47,201 nt of DNA from a virus, in IMG/VR virus record IMGVR_UViG_3300025669_000059, positions 1 to 47,201 of that record; one strand, given 5' to 3'. The notes beneath the pieces were generated by a model, which had not been told where the DNA came from, did not search any database, and saw only the letters and a program-made list of their open reading frames with translations. Both the position numbers and the translations under genes were made by a program. Below, piece after piece: positions 1 through 47,201 of this stretch (positions are counted from its first letter, which is position 1; every line of letters starts with the position of its first letter).

Positions 1-1
1 G

Positions 2-1450
2 AAAGGGAGTAATTCAGCGTCTGGAATTTCTTATCAGATAAAATCAGGAGACAATCTAACTACAATAGCCGCACAATTTAATACTACAGTTGATAAAATC
101 TTAGAGGCTAACGGATTAGGAGGCACCCCTCCATCCGGAACAGTCCTTCCTTCAGGGACCAGTGATATAACTACTACTACAGAAGACGATAGAGCCGCAA
201 CAGATAAGGCAGAAGCAGAGACAGAGAAGACCGAGGCAGACAAAGCAGCCGAGACTGAAAAGAAGATAGTTGATTTAACTAATAAGAAGACTATAGCCGA
301 CTTAGAAAATTCTTTAGGAATAACTGGAGATGCACCATTAGTGCCAACATATAAAGATAATCGTGAAGCACTTAGGTCTGAAAAAGGCTTAGAGGCTATA
401 GAAACAAGGCTAACTGCATTAAACAAAGACATTGCGGACACAGAAGCTTCACTGAGGCTTGGAAAGTATGACGAAGAGGGGAAGTTAAGACCAATGGAAT
501 TGATCGGCACAAGACAAAGAGAGATGGATAGACAAGCTCAAGAAGGATTAGATGCTCTTAATAGAGATAAGGCAGTTTTAATAGACGAATATAACATAAA
601 GAATAGGGTTATATCAGATATGATGAAGGATACTGAGATGGATTACAACGCGGCAAGAAATGCTTATAATGATAAGTTTAGCCAAGCGATCAACCTACAA
701 CAGTTAATGAACCAAACAGACGCTCAAGAAGCAAACGAAGAGAACCAAATTAGAGATGATGCAAGAGCTAACTTGACAGTTTACCAAAACATGTTCAAAG
801 ACAAGAGCGTATCATGGTCTTCATTATCAGCAGAGAATAGAGCTTCTATCACTGCATTAGAGTTAAAGGCTGGATTCCCAACTGGAACAATGCGATCATT
901 TATTGAGGCTAAACCAAAAGCTAAGTTATTATCTAGCTCAACTGGATTTAACAGTGCAGGACAAGGAGTCACAACATTTATCTATGAAGACGAAAATGGA
1001 ATGCCGGGAACAGTGGAAGTAGTTGGAACTGGTTCTGTAAAAGCTCCGAGTGGATCTGATAGCACAGAGTCACAAGATCAGCTTTCCGCTGCAACAAAAT
1101 ATGTTACAGAAAATCTAAGCCAAACAGACGAGAAAATTAATATTGATTTAAGAATCAAATTTCCTAAGATAACGGATGGAGACATCACCGCTGCAATCAA
1201 CGAGGGTAGGAATCAAAGATTTATAACTGAAGAATGGATACGTAATAAATATAGCGAGAAACAATTAAAAGACAGAGCATACTCTGCTGGTCACAAAGAA
1301 GGAGGATCATGGTTTTTCGGAGCTGGAGTTGGTAAAGAAGGTATTCAAAACTATATAGATAATAGAATATTAGAGGCTGGAGAATTAAGGAAGGACGGTC
1401 TTACAGACAAGGAGATTATAGACCTCCAAGACGAAGAAGACGAAAAATAA
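2..1450 (+). CDS. LysM virion/ejection protein, C-terminal part (continues from window end)
   Basis: The reading frame is open from base 2 and is the same frame as the gene starting at 46502, so this is the C-terminal part of one protein of about 670 residues once the contig is closed. It opens with a LysM-type segment (SGDNLTTIAAQFNTT then KILEANGL), a peptidoglycan-binding fold. A Thr/Glu/Lys-rich linker and a long helical, probably coiled-coil, region follow (around 300-750). The end is charged and acidic. It lies 14 bases before the giant polyvalent protein. In podovirus-like phages proteins at this place are internal or ejected virion proteins, and LysM would help cell-wall contact; that role is inferred. 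The ATG at 341 is internal, not a start. Confidence 0.8.
   Translation, partial: KGSNSASGISYQIKSGDNLTTIAAQFNTTVDKILEANGLGGTPPSGTVLPSGTSDITTTTEDDRAATDKAEAETEKTEADKAAETEKKIVDLTNKKTIADLENSLGITGDAPLVPTYKDNREALRSEKGLEAIETRLTALNKDIADTEASLRLGKYDEEGKLRPMELIGTRQREMDRQAQEGLDALNRDKAVLIDEYNIKNRVISDMMKDTEMDYNAARNAYNDKFSQAINLQQLMNQTDAQEANEENQIRDDARANLTVYQNMFKDKSVSWSSLSAENRASITALELKAGFPTGTMRSFIEAKPKAKLLSSSTGFNSAGQGVTTFIYEDENGMPGTVEVVGTGSVKAPSGSDSTESQDQLSAATKYVTENLSQTDEKINIDLRIKFPKITDGDITAAINEGRNQRFITEEWIRNKYSEKQLKDRAYSAGHKEGGSWFFGAGVGKEGIQNYIDNRILEAGELRKDGLTDKEIIDLQDEEDEK
23..137. repeat. 115-bp direct repeat, left copy (contig overlap or LysM repeat)
   Basis: Bases 23-137 equal 47087-47201 exactly. They code for the LysM segment in the same frame. 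The 22 bases before each copy align without gaps (KGSNSASG here, KGSNPSGG at the right end) but differ at several positions. That is unexpected for a simple circular overlap and would fit a second LysM repeat in the real gene. Confidence 0.9.
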
Positions 1451-1464
1451 TAGAAAATAAAACT

Positions 1465-4400
1465 ATGGCATCATTTAAAGACTACTTAGATTCACAGAAC
1501 AAGCAATCAACCGACAGAGGTCCATTCGTAAAACCTGTAGATTTTAGTGTTAATGATACAAAGGAGACTATTCAGGCTCCCGCTTTTGGTCAAAGACAAT
1601 CTTTCCCAGATACTGCACTACCAACAACCTTCAATCAGGGATTTTTAGAAGACGGAAAGTTTGTGACAAAAACAATAACCCCTGGTAGTGGGACTATTTC
1701 ACAGGGAAAAATAGGCGCCCTTGAAGGGTTTGTTGATAGCATAACTGATTGGGACAGAGAGGACGTACCTTATTCTGGTTCTTTTATAGAGTCCGCAGAT
1801 TTGGTTAAAGTGGCGATTGCATCAAATAGATTCGAAAAAGGAGTTAAAACAGAAGAGGATGCCAAGTTGATAAATGACTACTATACTAAAATAAAAACAG
1901 AGGAAAAGCTAAGAGAGAACAAAGGGTACGCTATTGGTGAAGGAGTAAAAACCTCCGCTAGATTTATGGGTGAGTTAGCTATAATCGCTGTTACAGAAAT
2001 ATTCACAGGTGGTGTAGCCCCGACTGGAGATGCCTATGTTATTGCTCAAGTCGCTAAAATGGGAGCAAAGAAAACAGTAGAAAAACTGATTAAAGATAAA
2101 GTGTTTAGAGCATCTGTGAGCAAAGTAGTCAAGAACAAGCTAAAGCAAGAGGCTAAACTAATAGCTAAACAATTTGTAATAACAGCCCCAACGAATGTGA
2201 CTGGTTCAGCGGCAGAAAGAATGATTGGTAGCTATAATCTGGAAACAGGTGAAGTTATAGATCCTGGACAAGAGATTGGTGAAGCAACGGTGAACGGTTT
2301 GAGCCAACACGCTGTTGAACTGATTACAGAAAGAGGAGGAGGAGTCTCTGGTAAAATACTTGGTACTCTTACCGCACCTGTAAAAAAGGTTGTTGTGAAA
2401 ACAGCTCTTTATCAGGCACTTTCAAAAGCAATCCCCAAAGCAACCAATCCACAACTTGTGGCACTTATAAATAAAACTGGTTGGAATGGAATTGTTGGCG
2501 AGTGGTTTGAAGAAAGAGATGCTGACATTTTAAATAATGCACTGGAGGCTGTCGGATTAGGAGACCAAGATTTTACGGGGCTAACGCTAGACGAAATGAC
2601 AACTGAGTTAGCAGTGATTGCTATTTCAGCTGGTGCTATTAAGGGGGCTGTTTACACATCAAACAAGACCTCTGACATTTTAACACAAAAAGCTAAAGAT
2701 TATGTTGGAGAAGGAGCAACAGAAGAAGAGGCTAAAAGTAAGGCAGAACAAGGTGGATTCATAAAGTTTGGAAAAGATTCGGAAGAACTTTCAGACGAAG
2801 AGAAGTTAAAAGAAGTACAGAGAGTGTTTAGTGAACAGGCAGCTAAGAGCGTAGACCAGAAGATCACAGAGCAAATAAGACATTATCAAGATGGTGGTGG
2901 ACGTAGCGTTGGTACTGAAACAGCTAGTCCATTTTTAAGAGACATTAATGAGCTAATCCAAACACCAGAAGGAGAAGCAAGAGCACGTGGCGATCTAGCT
3001 AAAGCCATAGAGTCAGGAGAATTACTACAAAATGACAATGGCAGCATAACTCTTTATAGGGTTGGAGAGATAGGTACAAAGAACCCATTATTCTCTGCAA
3101 CATATAATAAGGAGTTTTCTCAAGAGTTTTCTGATGCAGCAAAAGCAAAGATAACTCAATTTGAGGTTAAACCAGAGGAGATAAAAGTCTTTATAGGTGG
3201 AGTGGAGTCTGAGGTATTGTTAGCAGAAACTGACAGAGGACTGGTCAAAGTAACTAAACAAACTATAGAAAAAGAAGCTGAGAAGATGTTAAGTGGGATA
3301 GATATAACTAAAGAAAAGTTCGAGCTTGATGCTAAAGAGTTTATTTCTAATAGAATGAAAAAATTAGACATTTCTTCTGATAGTTTTAGTTTAAATAGCG
3401 TCGAGGCTGGTGGAAGTAGGGTTGGTGGAAATCCAAGAACAGATTCTGACTTAGACGCTCGTGTATATTACGATGGGACTATGTCCGAAGATAAAGTCCA
3501 TGACATCCTTGTAGATATAAATTGGGAAACAGGAGAAACCTTGTCTGGAGACGGAGAAATGCAAGGATATAAAGATGAATCAGGAGACTATGTAAACATA
3601 GACATTGAACCTATTAAGGACGCGTTTAAAACAAAACCATTAAACCCTAAAGACTATAAGTTTGGCGAGATAACAACAGATGATGCAGACGGGTTTATTG
3701 GTAAGACATTCACTGAATCAACCAAGGGGCTTTCCGAAGGAAATGAAGGAGTTGTTATCAAGGGTGAGAGAGAGCTAGAGGTTGTTTCTAGGAGAGGCAA
3801 TGACTTCATCGTTAAAGATACAACAACCGGAAAAGAGGAAGATTTTGATGCTTCACTATTCATTAGAAACTTTAAGGGTGGAACCACCAAAGAAATCTTG
3901 GGTGTTCAAAGCAAAGTGGAAGACAAGGGAGGAGTTATCCAAATAGATAAAGGACAGCCTAAAGAAGAAGTGGCTACTAAGGAAGTAAAGCCAGTTGACT
4001 CTACCCCAAAAGTAAAGAAGCCTAGAAGAAAGGCTCCAAACAAATTTGAGAAGCAAGCTTTAGGAATACCAGCAGATGAGGTAGTAACTAGGAAGGAGAA
4101 GAGCTTATTAAAGACTACTTTTAGAAAGGTCAGTAAGTTTGCTAAGAAAAGCTTCCAAGCTGGTAAAACAGAAAAAAGGATTGAACTAACCAAGAAGTTC
4201 AAAAAGCAGAAAGCAGCTCTAACCGAGAAGCAGAAGATCCGTAGAGACGCTATGAATGAGAAGTTCAGAAACAGAAAAGCGGAGATAATTTCTGAACAAA
4301 AGGCTAGTAGAGATGCTATCGTAGAGCAGTTAAAAACAAAAGCTAAAGATATAAGTAAGATTAAAAATAACATTATCGCTTATATCAAAAACGTAAAAAA

Positions 4401-6942
4401 TATTCCAGAATCAGAAAGTGGAAGGTTCTTAGGTTTGGTAAATGCTACAAAGACTCAGAAGCAATTAGCTAAAGCGTTTGCTAGAATAGATGTAGCAGCA
4501 GAAAAACTTATAAGAAAAGAACTGAAGAAGAAGATATTGAAAAAAGCTAGCACTTTAATGGACTCAAAGAACATAGCTGTAGACTATATAGATAGAATAA
4601 AAGAGGTCATGGCTGGGTTACAACTTAAGGGGAAATCATTTAAAGCTATGGCTAAGTTGAGCAGTACGGTTGAGTACATAGATAAAGAGGAAGCTAAAGG
4701 AAAAGATGTAGAGATGCCAAAGAAAATAATAGAATCTTTGAGCATTCTATTCAAGACACCATTTGAGAATATAACCACAAAGCAATTGAGGGGCACTTTA
4801 GATGAGTTAGACAGATTGGCTTGGTTGGGTAAGACAAAGTTGAAATCTAGGAAGGCTCTATATGAGTATGAGAAAGGCAAGATAATGGAAGAATTAATAG
4901 CCGGTTCGAGCAAACTTGAGACTATCAAGGAATTTGAAGAGAAGGTTGGTCAACCGAAGTTGACATTAACTAAGAAATTCAAGAATTTTCTTATAAGGAG
5001 AATCAATAGAGCAGCTATGATAGAAAGATCCCTTCTACCATTTGATGTTGTGTTCGACATGGTTGATGGAGGTTATGGACTTTATGATGGGGCAAACTTT
5101 AGACTTATAAAAACAAGGTTTGATTATAAGTTTGGTACGTATGTTACGATAGCAAACGAGCTAAAAGAGCAGGTTGTAGACTTAATGGTGGAGAACAACA
5201 TTAAGGAGGACCAGTTAAAAAGGATAGGGTTCGTAGCAGCTAGGGAGCAAGTAGGTGGCAGAGAAAAACTTGCTAATCTTAACTATACAGAAAAAGAAAT
5301 TGATGCTGTTAATCTAACAGCCAAGGAACAGGAGGTTCTAGATAAAATAAGAGAGATACAAAACAAGTTATTCCCAGAGTTAGAGAAGACCATGAGGGAA
5401 GTGTTCAATATAAAGATTAAGAAAGTTGAGAATTACCTAAGTTTCTTCACAGATTATGAGGCAATGGATAAAGCCGGCAATAAGTTTGAAGACTTCAGCG
5501 TAGACCAAAGGTTCGCAAAGATGCAAGAATTTGAATATAAAAAGAAGAATGTTGGCAAGAAGTTTTCGGTGAGTAGAAAGGGAGCAGGTAGTCAAAAAAT
5601 TCAGCTTAATGCATACGAAATTTTTTCAAGACACATTGATGATGTTGTATACTTAAACACCATGGGTAGGGATACAAAAATGATCGGAGAGATAGTCAAC
5701 TCACAAGAATACATAAATGCAGCTGGAGACGTAGGACAAACATTAATATCAGAATGGATAGACTTAATAGCTAGAAAGGGTGGGGTAGCAGGAGCACAAC
5801 AGTTGGCATGGCTTGATTTTATAAGAAGAAACATCGGTGTTGGTATCCTTGGGCTTAAACTAAGTTCTATGTCAGTACAGCTGGCTACAATATTTGAAGG
5901 ATTTGGTATGACTGGATCAATATATGGAATGAAAGGATTCAAAGACTACGCAACCAGTAAAGAATGGAGACAATTTCTTACTCAATTCCCTGAGTTAGTA
6001 GAGAGAGCCGGTGGAGAAACAGCCATCCAAGAGCTTGCTAGTGGAAATACTTGGAGCAAAATACAAAATCAGGGGTTCATCGGGTTAAAAGTCTTAGACG
6101 CAATAGCGGCTAATTCAGTGGCTACAGCAGCCTATCAGCAGAAGATGTCACAGTTGGGTGAAGAGATAGACCTATCTGGTAAACCTAATAAGGAAGCGAT
6201 GGATTACGCTCAACTTGTAGTTAGAAGGACTCAATCAAGTGCTCAATGGAAAGATGTGCCAGGAGCTATCAGTATGGGTAAACTAACCGGTAATAGGTCT
6301 ATAGACAGGTCATTATTACAATTCCAAAACTTCATTCTTACTAGATACAGCAGGATAAGATATGACGCAATATCTGTCGGTATTAAAACTAGAGATCCAC
6401 TAAAGGCAGCCAATGATTTATTTTGGATAGGAATAGCTATAATGATAGGAAGTGGGATAAAGACAGCGGCTAAGAAGGCATTATATTTACCCGTAAAGTT
6501 ACTTACCGGAAAAGACGATGATGACGATGATGCCCTAAAGAGATCATTGATAAATGAGACTTTAGGTAGCGTTCCTTTCGTTGGGAATGTATTCGGAATG
6601 GTGATGTATGGTGGAGAACCAGCACCCGTTTTAGATAACTTTAAGAAGTGGCTTAAATCACCAAATCTGATGATTACCGGTAAGCAAGCCAACACTAGAC
6701 GCAGAGCATTTATAGAATTTGTTACTTCATCTATGATATTGGGTGGTGTTCCAGGAGCACTCCAACTGCAACAACTACTAAAAGACTTTTTTGTAGACAA
6801 AAGTGGTAGCGGAAGTAGCAAATCATCTGGCTCAACAAGGAAAGAAAGGATGGAAAAATTAAGGAATAAGAGCTCATCGGTTACACCAAAGAAGAAGCTA
6901 GCGTTAGAAGATTTAATAGCTAATATGTTAAAGAAAGCATAA
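1465..6942 (+). CDS. Giant polyvalent ejection protein with ART-like and nucleotidyltransferase domains
   Basis: This 1825-aa protein begins 14 bases after the LysM gene. Residues about 150-400 hold hydrophobic helices typical of internal virion proteins. Residues 525-590 look like an ADP-ribosyltransferase of the R-S-ExE type: YR at 531-532, FSAT at 543-546, and ESE at 581-583. Residues 625-720 match a pol-beta/MNT nucleotidyltransferase: GGS at 649-651, SDLD with D662 and D664, and a third acidic site in NIDIE (D713). A long Lys/Arg/Glu coiled coil follows (about 880-1010). The C-terminal third has a hydrophobic segment (about 1650-1683) followed by a run of Asp, as in the large polyvalent proteins of phages and conjugative elements. 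By analogy it is packaged, injected with the DNA and acts on host targets; that is inference. The next gene overlaps its stop (TAATG). Confidence 0.75.
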   Translation: MASFKDYLDSQNKQSTDRGPFVKPVDFSVNDTKETIQAPAFGQRQSFPDTALPTTFNQGFLEDGKFVTKTITPGSGTISQGKIGALEGFVDSITDWDREDVPYSGSFIESADLVKVAIASNRFEKGVKTEEDAKLINDYYTKIKTEEKLRENKGYAIGEGVKTSARFMGELAIIAVTEIFTGGVAPTGDAYVIAQVAKMGAKKTVEKLIKDKVFRASVSKVVKNKLKQEAKLIAKQFVITAPTNVTGSAAERMIGSYNLETGEVIDPGQEIGEATVNGLSQHAVELITERGGGVSGKILGTLTAPVKKVVVKTALYQALSKAIPKATNPQLVALINKTGWNGIVGEWFEERDADILNNALEAVGLGDQDFTGLTLDEMTTELAVIAISAGAIKGAVYTSNKTSDILTQKAKDYVGEGATEEEAKSKAEQGGFIKFGKDSEELSDEEKLKEVQRVFSEQAAKSVDQKITEQIRHYQDGGGRSVGTETASPFLRDINELIQTPEGEARARGDLAKAIESGELLQNDNGSITLYRVGEIGTKNPLFSATYNKEFSQEFSDAAKAKITQFEVKPEEIKVFIGGVESEVLLAETDRGLVKVTKQTIEKEAEKMLSGIDITKEKFELDAKEFISNRMKKLDISSDSFSLNSVEAGGSRVGGNPRTDSDLDARVYYDGTMSEDKVHDILVDINWETGETLSGDGEMQGYKDESGDYVNIDIEPIKDAFKTKPLNPKDYKFGEITTDDADGFIGKTFTESTKGLSEGNEGVVIKGERELEVVSRRGNDFIVKDTTTGKEEDFDASLFIRNFKGGTTKEILGVQSKVEDKGGVIQIDKGQPKEEVATKEVKPVDSTPKVKKPRRKAPNKFEKQALGIPADEVVTRKEKSLLKTTFRKVSKFAKKSFQAGKTEKRIELTKKFKKQKAALTEKQKIRRDAMNEKFRNRKAEIISEQKASRDAIVEQLKTKAKDISKIKNNIIAYIKNVKNIPESESGRFLGLVNATKTQKQLAKAFARIDVAAEKLIRKELKKKILKKASTLMDSKNIAVDYIDRIKEVMAGLQLKGKSFKAMAKLSSTVEYIDKEEAKGKDVEMPKKIIESLSILFKTPFENITTKQLRGTLDELDRLAWLGKTKLKSRKALYEYEKGKIMEELIAGSSKLETIKEFEEKVGQPKLTLTKKFKNFLIRRINRAAMIERSLLPFDVVFDMVDGGYGLYDGANFRLIKTRFDYKFGTYVTIANELKEQVVDLMVENNIKEDQLKRIGFVAAREQVGGREKLANLNYTEKEIDAVNLTAKEQEVLDKIREIQNKLFPELEKTMREVFNIKIKKVENYLSFFTDYEAMDKAGNKFEDFSVDQRFAKMQEFEYKKKNVGKKFSVSRKGAGSQKIQLNAYEIFSRHIDDVVYLNTMGRDTKMIGEIVNSQEYINAAGDVGQTLISEWIDLIARKGGVAGAQQLAWLDFIRRNIGVGILGLKLSSMSVQLATIFEGFGMTGSIYGMKGFKDYATSKEWRQFLTQFPELVERAGGETAIQELASGNTWSKIQNQGFIGLKVLDAIAANSVATAAYQQKMSQLGEEIDLSGKPNKEAMDYAQLVVRRTQSSAQWKDVPGAISMGKLTGNRSIDRSLLQFQNFILTRYSRIRYDAISVGIKTRDPLKAANDLFWIGIAIMIGSGIKTAAKKALYLPVKLLTGKDDDDDDALKRSLINETLGSVPFVGNVFGMVMYGGEPAPVLDNFKKWLKSPNLMITGKQANTRRRAFIEFVTSSMILGGVPGALQLQQLLKDFFVDKSGSGSSKSSGSTRKERMEKLRNKSSSVTPKKKLALEDLIANMLKKA

Positions 6943-9900
6943 TGAAATTAAAAGAACTAAAACAACTAAAAGACAGGTTTGAAACTGCTTTTAGCAAGGC
7001 AATAAAGCAACTAGAGAAAGACGGGCTCACTGTTGATCCCGGGAAAGTTGAATTAGTTAGGAACAAAATACTGAGACAGATGAATGTAAATCCACAAGAG
7101 TATTCTCAAGTGGAGATTTATACTGAATTAGAGAAGGAGATTAGAGAGTTAAAGATTTCATTACATACAAAGAAGCCGGAAGCCATAGAATATTCACGGA
7201 TAGTAAACGCCCCAAAGCCTTTCAGTCAGGACAGCATTAAAGCCTTAAAGATCTCACAGACTGATCACAAAGACGAAGACCACCCTAAGATAATGGAAAT
7301 GGTCTTGTCTGCTTTCAATGACAGCAATGCTACTGTTATAAGGGAGGAAAGGATAATAAAAGAATTCAACAATAGCCTTGGGCTACTAGAGATCCCAGAA
7401 TATCATAGGGACTTAAAAGAGATAGGTTCAGACGATCACCACAAGAAAGAACACGACCTAGAAAGCCACATAGATTCAAAGCTTAAAAAGCAGTTAATGA
7501 AGATGGTCTCAGGTGAATACGTTGACGAACTTCACAAACACTTTATAGACAAGGAGGAAATGCCTAGGATTATAGATATTGCGGGTATCACTAAAAATGA
7601 TGCTGATAGTTGGTATTTAAGACTAGACGGAACAACCACTCCAGAGGCTGATATTGATTGGGGGGGATTTGCTATTACAGGGTTAAAAGACCCAGTTAAT
7701 CCACAAGACGCAGTGACTCTAGCCTATCTTGATGATGGATTTGTACCATACACGGGAGCTAACGCTAACGTAGACTTAGGAGCTTTTGATTTAGATACTA
7801 CAGGAGAAATAACAGCTACAACCTTTTTAGGAGACTTGAATGGAACTATTAACACCCTAACTACAGGAGCAACACAATCCCCTCTTGATAACTCTACTAA
7901 GATAGCAACTACAGCTTATGTAGATGCTGCTGTTTTATCAGAGGACCTTTGGGATAGAACAGGAACAACTATAGTACCACATACAGCAGGTGATGATTTG
8001 GATATGGGTACAGGAGATATAGACACTTCAGGTTATATCTGTGGAGGGTATACTCGTATTAACGGAGATGGAATAGATTTTAAGGTAGGAGCTAATAAAG
8101 TAATGAAGATTCAGAACTTTGCTTTAGACTATGGTTTTGAGTTCTGGGGCAATGATGGAATGAGCCCTCACTTGTTTATGTCTTTAGACCACACTACAGG
8201 TATGGATTTACAGGCTCACGATTTTGATACTACAGGCGATTTAACAGCAAATAACATCACAGCAACAGGCTGGTCTCAATCTAGTTCAGATTTATCTAGT
8301 ATGGAATGTACTGGATTTGATGAAGCTAATCCGACTCTAAGAGGAGATATTTCTTTTGCCAATGGCACACCAGGAGTATTCACCATTGATGTTCAAGGTG
8401 GAGAATCATATTTCAATGTATGGATAAATAACAAAGAGTACAGAAAAACATCTGCTGAAACATTAGATATTTCTGATACAGAAGGATTACACTATATATA
8501 TTATGATTCTGCAACTCAGGCTTTGGAAGAAGCAGTTAATCCAAGCGACCAAGAAATAGCCACAGTAATAAGAACACACCCAATAGTAGCTATAATTTAT
8601 TGGAATACTACTGATAATGAATATGTATGGTTTAGCGATGAGCGACACCTTAACCAAATGGACGGAAGTACACACAGTAACTTACACTTTTCTTTTGGAA
8701 CTAGATACAGGTCAGGTGGTGCTTTAGGAGATTTTGATTTAGATGAAACCACAGCAAGTAGTGGTGCACAATTTAGTTATGGTCTTGGAGTTATACAAGA
8801 TGAAGATTTAAGCAGTGTTGAACAAAACATAGCTTCTACTGTTGGTTATCCTATTATGTATTTAGAAAATGGTAATTGGAGGACAAAGACACAAGCAGGC
8901 TTCCCTATTATGACAGATGTTACAGCAGGAATAGATACAACAGGGAGAACAGTTTATAATGATGTTAGTATTGGAGGCTCTGAATCATTAGTGGTTGTTG
9001 GTGATAAAGATTTTGTCTTATGCCACATATTACAGACGAATGGTGCAGAAGCAGGTGAAAAGGTTTGGGCTGTTATGGGACAAGAAACCTATGAGAAGAA
9101 AAAAGATGCTAGATTAGGAGCTGTAACAGAGGTGAACAATCTTATACTTACAGGCTTGCCAGGACCAGAGTTTATGTTCTTAGGTACAGTTATCTTTGAA
9201 TGTAGAAATGGTTATGCAAACGCAGTCAAATCAACAGTACGAGAAACAGACCTAGGAGACAATTATGTTGATTGGAGAAGTGGTACAGGATTGTCTCCAA
9301 CATCTCCAGCAGGAAGCCACAGTTCTTTAAGTGGATTAACAAATGACGACCACGCACAATACTTATTAGCAGATGGCTCAAGAGCTTTAACAGCCGATTG
9401 GGACGCAGGAGCTTTTGATATAACAGCAGTAGAATTTAAGGGTGCTTTAATAGGACAAGCAAATACAGTTGCTACTATTACTGGATTAGCACCAGATACA
9501 GCCACGACTCAAGCTGCACAAGGCAACATAACCTCACTAGGAACACTTACAGGGCTTACAATGGGTGGGAATATAGCAATGGGAGACAATTCTATTACAG
9601 GAATTGATACTTTGACTTTTACAGACACATCAGGGACTATAGCAGGAATAGCCAATGGAAACTTAGTAGATAAATCAGCTTCAGAGACAATCGCAGGGGA
9701 ATGGACTTTTGGGGTCTTTCCTATAACACCTTCAGCAGAACCAGACGCAGATTATGAGGTAGCTAATAAGAAGTATGTTGATGATAATTCTGGAGTTGGT
9801 TACTGGAAAAGAACTGGCACACTACTAGAACCAATAACAGCAGGAGATGCCGTTTTAACTACAGGCACAATAACAGCAGGAACAGGAATAACTGCTATTA

Positions 9901-12131
9901 TGGGAGGAGCTACAAAAGGGTGGGAATTCGCAAGTGCAGGATTTAATATAAACCTTGCAGACGATACAGCAGGAATAGGAGGATACTTTACTAACAGCAC
10001 CAGAACTATAAATATGCTTCCAGCTGGAGAAGGTATTAACGGAAGTACAACTATTGATGATTTTACTTTTTCTTTATTAAATTCAACTGAAGCAGCAACC
10101 TTTGGAGACGGAACAAGAACAGTTAAACTAGCTACAGGTTCTTATGGAGCAGAGCTTACAGGAGGAATGTTATTAACTGGAGATTTAGGAATAACAGGAA
10201 CAAGAGTAACTAAAGGGTGGTTCACTGATTTAGAAGTAACTAATGCCATTGCAGGCTCTATTACAGGTAACGCAGGTACAGTAACAAACGGAGTTTATAC
10301 AACTGATTTCCCACTAAACCAAGATACAACTGGTAACGCAGCAACAGTTAGCACTATTACAGGGCTAGCACCAGACACAGCTACAACTCAAGCTACACAG
10401 CCGAACATTACAAGTGCAGTGCTTTTACCTTGGACTGGATTAAAACCAGGAGTAGACGGAGAGATACCTACCTTTGACGCTTCAGGAGACCCAGCCTTTG
10501 TAGCTGTAGGAACAGCAACCCACGTCTTGACCTCTAACGGAGTAGGAGTAGCACCAACATTTCAAGCAGCAGCAGGAGGAGCACCTGGTGGAGCTGATAC
10601 AAATATACAATTTAATGATAGTGGAGCTTTTGGTGGTTCAGCCAATTTGGTATGGGATGGCACAAATATTGGATTGAACGGAGATATAAACCAAATAGCA
10701 GATAACGATAGCATAGCCATATTTGGTGGAAGTGCATATAATCACGGAGCATATTTTCATATTACAGGAGATGATTATGGTGCTTCACCAGGCAAAAGTT
10801 CAGCAGAGTTTGTAATCGGAGAAATAGAAGGACAAAGTAGATTTAAACTAATAAGTTTTGATGGAAGTTCAACATGGACTGAAAGGCTAGTTTTAGACGG
10901 AGACAATGGGGAAATAAGTATGGCTGGAGCTACAGCAGTAATAGTTCCAACACCTACAGAAGCCTCCCATGCAACTACTAAAATATATGCAGACGAAAAA
11001 GTAGACACTGGAGCAACACTTCCAGCCAGTCCAGTAAAAGGAGGGTTATTTTTACACGCTCCTACAGGAAGAAGTATTTTATACGAGTATGATGGCTCAG
11101 ACTGGATCGCCATTCAATCTCTTGGAGCTACAACAATTTATGTAGATGGTACTGACGGAACAGATAGCCTAGAAAAAGGAACAGGAGTTGATGCAGCTGC
11201 TTTCGCTACTATACAATATGCAATAGATTTACTACCCTCAACAAACGGAGGAAATGTGATAATCAACATAGCTGCAGGAACATACACAGAAAACTTATCA
11301 ATGGGAGGAAAAGGATTCTCTGGTGATTATACAATAACTCTTAAAGGAACTTTAACCTCTTTAGCAACAGGAACAGCAACAGGAAAAGTTCAAGGTACTG
11401 GAGCGACACAGGGAACTCTAACACACGCAGGACAATTTGGAGCTTATGACAACAAGCTACTACACATAACAACAGAAGATGTTTATAGAATTATAGACTC
11501 AGACACATCCGATACTCTTACAATTACTGGTTGCTTTACTAATACTACAAATAAGGGTTATACAGTTTATGACTGGGGAACAATAATTGATGGTAGTGCT
11601 GCATCAGCAGTCTTATTGAATGACCAAAAGAACATAGTATTAGAAAACCTATCAATACCATCATCATCTACAACAGGAATATTTAATAGTAATTATTCAA
11701 CACTTACTATAAGAAACTGTGAGATAGAAACAACAGTATATAACCAGTTCTCTTCAAAGAGTTTGATATACTCATCAGTAATAAATCCAGACTCATTCGC
11801 AGGAGTCGTTAGCGACCAGTTCTGTATGAGCGTTATATACAACACCAAAATATACGGAGCAGGAACATACGGAATTTACGCAACAACAAACGGAGCAACT
11901 ATACCAATAAACGGATGTATAATAGATACATTTACCTATGGTATGAATATAATCACAGCAAGTTCAGCACTCCAAAACATAGCATCACTAGGATATATAA
12001 GAATAAGAAACTGTACAGTTGGTGTTCAAGCATCATCAGGTGGTCAGGTGAGTGGTATTACAAATACTGTTTATTCTGGTAACTCTACAGATGCAAACGC
12101 AGTAACTGCATCATTCGGATACATAGCATAA
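6942..12131 (+). CDS. Tail fibre / tail spike protein with C-terminal beta-helix
   Basis: This 1729-aa protein starts on a TAATG overlap with the polyvalent protein. The N-terminal 200 residues are charged and helical with a His/Asp/Glu-rich part (around 155-180), suited to virion attachment. The middle is a long beta-structured fibre rich in Thr, Gly, Asp and Ala with recurring modules. One is the fibre motif NDDHAQYLL..DGSRAL (near 805), and ITGLAPDTATTQA occurs twice (near 847 and 1140). From about residue 1395 (IYVDGTDGTDS) to the end the sequence looks like a right-handed parallel beta-helix, common in receptor-binding and glycan-cleaving spikes. It probably recognises the host surface. 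No catalytic residues could be assigned. Confidence 0.85.
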   Translation: MKLKELKQLKDRFETAFSKAIKQLEKDGLTVDPGKVELVRNKILRQMNVNPQEYSQVEIYTELEKEIRELKISLHTKKPEAIEYSRIVNAPKPFSQDSIKALKISQTDHKDEDHPKIMEMVLSAFNDSNATVIREERIIKEFNNSLGLLEIPEYHRDLKEIGSDDHHKKEHDLESHIDSKLKKQLMKMVSGEYVDELHKHFIDKEEMPRIIDIAGITKNDADSWYLRLDGTTTPEADIDWGGFAITGLKDPVNPQDAVTLAYLDDGFVPYTGANANVDLGAFDLDTTGEITATTFLGDLNGTINTLTTGATQSPLDNSTKIATTAYVDAAVLSEDLWDRTGTTIVPHTAGDDLDMGTGDIDTSGYICGGYTRINGDGIDFKVGANKVMKIQNFALDYGFEFWGNDGMSPHLFMSLDHTTGMDLQAHDFDTTGDLTANNITATGWSQSSSDLSSMECTGFDEANPTLRGDISFANGTPGVFTIDVQGGESYFNVWINNKEYRKTSAETLDISDTEGLHYIYYDSATQALEEAVNPSDQEIATVIRTHPIVAIIYWNTTDNEYVWFSDERHLNQMDGSTHSNLHFSFGTRYRSGGALGDFDLDETTASSGAQFSYGLGVIQDEDLSSVEQNIASTVGYPIMYLENGNWRTKTQAGFPIMTDVTAGIDTTGRTVYNDVSIGGSESLVVVGDKDFVLCHILQTNGAEAGEKVWAVMGQETYEKKKDARLGAVTEVNNLILTGLPGPEFMFLGTVIFECRNGYANAVKSTVRETDLGDNYVDWRSGTGLSPTSPAGSHSSLSGLTNDDHAQYLLADGSRALTADWDAGAFDITAVEFKGALIGQANTVATITGLAPDTATTQAAQGNITSLGTLTGLTMGGNIAMGDNSITGIDTLTFTDTSGTIAGIANGNLVDKSASETIAGEWTFGVFPITPSAEPDADYEVANKKYVDDNSGVGYWKRTGTLLEPITAGDAVLTTGTITAGTGITAIMGGATKGWEFASAGFNINLADDTAGIGGYFTNSTRTINMLPAGEGINGSTTIDDFTFSLLNSTEAATFGDGTRTVKLATGSYGAELTGGMLLTGDLGITGTRVTKGWFTDLEVTNAIAGSITGNAGTVTNGVYTTDFPLNQDTTGNAATVSTITGLAPDTATTQATQPNITSAVLLPWTGLKPGVDGEIPTFDASGDPAFVAVGTATHVLTSNGVGVAPTFQAAAGGAPGGADTNIQFNDSGAFGGSANLVWDGTNIGLNGDINQIADNDSIAIFGGSAYNHGAYFHITGDDYGASPGKSSAEFVIGEIEGQSRFKLISFDGSSTWTERLVLDGDNGEISMAGATAVIVPTPTEASHATTKIYADEKVDTGATLPASPVKGGLFLHAPTGRSILYEYDGSDWIAIQSLGATTIYVDGTDGTDSLEKGTGVDAAAFATIQYAIDLLPSTNGGNVIINIAAGTYTENLSMGGKGFSGDYTITLKGTLTSLATGTATGKVQGTGATQGTLTHAGQFGAYDNKLLHITTEDVYRIIDSDTSDTLTITGCFTNTTNKGYTVYDWGTIIDGSAASAVLLNDQKNIVLENLSIPSSSTTGIFNSNYSTLTIRNCEIETTVYNQFSSKSLIYSSVINPDSFAGVVSDQFCMSVIYNTKIYGAGTYGIYATTNGATIPINGCIIDTFTYGMNIITASSALQNIASLGYIRIRNCTVGVQASSGGQVSGITNTVYSGNSTDANAVTASFGYIA

Positions 12132-12149
12132 TAATTAAATAAATAAGTA

Positions 12150-12437
12150 ATGGAGAATGTAACAGCAATCGCTTTAGTAGTAGGAATAACAATGGGACTT
12201 ATAAAATTCATTGAGTTTGGAACTACCAAGTTCTTTGAGTTTCTAAACAAAACTGCTAACAAAGGTGAGACCGACAACAAACAAGAAATTGAGATTGCTG
12301 TTTTACAAACTGATGTTAAAGAAATAAAGACTAACCACTTAGTACATATACAGGCGAGTTTAGATAAAAATACAGCAGAACATACAGATATTAAAGTAGC
12401 ACTAGGTAAGATTTGCCAGAAATTAGAGGTGGAATAA
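12150..12437 (+). CDS. Small membrane protein with coiled coil, holin/spanin candidate
   Basis: This 95-aa protein has one N-terminal hydrophobic helix (residues about 5-20, then IKFIEFG) and a soluble helical tail with heptad-like spacing (residues 40-90). It follows the tail fibre by 18 bases and opens the lysis region, so it may be a holin or a spanin-like protein. The topology resembles XhlA-type phage proteins, although those carry the membrane helix at the C-terminus. The leader is A/T-rich with no Shine-Dalgarno. Confidence 0.6.
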   Translation: MENVTAIALVVGITMGLIKFIEFGTTKFFEFLNKTANKGETDNKQEIEIAVLQTDVKEIKTNHLVHIQASLDKNTAEHTDIKVALGKICQKLEVE

Positions 12438-12476
12438 ACAGGGGATAAGTATTTATGGACTTTTCAAAAATAGGAG

Positions 12477-12482
12477 TATAAT
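12477..12482 (+). promoter_or_regulatory. Candidate -10 box before RNA-1
   Basis: TATAAT lies 26 bases before the RNA-1 terminal helix and just after the stop of the previous gene. The -35 region at 17-18 bases (TTATGG around 12453) is a poor match, so activation or read-through transcription is possible. Confidence 0.5.
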
Positions 12483-12507
12483 AGAGATAGAACATTTAAA
12501 TAGTTGA

Positions 12508-12616
12508 GGGTTGGAAGCGAAACTTGTTTTGCATTTTGTCCAGACGTGGACTCCGAGGAACTCGTGGGTCGTCAGACCTAATCGGCTAAGCTGATGACGA
12601 GTTCCGCTTCTAACCC
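12508..12616 (+). ncRNA. Structured RNA-1 (GUCA-hairpin family)
   Basis: A 12-bp terminal helix pairs GGGTTGGAAGCG (12508-12519) with CGCTTCTAACCC (12605-12616), with one G-U pair. Inside are the hairpin GTCCA-GACG-TGGAC (12538-12551) and a helix GAACTCGT/ACGAGTTC (12558-12565 with 12597-12604). That helix encloses GGTC-GTCA-GACC (12567-12578) followed at once by TAATC and, 8 bases on, TGATG. The same core occurs at 20.4 kb and in part at 13.35 kb. It ends 21 bases before a gene with a good Shine-Dalgarno, so it could be a leader regulating that gene or a separate RNA. No known family was recognised. Confidence 0.65.
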
Positions 12617-12637
12617 TTAACAAATAGGAGATACGTT

Positions 12638-12811
12638 ATGCCTACCGAAAGCATAATTGAGGAGGAAGTCTACATTGATGACAAAGAAGATTTAATTCTT
12701 CTGATTCACAAACTTCACCACTTATTAAAAAAGGTGAACAGACGGAAACGTAGGATTGTCGTTATTTTCTTTGACGAGGAAGTTGAGAAATTTCCGAAAG
12801 GAGCAAGGTAA
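12638..12811 (+). CDS. Small charged protein with strong Shine-Dalgarno
   Basis: This 57-aa protein runs from MPTESIIEEE to EKFPKGAR. It has an acidic N-terminus, a helical Leu/His stretch (IHKLHHLLKK) and a basic patch (NRRKRRI) followed by a hydrophobic VVIFF strand. AGGAG at 12626-12630 sits 7 bases before the ATG. Most genes in this window lack such a site. Its stop overlaps the next start (TAATG), so the two are translationally coupled. Function unknown. Confidence 0.65.
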   Translation: MPTESIIEEEVYIDDKEDLILLIHKLHHLLKKVNRRKRRIVVIFFDEEVEKFPKGAR

Positions 12812-13044
12812 TGAGAACCAAGGTCTTTCACTGCACGAAGCATGGACACTTTCCTGTTGATGGAGACTTAGAGATTTGTCTCTCTCAAAACGCACATAAA
12901 GGTTGCCAAAACCTTGTGGAGTGTAATACCAGAAAGGAGTTTGACAATGTCAGAAGAAAACCAACAGCCAAGCAACGCAGACGCAACGAAAGAAGAAAAG
13001 AGAGACGAAGGCTTACTGCTTTACGAAATAGTAGCACCAGATAG
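12811..13044 (+). CDS. Small Cys/His protein with highly basic tail
   Basis: This 77-aa protein has GGAG 8 bases before its ATG, and the start overlaps the previous stop. The first 45 residues contain Cys and His (FHCTKHGHF, ICLSQNAHKGC, VECN) that could bind zinc. The last 30 residues are almost all Arg, Lys and polar residues, and are encoded where the next gene already runs in another frame (12947-13044). The tail might be real overprinted coding sequence for nucleic-acid binding. The well-formed Shine-Dalgarno supports at least the N-terminal half. Confidence 0.55.
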   Translation: MRTKVFHCTKHGHFPVDGDLEICLSQNAHKGCQNLVECNTRKEFDNVRRKPTAKQRRRNERRKERRRLTALRNSSTR

Positions 13045-13159
13045 TGCTAGACGTGAAGCCTTTCCAGTCATACTGGATCAGTACACCTACACTTGCGATA
13101 GCAAAGACCACGACTTAGTAGTCAGACTATTCGCAGTCGTACGGAAACGTACCTCTTAA
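12947..13159 (+). CDS. Small acidic protein, overlapping gene
   Basis: This 70-aa protein starts at 12947, chosen because GGAG (12936-12939) lies 7 bases upstream; the frame is open further up but without such a site. The N-terminus is polar and acidic (SEENQQPSNADATKEE), and the remainder looks like a small alpha/beta fold (LLLYEIVAPDS, YTYTCDSKDHDLVVRLFAVV). It overlaps the preceding gene by 98 bases in a different frame and is followed at once by a hairpin. Function unknown. Confidence 0.6.
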   Translation: MSEENQQPSNADATKEEKRDEGLLLYEIVAPDSARREAFPVILDQYTYTCDSKDHDLVVRLFAVVRKRTS

Positions 13160-13164
13160 ACTAT

Positions 13165-13220
13165 GGGGAGATATGCCACAGACTATAACGTCTAACATAT
13201 TAAATAGGTTATATCTCCCC
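13165..13220 (+). terminator. Hairpin with 10-bp stem, terminator-like or structured 3-prime end
   Basis: GGGGAGATAT (13165-13174) pairs perfectly with ATATCTCCCC (13211-13220). The 36-base interior holds a second hairpin, AGAC-TATAAC-GTCT (13180-13193). It directly follows the stop at 13159. Only a short T run follows (TTTAACC), so it may protect or process the RNA 3-prime end rather than being a classical terminator. Confidence 0.5.
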
Positions 13221-13265
13221 TTTAACCTTAAAATAACAGCCAATAATGATTATAAATTGGTTTTC

Positions 13266-13396
13266 CTAGCTTACTTGGTAGCGAAGTTGTAAAACGAGTA
13301 CCTAATACGGCTCACTCGCAAGAGAATCAAGTCTAGTAGGGGGCGTTAATCCTTGGGCGTCAGCCCACGTAATCAAAAGGATTGTCCCTTACTAGA
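13266..13396 (+). ncRNA. Structured RNA-3 (GUCA-hairpin family)
   Basis: Two domains are visible. In the left one CTAG and ACTTG (13266-13277) pair with CAAGT and CTAG (13328-13336). In the right one TCTAGTA (13332-13338) pairs with TACTAGA (13390-13396), AATCCTT (13348-13354) pairs with AAGGATT (13377-13383), and these enclose GGGC-GTCA-GCCC (13355-13366) then ACGTAATC. The two domains share CTAG, so they may be alternatives. The GUCA hairpin plus TAATC is the motif seen in RNA-1 and RNA-4. No ORF covers 13160-13539. Confidence 0.55.
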
Positions 13397-13402
13397 AGAT
13401 TT

Positions 13403-13450
13403 AACTATAGGTATATAATGGGTATACAACAGGTATAGTTATACCTATAC
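13403..13450. promoter_or_regulatory. Operator-like palindromes around a -10 box, upstream of the endolysin
   Basis: TATAAT at 13414-13419 lies inside repeated GGTATA/TATACC words. AGGTATA-GT-TATACCT (13431-13446) is a perfect palindrome, and TATAGGTATA just before the -10 is repeated inverted as TATACCTATA just after. No good -35 is present. A dimeric regulator could bind here and control the lysis genes. The stretch 13451-13539 has no other evident feature. Confidence 0.5.
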
Positions 13451-13539
13451 TAAGTAGCGAGTAATATTGAGAATATCCAACCACTTTGTAGAAGTTGTAA
13501 TAGTAGCAAGCACACAACAATTATTAAATACAATATACA

Positions 13540-14112
13540 GTGATAAAAATTTGTAAACCATTTAAAAACGCAAAAACATGGCATATTTCACAGCCATTTG
13601 GAGTTAATCCACAGTCTTACCAGCCTGATGGGCATGTTGGAGTAGATTGGGCTAACGGACGGAAAGGTACCTGGTTGGTCTCTCCAGTCAAATGTAGGGT
13701 AATAAAGGTAGTAGGGGCTATAAGCCTCACAGAGGGCTCAGAAATAGAAATTAGAAGGGGTTACGGAATAGTGTTAGAGTCTTTAGTTGATGTAAACACC
13801 TTTTATCTACATTGGCACTGTAATCCTGTCTTTCCAGTTAGTGAAGGAGACTTTGTAGACCAAGGACAGAGAGTAGCCCAGATGTCTAACTCAGGATATG
13901 TTTTCCATGCAGGAGTTTATGTAGAGATTAAAGAAAGGCTAGGAACCAATAAAGGAGTACACACGCACTTTGAAGGATACCATTTGGATAATGGAAAGAA
14001 GGTGTATTTTGACACCACCCCATTGATAGATTGGTCAATTAAAATTCCGGATAAGGGGATATTAGTCGCTATCTCTAACGTAATAGCAAAAATAATTAAA
14101 TTATTAAAATAA
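13540..14112 (+). CDS. M23-family peptidase, endolysin
   Basis: This 190-aa protein starts with GTG. Lysostaphin-type (M23) zinc endopeptidase motifs are in order: GHVGVDWA (H32, D36), LHWH (H91, H93) and VHTHFE (H141, H143). H32, D36 and H143 are the expected zinc ligands. M23 enzymes cut peptide bridges of peptidoglycan. There is no signal peptide, so a holin or ejection would be needed. The C-terminal 20 residues form a hydrophobic/basic helix (LVAISNVIAKIIKLLK) that may contact membrane. The next gene overlaps its stop (TAATG). Together with its small-membrane-protein neighbours it forms a lysis cassette. Confidence 0.88.
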   Translation: MIKICKPFKNAKTWHISQPFGVNPQSYQPDGHVGVDWANGRKGTWLVSPVKCRVIKVVGAISLTEGSEIEIRRGYGIVLESLVDVNTFYLHWHCNPVFPVSEGDFVDQGQRVAQMSNSGYVFHAGVYVEIKERLGTNKGVHTHFEGYHLDNGKKVYFDTTPLIDWSIKIPDKGILVAISNVIAKIIKLLK

Positions 14113-14318
14113 TGAATCAAGCGTTGAAAGAACAATTAATTAAACGATTAAAGTCTTTTGTATGGCGCGTAGGAGCTTATGCAGTTATCGGAGGGATAGC
14201 CTTGGTAATTGATATGCTGGGAATGATAGAAGCAAACCCAGTAATAGTAACTATCGTATCATTAGCAGGTGGTGAAATAACTAAGTACATTAATTCACCC
14301 ATAAAAAAGACCGACTAA
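14112..14318 (+). CDS. Small membrane protein, holin candidate
   Basis: This 68-aa protein has a basic amphipathic N-terminus (KEQLIKRLKSF) and two hydrophobic segments (about 19-37 and 42-56), then a short polar tail. It overlaps the endolysin stop by one base, the usual place for a holin. The family was not identified. Confidence 0.65.
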   Translation: MNQALKEQLIKRLKSFVWRVGAYAVIGGIALVIDMLGMIEANPVIVTIVSLAGGEITKYINSPIKKTD

Positions 14319-14322
14319 TAAT

Positions 14323-14478
14323 TTGTTAAATTGGAAAGTGATTCTACTTATATACATGGCTTTCTGGGTACTATTCTTTATTGCCACTAGCGATAGTGTC
14401 AGTAGCACGATCAAGAATAGAAACGTTTGCTGGAGTGGAGCGATAACAGACAGAGAGTTTAAAGATTGCTTAAAGTGA
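14323..14478 (+). CDS. Membrane-anchored microprotein, spanin-like candidate (TTG start)
   Basis: This 51-aa protein is read from TTG, 5 bases after the holin-candidate stop; the only ATG alternative (14356) would cut the membrane helix. Residues 5-21 are a strong hydrophobic helix, followed by a short extracytoplasmic tail with two Cys (NVCWSG and FKDCLK). Position and topology suit a lysis accessory protein, but the start is uncertain. Confidence 0.5.
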   Translation: MLNWKVILLIYMAFWVLFFIATSDSVSSTIKNRNVCWSGAITDREFKDCLK

Positions 14479-14521
14479 GCTCGGTTACTCCTTAGCAGGT
14501 CTATTAATACATGCTTAATTT

Positions 14522-14551
14522 TCTCCGCTAAGATACTTTGTATCTTCGGAG
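14522..14551. other. Stem-loop after the lysis genes
   Basis: CTCCG, CT bulge, AAGATAC, TTT loop, GTATCTT, CGGAG form a strong hairpin of 12 bp. It lacks a T tract on either strand, so it may stabilise the 3-prime end of the late transcript or assist termination with the next hairpin. I see nothing else in 14479-14610. Confidence 0.5.
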
Positions 14552-14616
14552 ACGAACAAAAAAATAAAAGCCTACATTTTTATCTGTGAATATCGGATAA
14601 CCTTGCAAAATAAAAG

Positions 14617-14640
14617 ACTACTTTTTTAGAGTAGTTTTTT
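14617..14640. terminator. Bidirectional terminator between convergent blocks
   Basis: ACTAC (14617-14621) pairs with GTAGT (14631-14635). A T6 tract follows on the plus strand and an equivalent run is created on the minus strand by the A/T loop flank. It lies exactly where plus late genes and minus early genes meet, and covers the stop codon of the last minus gene. Confidence 0.65.
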
Positions 14641-14895
14641 ATTGCCACACTTGCATTTGACAAGTTTCTGTCTATGTGGCTTTTGTTGTATGTGGAACTT
14701 GAGTTGTATCTTTACCCCACACTTGTCGCAGATCCATTGCGGGAAGTTTACTTTTTTATGATAATAATCTCTGCTCTTCTGCTGTAGCCTTTCCTTGTTC
14801 TCTTCATAATATACTTTGGCTCTGCAAGGCTCTCCACAGTAAGTAGCGTGCTCAGTTTCTTTGTTGCAATATATGCATCTGTTTATTTCAGTCAT
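14626..14895 (-). CDS. Zinc-ribbon protein
   Basis: This 89-aa protein is the last of the minus block. CIYCNKETEHATYCGEPC (near 7-24) and CDKCG..CKCG (near 56-84) give two Cys4-type zinc sites separated by a charged helix. The first is like zinc fingers of phage HNH or transcription-accessory proteins. Its start overlaps the RusA-like gene by 8 bases. The exact role is unknown. Confidence 0.7.
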   Translation of the reverse strand: MTEINRCIYCNKETEHATYCGEPCRAKVYYEENKERLQQKSRDYYHKKVNFPQWICDKCGVKIQLKFHIQQKPHRQKLVKCKCGNKKLL

Positions 14896-15256
14896 GTTGG
14901 GTAATAGTTATGATTATATAAGGTTTCACGTCCTTATCGTACTCCCAGTCTTGCTCTCCTGAGAAGTAACAATCATCTATATCTATCCCCGTTTTAATTG
15001 AGTCATATATCCCATCTATAAAGTTTGATACATCGCAGACCATTCTAGGCTTTTGTAAGAATATCTCTACCCATATCTTGTCTTTCTTCCACTTAACCCC
15101 CCTAGAATGCCCCCAAACTATGTCTGATAGGCTCTTACACGCTTCTTTGTACTCTTTTGTTGTATAATACCTGCCCTTAGCGAACCCTTTCATTTTATTT
15201 TTCCCTAGAGATGGAGTATAAGGTATCTCTATTTGGATTGTTCTAGTTTGATCCAT
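14888..15256 (-). CDS. RusA-like Holliday junction resolvase
   Basis: This 122-aa protein matches the RusA family in length and pattern. It has an N-terminal beta strand with P residues (IEIPYTPSLGKNKM), a tyrosine/lysine-rich helix, then the acidic core D75, N78, D81 (CDVSNFIDGIYDSI) and IDIDD (D92, D94, D95), followed by YIIITI. RusA enzymes cut four-way DNA junctions during phage recombination and before packaging. It overlaps both neighbours, so it is part of a recombination operon with the exonuclease and ssDNA-binding candidates upstream. Confidence 0.8.
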   Translation of the reverse strand: MDQTRTIQIEIPYTPSLGKNKMKGFAKGRYYTTKEYKEACKSLSDIVWGHSRGVKWKKDKIWVEIFLQKPRMVCDVSNFIDGIYDSIKTGIDIDDCYFSGEQDWEYDKDVKPYIIITITQHD

Positions 15257-15563
15257 ATTTTTTATTTAAATAATTTTGCAATGTTGACCAATCTTTTTTG
15301 GGGTATTCAGCTAAGTCTTCTGGTGTAGCGTGTCTTAAAGCTAAGTACTCGTTCTTCCTCTTGTCTAGCCCGGGACCAAGGTGAGACCAATAACATAATC
15401 TTATCACAGCCCACTTGTCCGGTATTTGCCTCCCTCTATATATGAGAGCATGTTCCATAGTAGAGCGACCATCGCAGACATGATCCTTAAAGCAGACTTG
15501 CCTCTCGCATTCAGGTCTCTCTTTTACTATCTCTTCAAATATATGTTTAGGAGTCTTGTGCAT
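15243..15563 (-). CDS. HNH-like nuclease-related protein
   Basis: This 106-aa protein has paired Cys (PECERQVCF, HVCDG), then MEHALIYRGRQIPDKWAVIRLC and a later His (WSH). That resembles compact phage HNH folds, in which EH...C..H bind metal. One usual His is replaced (WSH in place of a HH/WHH pair), so activity is doubtful. It overlaps the RusA-like gene by 14 bases. Confidence 0.55.
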   Translation of the reverse strand: MHKTPKHIFEEIVKERPECERQVCFKDHVCDGRSTMEHALIYRGRQIPDKWAVIRLCYWSHLGPGLDKRKNEYLALRHATPEDLAEYPKKDWSTLQNYLNKKYGSN

Positions 15564-16122
15564 TGTTAGTTAGTTTATTGATTAAGTCTTGTAGGGCAAT
15601 ACTATAAGCTGTATGTTGAGCTTCGTAAACTATATTATCATCCTTAGTTAAATCAGCCATATTTTTTATTGTTTCCTCAATCATCTCTATTATCTCCTCA
15701 TCTCTTTCCTCCTTAGCTTTTTTGATTTCTTGTGAGATGAAGGCTTTGATATTAAAGTTTCGCCCAATATCTCCATATTCATCATAAAGTAATCCATATA
15801 ACTTACTCTCCCAACCCTCTACCACATCTTCTTTGTGTGCAGGTTTTATAATCTTTCCACAACTATCGCAAGTCTCAACAAATACTTCTCCGTTTCCTTC
15901 GTTAGTCCTTGTAGTAGTTTTGTGTTCACACTCTTCTTTAGGTGCAGGTTTTCTAAAAGGTTCACCCCATACCACTTCTTCTTTGGGTGTTGGGGGTTGG
16001 TGGCATTCACAACTTAGATTATGACATCCATCTCCCTGACAATCACATTCCCCAAGTTCATTGGAAGCACAATCTATATTATGCATTATACAGCTGTGGC
16101 AACATTTGTTTTCTTCTACCAT
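15547..16122 (-). CDS. Cys-rich hypothetical protein
   Basis: This 191-aa protein has a striking N-terminus with 10 Cys and several His in the first 40 residues (CCHSCIMHNIDC, ECDCQGDGCHNLSCECH). A second CDSCG site lies in the middle (near 85), a linker carries two PKEE repeats, and the C-terminal half is acidic and helical. It probably binds two or more metal ions. Its end overlaps the next gene by 17 bases. No family recognised. Confidence 0.6.
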   Translation of the reverse strand: MVEENKCCHSCIMHNIDCASNELGECDCQGDGCHNLSCECHQPPTPKEEVVWGEPFRKPAPKEECEHKTTTRTNEGNGEVFVETCDSCGKIIKPAHKEDVVEGWESKLYGLLYDEYGDIGRNFNIKAFISQEIKKAKEERDEEIIEMIEETIKNMADLTKDDNIVYEAQHTAYSIALQDLINKLTNNAQDS

Positions 16123-16143
16123 AGTCTTATTTGTCTTTTAAGA

Positions 16144-16302
16144 TTAATCAATATTTAGAATCTTTCCATATTTACCTTCAAAAACTTCAAAACTTTCACC
16201 TTGCAGTGCATAGCCTCCACCACAATTATCACTTACCCAAATAGGCAAATCTTTATCTTCAATTTTATTTAATTCTTCAATAAGTTCTTTTACTGTCATC
16301 AT
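16144..16302 (-). CDS. Small hypothetical protein (MTVKELI family)
   Basis: This 52-aa protein begins MMTVKELIEELNKIEDKDLPIWV. The same opening occurs in a second small gene at 26968-27117, so the two are paralogues of a small protein common in phages. Its start overlaps the previous stop (TAATG). Function unknown. Confidence 0.65.
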   Translation of the reverse strand: MMTVKELIEELNKIEDKDLPIWVSDNCGGGYALQGESFEVFEGKYGKILNID

Positions 16303-16484
16303 TATTTGTCTTTTAAGTTAGTATTAGGTGTGGTTTTTAATAACTCATTAATCTTTTGATTATTCTTTCCAGTTTTGCAATTACAATTTCCCCAATCAGA
16401 TGTTATAAAATGACAATCTGCATTGTGCCAAACACCACAATAATACCAGTAGTTCTTAAAAATGTTTTTAATATCTTTCTTCAT
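16302..16484 (-). CDS. Small Cys-rich hypothetical protein
   Basis: This 60-aa protein has C, H and C residues in YYCGVWHNADCHF and GNCNCKTG, which could bind one zinc ion, and polar ends. The leader CTAAACAATAAAGA before the ATG is shared almost exactly with the gene at 16523-16666, a non-Shine-Dalgarno start context. Confidence 0.55.
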   Translation of the reverse strand: MKKDIKNIFKNYWYYCGVWHNADCHFITSDWGNCNCKTGKNNQKINELLKTTPNTNLKDK

Positions 16485-16522
16485 CTTCTTTATTGTTTAG
16501 GTTAGTTATTAGGGAACACTAC

Positions 16523-16666
16523 TCATTTGGATTTACTAATGGAAATACCAATCTGCCCTAAAACGACTGCTAATAGTCCAAACATCCCTCCGTAATAAGT
16601 TCCTATTCCACCTGCCAACCCACTAAAGAATAATCCTATTATAAATTTTATTGTTTCTTTTTTCAT
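16523..16666 (-). CDS. Small membrane protein
   Basis: This 47-aa protein starts MKKETIKF and has two glycine-rich hydrophobic segments (FIIGLFFSGLAGGIG and GMFGLLAVVLGQIGI). It ends with TGA, which shows that TGA acts as a stop in this genome. The leader is A/T-rich. It could be a small holin-like or host-membrane-targeting early protein. Confidence 0.65.
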   Translation of the reverse strand: MKKETIKFIIGLFFSGLAGGIGTYYGGMFGLLAVVLGQIGISISKSK

Positions 16667-16769
16667 ATCTTTATTGTTTAGTTAATATTGTAAGGTATTA
16701 GGGGTGTGGGGTTTTAACTTTCAACATTATGTTTTTTACAAACTTCACATTCCCACCTTTCGTCGAGTA

Positions 16770-17076
16770 CTTATCACAACCCCCATAAAGGAGCTGTGTA
16801 AAAACTAGACTGAACCCAACGAACCTAACCGTATCGCATCACATCGTGTCACATGCTCATCACAGTTCCCGTAAAGGAACTATGTGAAAACTTGACTCTC
16901 CATAACAAACCTCACCTATTCGTGCCCTGTCTCGTCATGTCCTTAGTACAGTCCACATAAATGAGCTGTATGAAAACTTGACTAAACAAACCTAACCTAT
17001 ACAGATCCTGGCTAAACTAATCTCTCCATATCGTGTTCTTATCTTAATCCCCATAAAGGGACTAAGTAAAAATACG
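16770..17076. repeat. Four tandem degenerate units of 86-96 nt, each with a covarying hairpin
   Basis: Hairpins start at 16775, 16861, 16947 and 17043. Each has a stem, the loop CATAAA or CGTAAA, the other stem arm, then A-rich sequence and an ACTTGACT-like word. The outer stem pairs change together: CACA/TGTG twice, TACAG/CTGTA, and CTTA/TAAG. The inner pairs GTTCC/GGAAC and TCCC/GGGA also compensate. The rest of each unit is also related (AAACCTAACCTAT, then TCGTGT), so these are whole-unit tandem repeats and not CRISPR repeats with unique spacers. There is no open frame through them. They fill the largest gap in the minus block. The strand they act from is unknown; surrounding genes are transcribed on the minus strand. 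Confidence 0.8.
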
Positions 17077-17078
17077 AC

Positions 17079-17348
17079 TTATTTTCTTTTACCAAATATT
17101 GATTTGATAACATTAACTTTTTCCCCTACACCTTTCATTTTGAAATACCCAACCTTAGCTTGAAAAGAAGCCTTATAAGCATTGAAAAACCCTAAGGTTA
17201 ATTTCATATTCTTATATCTATCAGGTGTCATTTTTTTGTGAGATGTTGCGTCTGTAGAGGCAATCATCGCTTCTAACAATTCCTTTGCAGGAGTTACTAG
17301 ATTGAATTCTTTTAAGTTCTCTTTTGTTTCTTTTATTTCTTTTGCCAT
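17079..17348 (-). CDS. Hypothetical basic protein
   Basis: This 89-aa helical, Lys-rich protein (pI clearly basic) ends IKSIFGKRK. It lies just before the tandem hairpin repeats and one base after the 176-aa gene. Basic helices next to a repeat array could suggest nucleic-acid binding, but this is only contextual. No family recognised. Confidence 0.65.
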   Translation of the reverse strand: MAKEIKETKENLKEFNLVTPAKELLEAMIASTDATSHKKMTPDRYKNMKLTLGFFNAYKASFQAKVGYFKMKGVGEKVNVIKSIFGKRK

Positions 17349-17349
17349 T

Positions 17350-17880
17350 TTATTTTATTACTTTAAAAGTTTTAATTTGGAATCTTCCAAAACGAGGTCT
17401 CATGTCTCCTATACCAATGTATAGACCTGCATATTCTAGCACTTCTTTGACAACATTCGCTTCTATTCTGTCATCAATGACTTGGATCTCAAATGATAAC
17501 TCCCACTTATCTATCCTAGGTCTAGCTCTCATAATCCTTGACCTTTGGATTACTACTGGCTGTCTGTCGACCTCATAGCTTTGTGATTTGTGTGGAATCA
17601 TATCAGGACCTATAAATATACCTCCTTTGAAAGCGTCTTTATAAGTTTTCTTTCCCTCAAATTTGAAGTTTGTTGCTGACTTGATTAGGCAGGCTTCAAA
17701 GTGAGTTGCTGGTTGGCAGATCTTTCCTTTGCTGTTTAAGTATAGTCTTGTCTTAGCTTCATCAGCTGAAACATATACTTTCTTTTTCTTCTTACTTGCA
17801 TTGTCTTCGTGTTCCTCGTCAGGGAATCTATTCTGCAAGATAGGGGCTAACCCCGATACTGTGACTTTAATTTTTAACAT
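17350..17880 (-). CDS. Conserved phage protein of unknown function (recombination cluster)
   Basis: This 176-aa protein reads MLKIKVTVSGLAPILQNRFP, then a Lys-rich linker, KTRLYLNSKGKICQPATHFEACLIKSA, DMIPHKSQSYEVDRQPVVIQRSRIMRARPRIDKWELSFEI and finally GIGDMRPRFGRF. I recall this pattern as a widespread but uncharacterised phage/mobile-element family. The strand-rich build and the glycine-rich C-terminal loop look like ferredoxin-like RNA- or DNA-binding folds. It sits among ssDNA-binding-like, SWIM and exonuclease genes, so a role in DNA metabolism is likely. Confidence 0.65.
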   Translation of the reverse strand: MLKIKVTVSGLAPILQNRFPDEEHEDNASKKKKKVYVSADEAKTRLYLNSKGKICQPATHFEACLIKSATNFKFEGKKTYKDAFKGGIFIGPDMIPHKSQSYEVDRQPVVIQRSRIMRARPRIDKWELSFEIQVIDDRIEANVVKEVLEYAGLYIGIGDMRPRFGRFQIKTFKVIK

Positions 17881-17900
17881 ATCATTTTTTATTTTATTAA

Positions 17901-18083
17901 TTATTCATTATTAAGATGATTGTATACTTTCTCGGCATGACTACATCTTTTCCTCATCATAAAAGAGATGCAGTCGCAGACCATATTATTGTCGGATCGC
18001 AATTCAACCTGATGAAACGTTTCCGGTTCACTCTTGCTTCTGACCTTAAATCTTTTGATTGTATATGGTATATCTATTTTCAT
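17901..18083 (-). CDS. SWIM-type zinc finger microprotein
   Basis: This 60-aa protein consists of a small beta region and CDC(x8)CSH: C36, C38, C47 and H49, the CxCxnCxH signature of SWIM domains, which bind zinc and usually DNA or proteins. It contains nothing but the finger. It is downstream of the ssDNA-binding candidate in a recombination-like cluster. Confidence 0.7.
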   Translation of the reverse strand: MKIDIPYTIKRFKVRSKSEPETFHQVELRSDNNMVCDCISFMMRKRCSHAEKVYNHLNNE

Positions 18084-18094
18084 TTTTTTGATAT

Positions 18095-18136
18095 GGGGGG
18101 ATAGAGGAGTTGAACCTCTGTCTACCTTTTCCCCCT
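18095..18136 (-). ncRNA. tRNA acceptor/T-arm-like minihelix (element X)
   Basis: On the minus strand GGGGGA, 10 bases, AGAGG, loop TTCAACT, CCTCT, one base, TCCCCC form an acceptor-like 6-bp helix stacked on a perfect T-arm. The loop fits the TTCRANY tRNA consensus. D and anticodon arms are missing, so it is not a functional tRNA. It fills the 61-base gap between two genes. A second element with the same geometry is at 37093-37135. It could be an RNA-processing signal (RNase P/Z type), or a relic of a tRNA-derived attachment site. Confidence 0.55.
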
Positions 18137-18144
18137 GCTTAAAC

Positions 18145-18492
18145 CTATACTACTTCAATGTCTTCACTCTCTTTATCCTCCGCGCTATCCCATACAGCGC
18201 TGTCTTTTTGCTCTCCAAAGGCTTGTATCTTAGTCACAGTGGCTACGATTGACTTGCCATTCCAGTTCTTGCTGTCTTTACCAAATGCTTCTAGCAAGTT
18301 TCTTATAGAGGCATTATTGAACGTGGTTATCTTAGTGTTTCCATCCATCAACTCAAGTTCAAAGTTGTAGATCATTTTTGTCTTGTCTTTTGGAGCTGGG
18401 ACTAGCTCTCCCTCTGATCTGATTGTGCAGAAGTCTCCATCTTTGATGTCTACCCCTACTTTAGCAAATTTGCTTTGTATTGAAATTTCCAT
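18145..18492 (-). CDS. Putative ssDNA-binding protein (OB-fold-like)
   Basis: This 115-aa protein has beta strands with charged turns (GDFCTIRSEGELVPAPKDK, MIYNFELELMDGNTKITTFNNASIRNLLEAFG), then KNWNGKSIVATVTKIQAFG and an acidic tail (SAEDKESEDIEVV). The strand order, the N-x-S-x-x-N-L-L-E helix and the acidic C-terminus resemble single-stranded DNA-binding proteins of phages. The neighbouring exonuclease and RusA-like genes support the role. Family membership was not verified. Confidence 0.6.
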   Translation of the reverse strand: MEISIQSKFAKVGVDIKDGDFCTIRSEGELVPAPKDKTKMIYNFELELMDGNTKITTFNNASIRNLLEAFGKDSKNWNGKSIVATVTKIQAFGEQKDSAVWDSAEDKESEDIEVV

Positions 18493-18507
18493 ATTGTTTT
18501 TTGTTGT

Positions 18508-18858
18508 TTAATATAAATCTATACACTCTACTATAGCTTCAGATAGTCCAGCTTTCATTCTTGGAGAAAGCTTATTATCTAATACATAGTCAACAGCATC
18601 TTTAATAAGGTTCTCTTCTCCCATATTTTTGACTAATACCCTGTAGGTACAAGCACAGTATGCCCTTGCTCCTTTTGTATGCCCTGCACTCTCCACACAA
18701 CCATTTATATACTCTATCCTAAATGAATCTACTACTGACTCTTCTTCTGCGTAGGTTGAGATTGGATCTACTCCATCTGCTGTCAATACTAACGCTCCAC
18801 CAATAACTATCATTGCAAATGCCATGATTATTAAGGTTATTTTTAATTCGTTTGTCAT
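18508..18858 (-). CDS. Membrane-anchored or exported Cys protein
   Basis: This 116-aa protein has a hydrophobic N-terminal segment (residues 7-26) followed by an acidic soluble domain. That domain has Cys in NGCVESAGHTKGARAYCACTY and in VECIDLY, likely forming disulfides if exported. It is a single-pass envelope protein expressed with early genes, so it may affect the host envelope or superinfection. No family was identified. Confidence 0.65.
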   Translation of the reverse strand: MTNELKITLIIMAFAMIVIGGALVLTADGVDPISTYAEEESVVDSFRIEYINGCVESAGHTKGARAYCACTYRVLVKNMGEENLIKDAVDYVLDNKLSPRMKAGLSEAIVECIDLY

Positions 18859-18867
18859 TTTATCTTA

Positions 18868-19056
18868 TTAATTATTTTTTTCACCAATTTCTACATATTC
18901 ACCCAAAAACTCTTTAAGCTCTTCTAACGTCATTTCTGGATTGAGCCTTATTAGGTCACCAGAGAATTCCTTATCGCCTATTGTGAATTCTTGTGTCCCT
19001 TGTGTAAAAAATCTTAGTTTTTCTATTTCTTCTACGCTAAATTTTATGTTATCCAT
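18868..19056 (-). CDS. Small acidic hypothetical protein
   Basis: This 62-aa, highly acidic protein contains FFTQGTQEFTIGDKEFSGDLIRLNPEMTLEELKEFLGEYVEI. The helical C-terminus is amphipathic. It overlaps the upstream zinc-ribbon gene by 8 bases. Function unknown. Confidence 0.6.
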   Translation of the reverse strand: MDNIKFSVEEIEKLRFFTQGTQEFTIGDKEFSGDLIRLNPEMTLEELKEFLGEYVEIGEKNN

Positions 19057-19279
19057 TTTTTTTCTTTTTAATTATTTTTACTACTTTCTTTTCTGCTGGT
19101 ACAAGACCAGATAATTGCTTGATACAAGTATAACAAATGTACATATCCTCTCCGTCATAAGTATGTGCGTCACTTATGTATAGGCAGTCATGTACCTCTC
19201 CGCAAACATCACAATCTGTCTTTTCAGATATTACTACTGGAGTGGTGTCAACATCTTGGCTAAGAATTAATTTTTTCAT
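19049..19279 (-). CDS. Zinc-ribbon microprotein
   Basis: This 76-aa protein has CDVCG and, 22 residues later, CYTC, a four-Cys zinc ribbon, and ends in a Lys-rich tail (VVKIIKKKKNG). It overlaps the exonuclease gene by 20 bases. It is probably a nucleic-acid or protein adaptor; the partner is unknown. Confidence 0.65.
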   Translation of the reverse strand: MKKLILSQDVDTTPVVISEKTDCDVCGEVHDCLYISDAHTYDGEDMYICYTCIKQLSGLVPAEKKVVKIIKKKKNG

Positions 19280-19832
19280 CTTTTTTTTTATTTAATAATA
19301 ATAATTCTTTGTGAAACTTTCTTAATATGTCCTGAACATCCGACCAAACCTCTTCAGAACTTTCGTATGGGATAAGTGTTAATAATGGGTGGTTTCTGAA
19401 TATCCCTAGATAGGTTGGCTTTTCAAATGCCCTGTATTCTAGTTCTAACTGATGTTTCCATTTGTCGGGGATCATATTATCCATAGGTTTGTCGGGGCGC
19501 TTAGTCTCCCATACTTTATCGGGGAAAACATAGTCAGGCTTTACGGTTACTGTGAAGTCGTCTATCTTGATCTCTCGTCTTTCTTGGTATTTACAATTAG
19601 CCTTATTCCACTGCAACATTTCTGTTAGATAGTTTTCATAGGCTACCCCACCGGCTATACATTCGCATCCCCAAATATCTATAGGTTTTTTCTTAAAGAA
19701 GTTTTTAGGTATTAAGTATCTCTGCTTCATATAATATACCTCTGAAGCGTAGTAGTGCCCTATCTCGCGGACATGTTTCCCTGCGTCTTTCTCATTTACA
19801 TATTTTGCGTGTAATTCTTTTATTCCTGCCAT
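19260..19832 (-). CDS. PD-(D/E)XK exonuclease (RecB/Cas4-like)
   Basis: This 190-aa protein carries the motifs of RecB-type nucleases in order: GVAYEN (E66), VKPDYVF (D100), WETKR (E109, K111) and HQLELEY (Q128, Y133). Such phage enzymes resect DNA ends for recombination. The Cys pair CEC near 56-58 does not make a Cas4 iron-sulfur cluster by itself. It is directly preceded by a 108-aa partner gene and followed by zinc-ribbon and ssDNA-binding candidates, forming a recombination module. Confidence 0.8.
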   Translation of the reverse strand: MAGIKELHAKYVNEKDAGKHVREIGHYYASEVYYMKQRYLIPKNFFKKKPIDIWGCECIAGGVAYENYLTEMLQWNKANCKYQERREIKIDDFTVTVKPDYVFPDKVWETKRPDKPMDNMIPDKWKHQLELEYRAFEKPTYLGIFRNHPLLTLIPYESSEEVWSDVQDILRKFHKELLLLNKKKDEKINS

Positions 19833-19833
19833 G

Positions 19834-20160
19834 TTAGTCTATGACTGGAACATCTGACCAGTCTTTATCAGGATTATTTGCATCTATAACTCTATCTATC
19901 AATCCTAGTTTCATTTTTAGCTTCTTGTCATTCTTCTTAAACCATTCTTCAGTAGCTGTTTGGATTGCTTCTTGGTTAGAAGCGAAGAACTTGTCTCTCC
20001 AAGTCTCTATGACCTTTAGAAAGTCTTCATGTGTGCCTTCTACCGGTCCCGCTATGGCTACATCTACAGCCTTAGAGAAAGAGTTACCCATTCCTTGCCC
20101 TATAGCGTACTTCACATCTTTAACTGCAAAGTCGTATTTGTCTTGATTTGAATATGCCAT
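19834..20160 (-). CDS. Hypothetical protein paired with the exonuclease
   Basis: This 108-aa, mostly helical protein (MAYSNQDKYDFAVKDVKYAIGQGMGNSF and later LKMKLGLIDRVID) ends DWSDVPVID. Its stop is one base from the exonuclease start. By position it might help recombination or annealing. No family was recognised. Confidence 0.6.
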   Translation of the reverse strand: MAYSNQDKYDFAVKDVKYAIGQGMGNSFSKAVDVAIAGPVEGTHEDFLKVIETWRDKFFASNQEAIQTATEEWFKKNDKKLKMKLGLIDRVIDANNPDKDWSDVPVID

Positions 20161-20163
20161 TTT

Positions 20164-20382
20164 TTATTCTTTAATTTCATTTTTTGATTCGACCTTTTCA
20201 CAGGGGAGAAAGTATTTGTCTTGATCTCTCTCCCATATTTTCTTAGTGTTTCTCTTGTCTTTTTCTCCAAACAATTGAGCAACCCCATAAGTAGTCCAAC
20301 CACACTTCATCAATAATACTATAGCTGTGTTCTTCCTCTCATTTTTCTTAGTAGACCAGCGTTCTTTTTGTTTTTCTGACAT
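20164..20382 (-). CDS. Small helix-turn-helix protein
   Basis: This 72-aa basic protein contains TTYGVAQLFGEKDKRNTKKIWERDQDKYF, which fits a helix-turn-helix (YGVAQLFG then recognition helix). It is the first gene downstream of the strong promoter and structured RNA-4, a natural place for an early regulator. Confidence 0.6.
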   Translation of the reverse strand: MSEKQKERWSTKKNERKNTAIVLLMKCGWTTYGVAQLFGEKDKRNTKKIWERDQDKYFLPCEKVESKNEIKE

Positions 20383-20407
20383 TTATTCTTTATTTAATTA
20401 TTTAAGA

Positions 20408-20600
20408 TTCACTAAATAGGAGGAGCAAGGATTTGACGAGATGCCATCACCGTAGCGATTAGGGCTGACGCCCCGCATAACTCGTATAGTCACCTTGCCT
20501 GATAAGGTCTTCGTACTCGCCCTATCTCGATACATTGGGACTGTTAACATCCCTGATTACGCCCTCAGCACTACTACGTGCCACCCTCCTATTTAATGAA
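20408..20600 (-). ncRNA. Structured RNA-4 (GUCA-hairpin family)
   Basis: The ends pair over about 15 bp: TTCA-C-TAAATAGGAGG (20408-20423) with CCTCCTATTTA-A-TGAA (20585-20600). In minus-strand sense it contains GGCAC/GTGCT near the 5-prime side. It also has an arm CGAG...CTCG holding GGGC-GTCA-GCCC (20473-20462), then TAATC and, 7 bases on, TGATG (20449-20445). That core is almost the same as in RNA-1. A perfect consensus promoter lies immediately upstream and no ORF covers the region, so this is a confident transcribed non-coding RNA or a very long structured leader of the HTH gene. Confidence 0.75.
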
Positions 20601-20610
20601 CCTTTTCTCT

Positions 20611-20639
20611 ATTATACACCCATAGGTATCCAATGTCAA
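20611..20639 (-). promoter_or_regulatory. Consensus sigma70 promoter for RNA-4
   Basis: On the minus strand TTGACA (20639-20634), a 17-bp spacer and TATAAT (20616-20611) match the consensus exactly. The start site would be near 20604, at the foot of the RNA-4 terminal helix. Confidence 0.9.
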
Positions 20640-20642
20640 TAA

Positions 20643-21266
20643 CTAAATTAACTTTGGCTGTTCTTGGCTCTCTTGCTCCCAGAATTTTAGAGGGATATAG
20701 AATGTCTTACCTCCTGCGAATGACTTCTCCCAACCTTTTTCTAGTGCGTCTTTGATAGAGATTGAATACTTAGTATGGGTATTCTTCTCCTCGTAAACTA
20801 GGGTGTTTACTTTCTTAGCCCCTAGGGACTCAAGTACGTCGGGGTGTATTGATAGCGCATCAAATATGTGCATCACATCTTTCTCAAAATCAAACAGTCT
20901 ATTAAAATCTTTACCAATTATCCTACCATGAAACCTTTTGCCGGAAGGTGTATTGACAAACACATCTTCAAATGGCGTCTCACCTTTTACCTCTCTATAC
21001 TTTTCAACAACTGTCTCTAAAGAGTAACCCGTATTGTTGGCTCTAGCCCATTCGTGGATCTTTGAAATGTAAGCCCTAGCCTTATCAACATCATAATCAA
21101 ATAACAGCAATAAGTCTTTGGCGCGCTTTGTATTCTTTTTAAAAATAGCACTACCGGTGGTCAACCCCATCTTTTTAAGATCCAGATAATGATAGAGTAG
21201 AGCAGAATGCCTATTATCTTCTTTTGTTTTCATTTTTTTATGTTTTCCATAGTTAGCTTTCTTCAT
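20643..21266 (-). CDS. Hypothetical early protein
   Basis: This 207-aa protein has a basic N-terminus (KKANYGKHKKMKTKEDNRH), an alpha-helical part with HEWARANNTGY, and a C-terminal half with VNTPSGKRFHGRIIGKDFNRLFDFEKDV and KFWEQ. Its start overlaps the upstream 49-aa gene by 14 bases. No known family; it is the largest unassigned early gene here. The Met at residue 12 is an alternative start. Confidence 0.65.
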   Translation of the reverse strand: MKKANYGKHKKMKTKEDNRHSALLYHYLDLKKMGLTTGSAIFKKNTKRAKDLLLLFDYDVDKARAYISKIHEWARANNTGYSLETVVEKYREVKGETPFEDVFVNTPSGKRFHGRIIGKDFNRLFDFEKDVMHIFDALSIHPDVLESLGAKKVNTLVYEEKNTHTKYSISIKDALEKGWEKSFAGGKTFYIPLKFWEQESQEQPKLI

Positions 21267-21402
21267 TAAATTCTTTTAACATTGCTTCTACTTGCTGTTT
21301 GCTAAAAAACACTGTTACCCTACCTAAAAATATAATAGTAAATATATGTCTGAGCCTCTTAATAAGAGATAACTCTTCTACTTTAATTCTTACATACTCC
21401 AT
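21253..21402 (-). CDS. Small protein with hydrophobic segment
   Basis: This 49-aa protein reads MEYVRIKVEELSLIKRLRHIFTIIFLGRVTVFFSKQ (shown in part), ending KEFNEES. A short hydrophobic stretch lies in the middle. The start context AACTATG and tight overlap with the neighbours support it. Confidence 0.55.
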   Translation of the reverse strand: MEYVRIKVEELSLIKRLRHIFTIIFLGRVTVFFSKQQVEAMLKEFNEES

Positions 21403-21404
21403 AG

Positions 21405-21533
21405 TTAGTTTTGTTTAGGCTTAATTATATATGTATCAAATTTCTTTTCTTTTTTGCACCTTTCACAAATAATATTTGTTATATTGCCGTTTTTGCGAAT
21501 GAATTTCCATTCGTGATTACATTTCTTTCCCAT
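21405..21533 (-). CDS. Small Cys/His protein
   Basis: This 42-aa basic protein has KKCNHEWKF and ICERCKKEKKF, a C-x-H...C-x2-C pattern able to bind one zinc ion. It is followed after two bases by the next small gene. Function unknown. Confidence 0.6.
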   Translation of the reverse strand: MGKKCNHEWKFIRKNGNITNIICERCKKEKKFDTYIIKPKQN

Positions 21534-21534
21534 A

Positions 21535-21993
21535 TTAACTACAATTATGATAACTCCAACCACTCTCTCCTATATCTTTGCTAGTCCAAGTTGTTCCGTT
21601 AGTTAGGTCATCTCCTATAAAGGTTAAAGGCTTATAAAAATCATCTGGTATATCAATGTATCTTAGTTTTTGTCCCCACTTCTTCCCACACCTACTACAT
21701 TCTACTGTATCACAACAAGGGTTGTGTTTTAGGTTGTGGGCATTCTCTTGTGCAATCTGTAAAGCAGTCTTAGATTTTTGTACTTCATCAGCTTGATGTT
21801 TCAACTCTTTAGTACACTCTTCTACTTTTTCTAGTACAGACTCATAGAAATATAACACTTTCCCGTTATTTCCTTTAATAAACTTTACTCCGTAATTTGG
21901 CTCTGGAAAACAAGAACCTGCCATTGCATTATTTACCACGCCAACATAACCACTTTTTTTTACTCTAACTTTGTCTCCTATATTGTACTTCAT
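21535..21993 (-). CDS. KOW/SH3-like plus zinc-ribbon protein
   Basis: This 152-aa protein begins with a KOW/SH3-like barrel (MKYNIGDKVRVKKSGYVGVV..YGVKFIKGNNGKVLYFYESVL), then a coiled coil (about 55-80), a zinc site (CCDTVECSRCGKKWG), and a C-terminal tail rich in aromatic residues. The first domain often contacts nucleic acids or ribosomal/transcription factors; the function here is unknown. Confidence 0.6.
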   Translation of the reverse strand: MKYNIGDKVRVKKSGYVGVVNNAMAGSCFPEPNYGVKFIKGNNGKVLYFYESVLEKVEECTKELKHQADEVQKSKTALQIAQENAHNLKHNPCCDTVECSRCGKKWGQKLRYIDIPDDFYKPLTFIGDDLTNGTTWTSKDIGESGWSYHNCS

Positions 21994-22024
21994 GTTTTTG
22001 CTTTTAAGAATAATATTTGTCGTT

Positions 22025-22312
22025 TTATTTAATAAACTTCTCTAAATACTGAATCGGATTCTCCTCTAAGACCATTTGTTGTAGGTGGAATCTCCACTCT
22101 TTTTGGTATCCGATAATCTTTTCTTCTTTCATCTCTTCAGTTTGATATTCTGTTTCTTCCTCCCCCCAAAAAGCCTTTGCGAAGTCTTTGGAGAAGATGA
22201 GACACTGATAAGTTGCTGGCATTATTTTCAACCAGTCTTGAGCTTCTCGTTTATTAAACCCACCCTCAACTGCCTTATCAATAGCTTTGAGTAATATTGT
22301 TTCGTTGTTCAT
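22025..22312 (-). CDS. Conserved phage hypothetical protein
   Basis: This 95-aa helical protein contains CLIFSKDFAKAFWGEEETEYQ and FHLQQMVLEENPIQYL, a pattern I recall from many small phage proteins without assigned function. It lies one base after the 69-aa gene in the minus operon. Confidence 0.6.
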   Translation of the reverse strand: MNNETILLKAIDKAVEGGFNKREAQDWLKIMPATYQCLIFSKDFAKAFWGEEETEYQTEEMKEEKIIGYQKEWRFHLQQMVLEENPIQYLEKFIK

Positions 22313-22313
22313 A

Positions 22314-22523
22314 TTATTTTGATTCAGCTTCTAATATCTTCTTAGCTACCTCTCTAATAGTACATCTTCCTGACTCTTCTTTGAAAGAAGCTACAACATC
22401 AAAAAGGATATTATCAGTTAACAGCTCAATTTGAGCTTCGCGAGAATGTTCCTTTTTAAAATCTTCTAGAAGCTCATCTGGTACTACCAAAGGGATATTT
22501 ATTGTTAAAGTATTTGTTTTCAT
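22314..22523 (-). CDS. Small hypothetical protein
   Basis: This 69-aa protein has a beta-strand start (TNTLTINIPLVVPDELLEDFKKEH) and a helical remainder, a layout resembling small ribbon-helix-helix or antitoxin-like DNA-binding proteins (strand followed by two helices). That is only a shape resemblance. Confidence 0.55.
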   Translation of the reverse strand: MKTNTLTINIPLVVPDELLEDFKKEHSREAQIELLTDNILFDVVASFKEESGRCTIREVAKKILEAESK

Positions 22524-22524
22524 A

Positions 22525-22623
22525 TTATTTGTTGTTGTAATTAATTTTAAATATAATTAACCATAAGGGGATCAACAACAACAACCCGATTACAATTATA
22601 AAGTATATAATCCATACCTCCAC
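22525..22623 (-). CDS. Single-TM microprotein coupled by TAGTG
   Basis: This 32-aa protein is read from GTG, whose first base is the last base of the upstream stop (TAGTG), suggesting coupled translation. Residues 3-25 (VWIIYFIIVIGLLLLIPLWLII) are one strong membrane helix, followed by a short Asn/Lys tail. An alternative ATG frame here gives a weaker 22-aa peptide. Confidence 0.5.
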   Translation of the reverse strand: MEVWIIYFIIVIGLLLLIPLWLIIFKINYNNK

Positions 22624-22961
22624 TATTTACTAGGAGGGTTTCTATACCCTAAGCTATTTGTACATTTGCAGAAGTCTCCTTTTGTATGCCAAATTCCATA
22701 ATCACATAGCCACTCCCCTCTGTTTCTCCAACTACCATTCTCGTCCTTCCACTGCCCGTTGGAGCGTCTAGTCTTGTCTGCCATAGTATCTGCGTCAAAT
22801 ATCCCTACAATGTCAGCAGTGTTAATTATATTGTCGTCTATCCTCATCATTTTCTTGCCTTTAACAGACTCTAAAACTTTTTCAATTCTTTCTTCTTCAA
22901 CCCATATTTCAATGCCACCCCTGACTAAAATACATTTTAATACTTTTGTTATTTCGTTCAT
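22623..22961 (-). CDS. Hypothetical protein with Trp/Gly-rich tail
   Basis: This 112-aa protein has an N-terminal alpha/beta half (KVLKCILVRGGIEIWVEEERIEKVLESV, NTADIVGIFDADTM) and a C-terminal half rich in Trp, Gly and Arg with Cys (WKDENGSWRNRGEWLCDYGIWH, CKC). The 3-prime gene starts on its stop codon. No family recognised. Confidence 0.6.
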   Translation of the reverse strand: MNEITKVLKCILVRGGIEIWVEEERIEKVLESVKGKKMMRIDDNIINTADIVGIFDADTMADKTRRSNGQWKDENGSWRNRGEWLCDYGIWHTKGDFCKCTNSLGYRNPPSK

Positions 22962-23692
22962 ATAGTTATTATATTACTATTATTGATTTGTTTCTTTTGA
23001 ATAAAAGCCATTAAGCTACCCAACTTCCTTTCTAGCTCATGGGGAGTAGTAATAATCGGGGCGTACTCCATTGTGTTTGTTTTTTCCAAAGTCTGTATGG
23101 CAGAAGTTAGTTTTTCTATTCCTAGTTCTTTCAGAAGCCGGTGAAGGCAGGATCTCTGTGTCTTGTTATAATAGAATGTCTTATAAGATGGATTTACATT
23201 TTTAAATAATCCTATTAATGGTTTAATTTCTGCAACTTCAGTTGCTAGTATTTCATTCTTTACATTCTTATCATTATTATCATTCTTTAGTATAGTGTCG
23301 CTTCTGTTTCGCTTCTGTTTCGCTTTTAATTCGCCTTTCGTGTCGCTTTTAGTTTCGCTTTCAATCTTTTTATAATTGTTTAAAGTTTGATAATAGTCGT
23401 AATTAAACACCTCTATATAGAAACCCCGTGTCGTTTTCCGTGTCGCTATTTGTGTCGCTGATTTTAGCCATCTGATGCAATGGTCAATTTGATTCTTGTT
23501 TGCTTTTGTATAATACCCAATCTCTGAATATGTAGTTAAACACTCCCCTCTCTTGTATTGTTTGTTGTCTTCGTGATTACAAATACCTAAAATGAATATC
23601 CAAATCTTAAACCACTTGTCTGGTTTTTTATAGAAGATGTCACTCTCAAAGGTCTTCCTAGCTATTTGAAATGCTCCGATAAAGTCTCTCAT
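22958..23692 (-). CDS. Phage replication initiator (replisome-organiser type)
   Basis: The start is put at 23692 (MRDFIGAFQIARK, 244 aa) because the ATG follows the same AATCAAAAAAAT leader as the upstream ORF. An earlier in-frame ATG at 23725 would lie in the leader hairpin. Residues about 25-105 (WFKIWIFILG, GECLTTYSEIGYYTKANKNQIDHCIRWLKS, TRGFYIEVFNYDYYQ) form the winged-helix domain of phage replisome organisers, which bind the origin. A Lys/Ser/Thr linker encodes the iteron array (see 23295-23460), and the C-terminal helical domain would contact host DnaC/DnaB-like helicase loader. The phage has no polymerase, so it recruits host replication. Confidence 0.8.
   Translation of the reverse strand: MRDFIGAFQIARKTFESDIFYKKPDKWFKIWIFILGICNHEDNKQYKRGECLTTYSEIGYYTKANKNQIDHCIRWLKSATQIATRKTTRGFYIEVFNYDYYQTLNNYKKIESETKSDTKGELKAKQKRNRSDTILKNDNNDKNVKNEILATEVAEIKPLIGLFKNVNPSYKTFYYNKTQRSCLHRLLKELGIEKLTSAIQTLEKTNTMEYAPIITTPHELERKLGSLMAFIQKKQINNSNIITI
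23295..23460. other. Candidate replication origin: phased iterons inside the initiator gene
   Basis: Words of the form GTGTCGCTT or GTTTCGCTT recur with TCG at 23298, 23309, 23320, 23331, 23343, 23355 and again at 23431, 23443, 23455. The spacing is 11-12 bp, close to one helix turn, so all sites face the same side of DNA. The A/T-rich stretch between the two clusters (about 23365-23420) would suit unwinding. Lambda O and related initiators also carry their origin within the gene. The coded peptide is a low-complexity Lys/Ser/Thr linker. Confidence 0.65.
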
Positions 23693-23706
23693 ATTTTTTT
23701 GATTTT

Positions 23707-23811
23707 TTAATTCCAGAATACACAACGAAAAAGCACAGGAGAAATCAAGGTGTATGAGAACCTAAAAACTCGCTGTGCCTCTTCGTTGTATATTCTAAAT
23801 TGTTGTTTCAT
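23707..23811 (-). CDS. Leader ORF (34 codons) before the replication initiator
   Basis: It opens MKQQFRIYNEEAQRVF and ends CVFWN, in the leader about 20 bases after the predicted transcription start. Its start context (ATCAAAAAAATTATG) is nearly repeated at the initiator start (ATCAAAAAAATATG), 15 bases after its stop. Almost the whole ORF is folded in a 23-bp hairpin, so its translation would open that hairpin. This suggests a leader-peptide control of initiator expression. Confidence 0.5.
   Translation of the reverse strand: MKQQFRIYNEEAQRVFRFSYTLISPVLFRCVFWN
23716..23795 (-). promoter_or_regulatory. 23-bp leader hairpin before the replication initiator
   Basis: Bases 23716-23738 pair with 23773-23795 without a break on the minus-strand RNA, using several G-U pairs, around a 34-base loop. 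It lies within the 5-prime leader between promoter and initiator gene and covers the leader ORF. Confidence 0.75.
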
Positions 23812-23838
23812 AATTTTTTTGATTTTTGATATACTCCT

Positions 23839-23867
23839 ATTATAATCTATTTTTTTCTCGGTGTCAA
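23839..23867 (-). promoter_or_regulatory. Consensus sigma70 promoter of the replication gene
   Basis: On the minus strand TTGACA (23867-23862), a 17-bp spacer and TATAAT (23844-23839) match the consensus exactly. About 20 bases upstream lies AACAAAAGGTAGAGAAAAG, a word also found upstream of the 27.86-kb promoter. Confidence 0.9.
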
Positions 23868-23926
23868 GTCTTTCCACTTTTCTCTACCTTTTGTTTGTCG
23901 TTATTGGAGAAGTAGGGAAATAAAAA

Positions 23927-23945
23927 GAGCCGGATCAACCGGCTC
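23927..23945 (-). terminator. Rho-independent terminator
   Basis: GAGCCGG-TTGAT-CCGGCTC followed by TTTTTA on the minus strand is a textbook intrinsic terminator. It ends transcription from the 24-27.8-kb early genes before the separate replication transcript. The plus-strand tail is weaker. Confidence 0.88.
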
Positions 23946-23979
23946 GTAAAAGTTTTCTTTTCGCGGGCATACACCCACC
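23927..23979 (-). ncRNA. Possible small RNA ending at the terminator
   Basis: TATAAT on the minus strand (23986-23981) lies about 55 bases before the terminator, with no ORF between. The space holds GGG-TGTAT-GCCC and then the terminator hairpin. No good -35 is seen, so this may simply be the 3-prime end of the upstream transcript. Confidence 0.3.
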
Positions 23980-24021
23980 TATTATAATGATGACGCTCAC
24001 CGACCCCAAAATGTTACACGC

Positions 24022-24213
24022 CTACATAACTTTTTGTATATACTTAACAAGCTGTTCTGCTCCCCAAAGGTCTGTGTTACCACCTTTCCCAGTCCTCTTC
24101 TGAAAGATCTCACTGGCTTGTTCTATACTCTCTGCTTCGCACACATCTTCATAGTCCGGTGCTTCACAGTAAGACTTGATATATATCACAAAGGTGTTAA
24201 TCATCTTGTTCAT
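24022..24213 (-). CDS. Small hypothetical protein
   Basis: This 63-aa protein contains TFVIYIKSYCEAPDYEDVCEAESIEQASEIFQKR and GAEQLVKYIQKV, a beta-alpha fold of the kind seen in many small phage proteins. It is the last gene before the terminator and overlaps the previous gene by 17 bases. Confidence 0.6.
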   Translation of the reverse strand: MNKMINTFVIYIKSYCEAPDYEDVCEAESIEQASEIFQKRTGKGGNTDLWGAEQLVKYIQKVM

Positions 24214-24379
24214 GTATTAATTTATATCTACATTTTCCACAACCTTTTATATGTTCAACAGCGCTCCAACACTCTATCTCTGCCATAGCTGTATCAGTAC
24301 ACTTCTGACAAGCACCGGCATTTACTGCCTTCTCTTTGCCACAAACTACACAGGGGATATTGTTAAATTTGTCGTTCAT
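24197..24379 (-). CDS. Zinc-ribbon microprotein
   Basis: The start at 24379 (MNDKFNN, 60 aa) avoids overlap with the upstream gene and has the usual A/T-rich leader. CVVCG, CQKC and CGKC give six Cys, enough for one or two zinc sites. It ends IHEQDD. Function unknown. Confidence 0.65.
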   Translation of the reverse strand: MNDKFNNIPCVVCGKEKAVNAGACQKCTDTAMAEIECWSAVEHIKGCGKCRYKLIHEQDD

Positions 24380-24380
24380 T

Positions 24381-24716
24381 TTATTTAACTTCTTCAAAGT
24401 CAATTATATTTCTATGCCAACTAAGAAACCCAATTCTAAATCCATATACCCTCAATCTATAAGTTTTACCAACCTCTAAATCTCTGTAAAAGTCTGACGA
24501 ATCCCACTTCCAATACCAAAAGCTGTCGGTGTTTTGTAAAACTTCGTTCTCTCCAAAGATTAAATATCTGCTACTATCTGAGGTAACAACTCTCTCTTTA
24601 TCAACTATTGTGCTATCTATCCATTCGTCTGTGTTATATGCGATCATAGGGCTGATAGCGAATACCCCTATTAGAATTATTGTTACTATAAGTGTTATTA
24701 TAATTATTTTTATCAT
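24381..24716 (-). CDS. Membrane-anchored DUF1523-like protein
   Basis: The start is set at 24716 (MIKIIIITLIVT, 111 aa), overlapping the previous stop as ATGA. A single N-terminal membrane helix is followed by a soluble domain reading DKERVVTSDSSRYLIFGENEVLQNTDSFWYWKWDSSDFY and GKTYRLRVYGFRIGFLSWHRNII. This is the pattern of DUF1523-like proteins common in phages, of unknown role. Confidence 0.7.
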   Translation of the reverse strand: MIKIIIITLIVTIILIGVFAISPMIAYNTDEWIDSTIVDKERVVTSDSSRYLIFGENEVLQNTDSFWYWKWDSSDFYRDLEVGKTYRLRVYGFRIGFLSWHRNIIDFEEVK

Positions 24717-24919
24717 ATTTTTTTCATAATATTTAATATTTCTTCTTTGCCATTCAAGTAACAATCTTTCGCATAAATATCAGCATATCCGATTAAGTCT
24801 TCTGTTTCTATTTCTGACACCCACCTATCAAACAGTTCTTCAAAGTTATCTTTTGTTACTGTTGGCTCTAACTTCATAAACCAATCTTCTAGCCATTTTT
24901 CAAATGTTATATTTTTCAT
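24713..24919 (-). CDS. Small acidic hypothetical protein
   Basis: This 68-aa helical acidic protein contains ITFEKWLEDWFMKLEPTVTKDNFEELFDRWVSEIE and ends EEILNIMKKI. It stops with TGA inside the next start. One base separates it from the upstream gene. Function unknown. Confidence 0.6.
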   Translation of the reverse strand: MKNITFEKWLEDWFMKLEPTVTKDNFEELFDRWVSEIETEDLIGYADIYAKDCYLNGKEEILNIMKKI

Positions 24920-24920
24920 A

Positions 24921-25127
24921 TTAGTGAGGTTGTTCTTGTTGAAAAGATATTGCGACCTTTGTTTCTTTTATTCTGTTGGCTATCATAGCCCTTAACAGAT
25001 CTCCAAACTCGTCATTCTTAATTACTAGCTCGTCTAGTCTGCCCTCTTTAAGTTCTATAAACTGACCAAGAGTAGAATTAAATATTATTAATTCTAGTTC
25101 TAATTCTCTTATTGTTTTGTTTTCCAT
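24921..25127 (-). CDS. Small helical hypothetical protein
   Basis: This 68-aa protein is mostly helical (NKTIRELELELIIFNSTLGQFIELK) with KVAISFQQEQPH at the end. Its first codons overlap the membrane microprotein upstream by 19 bases. Function unknown. Confidence 0.6.
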   Translation of the reverse strand: MENKTIRELELELIIFNSTLGQFIELKEGRLDELVIKNDEFGDLLRAMIANRIKETKVAISFQQEQPH

Positions 25128-25210
25128 TTTTTTGTTTTTATTAATTCTATTGTTGAGTAAACACTTATAAAGAATACTGCTATCATAATTACTATAATAT
25201 AATCCGGCAT
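25109..25210 (-). CDS. Single-TM microprotein
   Basis: This 33-aa protein is MPD followed by a membrane helix (YIIVIMIAVFFISVYS) and a basic tail ending KTKKWKTKQ. It overlaps the next gene in another frame. It is one of at least five single-TM microproteins in the early block. Confidence 0.5.
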   Translation of the reverse strand: MPDYIIVIMIAVFFISVYSTIELIKTKKWKTKQ

Positions 25211-25224
25211 TGTAGTCGCTTGTG

Positions 25225-25308
25225 TTAATAATTTTTATCCAAATTGATCCATTCTACCTTTTCTCTCCAAAACTTCCTTAAAACCCTGTTTAAATCCCAA
25301 TTTGGCAT
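25225..25308 (-). CDS. Very small basic peptide gene (tentative)
   Basis: The 27 codons encode MPNWDLNRVLRKFWREKVEW and end DKNY. The amphipathic basic helix and tight fit between neighbours support it, but the size makes it uncertain. Confidence 0.35.
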   Translation of the reverse strand: MPNWDLNRVLRKFWREKVEWINLDKNY

Positions 25309-25333
25309 ATATATGTGTAAGACTCTGACCCCT

Positions 25334-25627
25334 TTAATCTATAAAGGGACTATATTCGTCATCATGCCCTCCACTTATCAACCTTTCACTGACTGCTTTT
25401 TTAGTTGACGGATTTAACTTTTCAGCCAACTTGCCTTGGTTTATACTGTCAAACATAGCGATTATATACATCATATTGTCTTTGACATTCTCTATCTCCT
25501 TGATCCTGCCTATCTTCTCGTCTGCATATCCAAAAGAGTTGTCGTATGTTTTCCAAATCTCAATAGCTTTTTCTTTTACCTCGTTAAATTGTTCGTTGCT
25601 AGGCGCAACATAATATAATTCTTCCAT
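25334..25627 (-). CDS. Hypothetical early protein
   Basis: This 97-aa helical protein contains APSNEQFNEVKEKAIEIWKTYDNSFGYADEKIGRI and NMMYIIAMFDSINQGKL, a pattern seen in other phage genomes without function. It starts one base after the preceding gene ends. Confidence 0.6.
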   Translation of the reverse strand: MEELYYVAPSNEQFNEVKEKAIEIWKTYDNSFGYADEKIGRIKEIENVKDNMMYIIAMFDSINQGKLAEKLNPSTKKAVSERLISGGHDDEYSPFID

Positions 25628-25628
25628 A

Positions 25629-25787
25629 TTATTTTCCGTCTTCTTCCGTTAATAATATTTCTATCTCAATTAGACGATTGACCTTTCTGTACACTCCGGC
25701 TAACAAAGTTTGTTGGAGGTACTCGTCTATTTTTGCTCCTGCTCTCCTTAATTTTTGGATCTCTTTTTGTGATAATTCTTCTGACAT
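25629..25787 (-). CDS. Small helical hypothetical protein
   Basis: This 52-aa protein reads MSEELSQKEIQKLRRAG, then DEYLQQTLLAGVYRKVNRLI and an acidic end (LLTEEDGK). It fits exactly between two genes and has the usual A/T-rich leader. Function unknown. Confidence 0.65.
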   Translation of the reverse strand: MSEELSQKEIQKLRRAGAKIDEYLQQTLLAGVYRKVNRLIEIEILLTEEDGK

Positions 25788-25804
25788 ATTATTTATTTTA
25801 ATTA

Positions 25805-26044
25805 TTATTCACCATCACCGTACCTTGTATACTCTGCACAAGTTGTATTGGTACACCAACCCCCTGCTTCCTCTACACTCCCACATAAATGGCAGTAAGT
25901 TTCGTCCCTATCACAATTCTTATGATAATCTTTATCTAACGAAGTGAGCCTATCGCATACAGGACACTCTTCATTCTCCTCGCTACTCTCACACTTCTCA
26001 CACCAATACATTTTTTGTGGTAGCCCACATTTTTTACATTCCAT
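25805..26044 (-). CDS. Multi-zinc-ribbon protein
   Basis: Start 26044 (MECKKCGLPQ, 79 aa) avoids overlap upstream. Cys pairs CKKC, CEKC, CPVC, CHLC and WCTNTTC give about three zinc ribbons in 79 residues, separated by acidic linkers. Strings of ribbons like this often mediate protein or RNA contact; the target is unknown. Confidence 0.7.
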   Translation of the reverse strand: MECKKCGLPQKMYWCEKCESSEENEECPVCDRLTSLDKDYHKNCDRDETYCHLCGSVEEAGGWCTNTTCAEYTRYGDGE

Positions 26045-26045
26045 A

Positions 26046-26381
26046 TTATCTTGAAAGATATTTAATAATAGTTTCAGCGTCCTCTTTGTTTGTTCCTCCA
26101 ATATGCCAATCATATATATCTTTGATCTTGTCGCCCTCTTTCCCCAAATAATTCTTTCCGTCTTTGTAGTTGTAAATTCTTACAAGTCTTCCTTTTCCTA
26201 AATGTATCAACCACTCTGCGTCAACTTTATAATTATCAGTTGTTTGATTCTGCTTCCCTATCTTCTCACATAATTCATCATAGCTAATATCCACGCTTCC
26301 CATTAAACTTCCTCCTCCAATCCATAAATCTTCCGGTAGTTTATATGCTTTTTTTGTTGTTATGTCAAATAATTTGTTCAT
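26046..26381 (-). CDS. Conserved phage hypothetical protein (WHIGG motif)
   Basis: The start is set at 26381 (MNKLFDITTKK, 111 aa). It contains GSVDISYDELCEKIG, DAEWLIHLGKGRLVRIYNYKDGKNYLG and DIYDWHIGG, a pattern I recall from common uncharacterised phage proteins. It is part of the minus early operon and has no recognisable catalytic motif. Confidence 0.65.
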   Translation of the reverse strand: MNKLFDITTKKAYKLPEDLWIGGGSLMGSVDISYDELCEKIGKQNQTTDNYKVDAEWLIHLGKGRLVRIYNYKDGKNYLGKEGDKIKDIYDWHIGGTNKEDAETIIKYLSR

Positions 26382-26385
26382 TTTA

Positions 26386-26613
26386 TTATAGTTTAATAGT
26401 TTCAATAAAGTCTCTAACTTTTTCTTGCTTGCCCTCTTCTAGTCTATCAAAAACTTGTTGACTTGCTTCGTTAAGTTCCCAATCTCCGTCATAACCACTG
26501 GCATAATCGTCCTCACTCCACTTGTGAAGCCTTAACAATAGACCCTCCTCAATTTCTATTGTAAAATCTTTTGACTTCTTTATATAAACTAGATCTTCTT
26601 TTATTATTTTCAT
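26386..26613 (-). CDS. Small acidic hypothetical protein
   Basis: This 75-aa protein reads MKIIKEDLVYIKKSKDF, then EEGLLLRLHKWSEDDYASGYDGDWELNEASQ and an acidic helix. Function unknown; operon position between two other small early genes. Confidence 0.6.
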   Translation of the reverse strand: MKIIKEDLVYIKKSKDFTIEIEEGLLLRLHKWSEDDYASGYDGDWELNEASQQVFDRLEEGKQEKVRDFIETIKL

Positions 26614-26630
26614 TTTATTATGTTAAATTA

Positions 26631-26966
26631 TTAAGATGGGATATTTGTGCAATTGTCATTCTCGTCATGATAAGTACAACCACACTCCTTAACCCCTGCC
26701 CACTCTAGCAAAACAACATCACCTTTATCAATATGATCAGCTAGACCTTGCAACTCTGCAATCTCTCCATAACTTATTCTTTCGGCTTCAATCTCTTGCC
26801 TTAGATATTCAAGCCTTTCTTTTATTTTATCAATAATGCTTTTTGTTAAGTCGTAGCTATCTTTATTTATATAGCTATAACTTTCTAAAAATTCTTCTTT
26901 TGATATTCTATTGAAGTCTGCCATTTTATCTTTGTCGTTTTCAAAAGATGCAATTAATTTTTCCAT
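26631..26966 (-). CDS. Conserved phage hypothetical protein (LLEWAGV motif)
   Basis: This 111-aa helical protein has ISYGEIAELQGLADHIDKGDVVLLEWAGVKE, a pattern widespread in phages, and a C-terminal CGC/C pair. Many such proteins occur in early operons with no known function. The start is two bases from the upstream stop. Confidence 0.65.
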   Translation of the reverse strand: MEKLIASFENDKDKMADFNRISKEEFLESYSYINKDSYDLTKSIIDKIKERLEYLRQEIEAERISYGEIAELQGLADHIDKGDVVLLEWAGVKECGCTYHDENDNCTNIPS

Positions 26967-26967
26967 G

Positions 26968-27117
26968 TTATTTAATATTTAAGTCTATTCTGTCTGTTAC
27001 ATCATAGTCCACGCTCTCAATGTGATCTATGTCGCTTGTTTCGTTGTTGTAGGCATAAACCTCAATCTCTTTGTTTTCTACCCTTTCCAACTCTTTAATA
27101 AGTTCTTTTACTGTCAT
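26968..27117 (-). CDS. Small hypothetical protein (MTVKELI family)
   Basis: This 49-aa protein begins MTVKELIKELERVENKEIEVYAYNNE and is a paralogue of the gene at 16144-16302 (same first eight residues and similar layout). Function unknown. Confidence 0.65.
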   Translation of the reverse strand: MTVKELIKELERVENKEIEVYAYNNETSDIDHIESVDYDVTDRIDLNIK

Positions 27118-27128
27118 ATTATTATTAT

Positions 27129-27230
27129 TTAATTATCTTCTTCATTATCATAGACATAGTCTTCAAGCCCCATATCTATTGCCATTTGTTCTTCGTCTTC
27201 CGATATTTCAATATCTTGTATAAAAGGCAT
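27129..27230 (-). CDS. Very small acidic protein
   Basis: The 33-aa product reads MPFIQDIEISEDEEQMAIDM and ends YDNEEDN. Nearly half of its residues are Asp or Glu, as in some DNA-mimic or inhibitor peptides, though no target can be named. Spacing and leader are like its neighbours. Confidence 0.5.
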   Translation of the reverse strand: MPFIQDIEISEDEEQMAIDMGLEDYVYDNEEDN

Positions 27231-27234
27231 AGTA

Positions 27235-27444
27235 TTATTTAATTAATTCTCTTTCTTTTAGATCTGCTACTGCTCTACCAAAGAACCCTTGCAAACCTTT
27301 CCACAACTCTTTATCTGCTATATATTGCCAAGCGCACAATTGTTCTTCTTCTGTTGCACCCTCGCCCTCACAAAACCCCTCTGCGACTGCTACTGCCATA
27401 TAGTTGTCTAAACCTTTGTAAAATTTTCTTGATCTTATATTCAT
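27235..27444 (-). CDS. Conserved phage hypothetical protein
   Basis: This 69-aa protein has MAVAVAEGFCEGEGATEEEQLCAWQYIADKELWKGLQGFFGRAVADL, which I recall as a common phage pattern (AEGF...AWQ...LQGxxGR). Function unknown. Confidence 0.65.
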   Translation of the reverse strand: MNIRSRKFYKGLDNYMAVAVAEGFCEGEGATEEEQLCAWQYIADKELWKGLQGFFGRAVADLKERELIK

Positions 27445-27459
27445 TTTTTTATTATTTAA

Positions 27460-27624
27460 TTATAAATTATCTTTATGCTCTACAAACTCAATTACTATGT
27501 CCATTTTTGGATCGTCGTCTTTTTGTCGCCAAACTGCTTGTTTGTCATAATGGCTATCAACTAGGATAAAACCTTGCTTTAAAAGATAGACCTCAATCTC
27601 ATGTTTTTTATTTATAAATTCCAT
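27460..27624 (-). CDS. Small hypothetical protein
   Basis: This 54-aa alpha/beta protein reads MEFINKKHEIEVYLLKQGFILVD, then WRQKDDDPKMDIVIEF. It is the first gene after the structured leader at 27.65-27.86 kb. Confidence 0.6.
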   Translation of the reverse strand: MEFINKKHEIEVYLLKQGFILVDSHYDKQAVWRQKDDDPKMDIVIEFVEHKDNL

Positions 27625-27651
27625 ATTATTTTATACTACTTATATTTTTGA

Positions 27652-27850
27652 CTAGGGAGGGCTTTCCCTTGCTATCCCCCCCCTAGCCGGTTCACTCGCT
27701 ATCCCAGACCAATAGATATTTACGATAAGCCTAGTAACTACTTTGACCTTGATTGATAACTTTTAATAACCATAGTTTCAGGCGTTACCAATTTGTCATT
27801 ACTTCGCAACAAGGCTTTCGTTATTTTCTTAATACCTACTCTCTATATGT
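27652..27850 (-). ncRNA. Structured leader RNA-5 downstream of a strong promoter
   Basis: About 200 non-coding bases separate the promoter at 27851-27879 from the first gene (start 27624). A GC-rich hairpin, CTAGGGAGGG (27652-27661) with CCCCCCCTAG (27677-27686), sits near the 3-prime end. The word GGGATAGC recurs twice just before it. There is no U tract, so it is more likely a control or stabilising element than a terminator. Nothing else is seen in 27625-27914 except the promoter and DnaA-like boxes. Confidence 0.5.
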
Positions 27851-27879
27851 ATTATACGCCTATATAGATAATAATGCAA
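27851..27879 (-). promoter_or_regulatory. Sigma70 promoter
   Basis: On the minus strand TTGCAT (27879-27874), a 17-bp spacer and TATAAT (27856-27851). It drives RNA-5 and the early operon down to the terminator at 23.93 kb. Confidence 0.8.
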
Positions 27880-27898
27880 GTGGATAAACTGTGGAAAA
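27879..27898 (-). promoter_or_regulatory. Two DnaA-box-like sites beside the promoter
   Basis: The minus strand reads TTTTCCACAGTTTATCCACT. TTTTCCACA fits the DnaA consensus TTWTNCACA and TTATCCACT misses one base. Host DnaA could link early transcription or replication to host state. A further single site is at 29642-29650 beside the next promoter. Confidence 0.45.
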
Positions 27899-27914
27899 CT
27901 TTTCTACCTTTTGT

Positions 27915-28235
27915 TTATGCTAATTGCAAACTTTTTATATTAAATTCACTGATAGGCTTTACATCACAGTGGCGATCTCTTTCAATGCCAAGTCCAAATT
28001 TACCTCTAAAGTTTTCAATTTCTTCTAGTGTAAAATATCCCCATTCATCACAGTGATCCCCAAAAATTGAAACATATCCAAAAAACTTTTTCTCTTTTGG
28101 ATCGTACTCTGTTGCAAACCAAGTTCCTGCGCCGGTTGGATTAAAAAACTTAGCTATCACGACTGGATCTTTTTCTTGTTCTTGACTTCCTACCTTTTTA
28201 AAGTTGTTTTCTACCTCTTTTGTAAGTAATTTCAT
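27915..28235 (-). CDS. DUF2958 family protein
   Basis: This 106-aa protein matches DUF2958: KLLTKEVENNFKKVG, DPVVIAKFFNPTGAGTWFATEYDP, FFGYVSIFGDHCDEWGYFTLEEIENF and a final IERDRHCDVKPI. The family is common in phages and plasmids and often accompanies anti-restriction or methylation genes, but has no established function. Confidence 0.8.
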   Translation of the reverse strand: MKLLTKEVENNFKKVGSQEQEKDPVVIAKFFNPTGAGTWFATEYDPKEKKFFGYVSIFGDHCDEWGYFTLEEIENFRGKFGLGIERDRHCDVKPISEFNIKSLQLA

Positions 28236-28306
28236 TTTTTATTTTGTTTAATAATATTATTTACCTTTTGTTTGTTAGTTTTACGACCTTTATCAATTGT
28301 CTTAGC

Positions 28307-28333
28307 CTTGCCCCCTAAACGATAGGGAGCAAG
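28307..28333 (-). promoter_or_regulatory. Strong hairpin in the DUF2958 leader
   Basis: CTTGCTCCCT-ATCGTTT-AGGGGGCAAG on the minus strand, extended by TTA/TAA pairs. It lacks a U tract and lies in the 107-base gap before the DUF2958 gene, followed by AAAGGTCGTAAAAC. The same AAAGGTCGT word precedes the first early gene at 29.56 kb. Confidence 0.5.
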
Positions 28334-28342
28334 ATAAAACAG

Positions 28343-28606
28343 TTAAGCGTTGCAATAGTTCGTCCTTTCTAGTTTGTTTTTAAAAGCCTTTTTCTGCTTG
28401 TCCGTTAGTCGTTCCGTGCTTTCTATAAGTTTGTTTATAACAGTTTCAAAAGTGTATCGTTCCCATGTCCGGTTGACATAACAAACCTTTTGAAAATCCC
28501 TTTCACTTCCGTTTATCAATAGCGTTGATTCATGTTTAAAGCCCCCTCTCCTGCTTTTGCTTTCACAGATTATATCTATACTTTTATTGTAATTGTATTT
28601 AGTCAT
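28343..28606 (-). CDS. Hypothetical early protein
   Basis: This 87-aa basic protein contains IDIICESKSRRGGFKHESTLLING, CYVNRTWERYTFETVINKLIE and LTDKQKKAFKNKLER. A strand-rich start and helical end; function unknown. Confidence 0.6.
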   Translation of the reverse strand: MTKYNYNKSIDIICESKSRRGGFKHESTLLINGSERDFQKVCYVNRTWERYTFETVINKLIESTERLTDKQKKAFKNKLERTNYCNA

Positions 28607-28623
28607 ATTATTATTATTTAATT

Positions 28624-28899
28624 TTATATAAATAAACAGTTACTTTTTAAAATTTCAACTAAAATCGACTCTTGATTGAGTTCCTTTTTAAGTTCTTTGG
28701 CTATTCTTGTTATAACTGTTGCCCCCTCTTCCGTTATCACCTCTACTTTTAGCGTCCTTTCTTTATTACCTTTCCAATAGCCTACGACCTCAAAGACTGT
28801 AAAACCATCAAAATATTTACTAATAATATCCTCTATCTTCTCAACCTCTAAAACTTTCGTTTTGTTGTTACTACCTATGTAAAAAAATACCTTTTTCAT
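28624..28899 (-). CDS. Conserved phage hypothetical protein
   Basis: This 91-aa protein contains VFFYIGSNNKTKVLEVEKIEDIISKYFDGFTVFEVVGYWKGNKE and RIAKELKKELNQESILVEIL, resembling a common small alpha/beta phage protein with a GxNN...GFT...GYWKG pattern. Function unknown. Confidence 0.65.
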   Translation of the reverse strand: MKKVFFYIGSNNKTKVLEVEKIEDIISKYFDGFTVFEVVGYWKGNKERTLKVEVITEEGATVITRIAKELKKELNQESILVEILKSNCLFI

Positions 28900-28906
28900 T
28901 TTTGTT

Positions 28907-29128
28907 TTATTTAATTATATTAATTTTCAAGCTTGTAAAATGCTCTATTGCTGTTTTCCTCATTTCATTGATAAAGTCTTGACCCTCTTCGTTGTATGCA
29001 TTAGCTGTTTTTAGTTGTAGTTCAAATCTGTTTATTACACTGTTTGACTGTTTACTACTTAGCCCCCTTTTCAAATTCTCTTTTAAGATCTTAATGTTTT
29101 TATTATAGTTTTTTGTTATAGCGTTCAT
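28907..29128 (-). CDS. Small basic helical protein
   Basis: This 73-aa Lys/Asn-rich protein (NAITKNYNKNIKILKENLKRGL, SNSVINRFELQLKTANAYNEEGQDFINEM) is mostly helical. Function unknown. Confidence 0.6.
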   Translation of the reverse strand: MNAITKNYNKNIKILKENLKRGLSSKQSNSVINRFELQLKTANAYNEEGQDFINEMRKTAIEHFTSLKINIIK

Positions 29129-29139
29129 TTTATGTTATT

Positions 29140-29319
29140 TTATTTAATTATGTTTCTGCTCAGGTCTTCTATAAAGTTTTCTGATATAACCTCATGCTTT
29201 GTTATATACGTCTTGCATGTATTACAGTAGTAAGTGTAAGAACCTTTTAATATGCTATAAGTTATATTTTGGTCTTCGCACTTTTCACAAATTCCCAAAC
29301 TATTCACTTTATTTTCCAT
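29140..29319 (-). CDS. Zinc-ribbon microprotein
   Basis: This 59-aa protein has ICEKCEDQ and, 20 residues later, YCNTCKTY, a four-Cys ribbon, with an acidic helical end. It lies between two small early genes with A/T-rich leaders. Confidence 0.65.
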   Translation of the reverse strand: MENKVNSLGICEKCEDQNITYSILKGSYTYYCNTCKTYITKHEVISENFIEDLSRNIIK

Positions 29320-29417
29320 GTTATTTTATTATTTTAATTAGTTGATATAATGTATCACTTAGCCTTTTTAAATCGCTTAGAAGGCGTTTAAATGGCTCTA
29401 ATTTTGAGTATATAGCG

Positions 29418-29525
29418 TTAATATACCCAAATCGCGAAAGCTAGACCAAAACCGGCTATCGCTAGAAACATGTAAAAGTAGCATAATGCTTTAAGTCTTT
29501 TAATCTCTTTGAATAATGTTTTCAT
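29418..29525 (-). CDS. Single-TM microprotein, first early gene
   Basis: This 35-aa protein reads MKTLFKEIKRLKALCYFYMFLAIAG, then a hydrophobic end (FGLAFAIWVY). A basic N-terminus and one membrane helix. It is the first gene after the 29.6-kb promoter. Confidence 0.55.
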   Translation of the reverse strand: MKTLFKEIKRLKALCYFYMFLAIAGFGLAFAIWVY

Positions 29526-29604
29526 AATATTGTAATAGTTTGTTTTAATATTGACGACCTTTTAGGGTTTAAATTTATTATTACTATACCCCTACCCTGC
29601 TTTA

Positions 29605-29633
29605 ATTATACACCCTATTAAATATTAATACAA
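29605..29633 (-). promoter_or_regulatory. Sigma70 promoter of the early block
   Basis: On the minus strand TTGTAT (29633-29628), a 17-bp spacer and TATAAT (29610-29605). A DnaA-like TTATCCACT lies at 29650-29642 just upstream. Transcription would begin near 29598 and run into the first early genes. Confidence 0.8.
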
Positions 29634-29789
29634 CCATAAACAGTGGATAACTCAATCATCTAAAAAGCCTATAATACAGGGGGGGAAAAAAACCATATAA
29701 GAATAATATAAAAACATGCGCCGGACATAGGGGAAACAGATAACACGCTATAAAGAATAATCTAAATCCGTAGCGTCTTGCGTTGCTCT

Positions 29790-29987
29790 CTAGGCTGTAT
29801 TAGTAGTTACCATAAGCACAAAGGGAATGATATAGTCTTGAATGATAGGTACAAGCCCCCAAAAGCATACAAAAACCACCGATTCATGCCAAATCACAGT
29901 TACGCTATAATCAAGCCCCCATAGGAGTACACCGAAAGAGCCTAATCCAGTAGTTTTATTTATAGTCTTAAACAGTAACTTTCGCAC
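29790..29987 (-). CDS. Putative small membrane protein in the control region
   Basis: Read from GTG at 29987 it gives 65 aa: a basic start (MRKLLFKTINKTTG) and two hydrophobic segments (LGSFGVLLWGLDYSVTVIW and VVFVCFWGLVPII...PFVLMV) with a repeated WGL word. The longer ATG frame upstream runs through G-rich hairpins and is not believable. It could be a superinfection or membrane protein, or chance. Confidence 0.35.
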   Translation of the reverse strand: MRKLLFKTINKTTGLGSFGVLLWGLDYSVTVIWHESVVFVCFWGLVPIIQDYIIPFVLMVTTNTA

Positions 29988-30111
29988 GGGGGTTAGTAGA
30001 ACTGCTATACACCTGTTAAGGAACAGGGGGGTGGGGGGGGGCGTATGCCCCGAAAAAGAAAGGCACGGGTCTGTGTGTATATGGGTTCCCGACCTCCATA
30101 CGCAGAGACTC
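29988..30111. other. G-rich, hairpin-rich region before the terminase genes
   Basis: CCTGTT-AAGG-AACAGG runs into G5TG9 (about 30026-30041). Then comes GGGGC-GTAT-GCCCC, then a 12-bp imperfect stem GTCTGTGTGTAT/ATACGCAGAGAC (about 30069-30111). Packaging sites (cos/pac) commonly lie next to small terminase genes, so this is a candidate; G-quadruplex formation is also possible. Bases 29634-29789 and 30112-30208 show no other feature beyond T-rich tracts. Confidence 0.4.
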
Positions 30112-30208
30112 AAACACTATTGTTGTGCGACAGAAGGTAGGCACCCCCGTGGTCAAAACGTATTTCTTCTTACAGGAAAAATTTTTTTGGTTTTTTTAAA
30201 GACCTGGG

Positions 30209-30237
30209 TTGACATATATTTTTTCAGCAGATATAAT
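30209..30237 (+). promoter_or_regulatory. Consensus sigma70 promoter giving leaderless terS mRNA
   Basis: TTGACA (30209-30214), a 17-bp spacer and TATAAT (30232-30237) match the consensus exactly. The ATG of the next gene is at 30244, 7 bases after the -10, which is the expected transcription start, so the mRNA should begin with AUG. Confidence 0.9.
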
Positions 30238-30243
30238 AATTTA

Positions 30244-30705
30244 ATGGATACTAAGACACTTACAGTCTTGCAGACGGATGCGCCTAAGATGCACCCCGGT
30301 AAGATAATTAAGAACGTTGGTCGCCCAATAAAAATCGTTGGGGCTCTTGCACTAAAGAAAAGAGTAGATAAATATTTTAAAGAATGCGATGAAGCAGAAG
30401 ACCCATACACAATCTCAGGATTGGCATTAGCATTAGACGTATCACGACAAACCCTCAAAGCCTACGAAACTAAATCATATTATGGATTCGGAGACATCTT
30501 AGAGAAAGCTAAAACTAGAATTGAAAACTATCAAGAGAAGAGACTGTTTGGAAACAAGCAATGTGCCGGAGCGATCTTCGCCCTAAAAAATAATTTTGAT
30601 GGTTGGATTGAAAAAACAGAGACAAAAGTAAAAGGACCAATGGGAGACGTATTAGATTACATACAAGCACATGGCAAAAAAACAGACATCACAAGCGGCA
30701 AATGA
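30244..30705 (+). CDS. Terminase small subunit-like protein
   Basis: This 153-aa protein starts at 30244, directly after the promoter; the frame is open further upstream but through non-coding hairpins. It has GRPIKIVGALALKKRVDKYFKECDE, a helix-turn-helix (YTISGLALALDVSRQTLKAYE), GFGDILEKAKTRIENYQEKRLFGN and AGAIFALKNNFDGW. This is the usual pattern of small terminase DNA-recognition subunits, which bind the packaging site and load the large subunit. The large subunit gene overlaps its end by 35 bases. Confidence 0.85.
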   Translation: MDTKTLTVLQTDAPKMHPGKIIKNVGRPIKIVGALALKKRVDKYFKECDEAEDPYTISGLALALDVSRQTLKAYETKSYYGFGDILEKAKTRIENYQEKRLFGNKQCAGAIFALKNNFDGWIEKTETKVKGPMGDVLDYIQAHGKKTDITSGK

Positions 30706-32230
30706 AGCTGTTGAAGAAATAGCAGAGCACCTTGCTGATAGAAAGTGGAGGATCAACAATCTATATTGGATTAAAGACGATCAAGGAAATCACACTAAAT
30801 TCGTGATGAATGAAGTCCAGGAGCTGATGTACGACAACCTCCATTACATGAACATTGTATTAAAGGCTAGACAGCACGGGATCACAACCTTAGTCTGCAT
30901 TCTTAATTTAGACAGCACCCTGTTTGAAATGAAAGACTCAGCCGCCATCGCCCACACAATGTTTGACTCAACTAAAATTTTTGACTCAAAGATTAAATAC
31001 GCCTGGAACTCATTGCCCGAATGGCTTAAAAATGAGTTTGAGGTAGACCAGAACAACGCCAGAACCTTAAAAATAAAACGAGGGAATCAGGAGGCGTCTG
31101 ATTACGTAGGGACGTCTCTCCGTGGAGGGACTCTGCAAAATTTGCATATCACAGAGTTAGCTACTATTGACCAAAGAGAACCAGATAAAGCAATTGAAAT
31201 TAAAACAGGAGCCTTGAACACCGTCCACCAGGGACAGATTGTTATAATTGAATCAACTTCAAAAGGACAATACGGAGTATTCTACGATCTATGTAAGCAG
31301 GCTATGCAGAATGAAAAAGAAGGAAAGGAATTGACTCCAATGGATTATAAGTTTTTCTTCTTCCCATGGTTTTTCAAATCTGAATATTCTATGGATGCAG
31401 CTGGAATTATAACTAAGGAGACCTTAGATTATTTTGAACACTTAGCAGCCGAAACTGATTATAAATTTTCAAGAGCTCAGAAATTGTGGTACCAAAAGAA
31501 GAAAGAAACCCAAAAAGACTCTATGAAAGCAGAGTTCCCGTCCACCCCAGATGAAGCTTTTCAAGCTAATATTGAAGGATCTTACTATGGTAAGCAAATT
31601 GATAAGCTAAGAGAGCAAAAACACATCACTACGATCCCGTATGACCCTATTTTAAGGGTTGACACATGGTGGGATTTGGGAGTTGGTGATTCAATGACTA
31701 TTATATTTACACAAACTCACGGATTAGAGATTCGAATCATTGATTATTATGAAAATTCCGGGGAAGGAGTGGCTCATTACATCCAAGTCTTAACAGACAG
31801 AGGATATTTATATAAAACACATAACGCGCCACATGATATTGAAGTCAGAGAGCTAACTACAGGAGTGACTAGAAAAGAAACAGCTGAAAAGATGGGAATT
31901 ACTTTTAATGTTATAGACAAATTGTCAATTGAAGACGGAATTGAAGCTGTTCGAAACTTATTGCCTAGGTGCTTCTTTGATGAAGGAAACACTACTGAAC
32001 TATTAAAAGCTTTAGGAGAATACAGAAAAGAATGGGACGACAAATTAGGTACATTTAAAAACAAACCATTGCATAACTGGGCGTCACACGGTTCAGATGC
32101 TTTCAGGTTGTTAGGAGTAGGATATAAAGACACCACAGGAATGCCTGTTGGTGAAGATAGCGAGATGTGGGACGAGATGAAGAAGCAAGCAGAAGAACCA
32201 GTTGATCCTCACAATTTATTCCCTTGGTAA
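30671..32230 (+). CDS. terL: Terminase large subunit
   Basis: This 519-aa protein contains the packaging ATPase and headful nuclease domains. The Walker A-like motif is KARQHGITT (65-73), Walker B ends at E162 (LHITE), and the coupling motif is ESTS (194-197). The nuclease acidic residues are D335 (WWDLGVGDS) and D476 (SHGSDAFR). Length and motifs are normal. It pumps DNA into the prohead using ATP and cuts the concatemer. It overlaps the small subunit gene and is followed by a structured gap and the portal gene. Confidence 0.93.
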   Translation: MAKKQTSQAANEAVEEIAEHLADRKWRINNLYWIKDDQGNHTKFVMNEVQELMYDNLHYMNIVLKARQHGITTLVCILNLDSTLFEMKDSAAIAHTMFDSTKIFDSKIKYAWNSLPEWLKNEFEVDQNNARTLKIKRGNQEASDYVGTSLRGGTLQNLHITELATIDQREPDKAIEIKTGALNTVHQGQIVIIESTSKGQYGVFYDLCKQAMQNEKEGKELTPMDYKFFFFPWFFKSEYSMDAAGIITKETLDYFEHLAAETDYKFSRAQKLWYQKKKETQKDSMKAEFPSTPDEAFQANIEGSYYGKQIDKLREQKHITTIPYDPILRVDTWWDLGVGDSMTIIFTQTHGLEIRIIDYYENSGEGVAHYIQVLTDRGYLYKTHNAPHDIEVRELTTGVTRKETAEKMGITFNVIDKLSIEDGIEAVRNLLPRCFFDEGNTTELLKALGEYRKEWDDKLGTFKNKPLHNWASHGSDAFRLLGVGYKDTTGMPVGEDSEMWDEMKKQAEEPVDPHNLFPW

Positions 32231-32320
32231 CTTACAGGTTAATGGGTGGATTCTTCCACTCTCGCGCGTGGGCGGTGAAGTTTATTTTCATTTCTTCACC
32301 TCTACCCATTAGTTTGTAAG
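32231..32320 (+). promoter_or_regulatory. Portal leader, structure A
   Basis: CTTACA (32231-32236) pairs with TGTAAG (32315-32320) and TAATGGGT (32240-32247) with ACCCATTA (32304-32311). Inside are CCAC/GTGG (32256-32271) and GGTGAAG/CTTCACC (32274-32300). The closed multi-arm fold starts right after the terL stop. Its closing arm (GTTTGTAAG) is also needed for structure B, so the two folds exclude each other. Confidence 0.65.
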
Positions 32321-32445
32321 TTTAAGCGGAGACATAAGATAATCCAAAGAACTAATAGTATCAATTACTAATAGGTAAGCAGAGGCAAGGATTACAACCA
32401 TGTTTCCACCAACAATCTTATGTGTCTCTGCTCAAGCTTACAAAC
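32312..32445 (+). promoter_or_regulatory. Portal leader, structure B
   Basis: GTTTGTAAG (32312-32320) pairs with CTTACAAAC (32437-32445), and AGCGGAGAC...TAAGAT (32325-32340) pairs with ATCTTA..GTCTCTGCT (32415-32432) with a two-base bulge and a G-U pair. Inside lie AATCC/GGATT and TAGTA/TACTA. It ends 24 bases before the portal start. The competition with structure A over 32312-32320 looks like a riboswitch or an attenuator-like switch. Confidence 0.65.
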
Positions 32446-32468
32446 AGTTATTTAAAATAAAAAATAAA

Positions 32469-34460
32469 ATGGCTGAAGATAAAAAAATAAAAGACAGTGC
32501 TCTAGCTCAAGAAGTACCGATCGTCAAAGATGACAGACCGGTTTATACTGTTGAGCAAAATACATATTTGAGTAACCTTATTACTCGGCTTTCGTTTGCT
32601 AGAGACGAGAGAAACAAAACAAGAGAGGAGTTTGATGGTATGTCATTCCTAAATTATTGGTACGCCAATGAAAGGTGGGCGAACACATATATCAAACCCA
32701 AAGTTAATAAAAATGAAATCACATTCCAGTCTGGTATTTTAAGAACTAAGTTATTCGCATTTATTTCTTCTATTATCAGTTTAAATTTGAAAGCAGACAT
32801 CCTCACATATGATGAAAATGCTACAAAGTTATCTGCCCTTGGTAATGCCATGGAGGATATAATGGAAAAGACAGAAGAACTTGAAGGAGATGAAGAGAAA
32901 CAACTTCTAAGAATTTATGAGTTAATGAAACAGGGAACTCTTTTCGTAGAAGAAGTCTGGAAGGTAGAGCATCATTTAGAAAAAACCATCACTAAAGAAT
33001 TTGATGGTAAATTTGATTCTAAAAATTGGAAACAAGAAGTCGTATCCTCTGATGGATCGGCTGTATCAAACATAATCTCATCAAGAGATGTTTACTTAGG
33101 AGATCTAAGAAAATATGTTTCTGAGGACCAACCATATATTTTCACAGTACAATCAAAATCTTACGAAGAATGTAAGAAGATTTATGGTGAATGGGATATG
33201 TGGAAATATGTTCCTACTACAAAGAGAGAATTTATTGGAGGCACAGAATCAAGGTACTTAGATGGATCTTGGACTTTACTAGAGCATCCAGATGGAGACG
33301 TAGAGATTATAAGATACCAAGACAAAGTACACAATGAATTCCAAATTATTATAAATGGAATCCCAATGTTACCAATTGGATACCCGTTACCTTGGGGCTG
33401 CCGATACAACATTGAACAACAGAACCTTGAACCAATCAGACAGGACTTTGCTTACGGAAAATCATTTATCTTTAAGAACAAAAACACAGTTGCCTTACTA
33501 GATGAAATGTTGAGAATGGCTGCATTGAAGACTTACCAGTCATTTATGCCACCATATCTAAACAACAGTGGATCAATCATCTCAAGAGATGTATTAACTC
33601 CTGGCAAAATTACTATGGGACTTCCAAAGGGAGCCTTAACGCCAATATCAGATAACGCTGTACAAGGAGTTACCAATGGTGAGTTCAATATGATTGAACA
33701 GGTGAAGAGATATGTTGACGAGAATACAGCCTCACAGACATTTACAGGAATGAAAGAAGGTGGATCAACTACTGCCACCCAAGTTATAGAATTACAACGA
33801 CAAGCTAGAATAATGCTAGGAGTTATAATCTTATCAGTGTCTCTAATGGAAAAGAAGATTAAGACAATGAGGTTATACAACATCCTACAAAATTGGTTTG
33901 ATCCTGTAGACACAGTTGTTGACGAAACAAAATCAGCAATCAAAGACAGATACAGAATTGTTTCCAGAGACAGAGGAATCCCTAACAAGGGCTCAGGAAC
34001 AAGATATGTCATTCCAACTGAAGAACCAGTTTCTGTAGAAAAACTAACAGAAGAGGAAGATGCAATTGAAGAAAGGACAGGGACTCCAGCTAGAATTATT
34101 GTTATTAATCCAAAAGAATTGAAACAGGCAAAGCTTATCTGGTTCCTAACAATCAATGCAAGAGAGAAGAAGTCTTCAGAACTTAACAAGCTTATGTTCA
34201 GACAGAAGATGACAGATGCTATAGAGTTGCAGTTGCCATTGAATCCAGAATATGTCAAGGAACAGTTTGCAGAAGTATGGGGGGATGACCCTAGCAAGAT
34301 GTACACACAGAACCCACCACCACCAGTACCCGGAGCAGAGGTTCCCGGTCAGGCAAGTGCCGCTGGAGTAGCAAGTAACCAAGGGAGTGTAGCCATCAAG
34401 AAGCCGGGGATAAGTATGGAACAAGCTAATAACAGTATTACAAATTCAAAAGTAGCATAA
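32469..34460 (+). CDS. Portal protein
   Basis: This 663-aa protein is started at 32469 (MAEDKKIKD); the frame upstream of it reads through the leader structure. It forms the dodecameric vertex ring through which DNA passes. Its position after terL, its size, and the order of an acidic N-terminus, helical stem region (LLDEMLRMAALKTYQSFMPPYL) and wing-like beta parts fit a podovirus-type portal. A Pro/Gly-rich end (NPPPPVPGAEVPGQ) precedes a flexible C-terminus. No unusual residues. Confidence 0.8.
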   Translation: MAEDKKIKDSALAQEVPIVKDDRPVYTVEQNTYLSNLITRLSFARDERNKTREEFDGMSFLNYWYANERWANTYIKPKVNKNEITFQSGILRTKLFAFISSIISLNLKADILTYDENATKLSALGNAMEDIMEKTEELEGDEEKQLLRIYELMKQGTLFVEEVWKVEHHLEKTITKEFDGKFDSKNWKQEVVSSDGSAVSNIISSRDVYLGDLRKYVSEDQPYIFTVQSKSYEECKKIYGEWDMWKYVPTTKREFIGGTESRYLDGSWTLLEHPDGDVEIIRYQDKVHNEFQIIINGIPMLPIGYPLPWGCRYNIEQQNLEPIRQDFAYGKSFIFKNKNTVALLDEMLRMAALKTYQSFMPPYLNNSGSIISRDVLTPGKITMGLPKGALTPISDNAVQGVTNGEFNMIEQVKRYVDENTASQTFTGMKEGGSTTATQVIELQRQARIMLGVIILSVSLMEKKIKTMRLYNILQNWFDPVDTVVDETKSAIKDRYRIVSRDRGIPNKGSGTRYVIPTEEPVSVEKLTEEEDAIEERTGTPARIIVINPKELKQAKLIWFLTINAREKKSSELNKLMFRQKMTDAIELQLPLNPEYVKEQFAEVWGDDPSKMYTQNPPPPVPGAEVPGQASAAGVASNQGSVAIKKPGISMEQANNSITNSKVA

Positions 34461-34461
34461 T

Positions 34462-34815
34462 ATGGAAAAAAAAGAGATATTAACAGCAGCAATGATGAAC
34501 ACGGTAAAAGTCTTGGAGACTATACCTTTAAAAAGATTTGTAGAGTTAGAGAAGGCTGGATTGACGAAAGAAGAACTGATGGAAAGAGCTGGAGACTGTG
34601 AAACATTCTTTTCTAAATACTTTGAGGATGTATTAGATTTATTAATAATAGAAGAATTGAAATATTTAGGTAACGAAGCTCAGAACGATTATATGTTGCT
34701 ATATGCTAGAGGGCATATAAGTGCACTCAGAAAGATCAAAGATTGGTTCTTGGAACAGAAGTCGCTTTCTCTTTCAAGATTTGAAGAAGGGGAGGAAGCT
34801 GAAGAAGGAAATTAA
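34462..34815 (+). CDS. Hypothetical head-assembly protein
   Basis: This 117-aa helical acidic protein, with KTLETIPLKRF-like heptads and a C-terminal acidic tail (SRFEEGEEAEEGN), begins one base after the portal stop. Its place between portal and scaffold suggests a head assembly factor. No family recognised. Confidence 0.65.
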   Translation: MEKKEILTAAMMNTVKVLETIPLKRFVELEKAGLTKEELMERAGDCETFFSKYFEDVLDLLIIEELKYLGNEAQNDYMLLYARGHISALRKIKDWFLEQKSLSLSRFEEGEEAEEGN

Positions 34816-34824
34816 TTATAGGTC

Positions 34825-34865
34825 GACTGTCCCGTTGCGTAGATTGCGGGTTATCAATTTACAGT
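34825..34865 (+). promoter_or_regulatory. Hairpin in the scaffold gene leader
   Basis: ACTGT-CCCG (34826-34834) pairs with CGGG (34847-34850) and ACAGT (34861-34865) around GTAGAT. It fills the gap before the scaffold-like gene, as other hairpins do before later head genes. Confidence 0.5.
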
Positions 34866-34897
34866 TAAAAAGGTCAATACTAATTAAAATATAAATA

Positions 34898-35554
34898 ATG
34901 GAATTATTTAACGAAAAAGGAGATGTCGTTGAAGCTTTCTCAGAGGAAGAAGTTCAACAAAAAATTGAGGAACAAACTACTAAGGCTATTGAAGACGCGA
35001 CTACAGCTAATCAAGAAGAAGTAGACGAGTTTAAAGCAAAACTTGAAGCAGCTGAGACAGCTAAGACAGAATTAGAAGAGAAGATAGCAAAGATTGATGA
35101 TAAGACTGCTAACTTTAAAAACCTTAGAAGCAAGGTAGACGATAAAGACTCCGTGATAAGTGAGTTAAAAGAGACAATTGATAAACTACAACAGACTACT
35201 GAGGAAAAGTTTGAAGAATTGAAAACTTCTAGTCAGAAGAAAATTGTAGACTCATTGATAAATAAGGTTGCTGGTGGAGATGAAGAGTTACTAAAGAAGA
35301 TGAACCTTTATTATGGAAGATTCAACGTTGTGCCCAAAAACGAAGAAGAGCTTACACAATTGGTGAATGACGCTTATTTGCTATCAACAGGTGGTACAAA
35401 GAAGAATCTATTTACTGGAGATGTATTATCTTCTGCTGGTGGTACTCCTCCGAATGTTGGCAAAGGTGAAGAAAAAATATCAGAAGGAAGCCACGATGTA
35501 GCCGATAAAATGGGAGTCACTCCTCAATTATTAAAAAAACATAAGCTAATATAA
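34898..35554 (+). CDS. Scaffolding protein candidate
   Basis: This 218-aa protein is acidic and has a long coiled coil (about residues 20-115, rich in Glu, Lys, Ala), followed by a compact domain (KMNLYYGRFNVVPKNEEELTQL) and a helical C-terminus (DKMGVTPQLLKKHKLI) typical for capsid binding. Coiled-coil acidic proteins between portal and major capsid genes are normally internal scaffolds. No protease gene was recognised, so a separate or absent maturation cut is possible. Confidence 0.7.
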   Translation: MELFNEKGDVVEAFSEEEVQQKIEEQTTKAIEDATTANQEEVDEFKAKLEAAETAKTELEEKIAKIDDKTANFKNLRSKVDDKDSVISELKETIDKLQQTTEEKFEELKTSSQKKIVDSLINKVAGGDEELLKKMNLYYGRFNVVPKNEEELTQLVNDAYLLSTGGTKKNLFTGDVLSSAGGTPPNVGKGEEKISEGSHDVADKMGVTPQLLKKHKLI

Positions 35555-35555
35555 T

Positions 35556-36182
35556 ATGACTGATCCAAAAAATAAAAAGGCAAAGGAAGAGCCTAAAGAA
35601 GAGACTCCTGTAACTCCAGAAGAACCAAAAGAAGAAACTCCCGTAGTTGAAACACCTCCAGTAGAGGCTCCTGTAGAGGAAACTCCAAAGGTAGAGGAAG
35701 CTCCAAAAGAGGCTACACCCACGGAAATTAAAGGTACACCGAATGACACTTCAGAGATCATTGCAAACTTGACAAAGAAGTTAGATGAGGTTGTTAAGAC
35801 TAATGAGATGTTGCTTAAAGTTTCAGACAAAAAAGCTTTAGCTACATACTATGCAAGGAATCAAGAAGAGCTACCTAAAGTTGTTAAACTAAACTTGATA
35901 GGCGACAAAGTAATTGTGGCTTGGCAAATGAAGGACAACGAAGTTTACAAAGAAAACATTGGAGGAAACTTCCGATGGGTAGAAAAACAAACAGTTAAAC
36001 TTCTCTTAGAAGAAGGAGAAGAGGTAACTATGAATTACTCAGACTATGTAAAAGGCTACTTACAAACTGAAGCTAGAATATTGTCTAAAATAACAGACGA
36101 GACTTCTGGAGAACTAAGATTAAGAGTTGTAAGAGTTGATACAGGAAAGGAGTATGAAATAGACGTAAGATATATTAATTAA
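35556..36182 (+). CDS. Head-region protein with Pro/Glu-rich arm
   Basis: This 208-aa protein has a repetitive N-terminal 60 residues of Pro, Glu, Lys, Thr and Val (KEETPVTPEEPKEETPVVET), a short coiled coil and a beta-rich C-terminal domain (LPKVVKLNLIGDKVIVAWQMKD, GEEVTMNYSDYVKGYL). It may be a virion or decoration component with a flexible tether. It follows the scaffold by one base. Confidence 0.6.
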   Translation: MTDPKNKKAKEEPKEETPVTPEEPKEETPVVETPPVEAPVEETPKVEEAPKEATPTEIKGTPNDTSEIIANLTKKLDEVVKTNEMLLKVSDKKALATYYARNQEELPKVVKLNLIGDKVIVAWQMKDNEVYKENIGGNFRWVEKQTVKLLLEEGEEVTMNYSDYVKGYLQTEARILSKITDETSGELRLRVVRVDTGKEYEIDVRYIN

Positions 36183-36193
36183 TCAAAAGTAAA

Positions 36194-36463
36194 ATGACAG
36201 AAAATAAAGAAACAAAAAAAGTAGTAAAAAAGTTAGAAGTTACAGCAAAAATAGCTGAACCAATTAAAGTACCTATCACAGTGAAGGCGCCCAAGGCAGT
36301 TAAGCCAGAAGCAAAGAAAGAAGTCAAGGGACCAACGACAAATCAGAAGGTAGTTACACATGAAGGTGCAGAAGTTACAGCAATTCTTAGTGAGAATGGC
36401 AGTGCAAAACATTGCAGACTATCAAATGGTACTACAGCTTGGGTCCCAAAGTCCTCATTCTAA
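36194..36463 (+). CDS. Small basic head-region protein
   Basis: This 89-aa protein has a Lys/Pro/Ala-rich unstructured N-terminus and an SH3-like end (VVTHEGAEVTAILSENGSAKHCRLSNGTTAWVPKSSF). Function unknown; in the structural operon. Confidence 0.55.
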   Translation: MTENKETKKVVKKLEVTAKIAEPIKVPITVKAPKAVKPEAKKEVKGPTTNQKVVTHEGAEVTAILSENGSAKHCRLSNGTTAWVPKSSF

Positions 36464-36479
36464 ATAAATAACTATAACT

Positions 36480-36887
36480 ATGAAGAAATATCTAAATTAC
36501 ATAGAAAAATACTTGGGAGGAAAGAAGATAAAAAGAGCAATTGAATCGTCAGAAGAAACATTTAGAGGAAAACCAATAGTTACTATAACCTTAGAAGATG
36601 ATACCGTAGAAAATCTTCCACTAGCAGTAGCTGACAACCTTGTATCAAAAGATCCAATGGATGCTACGACTAGAAGGGAGGCAGAGGTGTTACCACTAAC
36701 TAAGGAGATAATAGGAGTGTTATTGGAAAGTCAGATAAAAGTTGATGATATAGACTTCTTATTTACAAAAGCAACAGAATCTGTAAATAAAAGCTTAGAA
36801 TTAGCTGATGACAAACTCTGGAATATGAAGAGACGAGAAAAGACTCTTGCTGACGTAGACAAAGTATTAACTAGCAAAAAAGAATAA
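36480..36887 (+). CDS. Hypothetical structural-operon protein
   Basis: This 135-aa protein begins MKKYLNYIEKYLGGKKIKRA and continues TITLEDDTVENLPLAVADNL, with a helical C-terminus. It could be a capsid accessory protein. No family recognised. Confidence 0.6.
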   Translation: MKKYLNYIEKYLGGKKIKRAIESSEETFRGKPIVTITLEDDTVENLPLAVADNLVSKDPMDATTRREAEVLPLTKEIIGVLLESQIKVDDIDFLFTKATESVNKSLELADDKLWNMKRREKTLADVDKVLTSKKE

Positions 36888-36888
36888 T

Positions 36889-37083
36889 ATGTTTGACATA
36901 TCAAAATCAAGTATTGAGCAGTGTGAGGCAATGGCATACAGAACCTTAGTTCAAATAGAAGGACTACAAAGCGACTTAAAGTCATTGAATCAAGCTATCG
37001 CTCAAAAGAAAAATAAACCAAAGACAGTAGACGCTACAGCAGTTGTAGAGCCTAAAGTAGAAGAGAAACCAAAAAAGGCATAA
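36889..37083 (+). CDS. Small coiled-coil protein
   Basis: This 64-aa protein has one helical coiled coil (SIEQCEAMAYRTLVQIEGLQSDLKSL) and a Lys/Glu/Val-rich tail (VEPKVEEKPKKA). It ends just before the tRNA-like element. Confidence 0.6.
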   Translation: MFDISKSSIEQCEAMAYRTLVQIEGLQSDLKSLNQAIAQKKNKPKTVDATAVVEPKVEEKPKKA

Positions 37084-37092
37084 TTGCTCAAA

Positions 37093-37135
37093 CTCAGGGA
37101 ATGGTTGTAGGTGGGTCCGATTCCTACCTCCTGGG
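37093..37135 (+). ncRNA. tRNA acceptor/T-arm-like minihelix (element Y)
   Basis: CTCAGGG (37093-37099) pairs with TCCTGGG (37129-37135; G-U pairs included). An 11-base linker with TGGTTGTAG leads to GTGGG-TCCGATT-CCTAC, a 5-bp T-stem with a 7-base T-loop-like sequence, then one base to the acceptor strand. The geometry equals element X at 18.1 kb. It lies in the leader of the decoration and capsid genes. It may be a processing or stability signal. Confidence 0.5.
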
Positions 37136-37140
37136 CTACT

Positions 37141-37173
37141 CGAGGAGACAACCTCTGTATAAAAACAACTACA
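37141..37173 (+). promoter_or_regulatory. Paired hairpins after element Y
   Basis: GAGG-AGACAA-CCTC (37142-37155) and CTGTA-(loop)-TACAG (37155-37174) follow element Y in the 145-base leader before the decoration gene. They could protect the 5-prime end of a processed capsid mRNA. Confidence 0.45.
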
Positions 37174-37228
37174 GTCGTGAGAAACACGTTAAACTTAGTA
37201 GCAGCACATATTATTAAAAAAATTTATA

Positions 37229-37681
37229 ATGCCTATTATAAAGCAAAAAGGAAAGACAAAATTCATGTGGCTGCCGGTTACGACATCCACTGAATTCGAA
37301 GAGCATGGATTAGTTCGTTGGTCTTCTGGATTATTAGTACCGGGAATCGCAGGAGATGATGGTGCTACGATTGTTGGTGTTTTACAACACGAAATCGCTA
37401 CTACAGATGACGACTACGCTACAGCTCGTTTAGTAGAAGTTGAAGTTCCAGTTGAGAAAAATGTAATTTGGAGATGCACAGTAGATGATACTGCGGCACT
37501 AACATCTACAGACATGGGAACTTATATGGATATTAGTTCTGAATCTGGAGAAACAAGTAGCTCCGTTGATTCAGCTGAATCCACTGAAGACATCTTTTAT
37601 TGTGTAGGATACATTTCTGCCACTGAAGGATTGTTTGAACTTAATATCGGTTTAGGATATTCAACACAAACAGACGCCTAG
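37229..37681 (+). CDS. Capsid decoration protein candidate
   Basis: This 150-aa protein is beta-rich (KFMWLPVTTSTEFEEHGLVRWSSGLLVPG, TIVGVLQHEIATTDDDYATARLVEVEVPVEKNVIW), has an acidic Ser/Glu/Asp stretch and directly precedes the major capsid gene. Size and place fit head-decoration or gpD-like stabilising proteins. Confidence 0.65.
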   Translation: MPIIKQKGKTKFMWLPVTTSTEFEEHGLVRWSSGLLVPGIAGDDGATIVGVLQHEIATTDDDYATARLVEVEVPVEKNVIWRCTVDDTAALTSTDMGTYMDISSESGETSSSVDSAESTEDIFYCVGYISATEGLFELNIGLGYSTQTDA

Positions 37682-37697
37682 TATATTAACAATAACG

Positions 37698-37745
37698 ACT
37701 TATTAGCAAATTGGGAGAAACGGACCTTGTTATCCCCTAATAAGT
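37698..37745 (+). promoter_or_regulatory. Hairpin in the major capsid leader
   Basis: ACTTATTAG (37698-37706) pairs perfectly with CTAATAAGT (37737-37745), and GGGA (37713-37716) with TCCC (37733-37736). The structure ends 7 bases before the major capsid ATG, close enough to affect ribosome access or mRNA stability. Confidence 0.65.
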
Positions 37746-37752
37746 AAAAGAA

Positions 37753-38757
37753 ATGGAGCTAAATACAATAACGCTTGGAGATTTTGTAAAATTAGCTACT
37801 GTTATCTGGGAAGAATCATACGCCTCAGTTGAACAATCAATGGTCAACTCAGGATTAATCAAAAAGAGTGATATTCCACAAAATACAGGTAACACTAGAG
37901 AATTCAGCGAAATAGACTCCAACGAATACTTGTCCGCTAAGGGCGAGGGAGATCAAGCCGCTAGAGGTAAGATCCAACAGGGATACAGCAAGACTATGAA
38001 GATGAAGAGAGTAGCAGAAAACGTTGGTATCACTTACGAGATGAGGACACAAAATAAGTATCCTGAAGTAGTAGCCAGATTAGAAAATGCTGGTAGAAAG
38101 GGTGCTAATAGAATGGACTTAGATCTTTCACACAGAATTACTTTTGGAACAGCAACATCTTACACAGACATGGATGGTGCAACAGTTACAACAACAACTG
38201 GTGATGGATTCCAATTATTCTACACAGCTCACACATTAGCTGGATCTACATCTACTTATAGAAATAGATTAGCTAACAACCCTGCACTTTCCAAAGGTGC
38301 AATAGAGGGAATGGAAAGATTGATTACAGAAAACACATATAATCAATTTGGAGAGAAAGTAACAGGAAACTTTGATATTCTTTTCACAACTGATGATCCT
38401 AATACGGTCAACACAGCAAGAGAATATTTGAGAAGCACATCTGCACCAGATGCAGCACACGCAGGAGTAATCAACGTTTATGCTGGAAAGTATAAATTAG
38501 TTGTATTGCCTCGTGTAAACACTGATGCAAATGGAGCCCCAACAACAAAGAGAGCTTACTGGGGAATCGCTTGCTCAAAAATGTCTTCAATGCACTTAGG
38601 TGTATGGGAAACTCCACACTTGATCGCTCCAACAGCAGGATCAAATGCTGAAGATGTACAAACAGATGACTGGGAGTTCAGAAGCAGAGCTGGTTACGGT
38701 ATCGTAACTGTCAACGCATCTTGGATCAAATTCTCATCTGGAGATGGCGCAGCTTAG
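37753..38757 (+). CDS. Major capsid protein
   Basis: This 334-aa protein resembles Mu gpT-like HK97-fold major capsid proteins: LGDFVKLATVIWEESYASVEQSM, GNTREFSEIDSNEYLSAKGEGDQA, SKTMKMKRVAENVGITYEMRTQNKYP, DLDLSHRITFGTATSY and a C-terminal WETPHLIAPTAGSNAEDVQTDDWEFRSRAGYGIVTVNASW. It builds the icosahedral shell. No N-terminal delta domain, so a separate scaffold is expected, in line with the gene at 34898. Confidence 0.85.
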   Translation: MELNTITLGDFVKLATVIWEESYASVEQSMVNSGLIKKSDIPQNTGNTREFSEIDSNEYLSAKGEGDQAARGKIQQGYSKTMKMKRVAENVGITYEMRTQNKYPEVVARLENAGRKGANRMDLDLSHRITFGTATSYTDMDGATVTTTTGDGFQLFYTAHTLAGSTSTYRNRLANNPALSKGAIEGMERLITENTYNQFGEKVTGNFDILFTTDDPNTVNTAREYLRSTSAPDAAHAGVINVYAGKYKLVVLPRVNTDANGAPTTKRAYWGIACSKMSSMHLGVWETPHLIAPTAGSNAEDVQTDDWEFRSRAGYGIVTVNASWIKFSSGDGAA

Positions 38758-38773
38758 TCAATTAACATAGTAT

Positions 38774-38816
38774 TTAGTTTATGAGAGATTTTCTCTAGGT
38801 CGGTGGTTGGAACTAA
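38774..38816 (+). promoter_or_regulatory. Nested hairpin after the major capsid gene
   Basis: TTAGTT (38774-38779) pairs with AACTAA (38811-38816), with AGAGA-TTT-TCTCT (38784-38796) inside. It ends 16 bases before the next start. Confidence 0.5.
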
Positions 38817-38832
38817 TTACTAACAAAATATA

Positions 38833-39822
38833 ATGATTTTAAATCTAAATTCAGGATATGGACAACTTTTAGCAAATCAAATTGCTGCATCAGTTGGACC
38901 AGTAATGGGAAAGATCTTAATAGTTTGTCCTTCAACAGACGCTAACTACGACAGACTTTCTCAACTATTCGTAGGCGACACAGAAGGTGAAGTAAGATTA
39001 TTTACTACGCTTGAAGCCGCTTACACAGCAGCCACATCTAACCAAAACGATGTTATCTGTTTAATGGGAACAGGATCACACCAATTAGCAGCGGGTATTG
39101 CTTGGAGTAAAAGCAGAGTCCATGTTATTGGGTTTGATGGTGGAGATAGATTAGTACAGCAAGGTGCAAAAGTAACTACGGTTACAGGAGATGCTACAGC
39201 GTACACAGTTAAAGTAACTGGTACACGTAACACCTTTGAAAATGTTAAATTTATTCAAAATAGTGCAGAAGCAACAGCTCTTACTGTATTACAGGAAGGT
39301 GCTGAAGGTTCAGTTTACAAAAACTGTTCATTCGTATTTGGAGTAAATGATAACCTTGGTGGAACTACAGCTCACGAAGTTGTATCAGGCTCAGACAGTG
39401 CAACATTCTTAAATTGTACTTTTGGCTCAGACACACTTTTAACAAGTGCAGCTCGTTCAGTATTTACAATAGACCAAGTCACAACTTCACAAGAATTTAA
39501 GAGTAATATCTTAAAAGATTGTATTTGGATGGTTTCATCTTCAGATGCTGATGCTCTTCTTTTAGAAGTTGCAGCTAACACTGATGTATTGTACACAAAC
39601 CTATTTATTAATCCAATCATGATGGCTTCAATAGATACTGCCGGTGGTATAGCTCTTACAGTAGGAGCAGCTAGTGCAGGTTCTCTTGTAAAGGGAACAT
39701 TAAACTTTGCAAATCTTGCAACATTTAATATCGCTAGTTTCATGACTACATCTGATCAAGTTAAGATTACAGGAAACATTCCAATCGCAGCTACTTCTGG
39801 TATTTCAGTAACACCAGCCTAG
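38833..39822 (+). CDS. Beta-helix structural protein
   Basis: This 329-aa protein has recurrent Asn/Thr/Val strands (TRNTFENVKFIQNSAEATALTVL, GSVYKNCSFVF, ATFLNCTFGSD, SNILKDCIWMV) of a right-handed parallel beta-helix. An N-terminal part (ASVGPVMGKILIVCPSTDANYDRLSQLF) may anchor it. It follows the capsid gene, so it could be a head decoration or fibre. Confidence 0.7.
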   Translation: MILNLNSGYGQLLANQIAASVGPVMGKILIVCPSTDANYDRLSQLFVGDTEGEVRLFTTLEAAYTAATSNQNDVICLMGTGSHQLAAGIAWSKSRVHVIGFDGGDRLVQQGAKVTTVTGDATAYTVKVTGTRNTFENVKFIQNSAEATALTVLQEGAEGSVYKNCSFVFGVNDNLGGTTAHEVVSGSDSATFLNCTFGSDTLLTSAARSVFTIDQVTTSQEFKSNILKDCIWMVSSSDADALLLEVAANTDVLYTNLFINPIMMASIDTAGGIALTVGAASAGSLVKGTLNFANLATFNIASFMTTSDQVKITGNIPIAATSGISVTPA

Positions 39823-39826
39823 CAGC

Positions 39827-39872
39827 AAGTTTCTTTTCCTCCTTTTCTTCTTAAAAGTAAAAGGGGAAACCT
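39827..39872 (+). other. Pyrimidine/purine hairpin
   Basis: GTTTC (39829-39833) pairs with GAAAC (39866-39870), and CCTTTT (39841-39846) with AAAAGG (39859-39864). There is a T-rich arm but no final U tract. It lies in the 75-base gap before the next structural gene. Confidence 0.5.
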
Positions 39873-39897
39873 AGGTTTATTAATTTAATAAAAATTC

Positions 39898-40305
39898 ATG
39901 AAAACAAGAGTAATAACAGCCTTAGATGGCAAAACTGCTACAGCAACATCAGGCAAGTTCTATGTTGGTGATGCAGAAAGAATTGGTCTTCTTTTTAGAA
40001 GGGCAGCTCACGCTTCTGGTAATACAGTTTTCACTGTAAACATTGGAGGAGAAGCAGAAGGTACTGTAACTCCTGTAATGACAGCAACAAATATGCTTAT
40101 CAAAGATATTGTAGCTGATGCAGGTGCAGGTACTTCAGGAGAAGATATAGGGCACACAAGAGTTGCTAGTGTAACACTTGCTGGTAATGGAGATGAAATG
40201 GTCTGGTTAGATCCAGTCTGTTTAGTAACATATCTTTCTGTAACAGCTACAGAGACAACAGATGGTACACACACAGCATTTATAATCGCTCAATACAGAA
40301 CATAA
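39898..40305 (+). CDS. Small structural protein
   Basis: This 135-aa beta-rich protein (KTRVITALDGKTATATSGKFYVGDAERIGLLFR, VTLAGNGDEMVWLDPVCLVTYLSVTATET) is probably a head-completion or tail-tube-like virion protein. Family not identified. One base separates it from the next gene. Confidence 0.65.
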   Translation: MKTRVITALDGKTATATSGKFYVGDAERIGLLFRRAAHASGNTVFTVNIGGEAEGTVTPVMTATNMLIKDIVADAGAGTSGEDIGHTRVASVTLAGNGDEMVWLDPVCLVTYLSVTATETTDGTHTAFIIAQYRT

Positions 40306-40306
40306 A

Positions 40307-40594
40307 ATGAACACATTTAAAGGCTCACTAGCAGTTAATATCGCAGTAACATTAGATTTTGATCTAACAAGCGTTGTTAGTGTAATTTATCTTGTGACAA
40401 AACCAGATAAGACGGTTGTGTCATGGACTGCTACAGTGGATACAGCCGCCACTGGGATAACACACTACACAACCATAGCAGGAGACTTAGACACAGTCGG
40501 AGTCTATGTGCTACAACCAAAGGCAACATTTGCTTCACAAGCATATTATGGAGAACCAATCTCATTTGATGTTAACGAAGTAATAGTTCCTTAG
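40307..40594 (+). CDS. Ig-like small structural protein
   Basis: This 95-aa beta protein (NIAVTLDFDLTSVVSVIYLVTKPDKTVVSWTATV, TTIAGDLDTVGVYVLQPKATF, YGEPISFDVNEVI) resembles immunoglobulin-like domains found in tail or baseplate proteins. Connector or stabiliser role inferred from place. Confidence 0.6.
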   Translation: MNTFKGSLAVNIAVTLDFDLTSVVSVIYLVTKPDKTVVSWTATVDTAATGITHYTTIAGDLDTVGVYVLQPKATFASQAYYGEPISFDVNEVIVP

Positions 40595-40616
40595 TAAATA
40601 ATTAAATTAAAAAAAA

Positions 40617-41063
40617 ATGGCAAGTAAAACACCAAATACATTTCTAGGAGGAGTCTTATCGGCATATATTGCTGCTAAAGACCTTAGAGCTAGATTGGTT
40701 ATGACAGATACAACTTGTGATACAGAGATTGACGCTATCACTAATCTGTCTGATTATTCAGATATAGATGCCTCAGATGCTACAGGATATGTTGATATAG
40801 AGCTTACAGGAGAGACTGTAACAGTCAACGATACAGATAACAGAGGAGATCTTGATACTTCCGCAGCTATTGTATTCCCGGGTTTATCTGGAGATGCAAC
40901 AAGAGATTATCAAGGAGTATTGATTTATGAATATGTAGACGGAACAGACGCAAATGACATTCCAATGTTCTACGTTGATTTCACTTCAACATTGGTAAAA
41001 GAGGCTACACAAGTTACTGTACCTTCTTCAACAACTAACCTATTACAAGCAACACAAGGATAA
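40617..41063 (+). CDS. Structural-operon hypothetical protein
   Basis: This 148-aa acidic protein is beta-rich (DASDATGYVDIELTGETVTVNDTDNRGDL, YVDFTSTLVKEATQVTVPSS). It sits one base before the glycine-rich gene. Possibly a tail or connector component; family not recognised. Confidence 0.6.
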   Translation: MASKTPNTFLGGVLSAYIAAKDLRARLVMTDTTCDTEIDAITNLSDYSDIDASDATGYVDIELTGETVTVNDTDNRGDLDTSAAIVFPGLSGDATRDYQGVLIYEYVDGTDANDIPMFYVDFTSTLVKEATQVTVPSSTTNLLQATQG

Positions 41064-41064
41064 T

Positions 41065-42363
41065 ATGGCAGACGCAACAGTAGAAATATTATTAGTCGGC
41101 GGAGGAGCTGGCGGTGGAGGTGGAAATAACAACGACACTGGTCAGGGAGGTGGTGGAGGAGCAGGTGAATATATCACTGATGCTGCTTTGGTTGTAACTG
41201 CACAAGAATATACTATTGTTGTAGGAAGTGGAGGTTCAGGAGGAACAGCTGAAAATAACGGAGGTGATGGAAATAATTCAACTGGTATAGGGAAAACGGC
41301 AGATGGAGGAGGTGGCGGTGGTGATGGTGGTGATGGTGGATTTAACAGATGTACAGTTGGTAACAGTGGGGGTTCTGGTGGAGGTGGCGGAGGTTGTGGA
41401 TATGGTGCTACTTGTGCTGGTGGGTCTAGTGAAACAGGTGGATATGATGGAGGTACTAGTGCAAGTACCGGAGGAGCTGGTGGAGGAGGAGCCTCAGAAG
41501 TTGGAGCAAACGGAAGCACTAGTTCAGGAGGTATCGGAGGAGATGGAGGTGATGGAAATTCTAACTCAATTTCAGGTTCAGCAGTAACATACGCTGGAGG
41601 AGGCGGAGGCGGAAGTAACTCTCAAAATTATTCTACAGGTGGAACAGGAGGAGGAGGAGCTGGAGCTATATATGTTAATGGTTCAGCAACAGCAGGAACA
41701 GCAAATCTTGGAGGTGGAGGTGGCGGAGGTTCAGCTAATACTCAAGCAACAGGAGCAAGTGGAGGTTCTGGAATAGTTATTATAGCTTATGCAACAAATG
41801 GAGATGATGGTGTCTCAACAGACTCTACTGGAGGAACAGTTACTACATCGGGAGGTAACACAATTCACACATTCACATCAGGTGGAACATTTACAGCAGT
41901 CTTGACTGGAATAGAGGTCACAGCAGATTTCACCCCAGTATCTATGGAACTAACAATTCCTTCTATGACTGGGAGTGATGCTATAGAGGAAACAGCAGCA
42001 TTTACGCCAGTTTCGATGGAAATAGCTATACCATCAATGACACCAACGTGGGTTGCACCAGTCACAGCTGAGTTCACACCAGTTTCAATGGAGATAGCAG
42101 TACCGAATATGACAGGAGTATACGCATTAGAAACCATAGCAGCATTTACCCCTGTCTCAATGGAAATGACGATTCCTAGTATGACTCCTACTTATGAGGC
42201 AGAACTAACAGCTGCATTTACTCCGGTAAGTGTAGAGATGACCATACCAGCTAGAGACGCGTTTATAGCAAGATTGTCTCATGCTTTCAGTAGTGATATT
42301 AAAAATTCTATAACAGCAACAAGCAAAATAAAGAATTTATCAACAAAATCTAAATTAAAGTAA
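41065..42363 (+). CDS. Glycine-rich tail protein with C-terminal repeats
   Basis: This 432-aa protein begins with ILLVGGGAGGGGG and a domain of Gly-rich loops (residues 5-250), as in phage glycine-rich tail-fibre domains: GGAGEYI, YTIVVGSGGSGG, SGIVIIAY. From residue 286 it has about 4.7 repeats of 24 residues starting AxFTPVSMEMxIPSM, then a short basic tail (SKIKNLSTKSKLK). The Gly-rich part probably binds the host surface and the repeats act as a spacer. Confidence 0.7.
   Translation: MADATVEILLVGGGAGGGGGNNNDTGQGGGGGAGEYITDAALVVTAQEYTIVVGSGGSGGTAENNGGDGNNSTGIGKTADGGGGGGDGGDGGFNRCTVGNSGGSGGGGGGCGYGATCAGGSSETGGYDGGTSASTGGAGGGGASEVGANGSTSSGGIGGDGGDGNSNSISGSAVTYAGGGGGGSNSQNYSTGGTGGGGAGAIYVNGSATAGTANLGGGGGGGSANTQATGASGGSGIVIIAYATNGDDGVSTDSTGGTVTTSGGNTIHTFTSGGTFTAVLTGIEVTADFTPVSMELTIPSMTGSDAIEETAAFTPVSMEIAIPSMTPTWVAPVTAEFTPVSMEIAVPNMTGVYALETIAAFTPVSMEMTIPSMTPTYEAELTAAFTPVSVEMTIPARDAFIARLSHAFSSDIKNSITATSKIKNLSTKSKLK
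41920..42255 (+). repeat. Tandem 72-bp coding repeats
   Basis: Four full units of 72 bp and a partial fifth encode TADFTPVSMELTIPSM and variants. Codons have diverged while the protein pattern is kept, so the array is under selection. Unit number may vary between relatives. Confidence 0.85.
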
Positions 42364-42364
42364 G

Positions 42365-43840
42365 ATGCCTAAAACAAAACCTTGGTCAATAACAATAGAT
42401 TCATTCGGAGGATTCGTTCCAGCGTGGTTCAGGAACTCATATCCTTTCTATGGTAACAAAAACATGGCTTCAGATATGAAGAACATAGACTTGATTGATC
42501 CTAATGTAATGACACAAGGACCAGCACCAGTAGCCCTAACAACGGGTACAGAGGCTGGGGCAGTAACAACAACTGTCCGTTCTTTCCTTAGAAGCGTGAC
42601 ATCAGCAGATGTATCTTTCGCGATTGGTGGAGCAAGACTATACCAGTTAAGTTCGACCACTGTTAAAGATGATGGCTCTGATACACCATTCCCTCACTTG
42701 ATAGATAAAGCCGCAGTGACTGGAGAAGACGGAGAAGATGTTGTCTATTATAAATCAAACCTTTATTATTTTTATAATCACTCAGCATCAGCTGGAGATA
42801 TTGGAAAGTTTGACCTTTCTGCTACCTTTGATGATGACTGGGGATCAACAGTCCCTACTGGAAATGAAACCATAGAAGATGCTCCCCATCAGGCGATGGT
42901 TGGAGGAGATGACGTAGTATATTTTACAAATGGGAACTATGTTGGAACTATAGAGGGAACAACCTTAGATGTGCAAGGATTAGACTTCTGGACCAACTCT
43001 GTATGTGCTTCAATAACTTGGAACGAAAACAGAGTTAAGGTAGCTGTTAATAGACCAAACATTGCAGGAGCTAACTTAAATCAATCAGGGATTTATACTT
43101 GGAACGGAGTTTCTTCTTCTTGGGAAGGAGACCCAGTAGAGGTTAATGGAAAGATTGGAGCCCTATATACTAAAAACGGAGTTACTTATGTATGGTGGCA
43201 AGACTCAGGGACAACGAATGAGTTTAATTTTGGATATGTTAGTGGAACACAGCTTAAATCTATTAAGAGATGCGAAGGAACACTACCATTATATTATCAA
43301 GTATCAGAAGATAGAGGATTTATCACTTGGATGTCAGATGGATTAGCATATTACTGGGGAAGTGCAGATCCAGACCTACCAGCAATCTTCTTCCAATACA
43401 CGAGTTCTACTTATACAGACACAGTAGGAGGGATCGGGATTCCTTTTGGAACTATATTAACTGCTTCTCACAACGCAACTACAGGCTATAATATTGCAAA
43501 AGCTAGTGGGTACAGCGTAGATTCAACCTATAACTTAAAGGCTATGATGATGTCAGCTCCGGGAAATAAGTCTGTACTAGATAAAATCTTTGTTCACACA
43601 GAAGAGATAGACGCAGGAGGAGCTTTAGATTTCACTTTGACTTACGACAAAGCTAAGAGTACAAGCACTCTAGAACAGATTGGAGTTACAGACGACAACC
43701 TAACATTACATAAAATAGTAAATAAGAGTTTTAATTTAGAAGACTTTCGTTTGGATTTGAATTTCGCTAATGGTAGCGCAACGAATCCAGTGAAGATAAG
43801 ATCAATATTAATCCAAGGTCATTACACCGAGGAAAACTAA
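42365..43840 (+). CDS. Tail/virion structural protein
   Basis: This 491-aa protein begins KTKPWSITIDSFGGFVPAWFRNSYPFYGNKNMASDMKNIDLIDPN. It has repeated aromatic/Gly strands (GEDVVYYKSNLYYFYNHS, DDVVYFTNGNYVGTI, SAITWNENRVKVAVN-like, NGVTYVWWQDSG), consistent with a beta-propeller. It is followed after 7 bases by the adaptor gene. Role in the tail or at the neck inferred. Confidence 0.65.
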   Translation: MPKTKPWSITIDSFGGFVPAWFRNSYPFYGNKNMASDMKNIDLIDPNVMTQGPAPVALTTGTEAGAVTTTVRSFLRSVTSADVSFAIGGARLYQLSSTTVKDDGSDTPFPHLIDKAAVTGEDGEDVVYYKSNLYYFYNHSASAGDIGKFDLSATFDDDWGSTVPTGNETIEDAPHQAMVGGDDVVYFTNGNYVGTIEGTTLDVQGLDFWTNSVCASITWNENRVKVAVNRPNIAGANLNQSGIYTWNGVSSSWEGDPVEVNGKIGALYTKNGVTYVWWQDSGTTNEFNFGYVSGTQLKSIKRCEGTLPLYYQVSEDRGFITWMSDGLAYYWGSADPDLPAIFFQYTSSTYTDTVGGIGIPFGTILTASHNATTGYNIAKASGYSVDSTYNLKAMMMSAPGNKSVLDKIFVHTEEIDAGGALDFTLTYDKAKSTSTLEQIGVTDDNLTLHKIVNKSFNLEDFRLDLNFANGSATNPVKIRSILIQGHYTEEN

Positions 43841-43847
43841 AAATTAT

Positions 43848-45074
43848 ATGGCATATAATAGAACCACATTAAAAGCTAACATAGCAACATTAATTTCTGG
43901 AACAGTCAATAATTCAGACCTTAATACTATTGTTAATAGGGCTGTAAGAGATGTTATCTCTGAACATGATCTAAGATCTTGTATTAGAAAGTCAGCTCTA
44001 TCGCCAAACCTTTTTGACGAGGTATATCAATATTCTGCTCCAGCAGACCTTAAAGGAGATAAGATTATTGACGTAAAGCCACAAACAGGTAGAAGTAAGA
44101 ACGATTACTGGAGAAAAACTACAGCAGAAGAGTTTGATAGACGCAAACAATACGGAAGGAATGATTCTTTCGGAGATCCTATTAAGTTAGTAGGAAGTAA
44201 CTGGAACGGAGAATCTTTGGTAGCAACACAAGATACAGATATGGTCAAGAAAGTCTTACTATCTAAGGCTATAGATGATACAGCTATCACCCTAGACCCA
44301 TTAACAACAGTAGGCACATGGACTGCTTTTGGAGATGGAACTAACTTAACAGCAGATTATACTAATTACATTAAAGGATCTTCATCTATAAACTGGGATA
44401 TTAATGCTGATGGAGGTACTACCGCGGGCATAGAAAACTCAGCTCTAACATCAGTTGATATTTCAAACTACATAACAGAAGGAGTAGTTCTAGTTTGGGT
44501 ATATCTATCTAGTAAGACAAACGTTACTAACCTAATCTTTAGGATTGGTAGTAGCTCCTCTGCATACAACACTATAACAGCTACAACTAACAATGAAGGA
44601 ACAGCATTCGTAAATGGCTGGAACCTTATAAGATTTAATTACTCAGATAAGACAGTAGTAGGAACTCCTACTAATAGTGCTTGTACTTACTCAGCACTAT
44701 ATATGACAAAAACAACTGGTAAGATCTCAGAGACTGATTACAGATTCAATTACTTAACCATGAGGCAGGGGGCTCATTATGATCTAGTGTACTATTCAAA
44801 ATATGGATGGCAGAATTTAGCTGGAGCATACATTGAAAACTCTACATTAGACACAGACTTTGTTAATGCAGACACAGACGAGATAAGACTGATAGAAGAA
44901 AGAGCCGCGCTATTAGGAGAAATGCACATTAGAAGCTCAGAGAGTACAATAAAAGCAAAGAAGAATTCGTATTTAGAGGCTTCAGCATTATATAAAATGC
45001 AATATCCATCAACAGTGTTACTATTGACCACAACATATAATGATATGGACTATGGTAACTCAATCTATTACTAA
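43848..45074 (+). CDS. Head-to-tail adaptor-like protein with inserted LamG-like domain
   Basis: This 408-aa protein has an N-terminal adaptor-like helical part (NRTTLKANIATLISGTVNNSDLNTIVNRAVRDVISEHDL, FDEVYQYSAPADLKGDKIIDV) and a C-terminal helical part (DTDEIRLIEERAALLGEMHIRSSES, YLEASALYKMQYPS), as in podovirus adaptor/tubular proteins. Between them (about 145-310) sits a jelly-roll/LamG-like domain (GSSSINWDINADGG, GVVLVWVYLSSKTNVTNLIFRIGSSS, WNLIRFNYSDKT), probably a sugar-binding insertion. Confidence 0.65.
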   Translation: MAYNRTTLKANIATLISGTVNNSDLNTIVNRAVRDVISEHDLRSCIRKSALSPNLFDEVYQYSAPADLKGDKIIDVKPQTGRSKNDYWRKTTAEEFDRRKQYGRNDSFGDPIKLVGSNWNGESLVATQDTDMVKKVLLSKAIDDTAITLDPLTTVGTWTAFGDGTNLTADYTNYIKGSSSINWDINADGGTTAGIENSALTSVDISNYITEGVVLVWVYLSSKTNVTNLIFRIGSSSSAYNTITATTNNEGTAFVNGWNLIRFNYSDKTVVGTPTNSACTYSALYMTKTTGKISETDYRFNYLTMRQGAHYDLVYYSKYGWQNLAGAYIENSTLDTDFVNADTDEIRLIEERAALLGEMHIRSSESTIKAKKNSYLEASALYKMQYPSTVLLLTTTYNDMDYGNSIYY

Positions 45075-46279
45075 TGGAATTATTTATTGACAACGTAGTT
45101 ACCACCTTAACTGTAGAACAGATATTAGCTTTACAGAATGTAAACGGTTCTTCAGATATGGGGACTGTAGTAGGTGGTAAGTTTGTCGGTGGAACATTAG
45201 ACGGGGCATCTTATACGTCATCAGTGAACGGAGGAAGAGTAGAAATCTTTCCGAACGATGAACCAACAACAGGATTTGTCTCGTATGCATCAGATGACAG
45301 CGTTGTATTTAAAACAGTAGTAGGAGGAGATAACGCAGGGGATGTTATTATAGGAGACTATGCAGGAGGACAGGGTATCTTTTGGGATCAATCAGCTGGT
45401 ACAATAGATGTACAGGGAGGAATTACAGTAGACAGTCTAGATATTCCAGACCAAGTAACAGCAGATTCATTTCATGTAGACTCATCAGGTAATACTTGGT
45501 GGGGAGCTACAACCCTAGGAAGCTCAGTAGCTAATGTCTTAAAGGACGGTTCAGCTACTTTCACAAATGTGGTAGCAGGAGATGGCACAATCAGATTCCT
45601 ACAGTATGATGGAACTTCGCTTACTATATTAGGACAGAGGTTATTCAATGAATTTGTAGGCTCTTGGACTGACGGATTAACAGAAACTACTACAAACGCT
45701 ACAATTACTAGGGTTATATTGGATACAAGATTAAGAAGGTCAACTGGTGGAAATTACTCTTTAAGCTCTGGAATAATAGGATATGAATATGGAGCTGGCG
45801 TAGAATTTGATTGGGATTACGACTATGACTTAACTTTTAGACTAGCAGCAGAAACGGGGACAGTAGATTCAGGTGGATTAGCTGGCAGTGCTTTCCTTTG
45901 GGGAATACAAGATAGGCAGGTTACAGTCTTATCTCCCTCTTTAGGAACTAATTTGTCAGTAACAGCAAGACACACAGCATTCATAAATGATAAGGATGGC
46001 AATCTATACGCTTCTTGTGCAGATGGGACAACACAGACTACATCACAGATAACAGGAATTACCACTACTGCCGAACACGAATATAGGGTTATCTTTGATA
46101 CTGGGAGCAACGCTAAATTTTATATAGACGATGTATTAAAGGCAACACTAACTACTAACTTACCGTCAGGAGCAGGTACTAATAATGAACCATCATTATT
46201 CTGGGGAGAGGTCTGCGAAAGAAATGTAGGAGGTGGAGAGGCTCTATTATATAATAATTACAAACTTATAATCACATGA
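45074..46279 (+). CDS. Tail or receptor-binding structural protein
   Basis: This 401-aa protein starts on the previous stop (TAATG). The N-terminal half is repetitive beta structure rich in Gly/Asp/Thr (GTVVGGKFVGGTLDGASY, GGITVDSLDIPDQVTADSFHVDSSGNTWW), as in tail fibres. The C-terminal half is a concanavalin/LamG-like jelly roll (YDLTFRLAAETG, HEYRVIFDTGSNAKFYIDDVL, EALLYNNYKLIIT). It probably contacts host glycans. Confidence 0.65.
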   Translation: MELFIDNVVTTLTVEQILALQNVNGSSDMGTVVGGKFVGGTLDGASYTSSVNGGRVEIFPNDEPTTGFVSYASDDSVVFKTVVGGDNAGDVIIGDYAGGQGIFWDQSAGTIDVQGGITVDSLDIPDQVTADSFHVDSSGNTWWGATTLGSSVANVLKDGSATFTNVVAGDGTIRFLQYDGTSLTILGQRLFNEFVGSWTDGLTETTTNATITRVILDTRLRRSTGGNYSLSSGIIGYEYGAGVEFDWDYDYDLTFRLAAETGTVDSGGLAGSAFLWGIQDRQVTVLSPSLGTNLSVTARHTAFINDKDGNLYASCADGTTQTTSQITGITTTAEHEYRVIFDTGSNAKFYIDDVLKATLTTNLPSGAGTNNEPSLFWGEVCERNVGGGEALLYNNYKLIIT

Positions 46280-46500
46280 AGATAAAAGGAAAAGGAATCT
46301 CAATATCAATAGATGACAATTCAGAAGAAGGCAAGAAGATAAAGGCTGGATATAATTATAAAATAGAGAAGGGTAACATTAAGATTCTAAAAGCTGGAAC
46401 TGATATTACAAATAAATACCAAGCTATAAAAGCATTAAAAGAATCAAAAAATCTTAAAGAACTAAAAGAAATATTAATTAAGTTTTTAGAAATAAAATAA
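46276..46500 (+). CDS. Small basic hypothetical protein
   Basis: This 74-aa Lys-rich protein (KIKGKGISISIDDNSEEGKKIKAGYNYKIEKGNIKIL, then helical LKESKNLKELKEILIKFL) overlaps the upstream gene by 4 bases (ATGA). Function unknown; between the tail protein and LysM gene. Confidence 0.65.
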   Translation: MKIKGKGISISIDDNSEEGKKIKAGYNYKIEKGNIKILKAGTDITNKYQAIKALKESKNLKELKEILIKFLEIK

Positions 46501-46501
46501 C

Positions 46502-47201
46502 ATGGCAGAAAAAGTAAACAAAGCCCTATTCAAGTCAGATGTTAATGGAGTAACATACTATGAAGCATTACCAGATTTCAATGTTTCTAAAGATTTGACT
46601 AGAGTTACAAACGTACAGGAAGCAAGGGACTATGCAACCTCTCTTAGAGGACAAGGAACTTATAGACCAGGAGATAGGTCTGGACCAAGTTTTGATGTTC
46701 AAGACGTAGCTAATAGAACAGACCAAGCTATATCTCAACTATCAGGAGACTCAGGGTATGTATTAGACTCCAACCCAGCAGGCAAAGACTCACCATTCAC
46801 TACTCAGAAGGCATTGAATAGCCAACAAGCTCAAAGAGACGCTATAGCTTCAGGAGCATCAGTTGACTTAAATGCAGGGAAAGGAGGACCAACACTAACA
46901 GTCCCAAAAGGAACACCAACTCCTCAACAATCTAACGCTGTATTTCAGGCAGGACAACCTACTCCAAGAGAACAGGTCGCTAGTGGGGCGCAAGGAGGAC
47001 AATATAACCATCCGGCTATAAAGACTAGAGACTTAATTATGGCAGGACAACCAATAACTGTATGGAAAGGTAGTAACCCGTCTGGAGGAATTTCTTATCA
47101 GATAAAATCAGGAGACAATCTAACTACAATAGCCGCACAATTTAATACTACAGTTGATAAAATCTTAGAGGCTAACGGATTAGGAGGCACCCCTCCATCC
47201 G
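46502..47201 (+). CDS. LysM virion/ejection protein, N-terminal part (continues at window start)
   Basis: It starts two bases after the preceding stop with MAEKVNKALFKSDVNGVTYYEALPDF. A polar, Gln/Ser/Gly-rich region follows, then KTRDLIMAGQPITVWKGSNPSGG and the LysM segment from residue 197. The frame joins that at bases 2-1450 without a break, giving about 670 aa by simple closure, more if LysM units are repeated. The N-terminus may attach to the virion while LysM meets the cell wall. Confidence 0.85.
   Translation, partial: MAEKVNKALFKSDVNGVTYYEALPDFNVSKDLTRVTNVQEARDYATSLRGQGTYRPGDRSGPSFDVQDVANRTDQAISQLSGDSGYVLDSNPAGKDSPFTTQKALNSQQAQRDAIASGASVDLNAGKGGPTLTVPKGTPTPQQSNAVFQAGQPTPREQVASGAQGGQYNHPAIKTRDLIMAGQPITVWKGSNPSGGISYQIKSGDNLTTIAAQFNTTVDKILEANGLGGTPPS
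47087..47201. repeat. 115-bp direct repeat, right copy
   Basis: Identical to 23-137, coding for LysM in the same frame. It marks circular closure or a collapsed tandem repeat, as discussed for the left copy. Confidence 0.9.

Follow-up and report, generated by a model that had tools for sequence, protein, structure and literature searches.

Here, we describe evidence for a structured phage RNA family built around a GUCA-loop hairpin followed by UAAUC, represented by two full copies (RNA-1 and RNA-3) and one divergent copy (RNA-2) in one phage genome and by a further copy in a second phage (contig L095). The window analyzed was the whole of a 47.2-kb virus record (47,201 nucleotides), both ends of which carry the same repeated sequence, and its genes for a terminase, a small DnaD-like loader and a peptidase M23/endolysin-like protein show that it is a tailed phage. 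In the collections searched, near relatives of this phage were not found. When three protein anchors were used to look for close relatives, two of the three gave none that was usable, and those returned by the third, the terminase (36-48% identity), all lacked the GUCA motif. The family evidence covers two phages, with the second-phage copy coming from one contig. At the core, the modeled secondary structure is well supported, and the GUCA element is credible as a new RNA motif without an Rfam match.

A three-way junction at GUCA-loop loci

The initial annotation had reported GGKC-GUCA-GMCC followed by UAAUC at three loci on both strands, and this count was borne out for the wider form GGNC-GUCA-GNCC plus UAAUC, which shuffled sequence never yielded. 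With up to one mismatch allowed, GGNCGTCAGNCC matched the window exactly three times, each time perfectly (12567 and 13355 on the plus strand, 20473 on the minus strand), against 0.41 matches expected by chance and with none of 100 shuffles reaching three. The extended pattern CGTCAGNCC-N(0-3)-TAATC returned the same three loci, with zero expected from shuffles. All three lie in gaps between listed ORFs and fold far better than their shuffles (z-scores of -6.88, -4.7, and -6.59 for RNA-1, RNA-2, and RNA-3). Of the two strands, the one carrying the motif has the lower folding energy, by 15.5, 9.1, and 22.1 kcal/mol, respectively, as expected from G·U pairs. The complementary strands likewise fold better than shuffles. 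Together, the fold z-scores and the strand preference suggest that the loci are most simply read as RNA structures on these strands and not merely as DNA palindromes. Each locus had also been credited with a closing helix of 7-15 bp in a gene-free gap; the gaps and the helices were present at all three, with helix lengths of 16 bp (RNA-1), ~11 bp with one bulge (RNA-2), and 20 bp (RNA-3). Other long near-perfect intergenic hairpins that lack the motif also occur in the window, for example at 32228-32322 on the plus strand and 23791-23720 on the minus strand.

RNA-1 and RNA-3 have a common core, in which the 5' strand of helix P1 is followed by the GUCA hairpin P2, a single A, a second hairpin P3, a single G, and the returning strand of P1. 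P2 consists of five pairs (G·U, G-C, G-C, N-N, and C-G, with G·U at its base) capped by GUCA, and P3 starts with AUC and ends with GAU. Between the two copies, P1 changes from UCGU/ACGA to AUGC/GCAU, P2 from U-A to G-C, and P3 from AUCGGC-UAA-GCUGAU to AUCGC-UACG-GUGAU. The compensating change previously noted in the GUCA stem is therefore real but amounts to a single pair in one genome, and stronger covariation came from L095. UAAUC and the downstream UGAUG supply the two arms of P3, with an AUC/GAU pairing probability of at least 0.90 in both RNA-1 and RNA-3. The suggestion that UGAUG instead pairs with CGUCA as a pseudoknot or switch was not supported: such pairing is possible in RNA-1 and RNA-3, but UGAUG is the 3' arm of P3, and in L095 the corresponding partner, GGAUG, breaks one of the five proposed pairs, whereas P3 is intact there and covaries.

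The RNA-1 core occupies 12557-12605 on the plus strand and was delimited by covariation, the fold of the isolated core, and covariance model R1, with which it scores 57.5 bits. P1 (12557-12565 with 12597-12605; covariation and isolated-core fold) encloses P2 (12566-12570 with 12575-12579, GUCA loop at 12571-12574), linker A at 12580, P3 (12581-12586 with 12590-12595), and linker G at 12596. In isolation, the core folds exactly as drawn, at -26.0 kcal/mol. In the predicted full-context ensemble, alternative outer pairing prevails over P1 (P1 probability of ~0.03), and P2 and P3 persist. Around the core, the 16-bp outer helix pairs 12503-12518 with 12606-12621, as indicated by the fold z-score and strand test. 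Directly 3' of this helix begins a 57-amino-acid ORF, whose Shine-Dalgarno GGAG and ATG (12638) lie at 12626-12640 on the same strand (read from the sequence, with the frame checked). Upstream lies a putative -10 box (TATAAT, 12477-12482, plus strand), spaced roughly as in RNA-3, and no convincing -35 box was seen.

For RNA-3, the predicted transcript body spans 20404-20604 on the minus strand (fold z-score and strand test), with its predicted 5' end paired to its 3' end over 20 bp (20604-20585 with 20423-20404). The core at 20437-20484, supported by fold, covariation, and model score, comprises P1 (20484-20475 with 20444-20437, including a UU bulge), P2 (20474-20470 with 20465-20461, GUCA loop at 20469-20466), linker A at 20460, P3 (20459-20455 with 20450-20446, UACG loop), and linker G at 20445. 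A promoter had been claimed for one of the loci, and its sequence indeed forms a perfect sigma-70-type TTGACA-17-TATAAT on the minus strand at 20639-20611, before RNA-3. RNA-3 heads the next ORF (ATG at 20382), which has a weak Shine-Dalgarno sequence. The -10 box of RNA-1 and the ~35 nucleotides after it resemble those of RNA-3, which of 3140 windows tested gave the best non-self match, so that RNA-1 and RNA-3 appear to be duplicates that have diverged, start region included. No intrinsic terminator was found directly 3' of either one.

RNA-2 (13332-13396, plus strand; placed by fold z-score, strand test, and sequence) has the closing helix TCTAGTA-GGGG/CCC-T-TACTAGA, and its P2 (13354-13358 with 13363-13367, GUCA loop at 13359-13362) has U-A at the base. 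A longer linker, CG, follows, then UAAUC (13370-13374), GAUU (13380-13383), and G. It reached 13.8-14.7 bits with the covariance model (E of 0.1-0.9, not significant), and in its predicted fold a competing UUAAUCC/GGAUUG pairing replaces AAUC/GAUU, such that P3 is absent from the predicted ensemble. Given this poor score, the U-A foot of P2, the longer linker, and the competing pairing, we treat RNA-2 as a probably divergent or decayed copy and a distant member. A weak tmRNA fragment match near RNA-2 (E of 0.017 for 381 bases) was taken as chance, and ARAGORN found no tmRNA.

Covariation with a second phage

Scanning of IMG/VR contigs with GGKCGTCAGMCCTAATC returned one contig, L095, the core of which reads UGGCGG (P1), GGGGC-GUCA-GCCCU (P2), A, AUCCUC-AACA-GGGGAU (P3), G, and CCGCCA (P1). 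P1, P2, P3, the GUCA loop, the single A and G linkers, and AUC/GAU are thus all present in RNA-1, RNA-3, and L095. The L095 copy consists of only the ~44-nucleotide core, lacks an outer helix, and lies within the 3'-terminal part of a portal gene, 15 nucleotides upstream of the ATG (3964) of an HNH endonuclease ORF, with GGGAGGG in between. The portal, capsid, and other proteins of L095 are dissimilar to the window's proteins, and a search for relatives of its portal returned only L095 itself.

In the alignment of RNA-1, RNA-3, and L095, each of the three sequences forms all 15 pairs, of which six are changed on both sides. The covariation score of this three-sequence alignment was reached by none of 500 shuffles, and controls with slid partners dropped to 33-50% paired. 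The loop, linker, and junction bases stay constant, and variation falls on P1 and the tip of P3, which in L095 are rebuilt by compensating changes relative to the window copies. L095 was found through P2 and UAAUC, so only P1 and P3 count as independent evidence. With P2-UAAUC held fixed, the observed P1 and P3 arose in 0 of 400,000 and 3 of 1,000,000 random trials, and under a looser threshold, such as RNA-3 itself would set, in 77 of 1,000,000. When L095 was left out and the model rested on RNA-1 and RNA-3, L095 still scored 36.3 bits, against 17.5 bits for the next best match in 0.85 Mb of decoy contigs. Across the whole collection, that score alone would not be overwhelming, and what makes the case for L095 is the additional pairing in P1 and P3 that the RNA-1/RNA-3-only model leaves out. 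The family of structured RNAs proposed in the initial annotation was therefore supported: the same architecture occurs in a second phage, and the helices of the GUCA junction covary.

Wider searches added no further copies. A broader viral pattern returned 87 stretches, none of which had the junction structure except that of L095; the contigs other than L095 that matched numbered ~80. A looser pattern with TGATG returned 41 contigs with coding-like matches, dominated by one recurrent phage gene and without a GUCA hairpin. In a pattern scan of genomes, none of six matches had the structure, and the best matches to model R1 among ~1,380 sampled bacterial genomes, one coding (L201) and one antisense to a gene (L202), lacked the GUCA loop and were judged chance. 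Named phages and plasmids, searched at the nucleotide level, gave no match.

Comparison with known RNA classes

The view that no named RNA family resembles these RNAs was upheld: no Rfam 15 family was found in the window at the gathering cut-off, and permissive searches gave RNA-1, RNA-2, RNA-3, and L095 only sub-threshold chance matches. The boxB hairpin of lambda nut sites also has 5 bp and a short, fixed loop and is repeated in one phage. Its loop is a pentaloop, whereas the GUCA element has a tetraloop on a hairpin that sits within a junction of conserved bases, and no boxA-like heptamer, as expected upstream of boxB in a lambda nut site, occurs in the 300-400 nucleotides around the three loci. 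Hammerhead ribozymes are likewise small three-way junctions, and RNA-1 contains CUGAUGA; however, RNA-3 and L095 lack this sequence, the junction has no GAAA strand, a single A and a single G are its only linkers, and there is no Rfam match, so this candidate was rejected. Packaging RNAs of the phi29 type have ends paired in a long helix and an internal three-way junction, much like the RNAs described here. In contrast, ours occur in multiple copies, have no Rfam match, and stand in a genome whose terminase large subunit is of the usual tailed-phage kind. Translational operators of ribosomal proteins and phages are also structured elements just before a Shine-Dalgarno sequence and, as the GUCA element could, bind protein, though none of the known ones matches it.

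The put sites of phage HK022 are two ~70-nucleotide RNAs downstream of early promoters (PMC9378689). The likeness lies in phage RNA downstream of promoters in more than one copy per genome and, in the older model of put, in two neighboring hairpins with one base between them. By its description, put forms a V of two long bulged stems with a triplex in early leaders, and no closing junction helix is described (PMC9378689), whereas the GUCA element is a closed three-way junction whose P2 and P3 are short (5-6 bp), unbulged, helix-enclosed hairpins, one of them with the GUCA loop. A search of the HK022 record by repeats to locate put, which suppresses termination by way of the RNAP beta-prime zinc-binding domain, gave nothing usable.

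Possible roles of the GUCA element

From sequence and predicted structure, we infer that the GUCA element is transcribed, acts in cis and binds a factor. Our leading proposal, a tentative one with somewhat less than an even chance, is that it serves as a cis-acting leader module of phage transcripts recognized by a protein or other factor. A ~40-nucleotide three-way junction would be built into transcript leaders, where the fixed GUCA loop, 5 bp from the fixed junction, may present a recognition surface for a phage or host protein or another factor, and the bound factor would then control translation, processing, or stability for the gene that follows. A leader role is favored because RNA-1, RNA-3, and L095 all precede gene starts, and the constancy of loop, linker, and junction beside a variable P1 and P3 tip suggests a bound factor. 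Against this proposal count the downstream genes, which have no common function, the weak Shine-Dalgarno sequence after RNA-3, the position of RNA-2, ~140 nucleotides from the next listed start, the lack of a convincing -35 box for RNA-1, and the predicted alternative to P1 in full-context RNA-1. It is possible, though we would sooner doubt than assert it, that the element represents a new family of small phage receptor RNAs, in which one ~40-nucleotide junction with an invariant GUCA loop answers to a common host factor or ligand across unrelated phages as a reusable leader module. To our knowledge, apart from a handful of classes, few compact structured RNAs are known from phages. Stems that covary between unrelated phages around a fixed loop and junction are a sign of a common binding partner, the small size of the element eases binding, probing, and reporter tests, and its covariance model is ready for searching further viral collections.

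Some of the same features could be explained if RNA-1 (~120 nucleotides) and RNA-3 (~200 nucleotides) were stand-alone, trans-acting noncoding RNAs whose GUCA loop or junction would bind a host factor or another RNA, leaving the downstream reading frames incidental. The perfect promoter just before RNA-3, its predicted ends paired over 20 bp, the 5' start common to both RNAs, and the several extra hairpins between outer helix and junction in both all speak for this, but neither RNA is directly followed by an intrinsic terminator, and the L095 copy is a bare core within coding sequence and without an outer helix; we consider this explanation unlikely, though the most serious of the competitors. 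Less probable by a clear step is a nut- or put-like antitermination element, which would modify RNA polymerase where phage transcripts begin. In its favor, both strands have full copies close to promoters, the stretch from RNA-1 to RNA-2 encodes small basic proteins, and adjacent hairpins one base apart recall put. Against it, put itself combines two long, bulged stems with a triplex, a closing junction helix not being described (PMC9378689), boxA-like sequences are lacking around the loci, and L095 carries its copy at the end of a portal gene.

We attach a similarly low probability to the loci being ordinary intergenic processing or stability hairpins, such as the RNase III sites of T7, with a GUCA core merely duplicated in the window phage. 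The motif-free hairpins (e.g., 32228-32322, 23791-23720) show that this genome has long near-perfect intergenic hairpins of its own, but such a role leaves unexplained both the invariant loop, linker, and junction bases and the recurrence of this junction, with covariation, in a phage that is unrelated. Least probable of all, to the point of being rather remote, is that the loci are products of chance or else inverted repeats acting as DNA, at an origin or in packaging or recombination. Inverted repeats do exist, and the complementary strands also beat shuffles; however, the G·U pairs favor one strand by 9-22 kcal/mol, and chance is excluded for the motif by the shuffles and rendered unlikely for L095 by the random trials.

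Structured elements on the minus strand

Four spaced hairpin repeats, with a period of about 80-95 nt, occupy positions 16755-17078 on the minus strand in a gap poor in ORFs; the repeats share a loop around UUUAUG/UUUACG and vary in stem sequence between copies while pairing is kept, with a mean column identity of 69% across the four. On the same strand, the second perfect sigma-70-type promoter of that orientation (23867-23839) is followed downstream by a leader hairpin of about 20 bp (23791-23720), and a DnaD-like gene lies directly 3' of this hairpin. At 23986-23920, also on the minus strand, a TATAAT precedes a short GC-rich hairpin region, beyond which a second, strong hairpin and its T run resemble a terminator; the arrangement marks a candidate small transcript.

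The terminase-portal region

On the plus strand, a perfect TTGACA-17-TATAAT promoter (30209-30237) lies upstream of the terminase region, and the gap between the terminase and portal genes holds a long closing helix of about 22 bp that encloses two hairpins (32228-32322), a structure from which the GUCA motif is absent.

Open reading frames near the GUCA-loop RNAs

Between RNA-1, a full copy of the three-way-junction RNA, and the divergent copy RNA-2, the plus strand carries a 77-aa ORF (12811-13044) with neither a Pfam match nor a confident PHROGs match. Its predicted product, which has Cys/His residues towards the N terminus and ends in a stretch very rich in Arg/Lys (TAKQRRRNERRKRE), is possibly an RNA- or DNA-binding protein. 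The ORF overlaps another well-placed ORF (12947-13159). In L095, an IMG/VR contig carrying the same three-way-junction core, the RNA sits just upstream of the start of an HNH endonuclease ORF (3557-4019 of that contig, minus strand); this ORF and the 3' end of the portal gene share sequence but are read in different frames.
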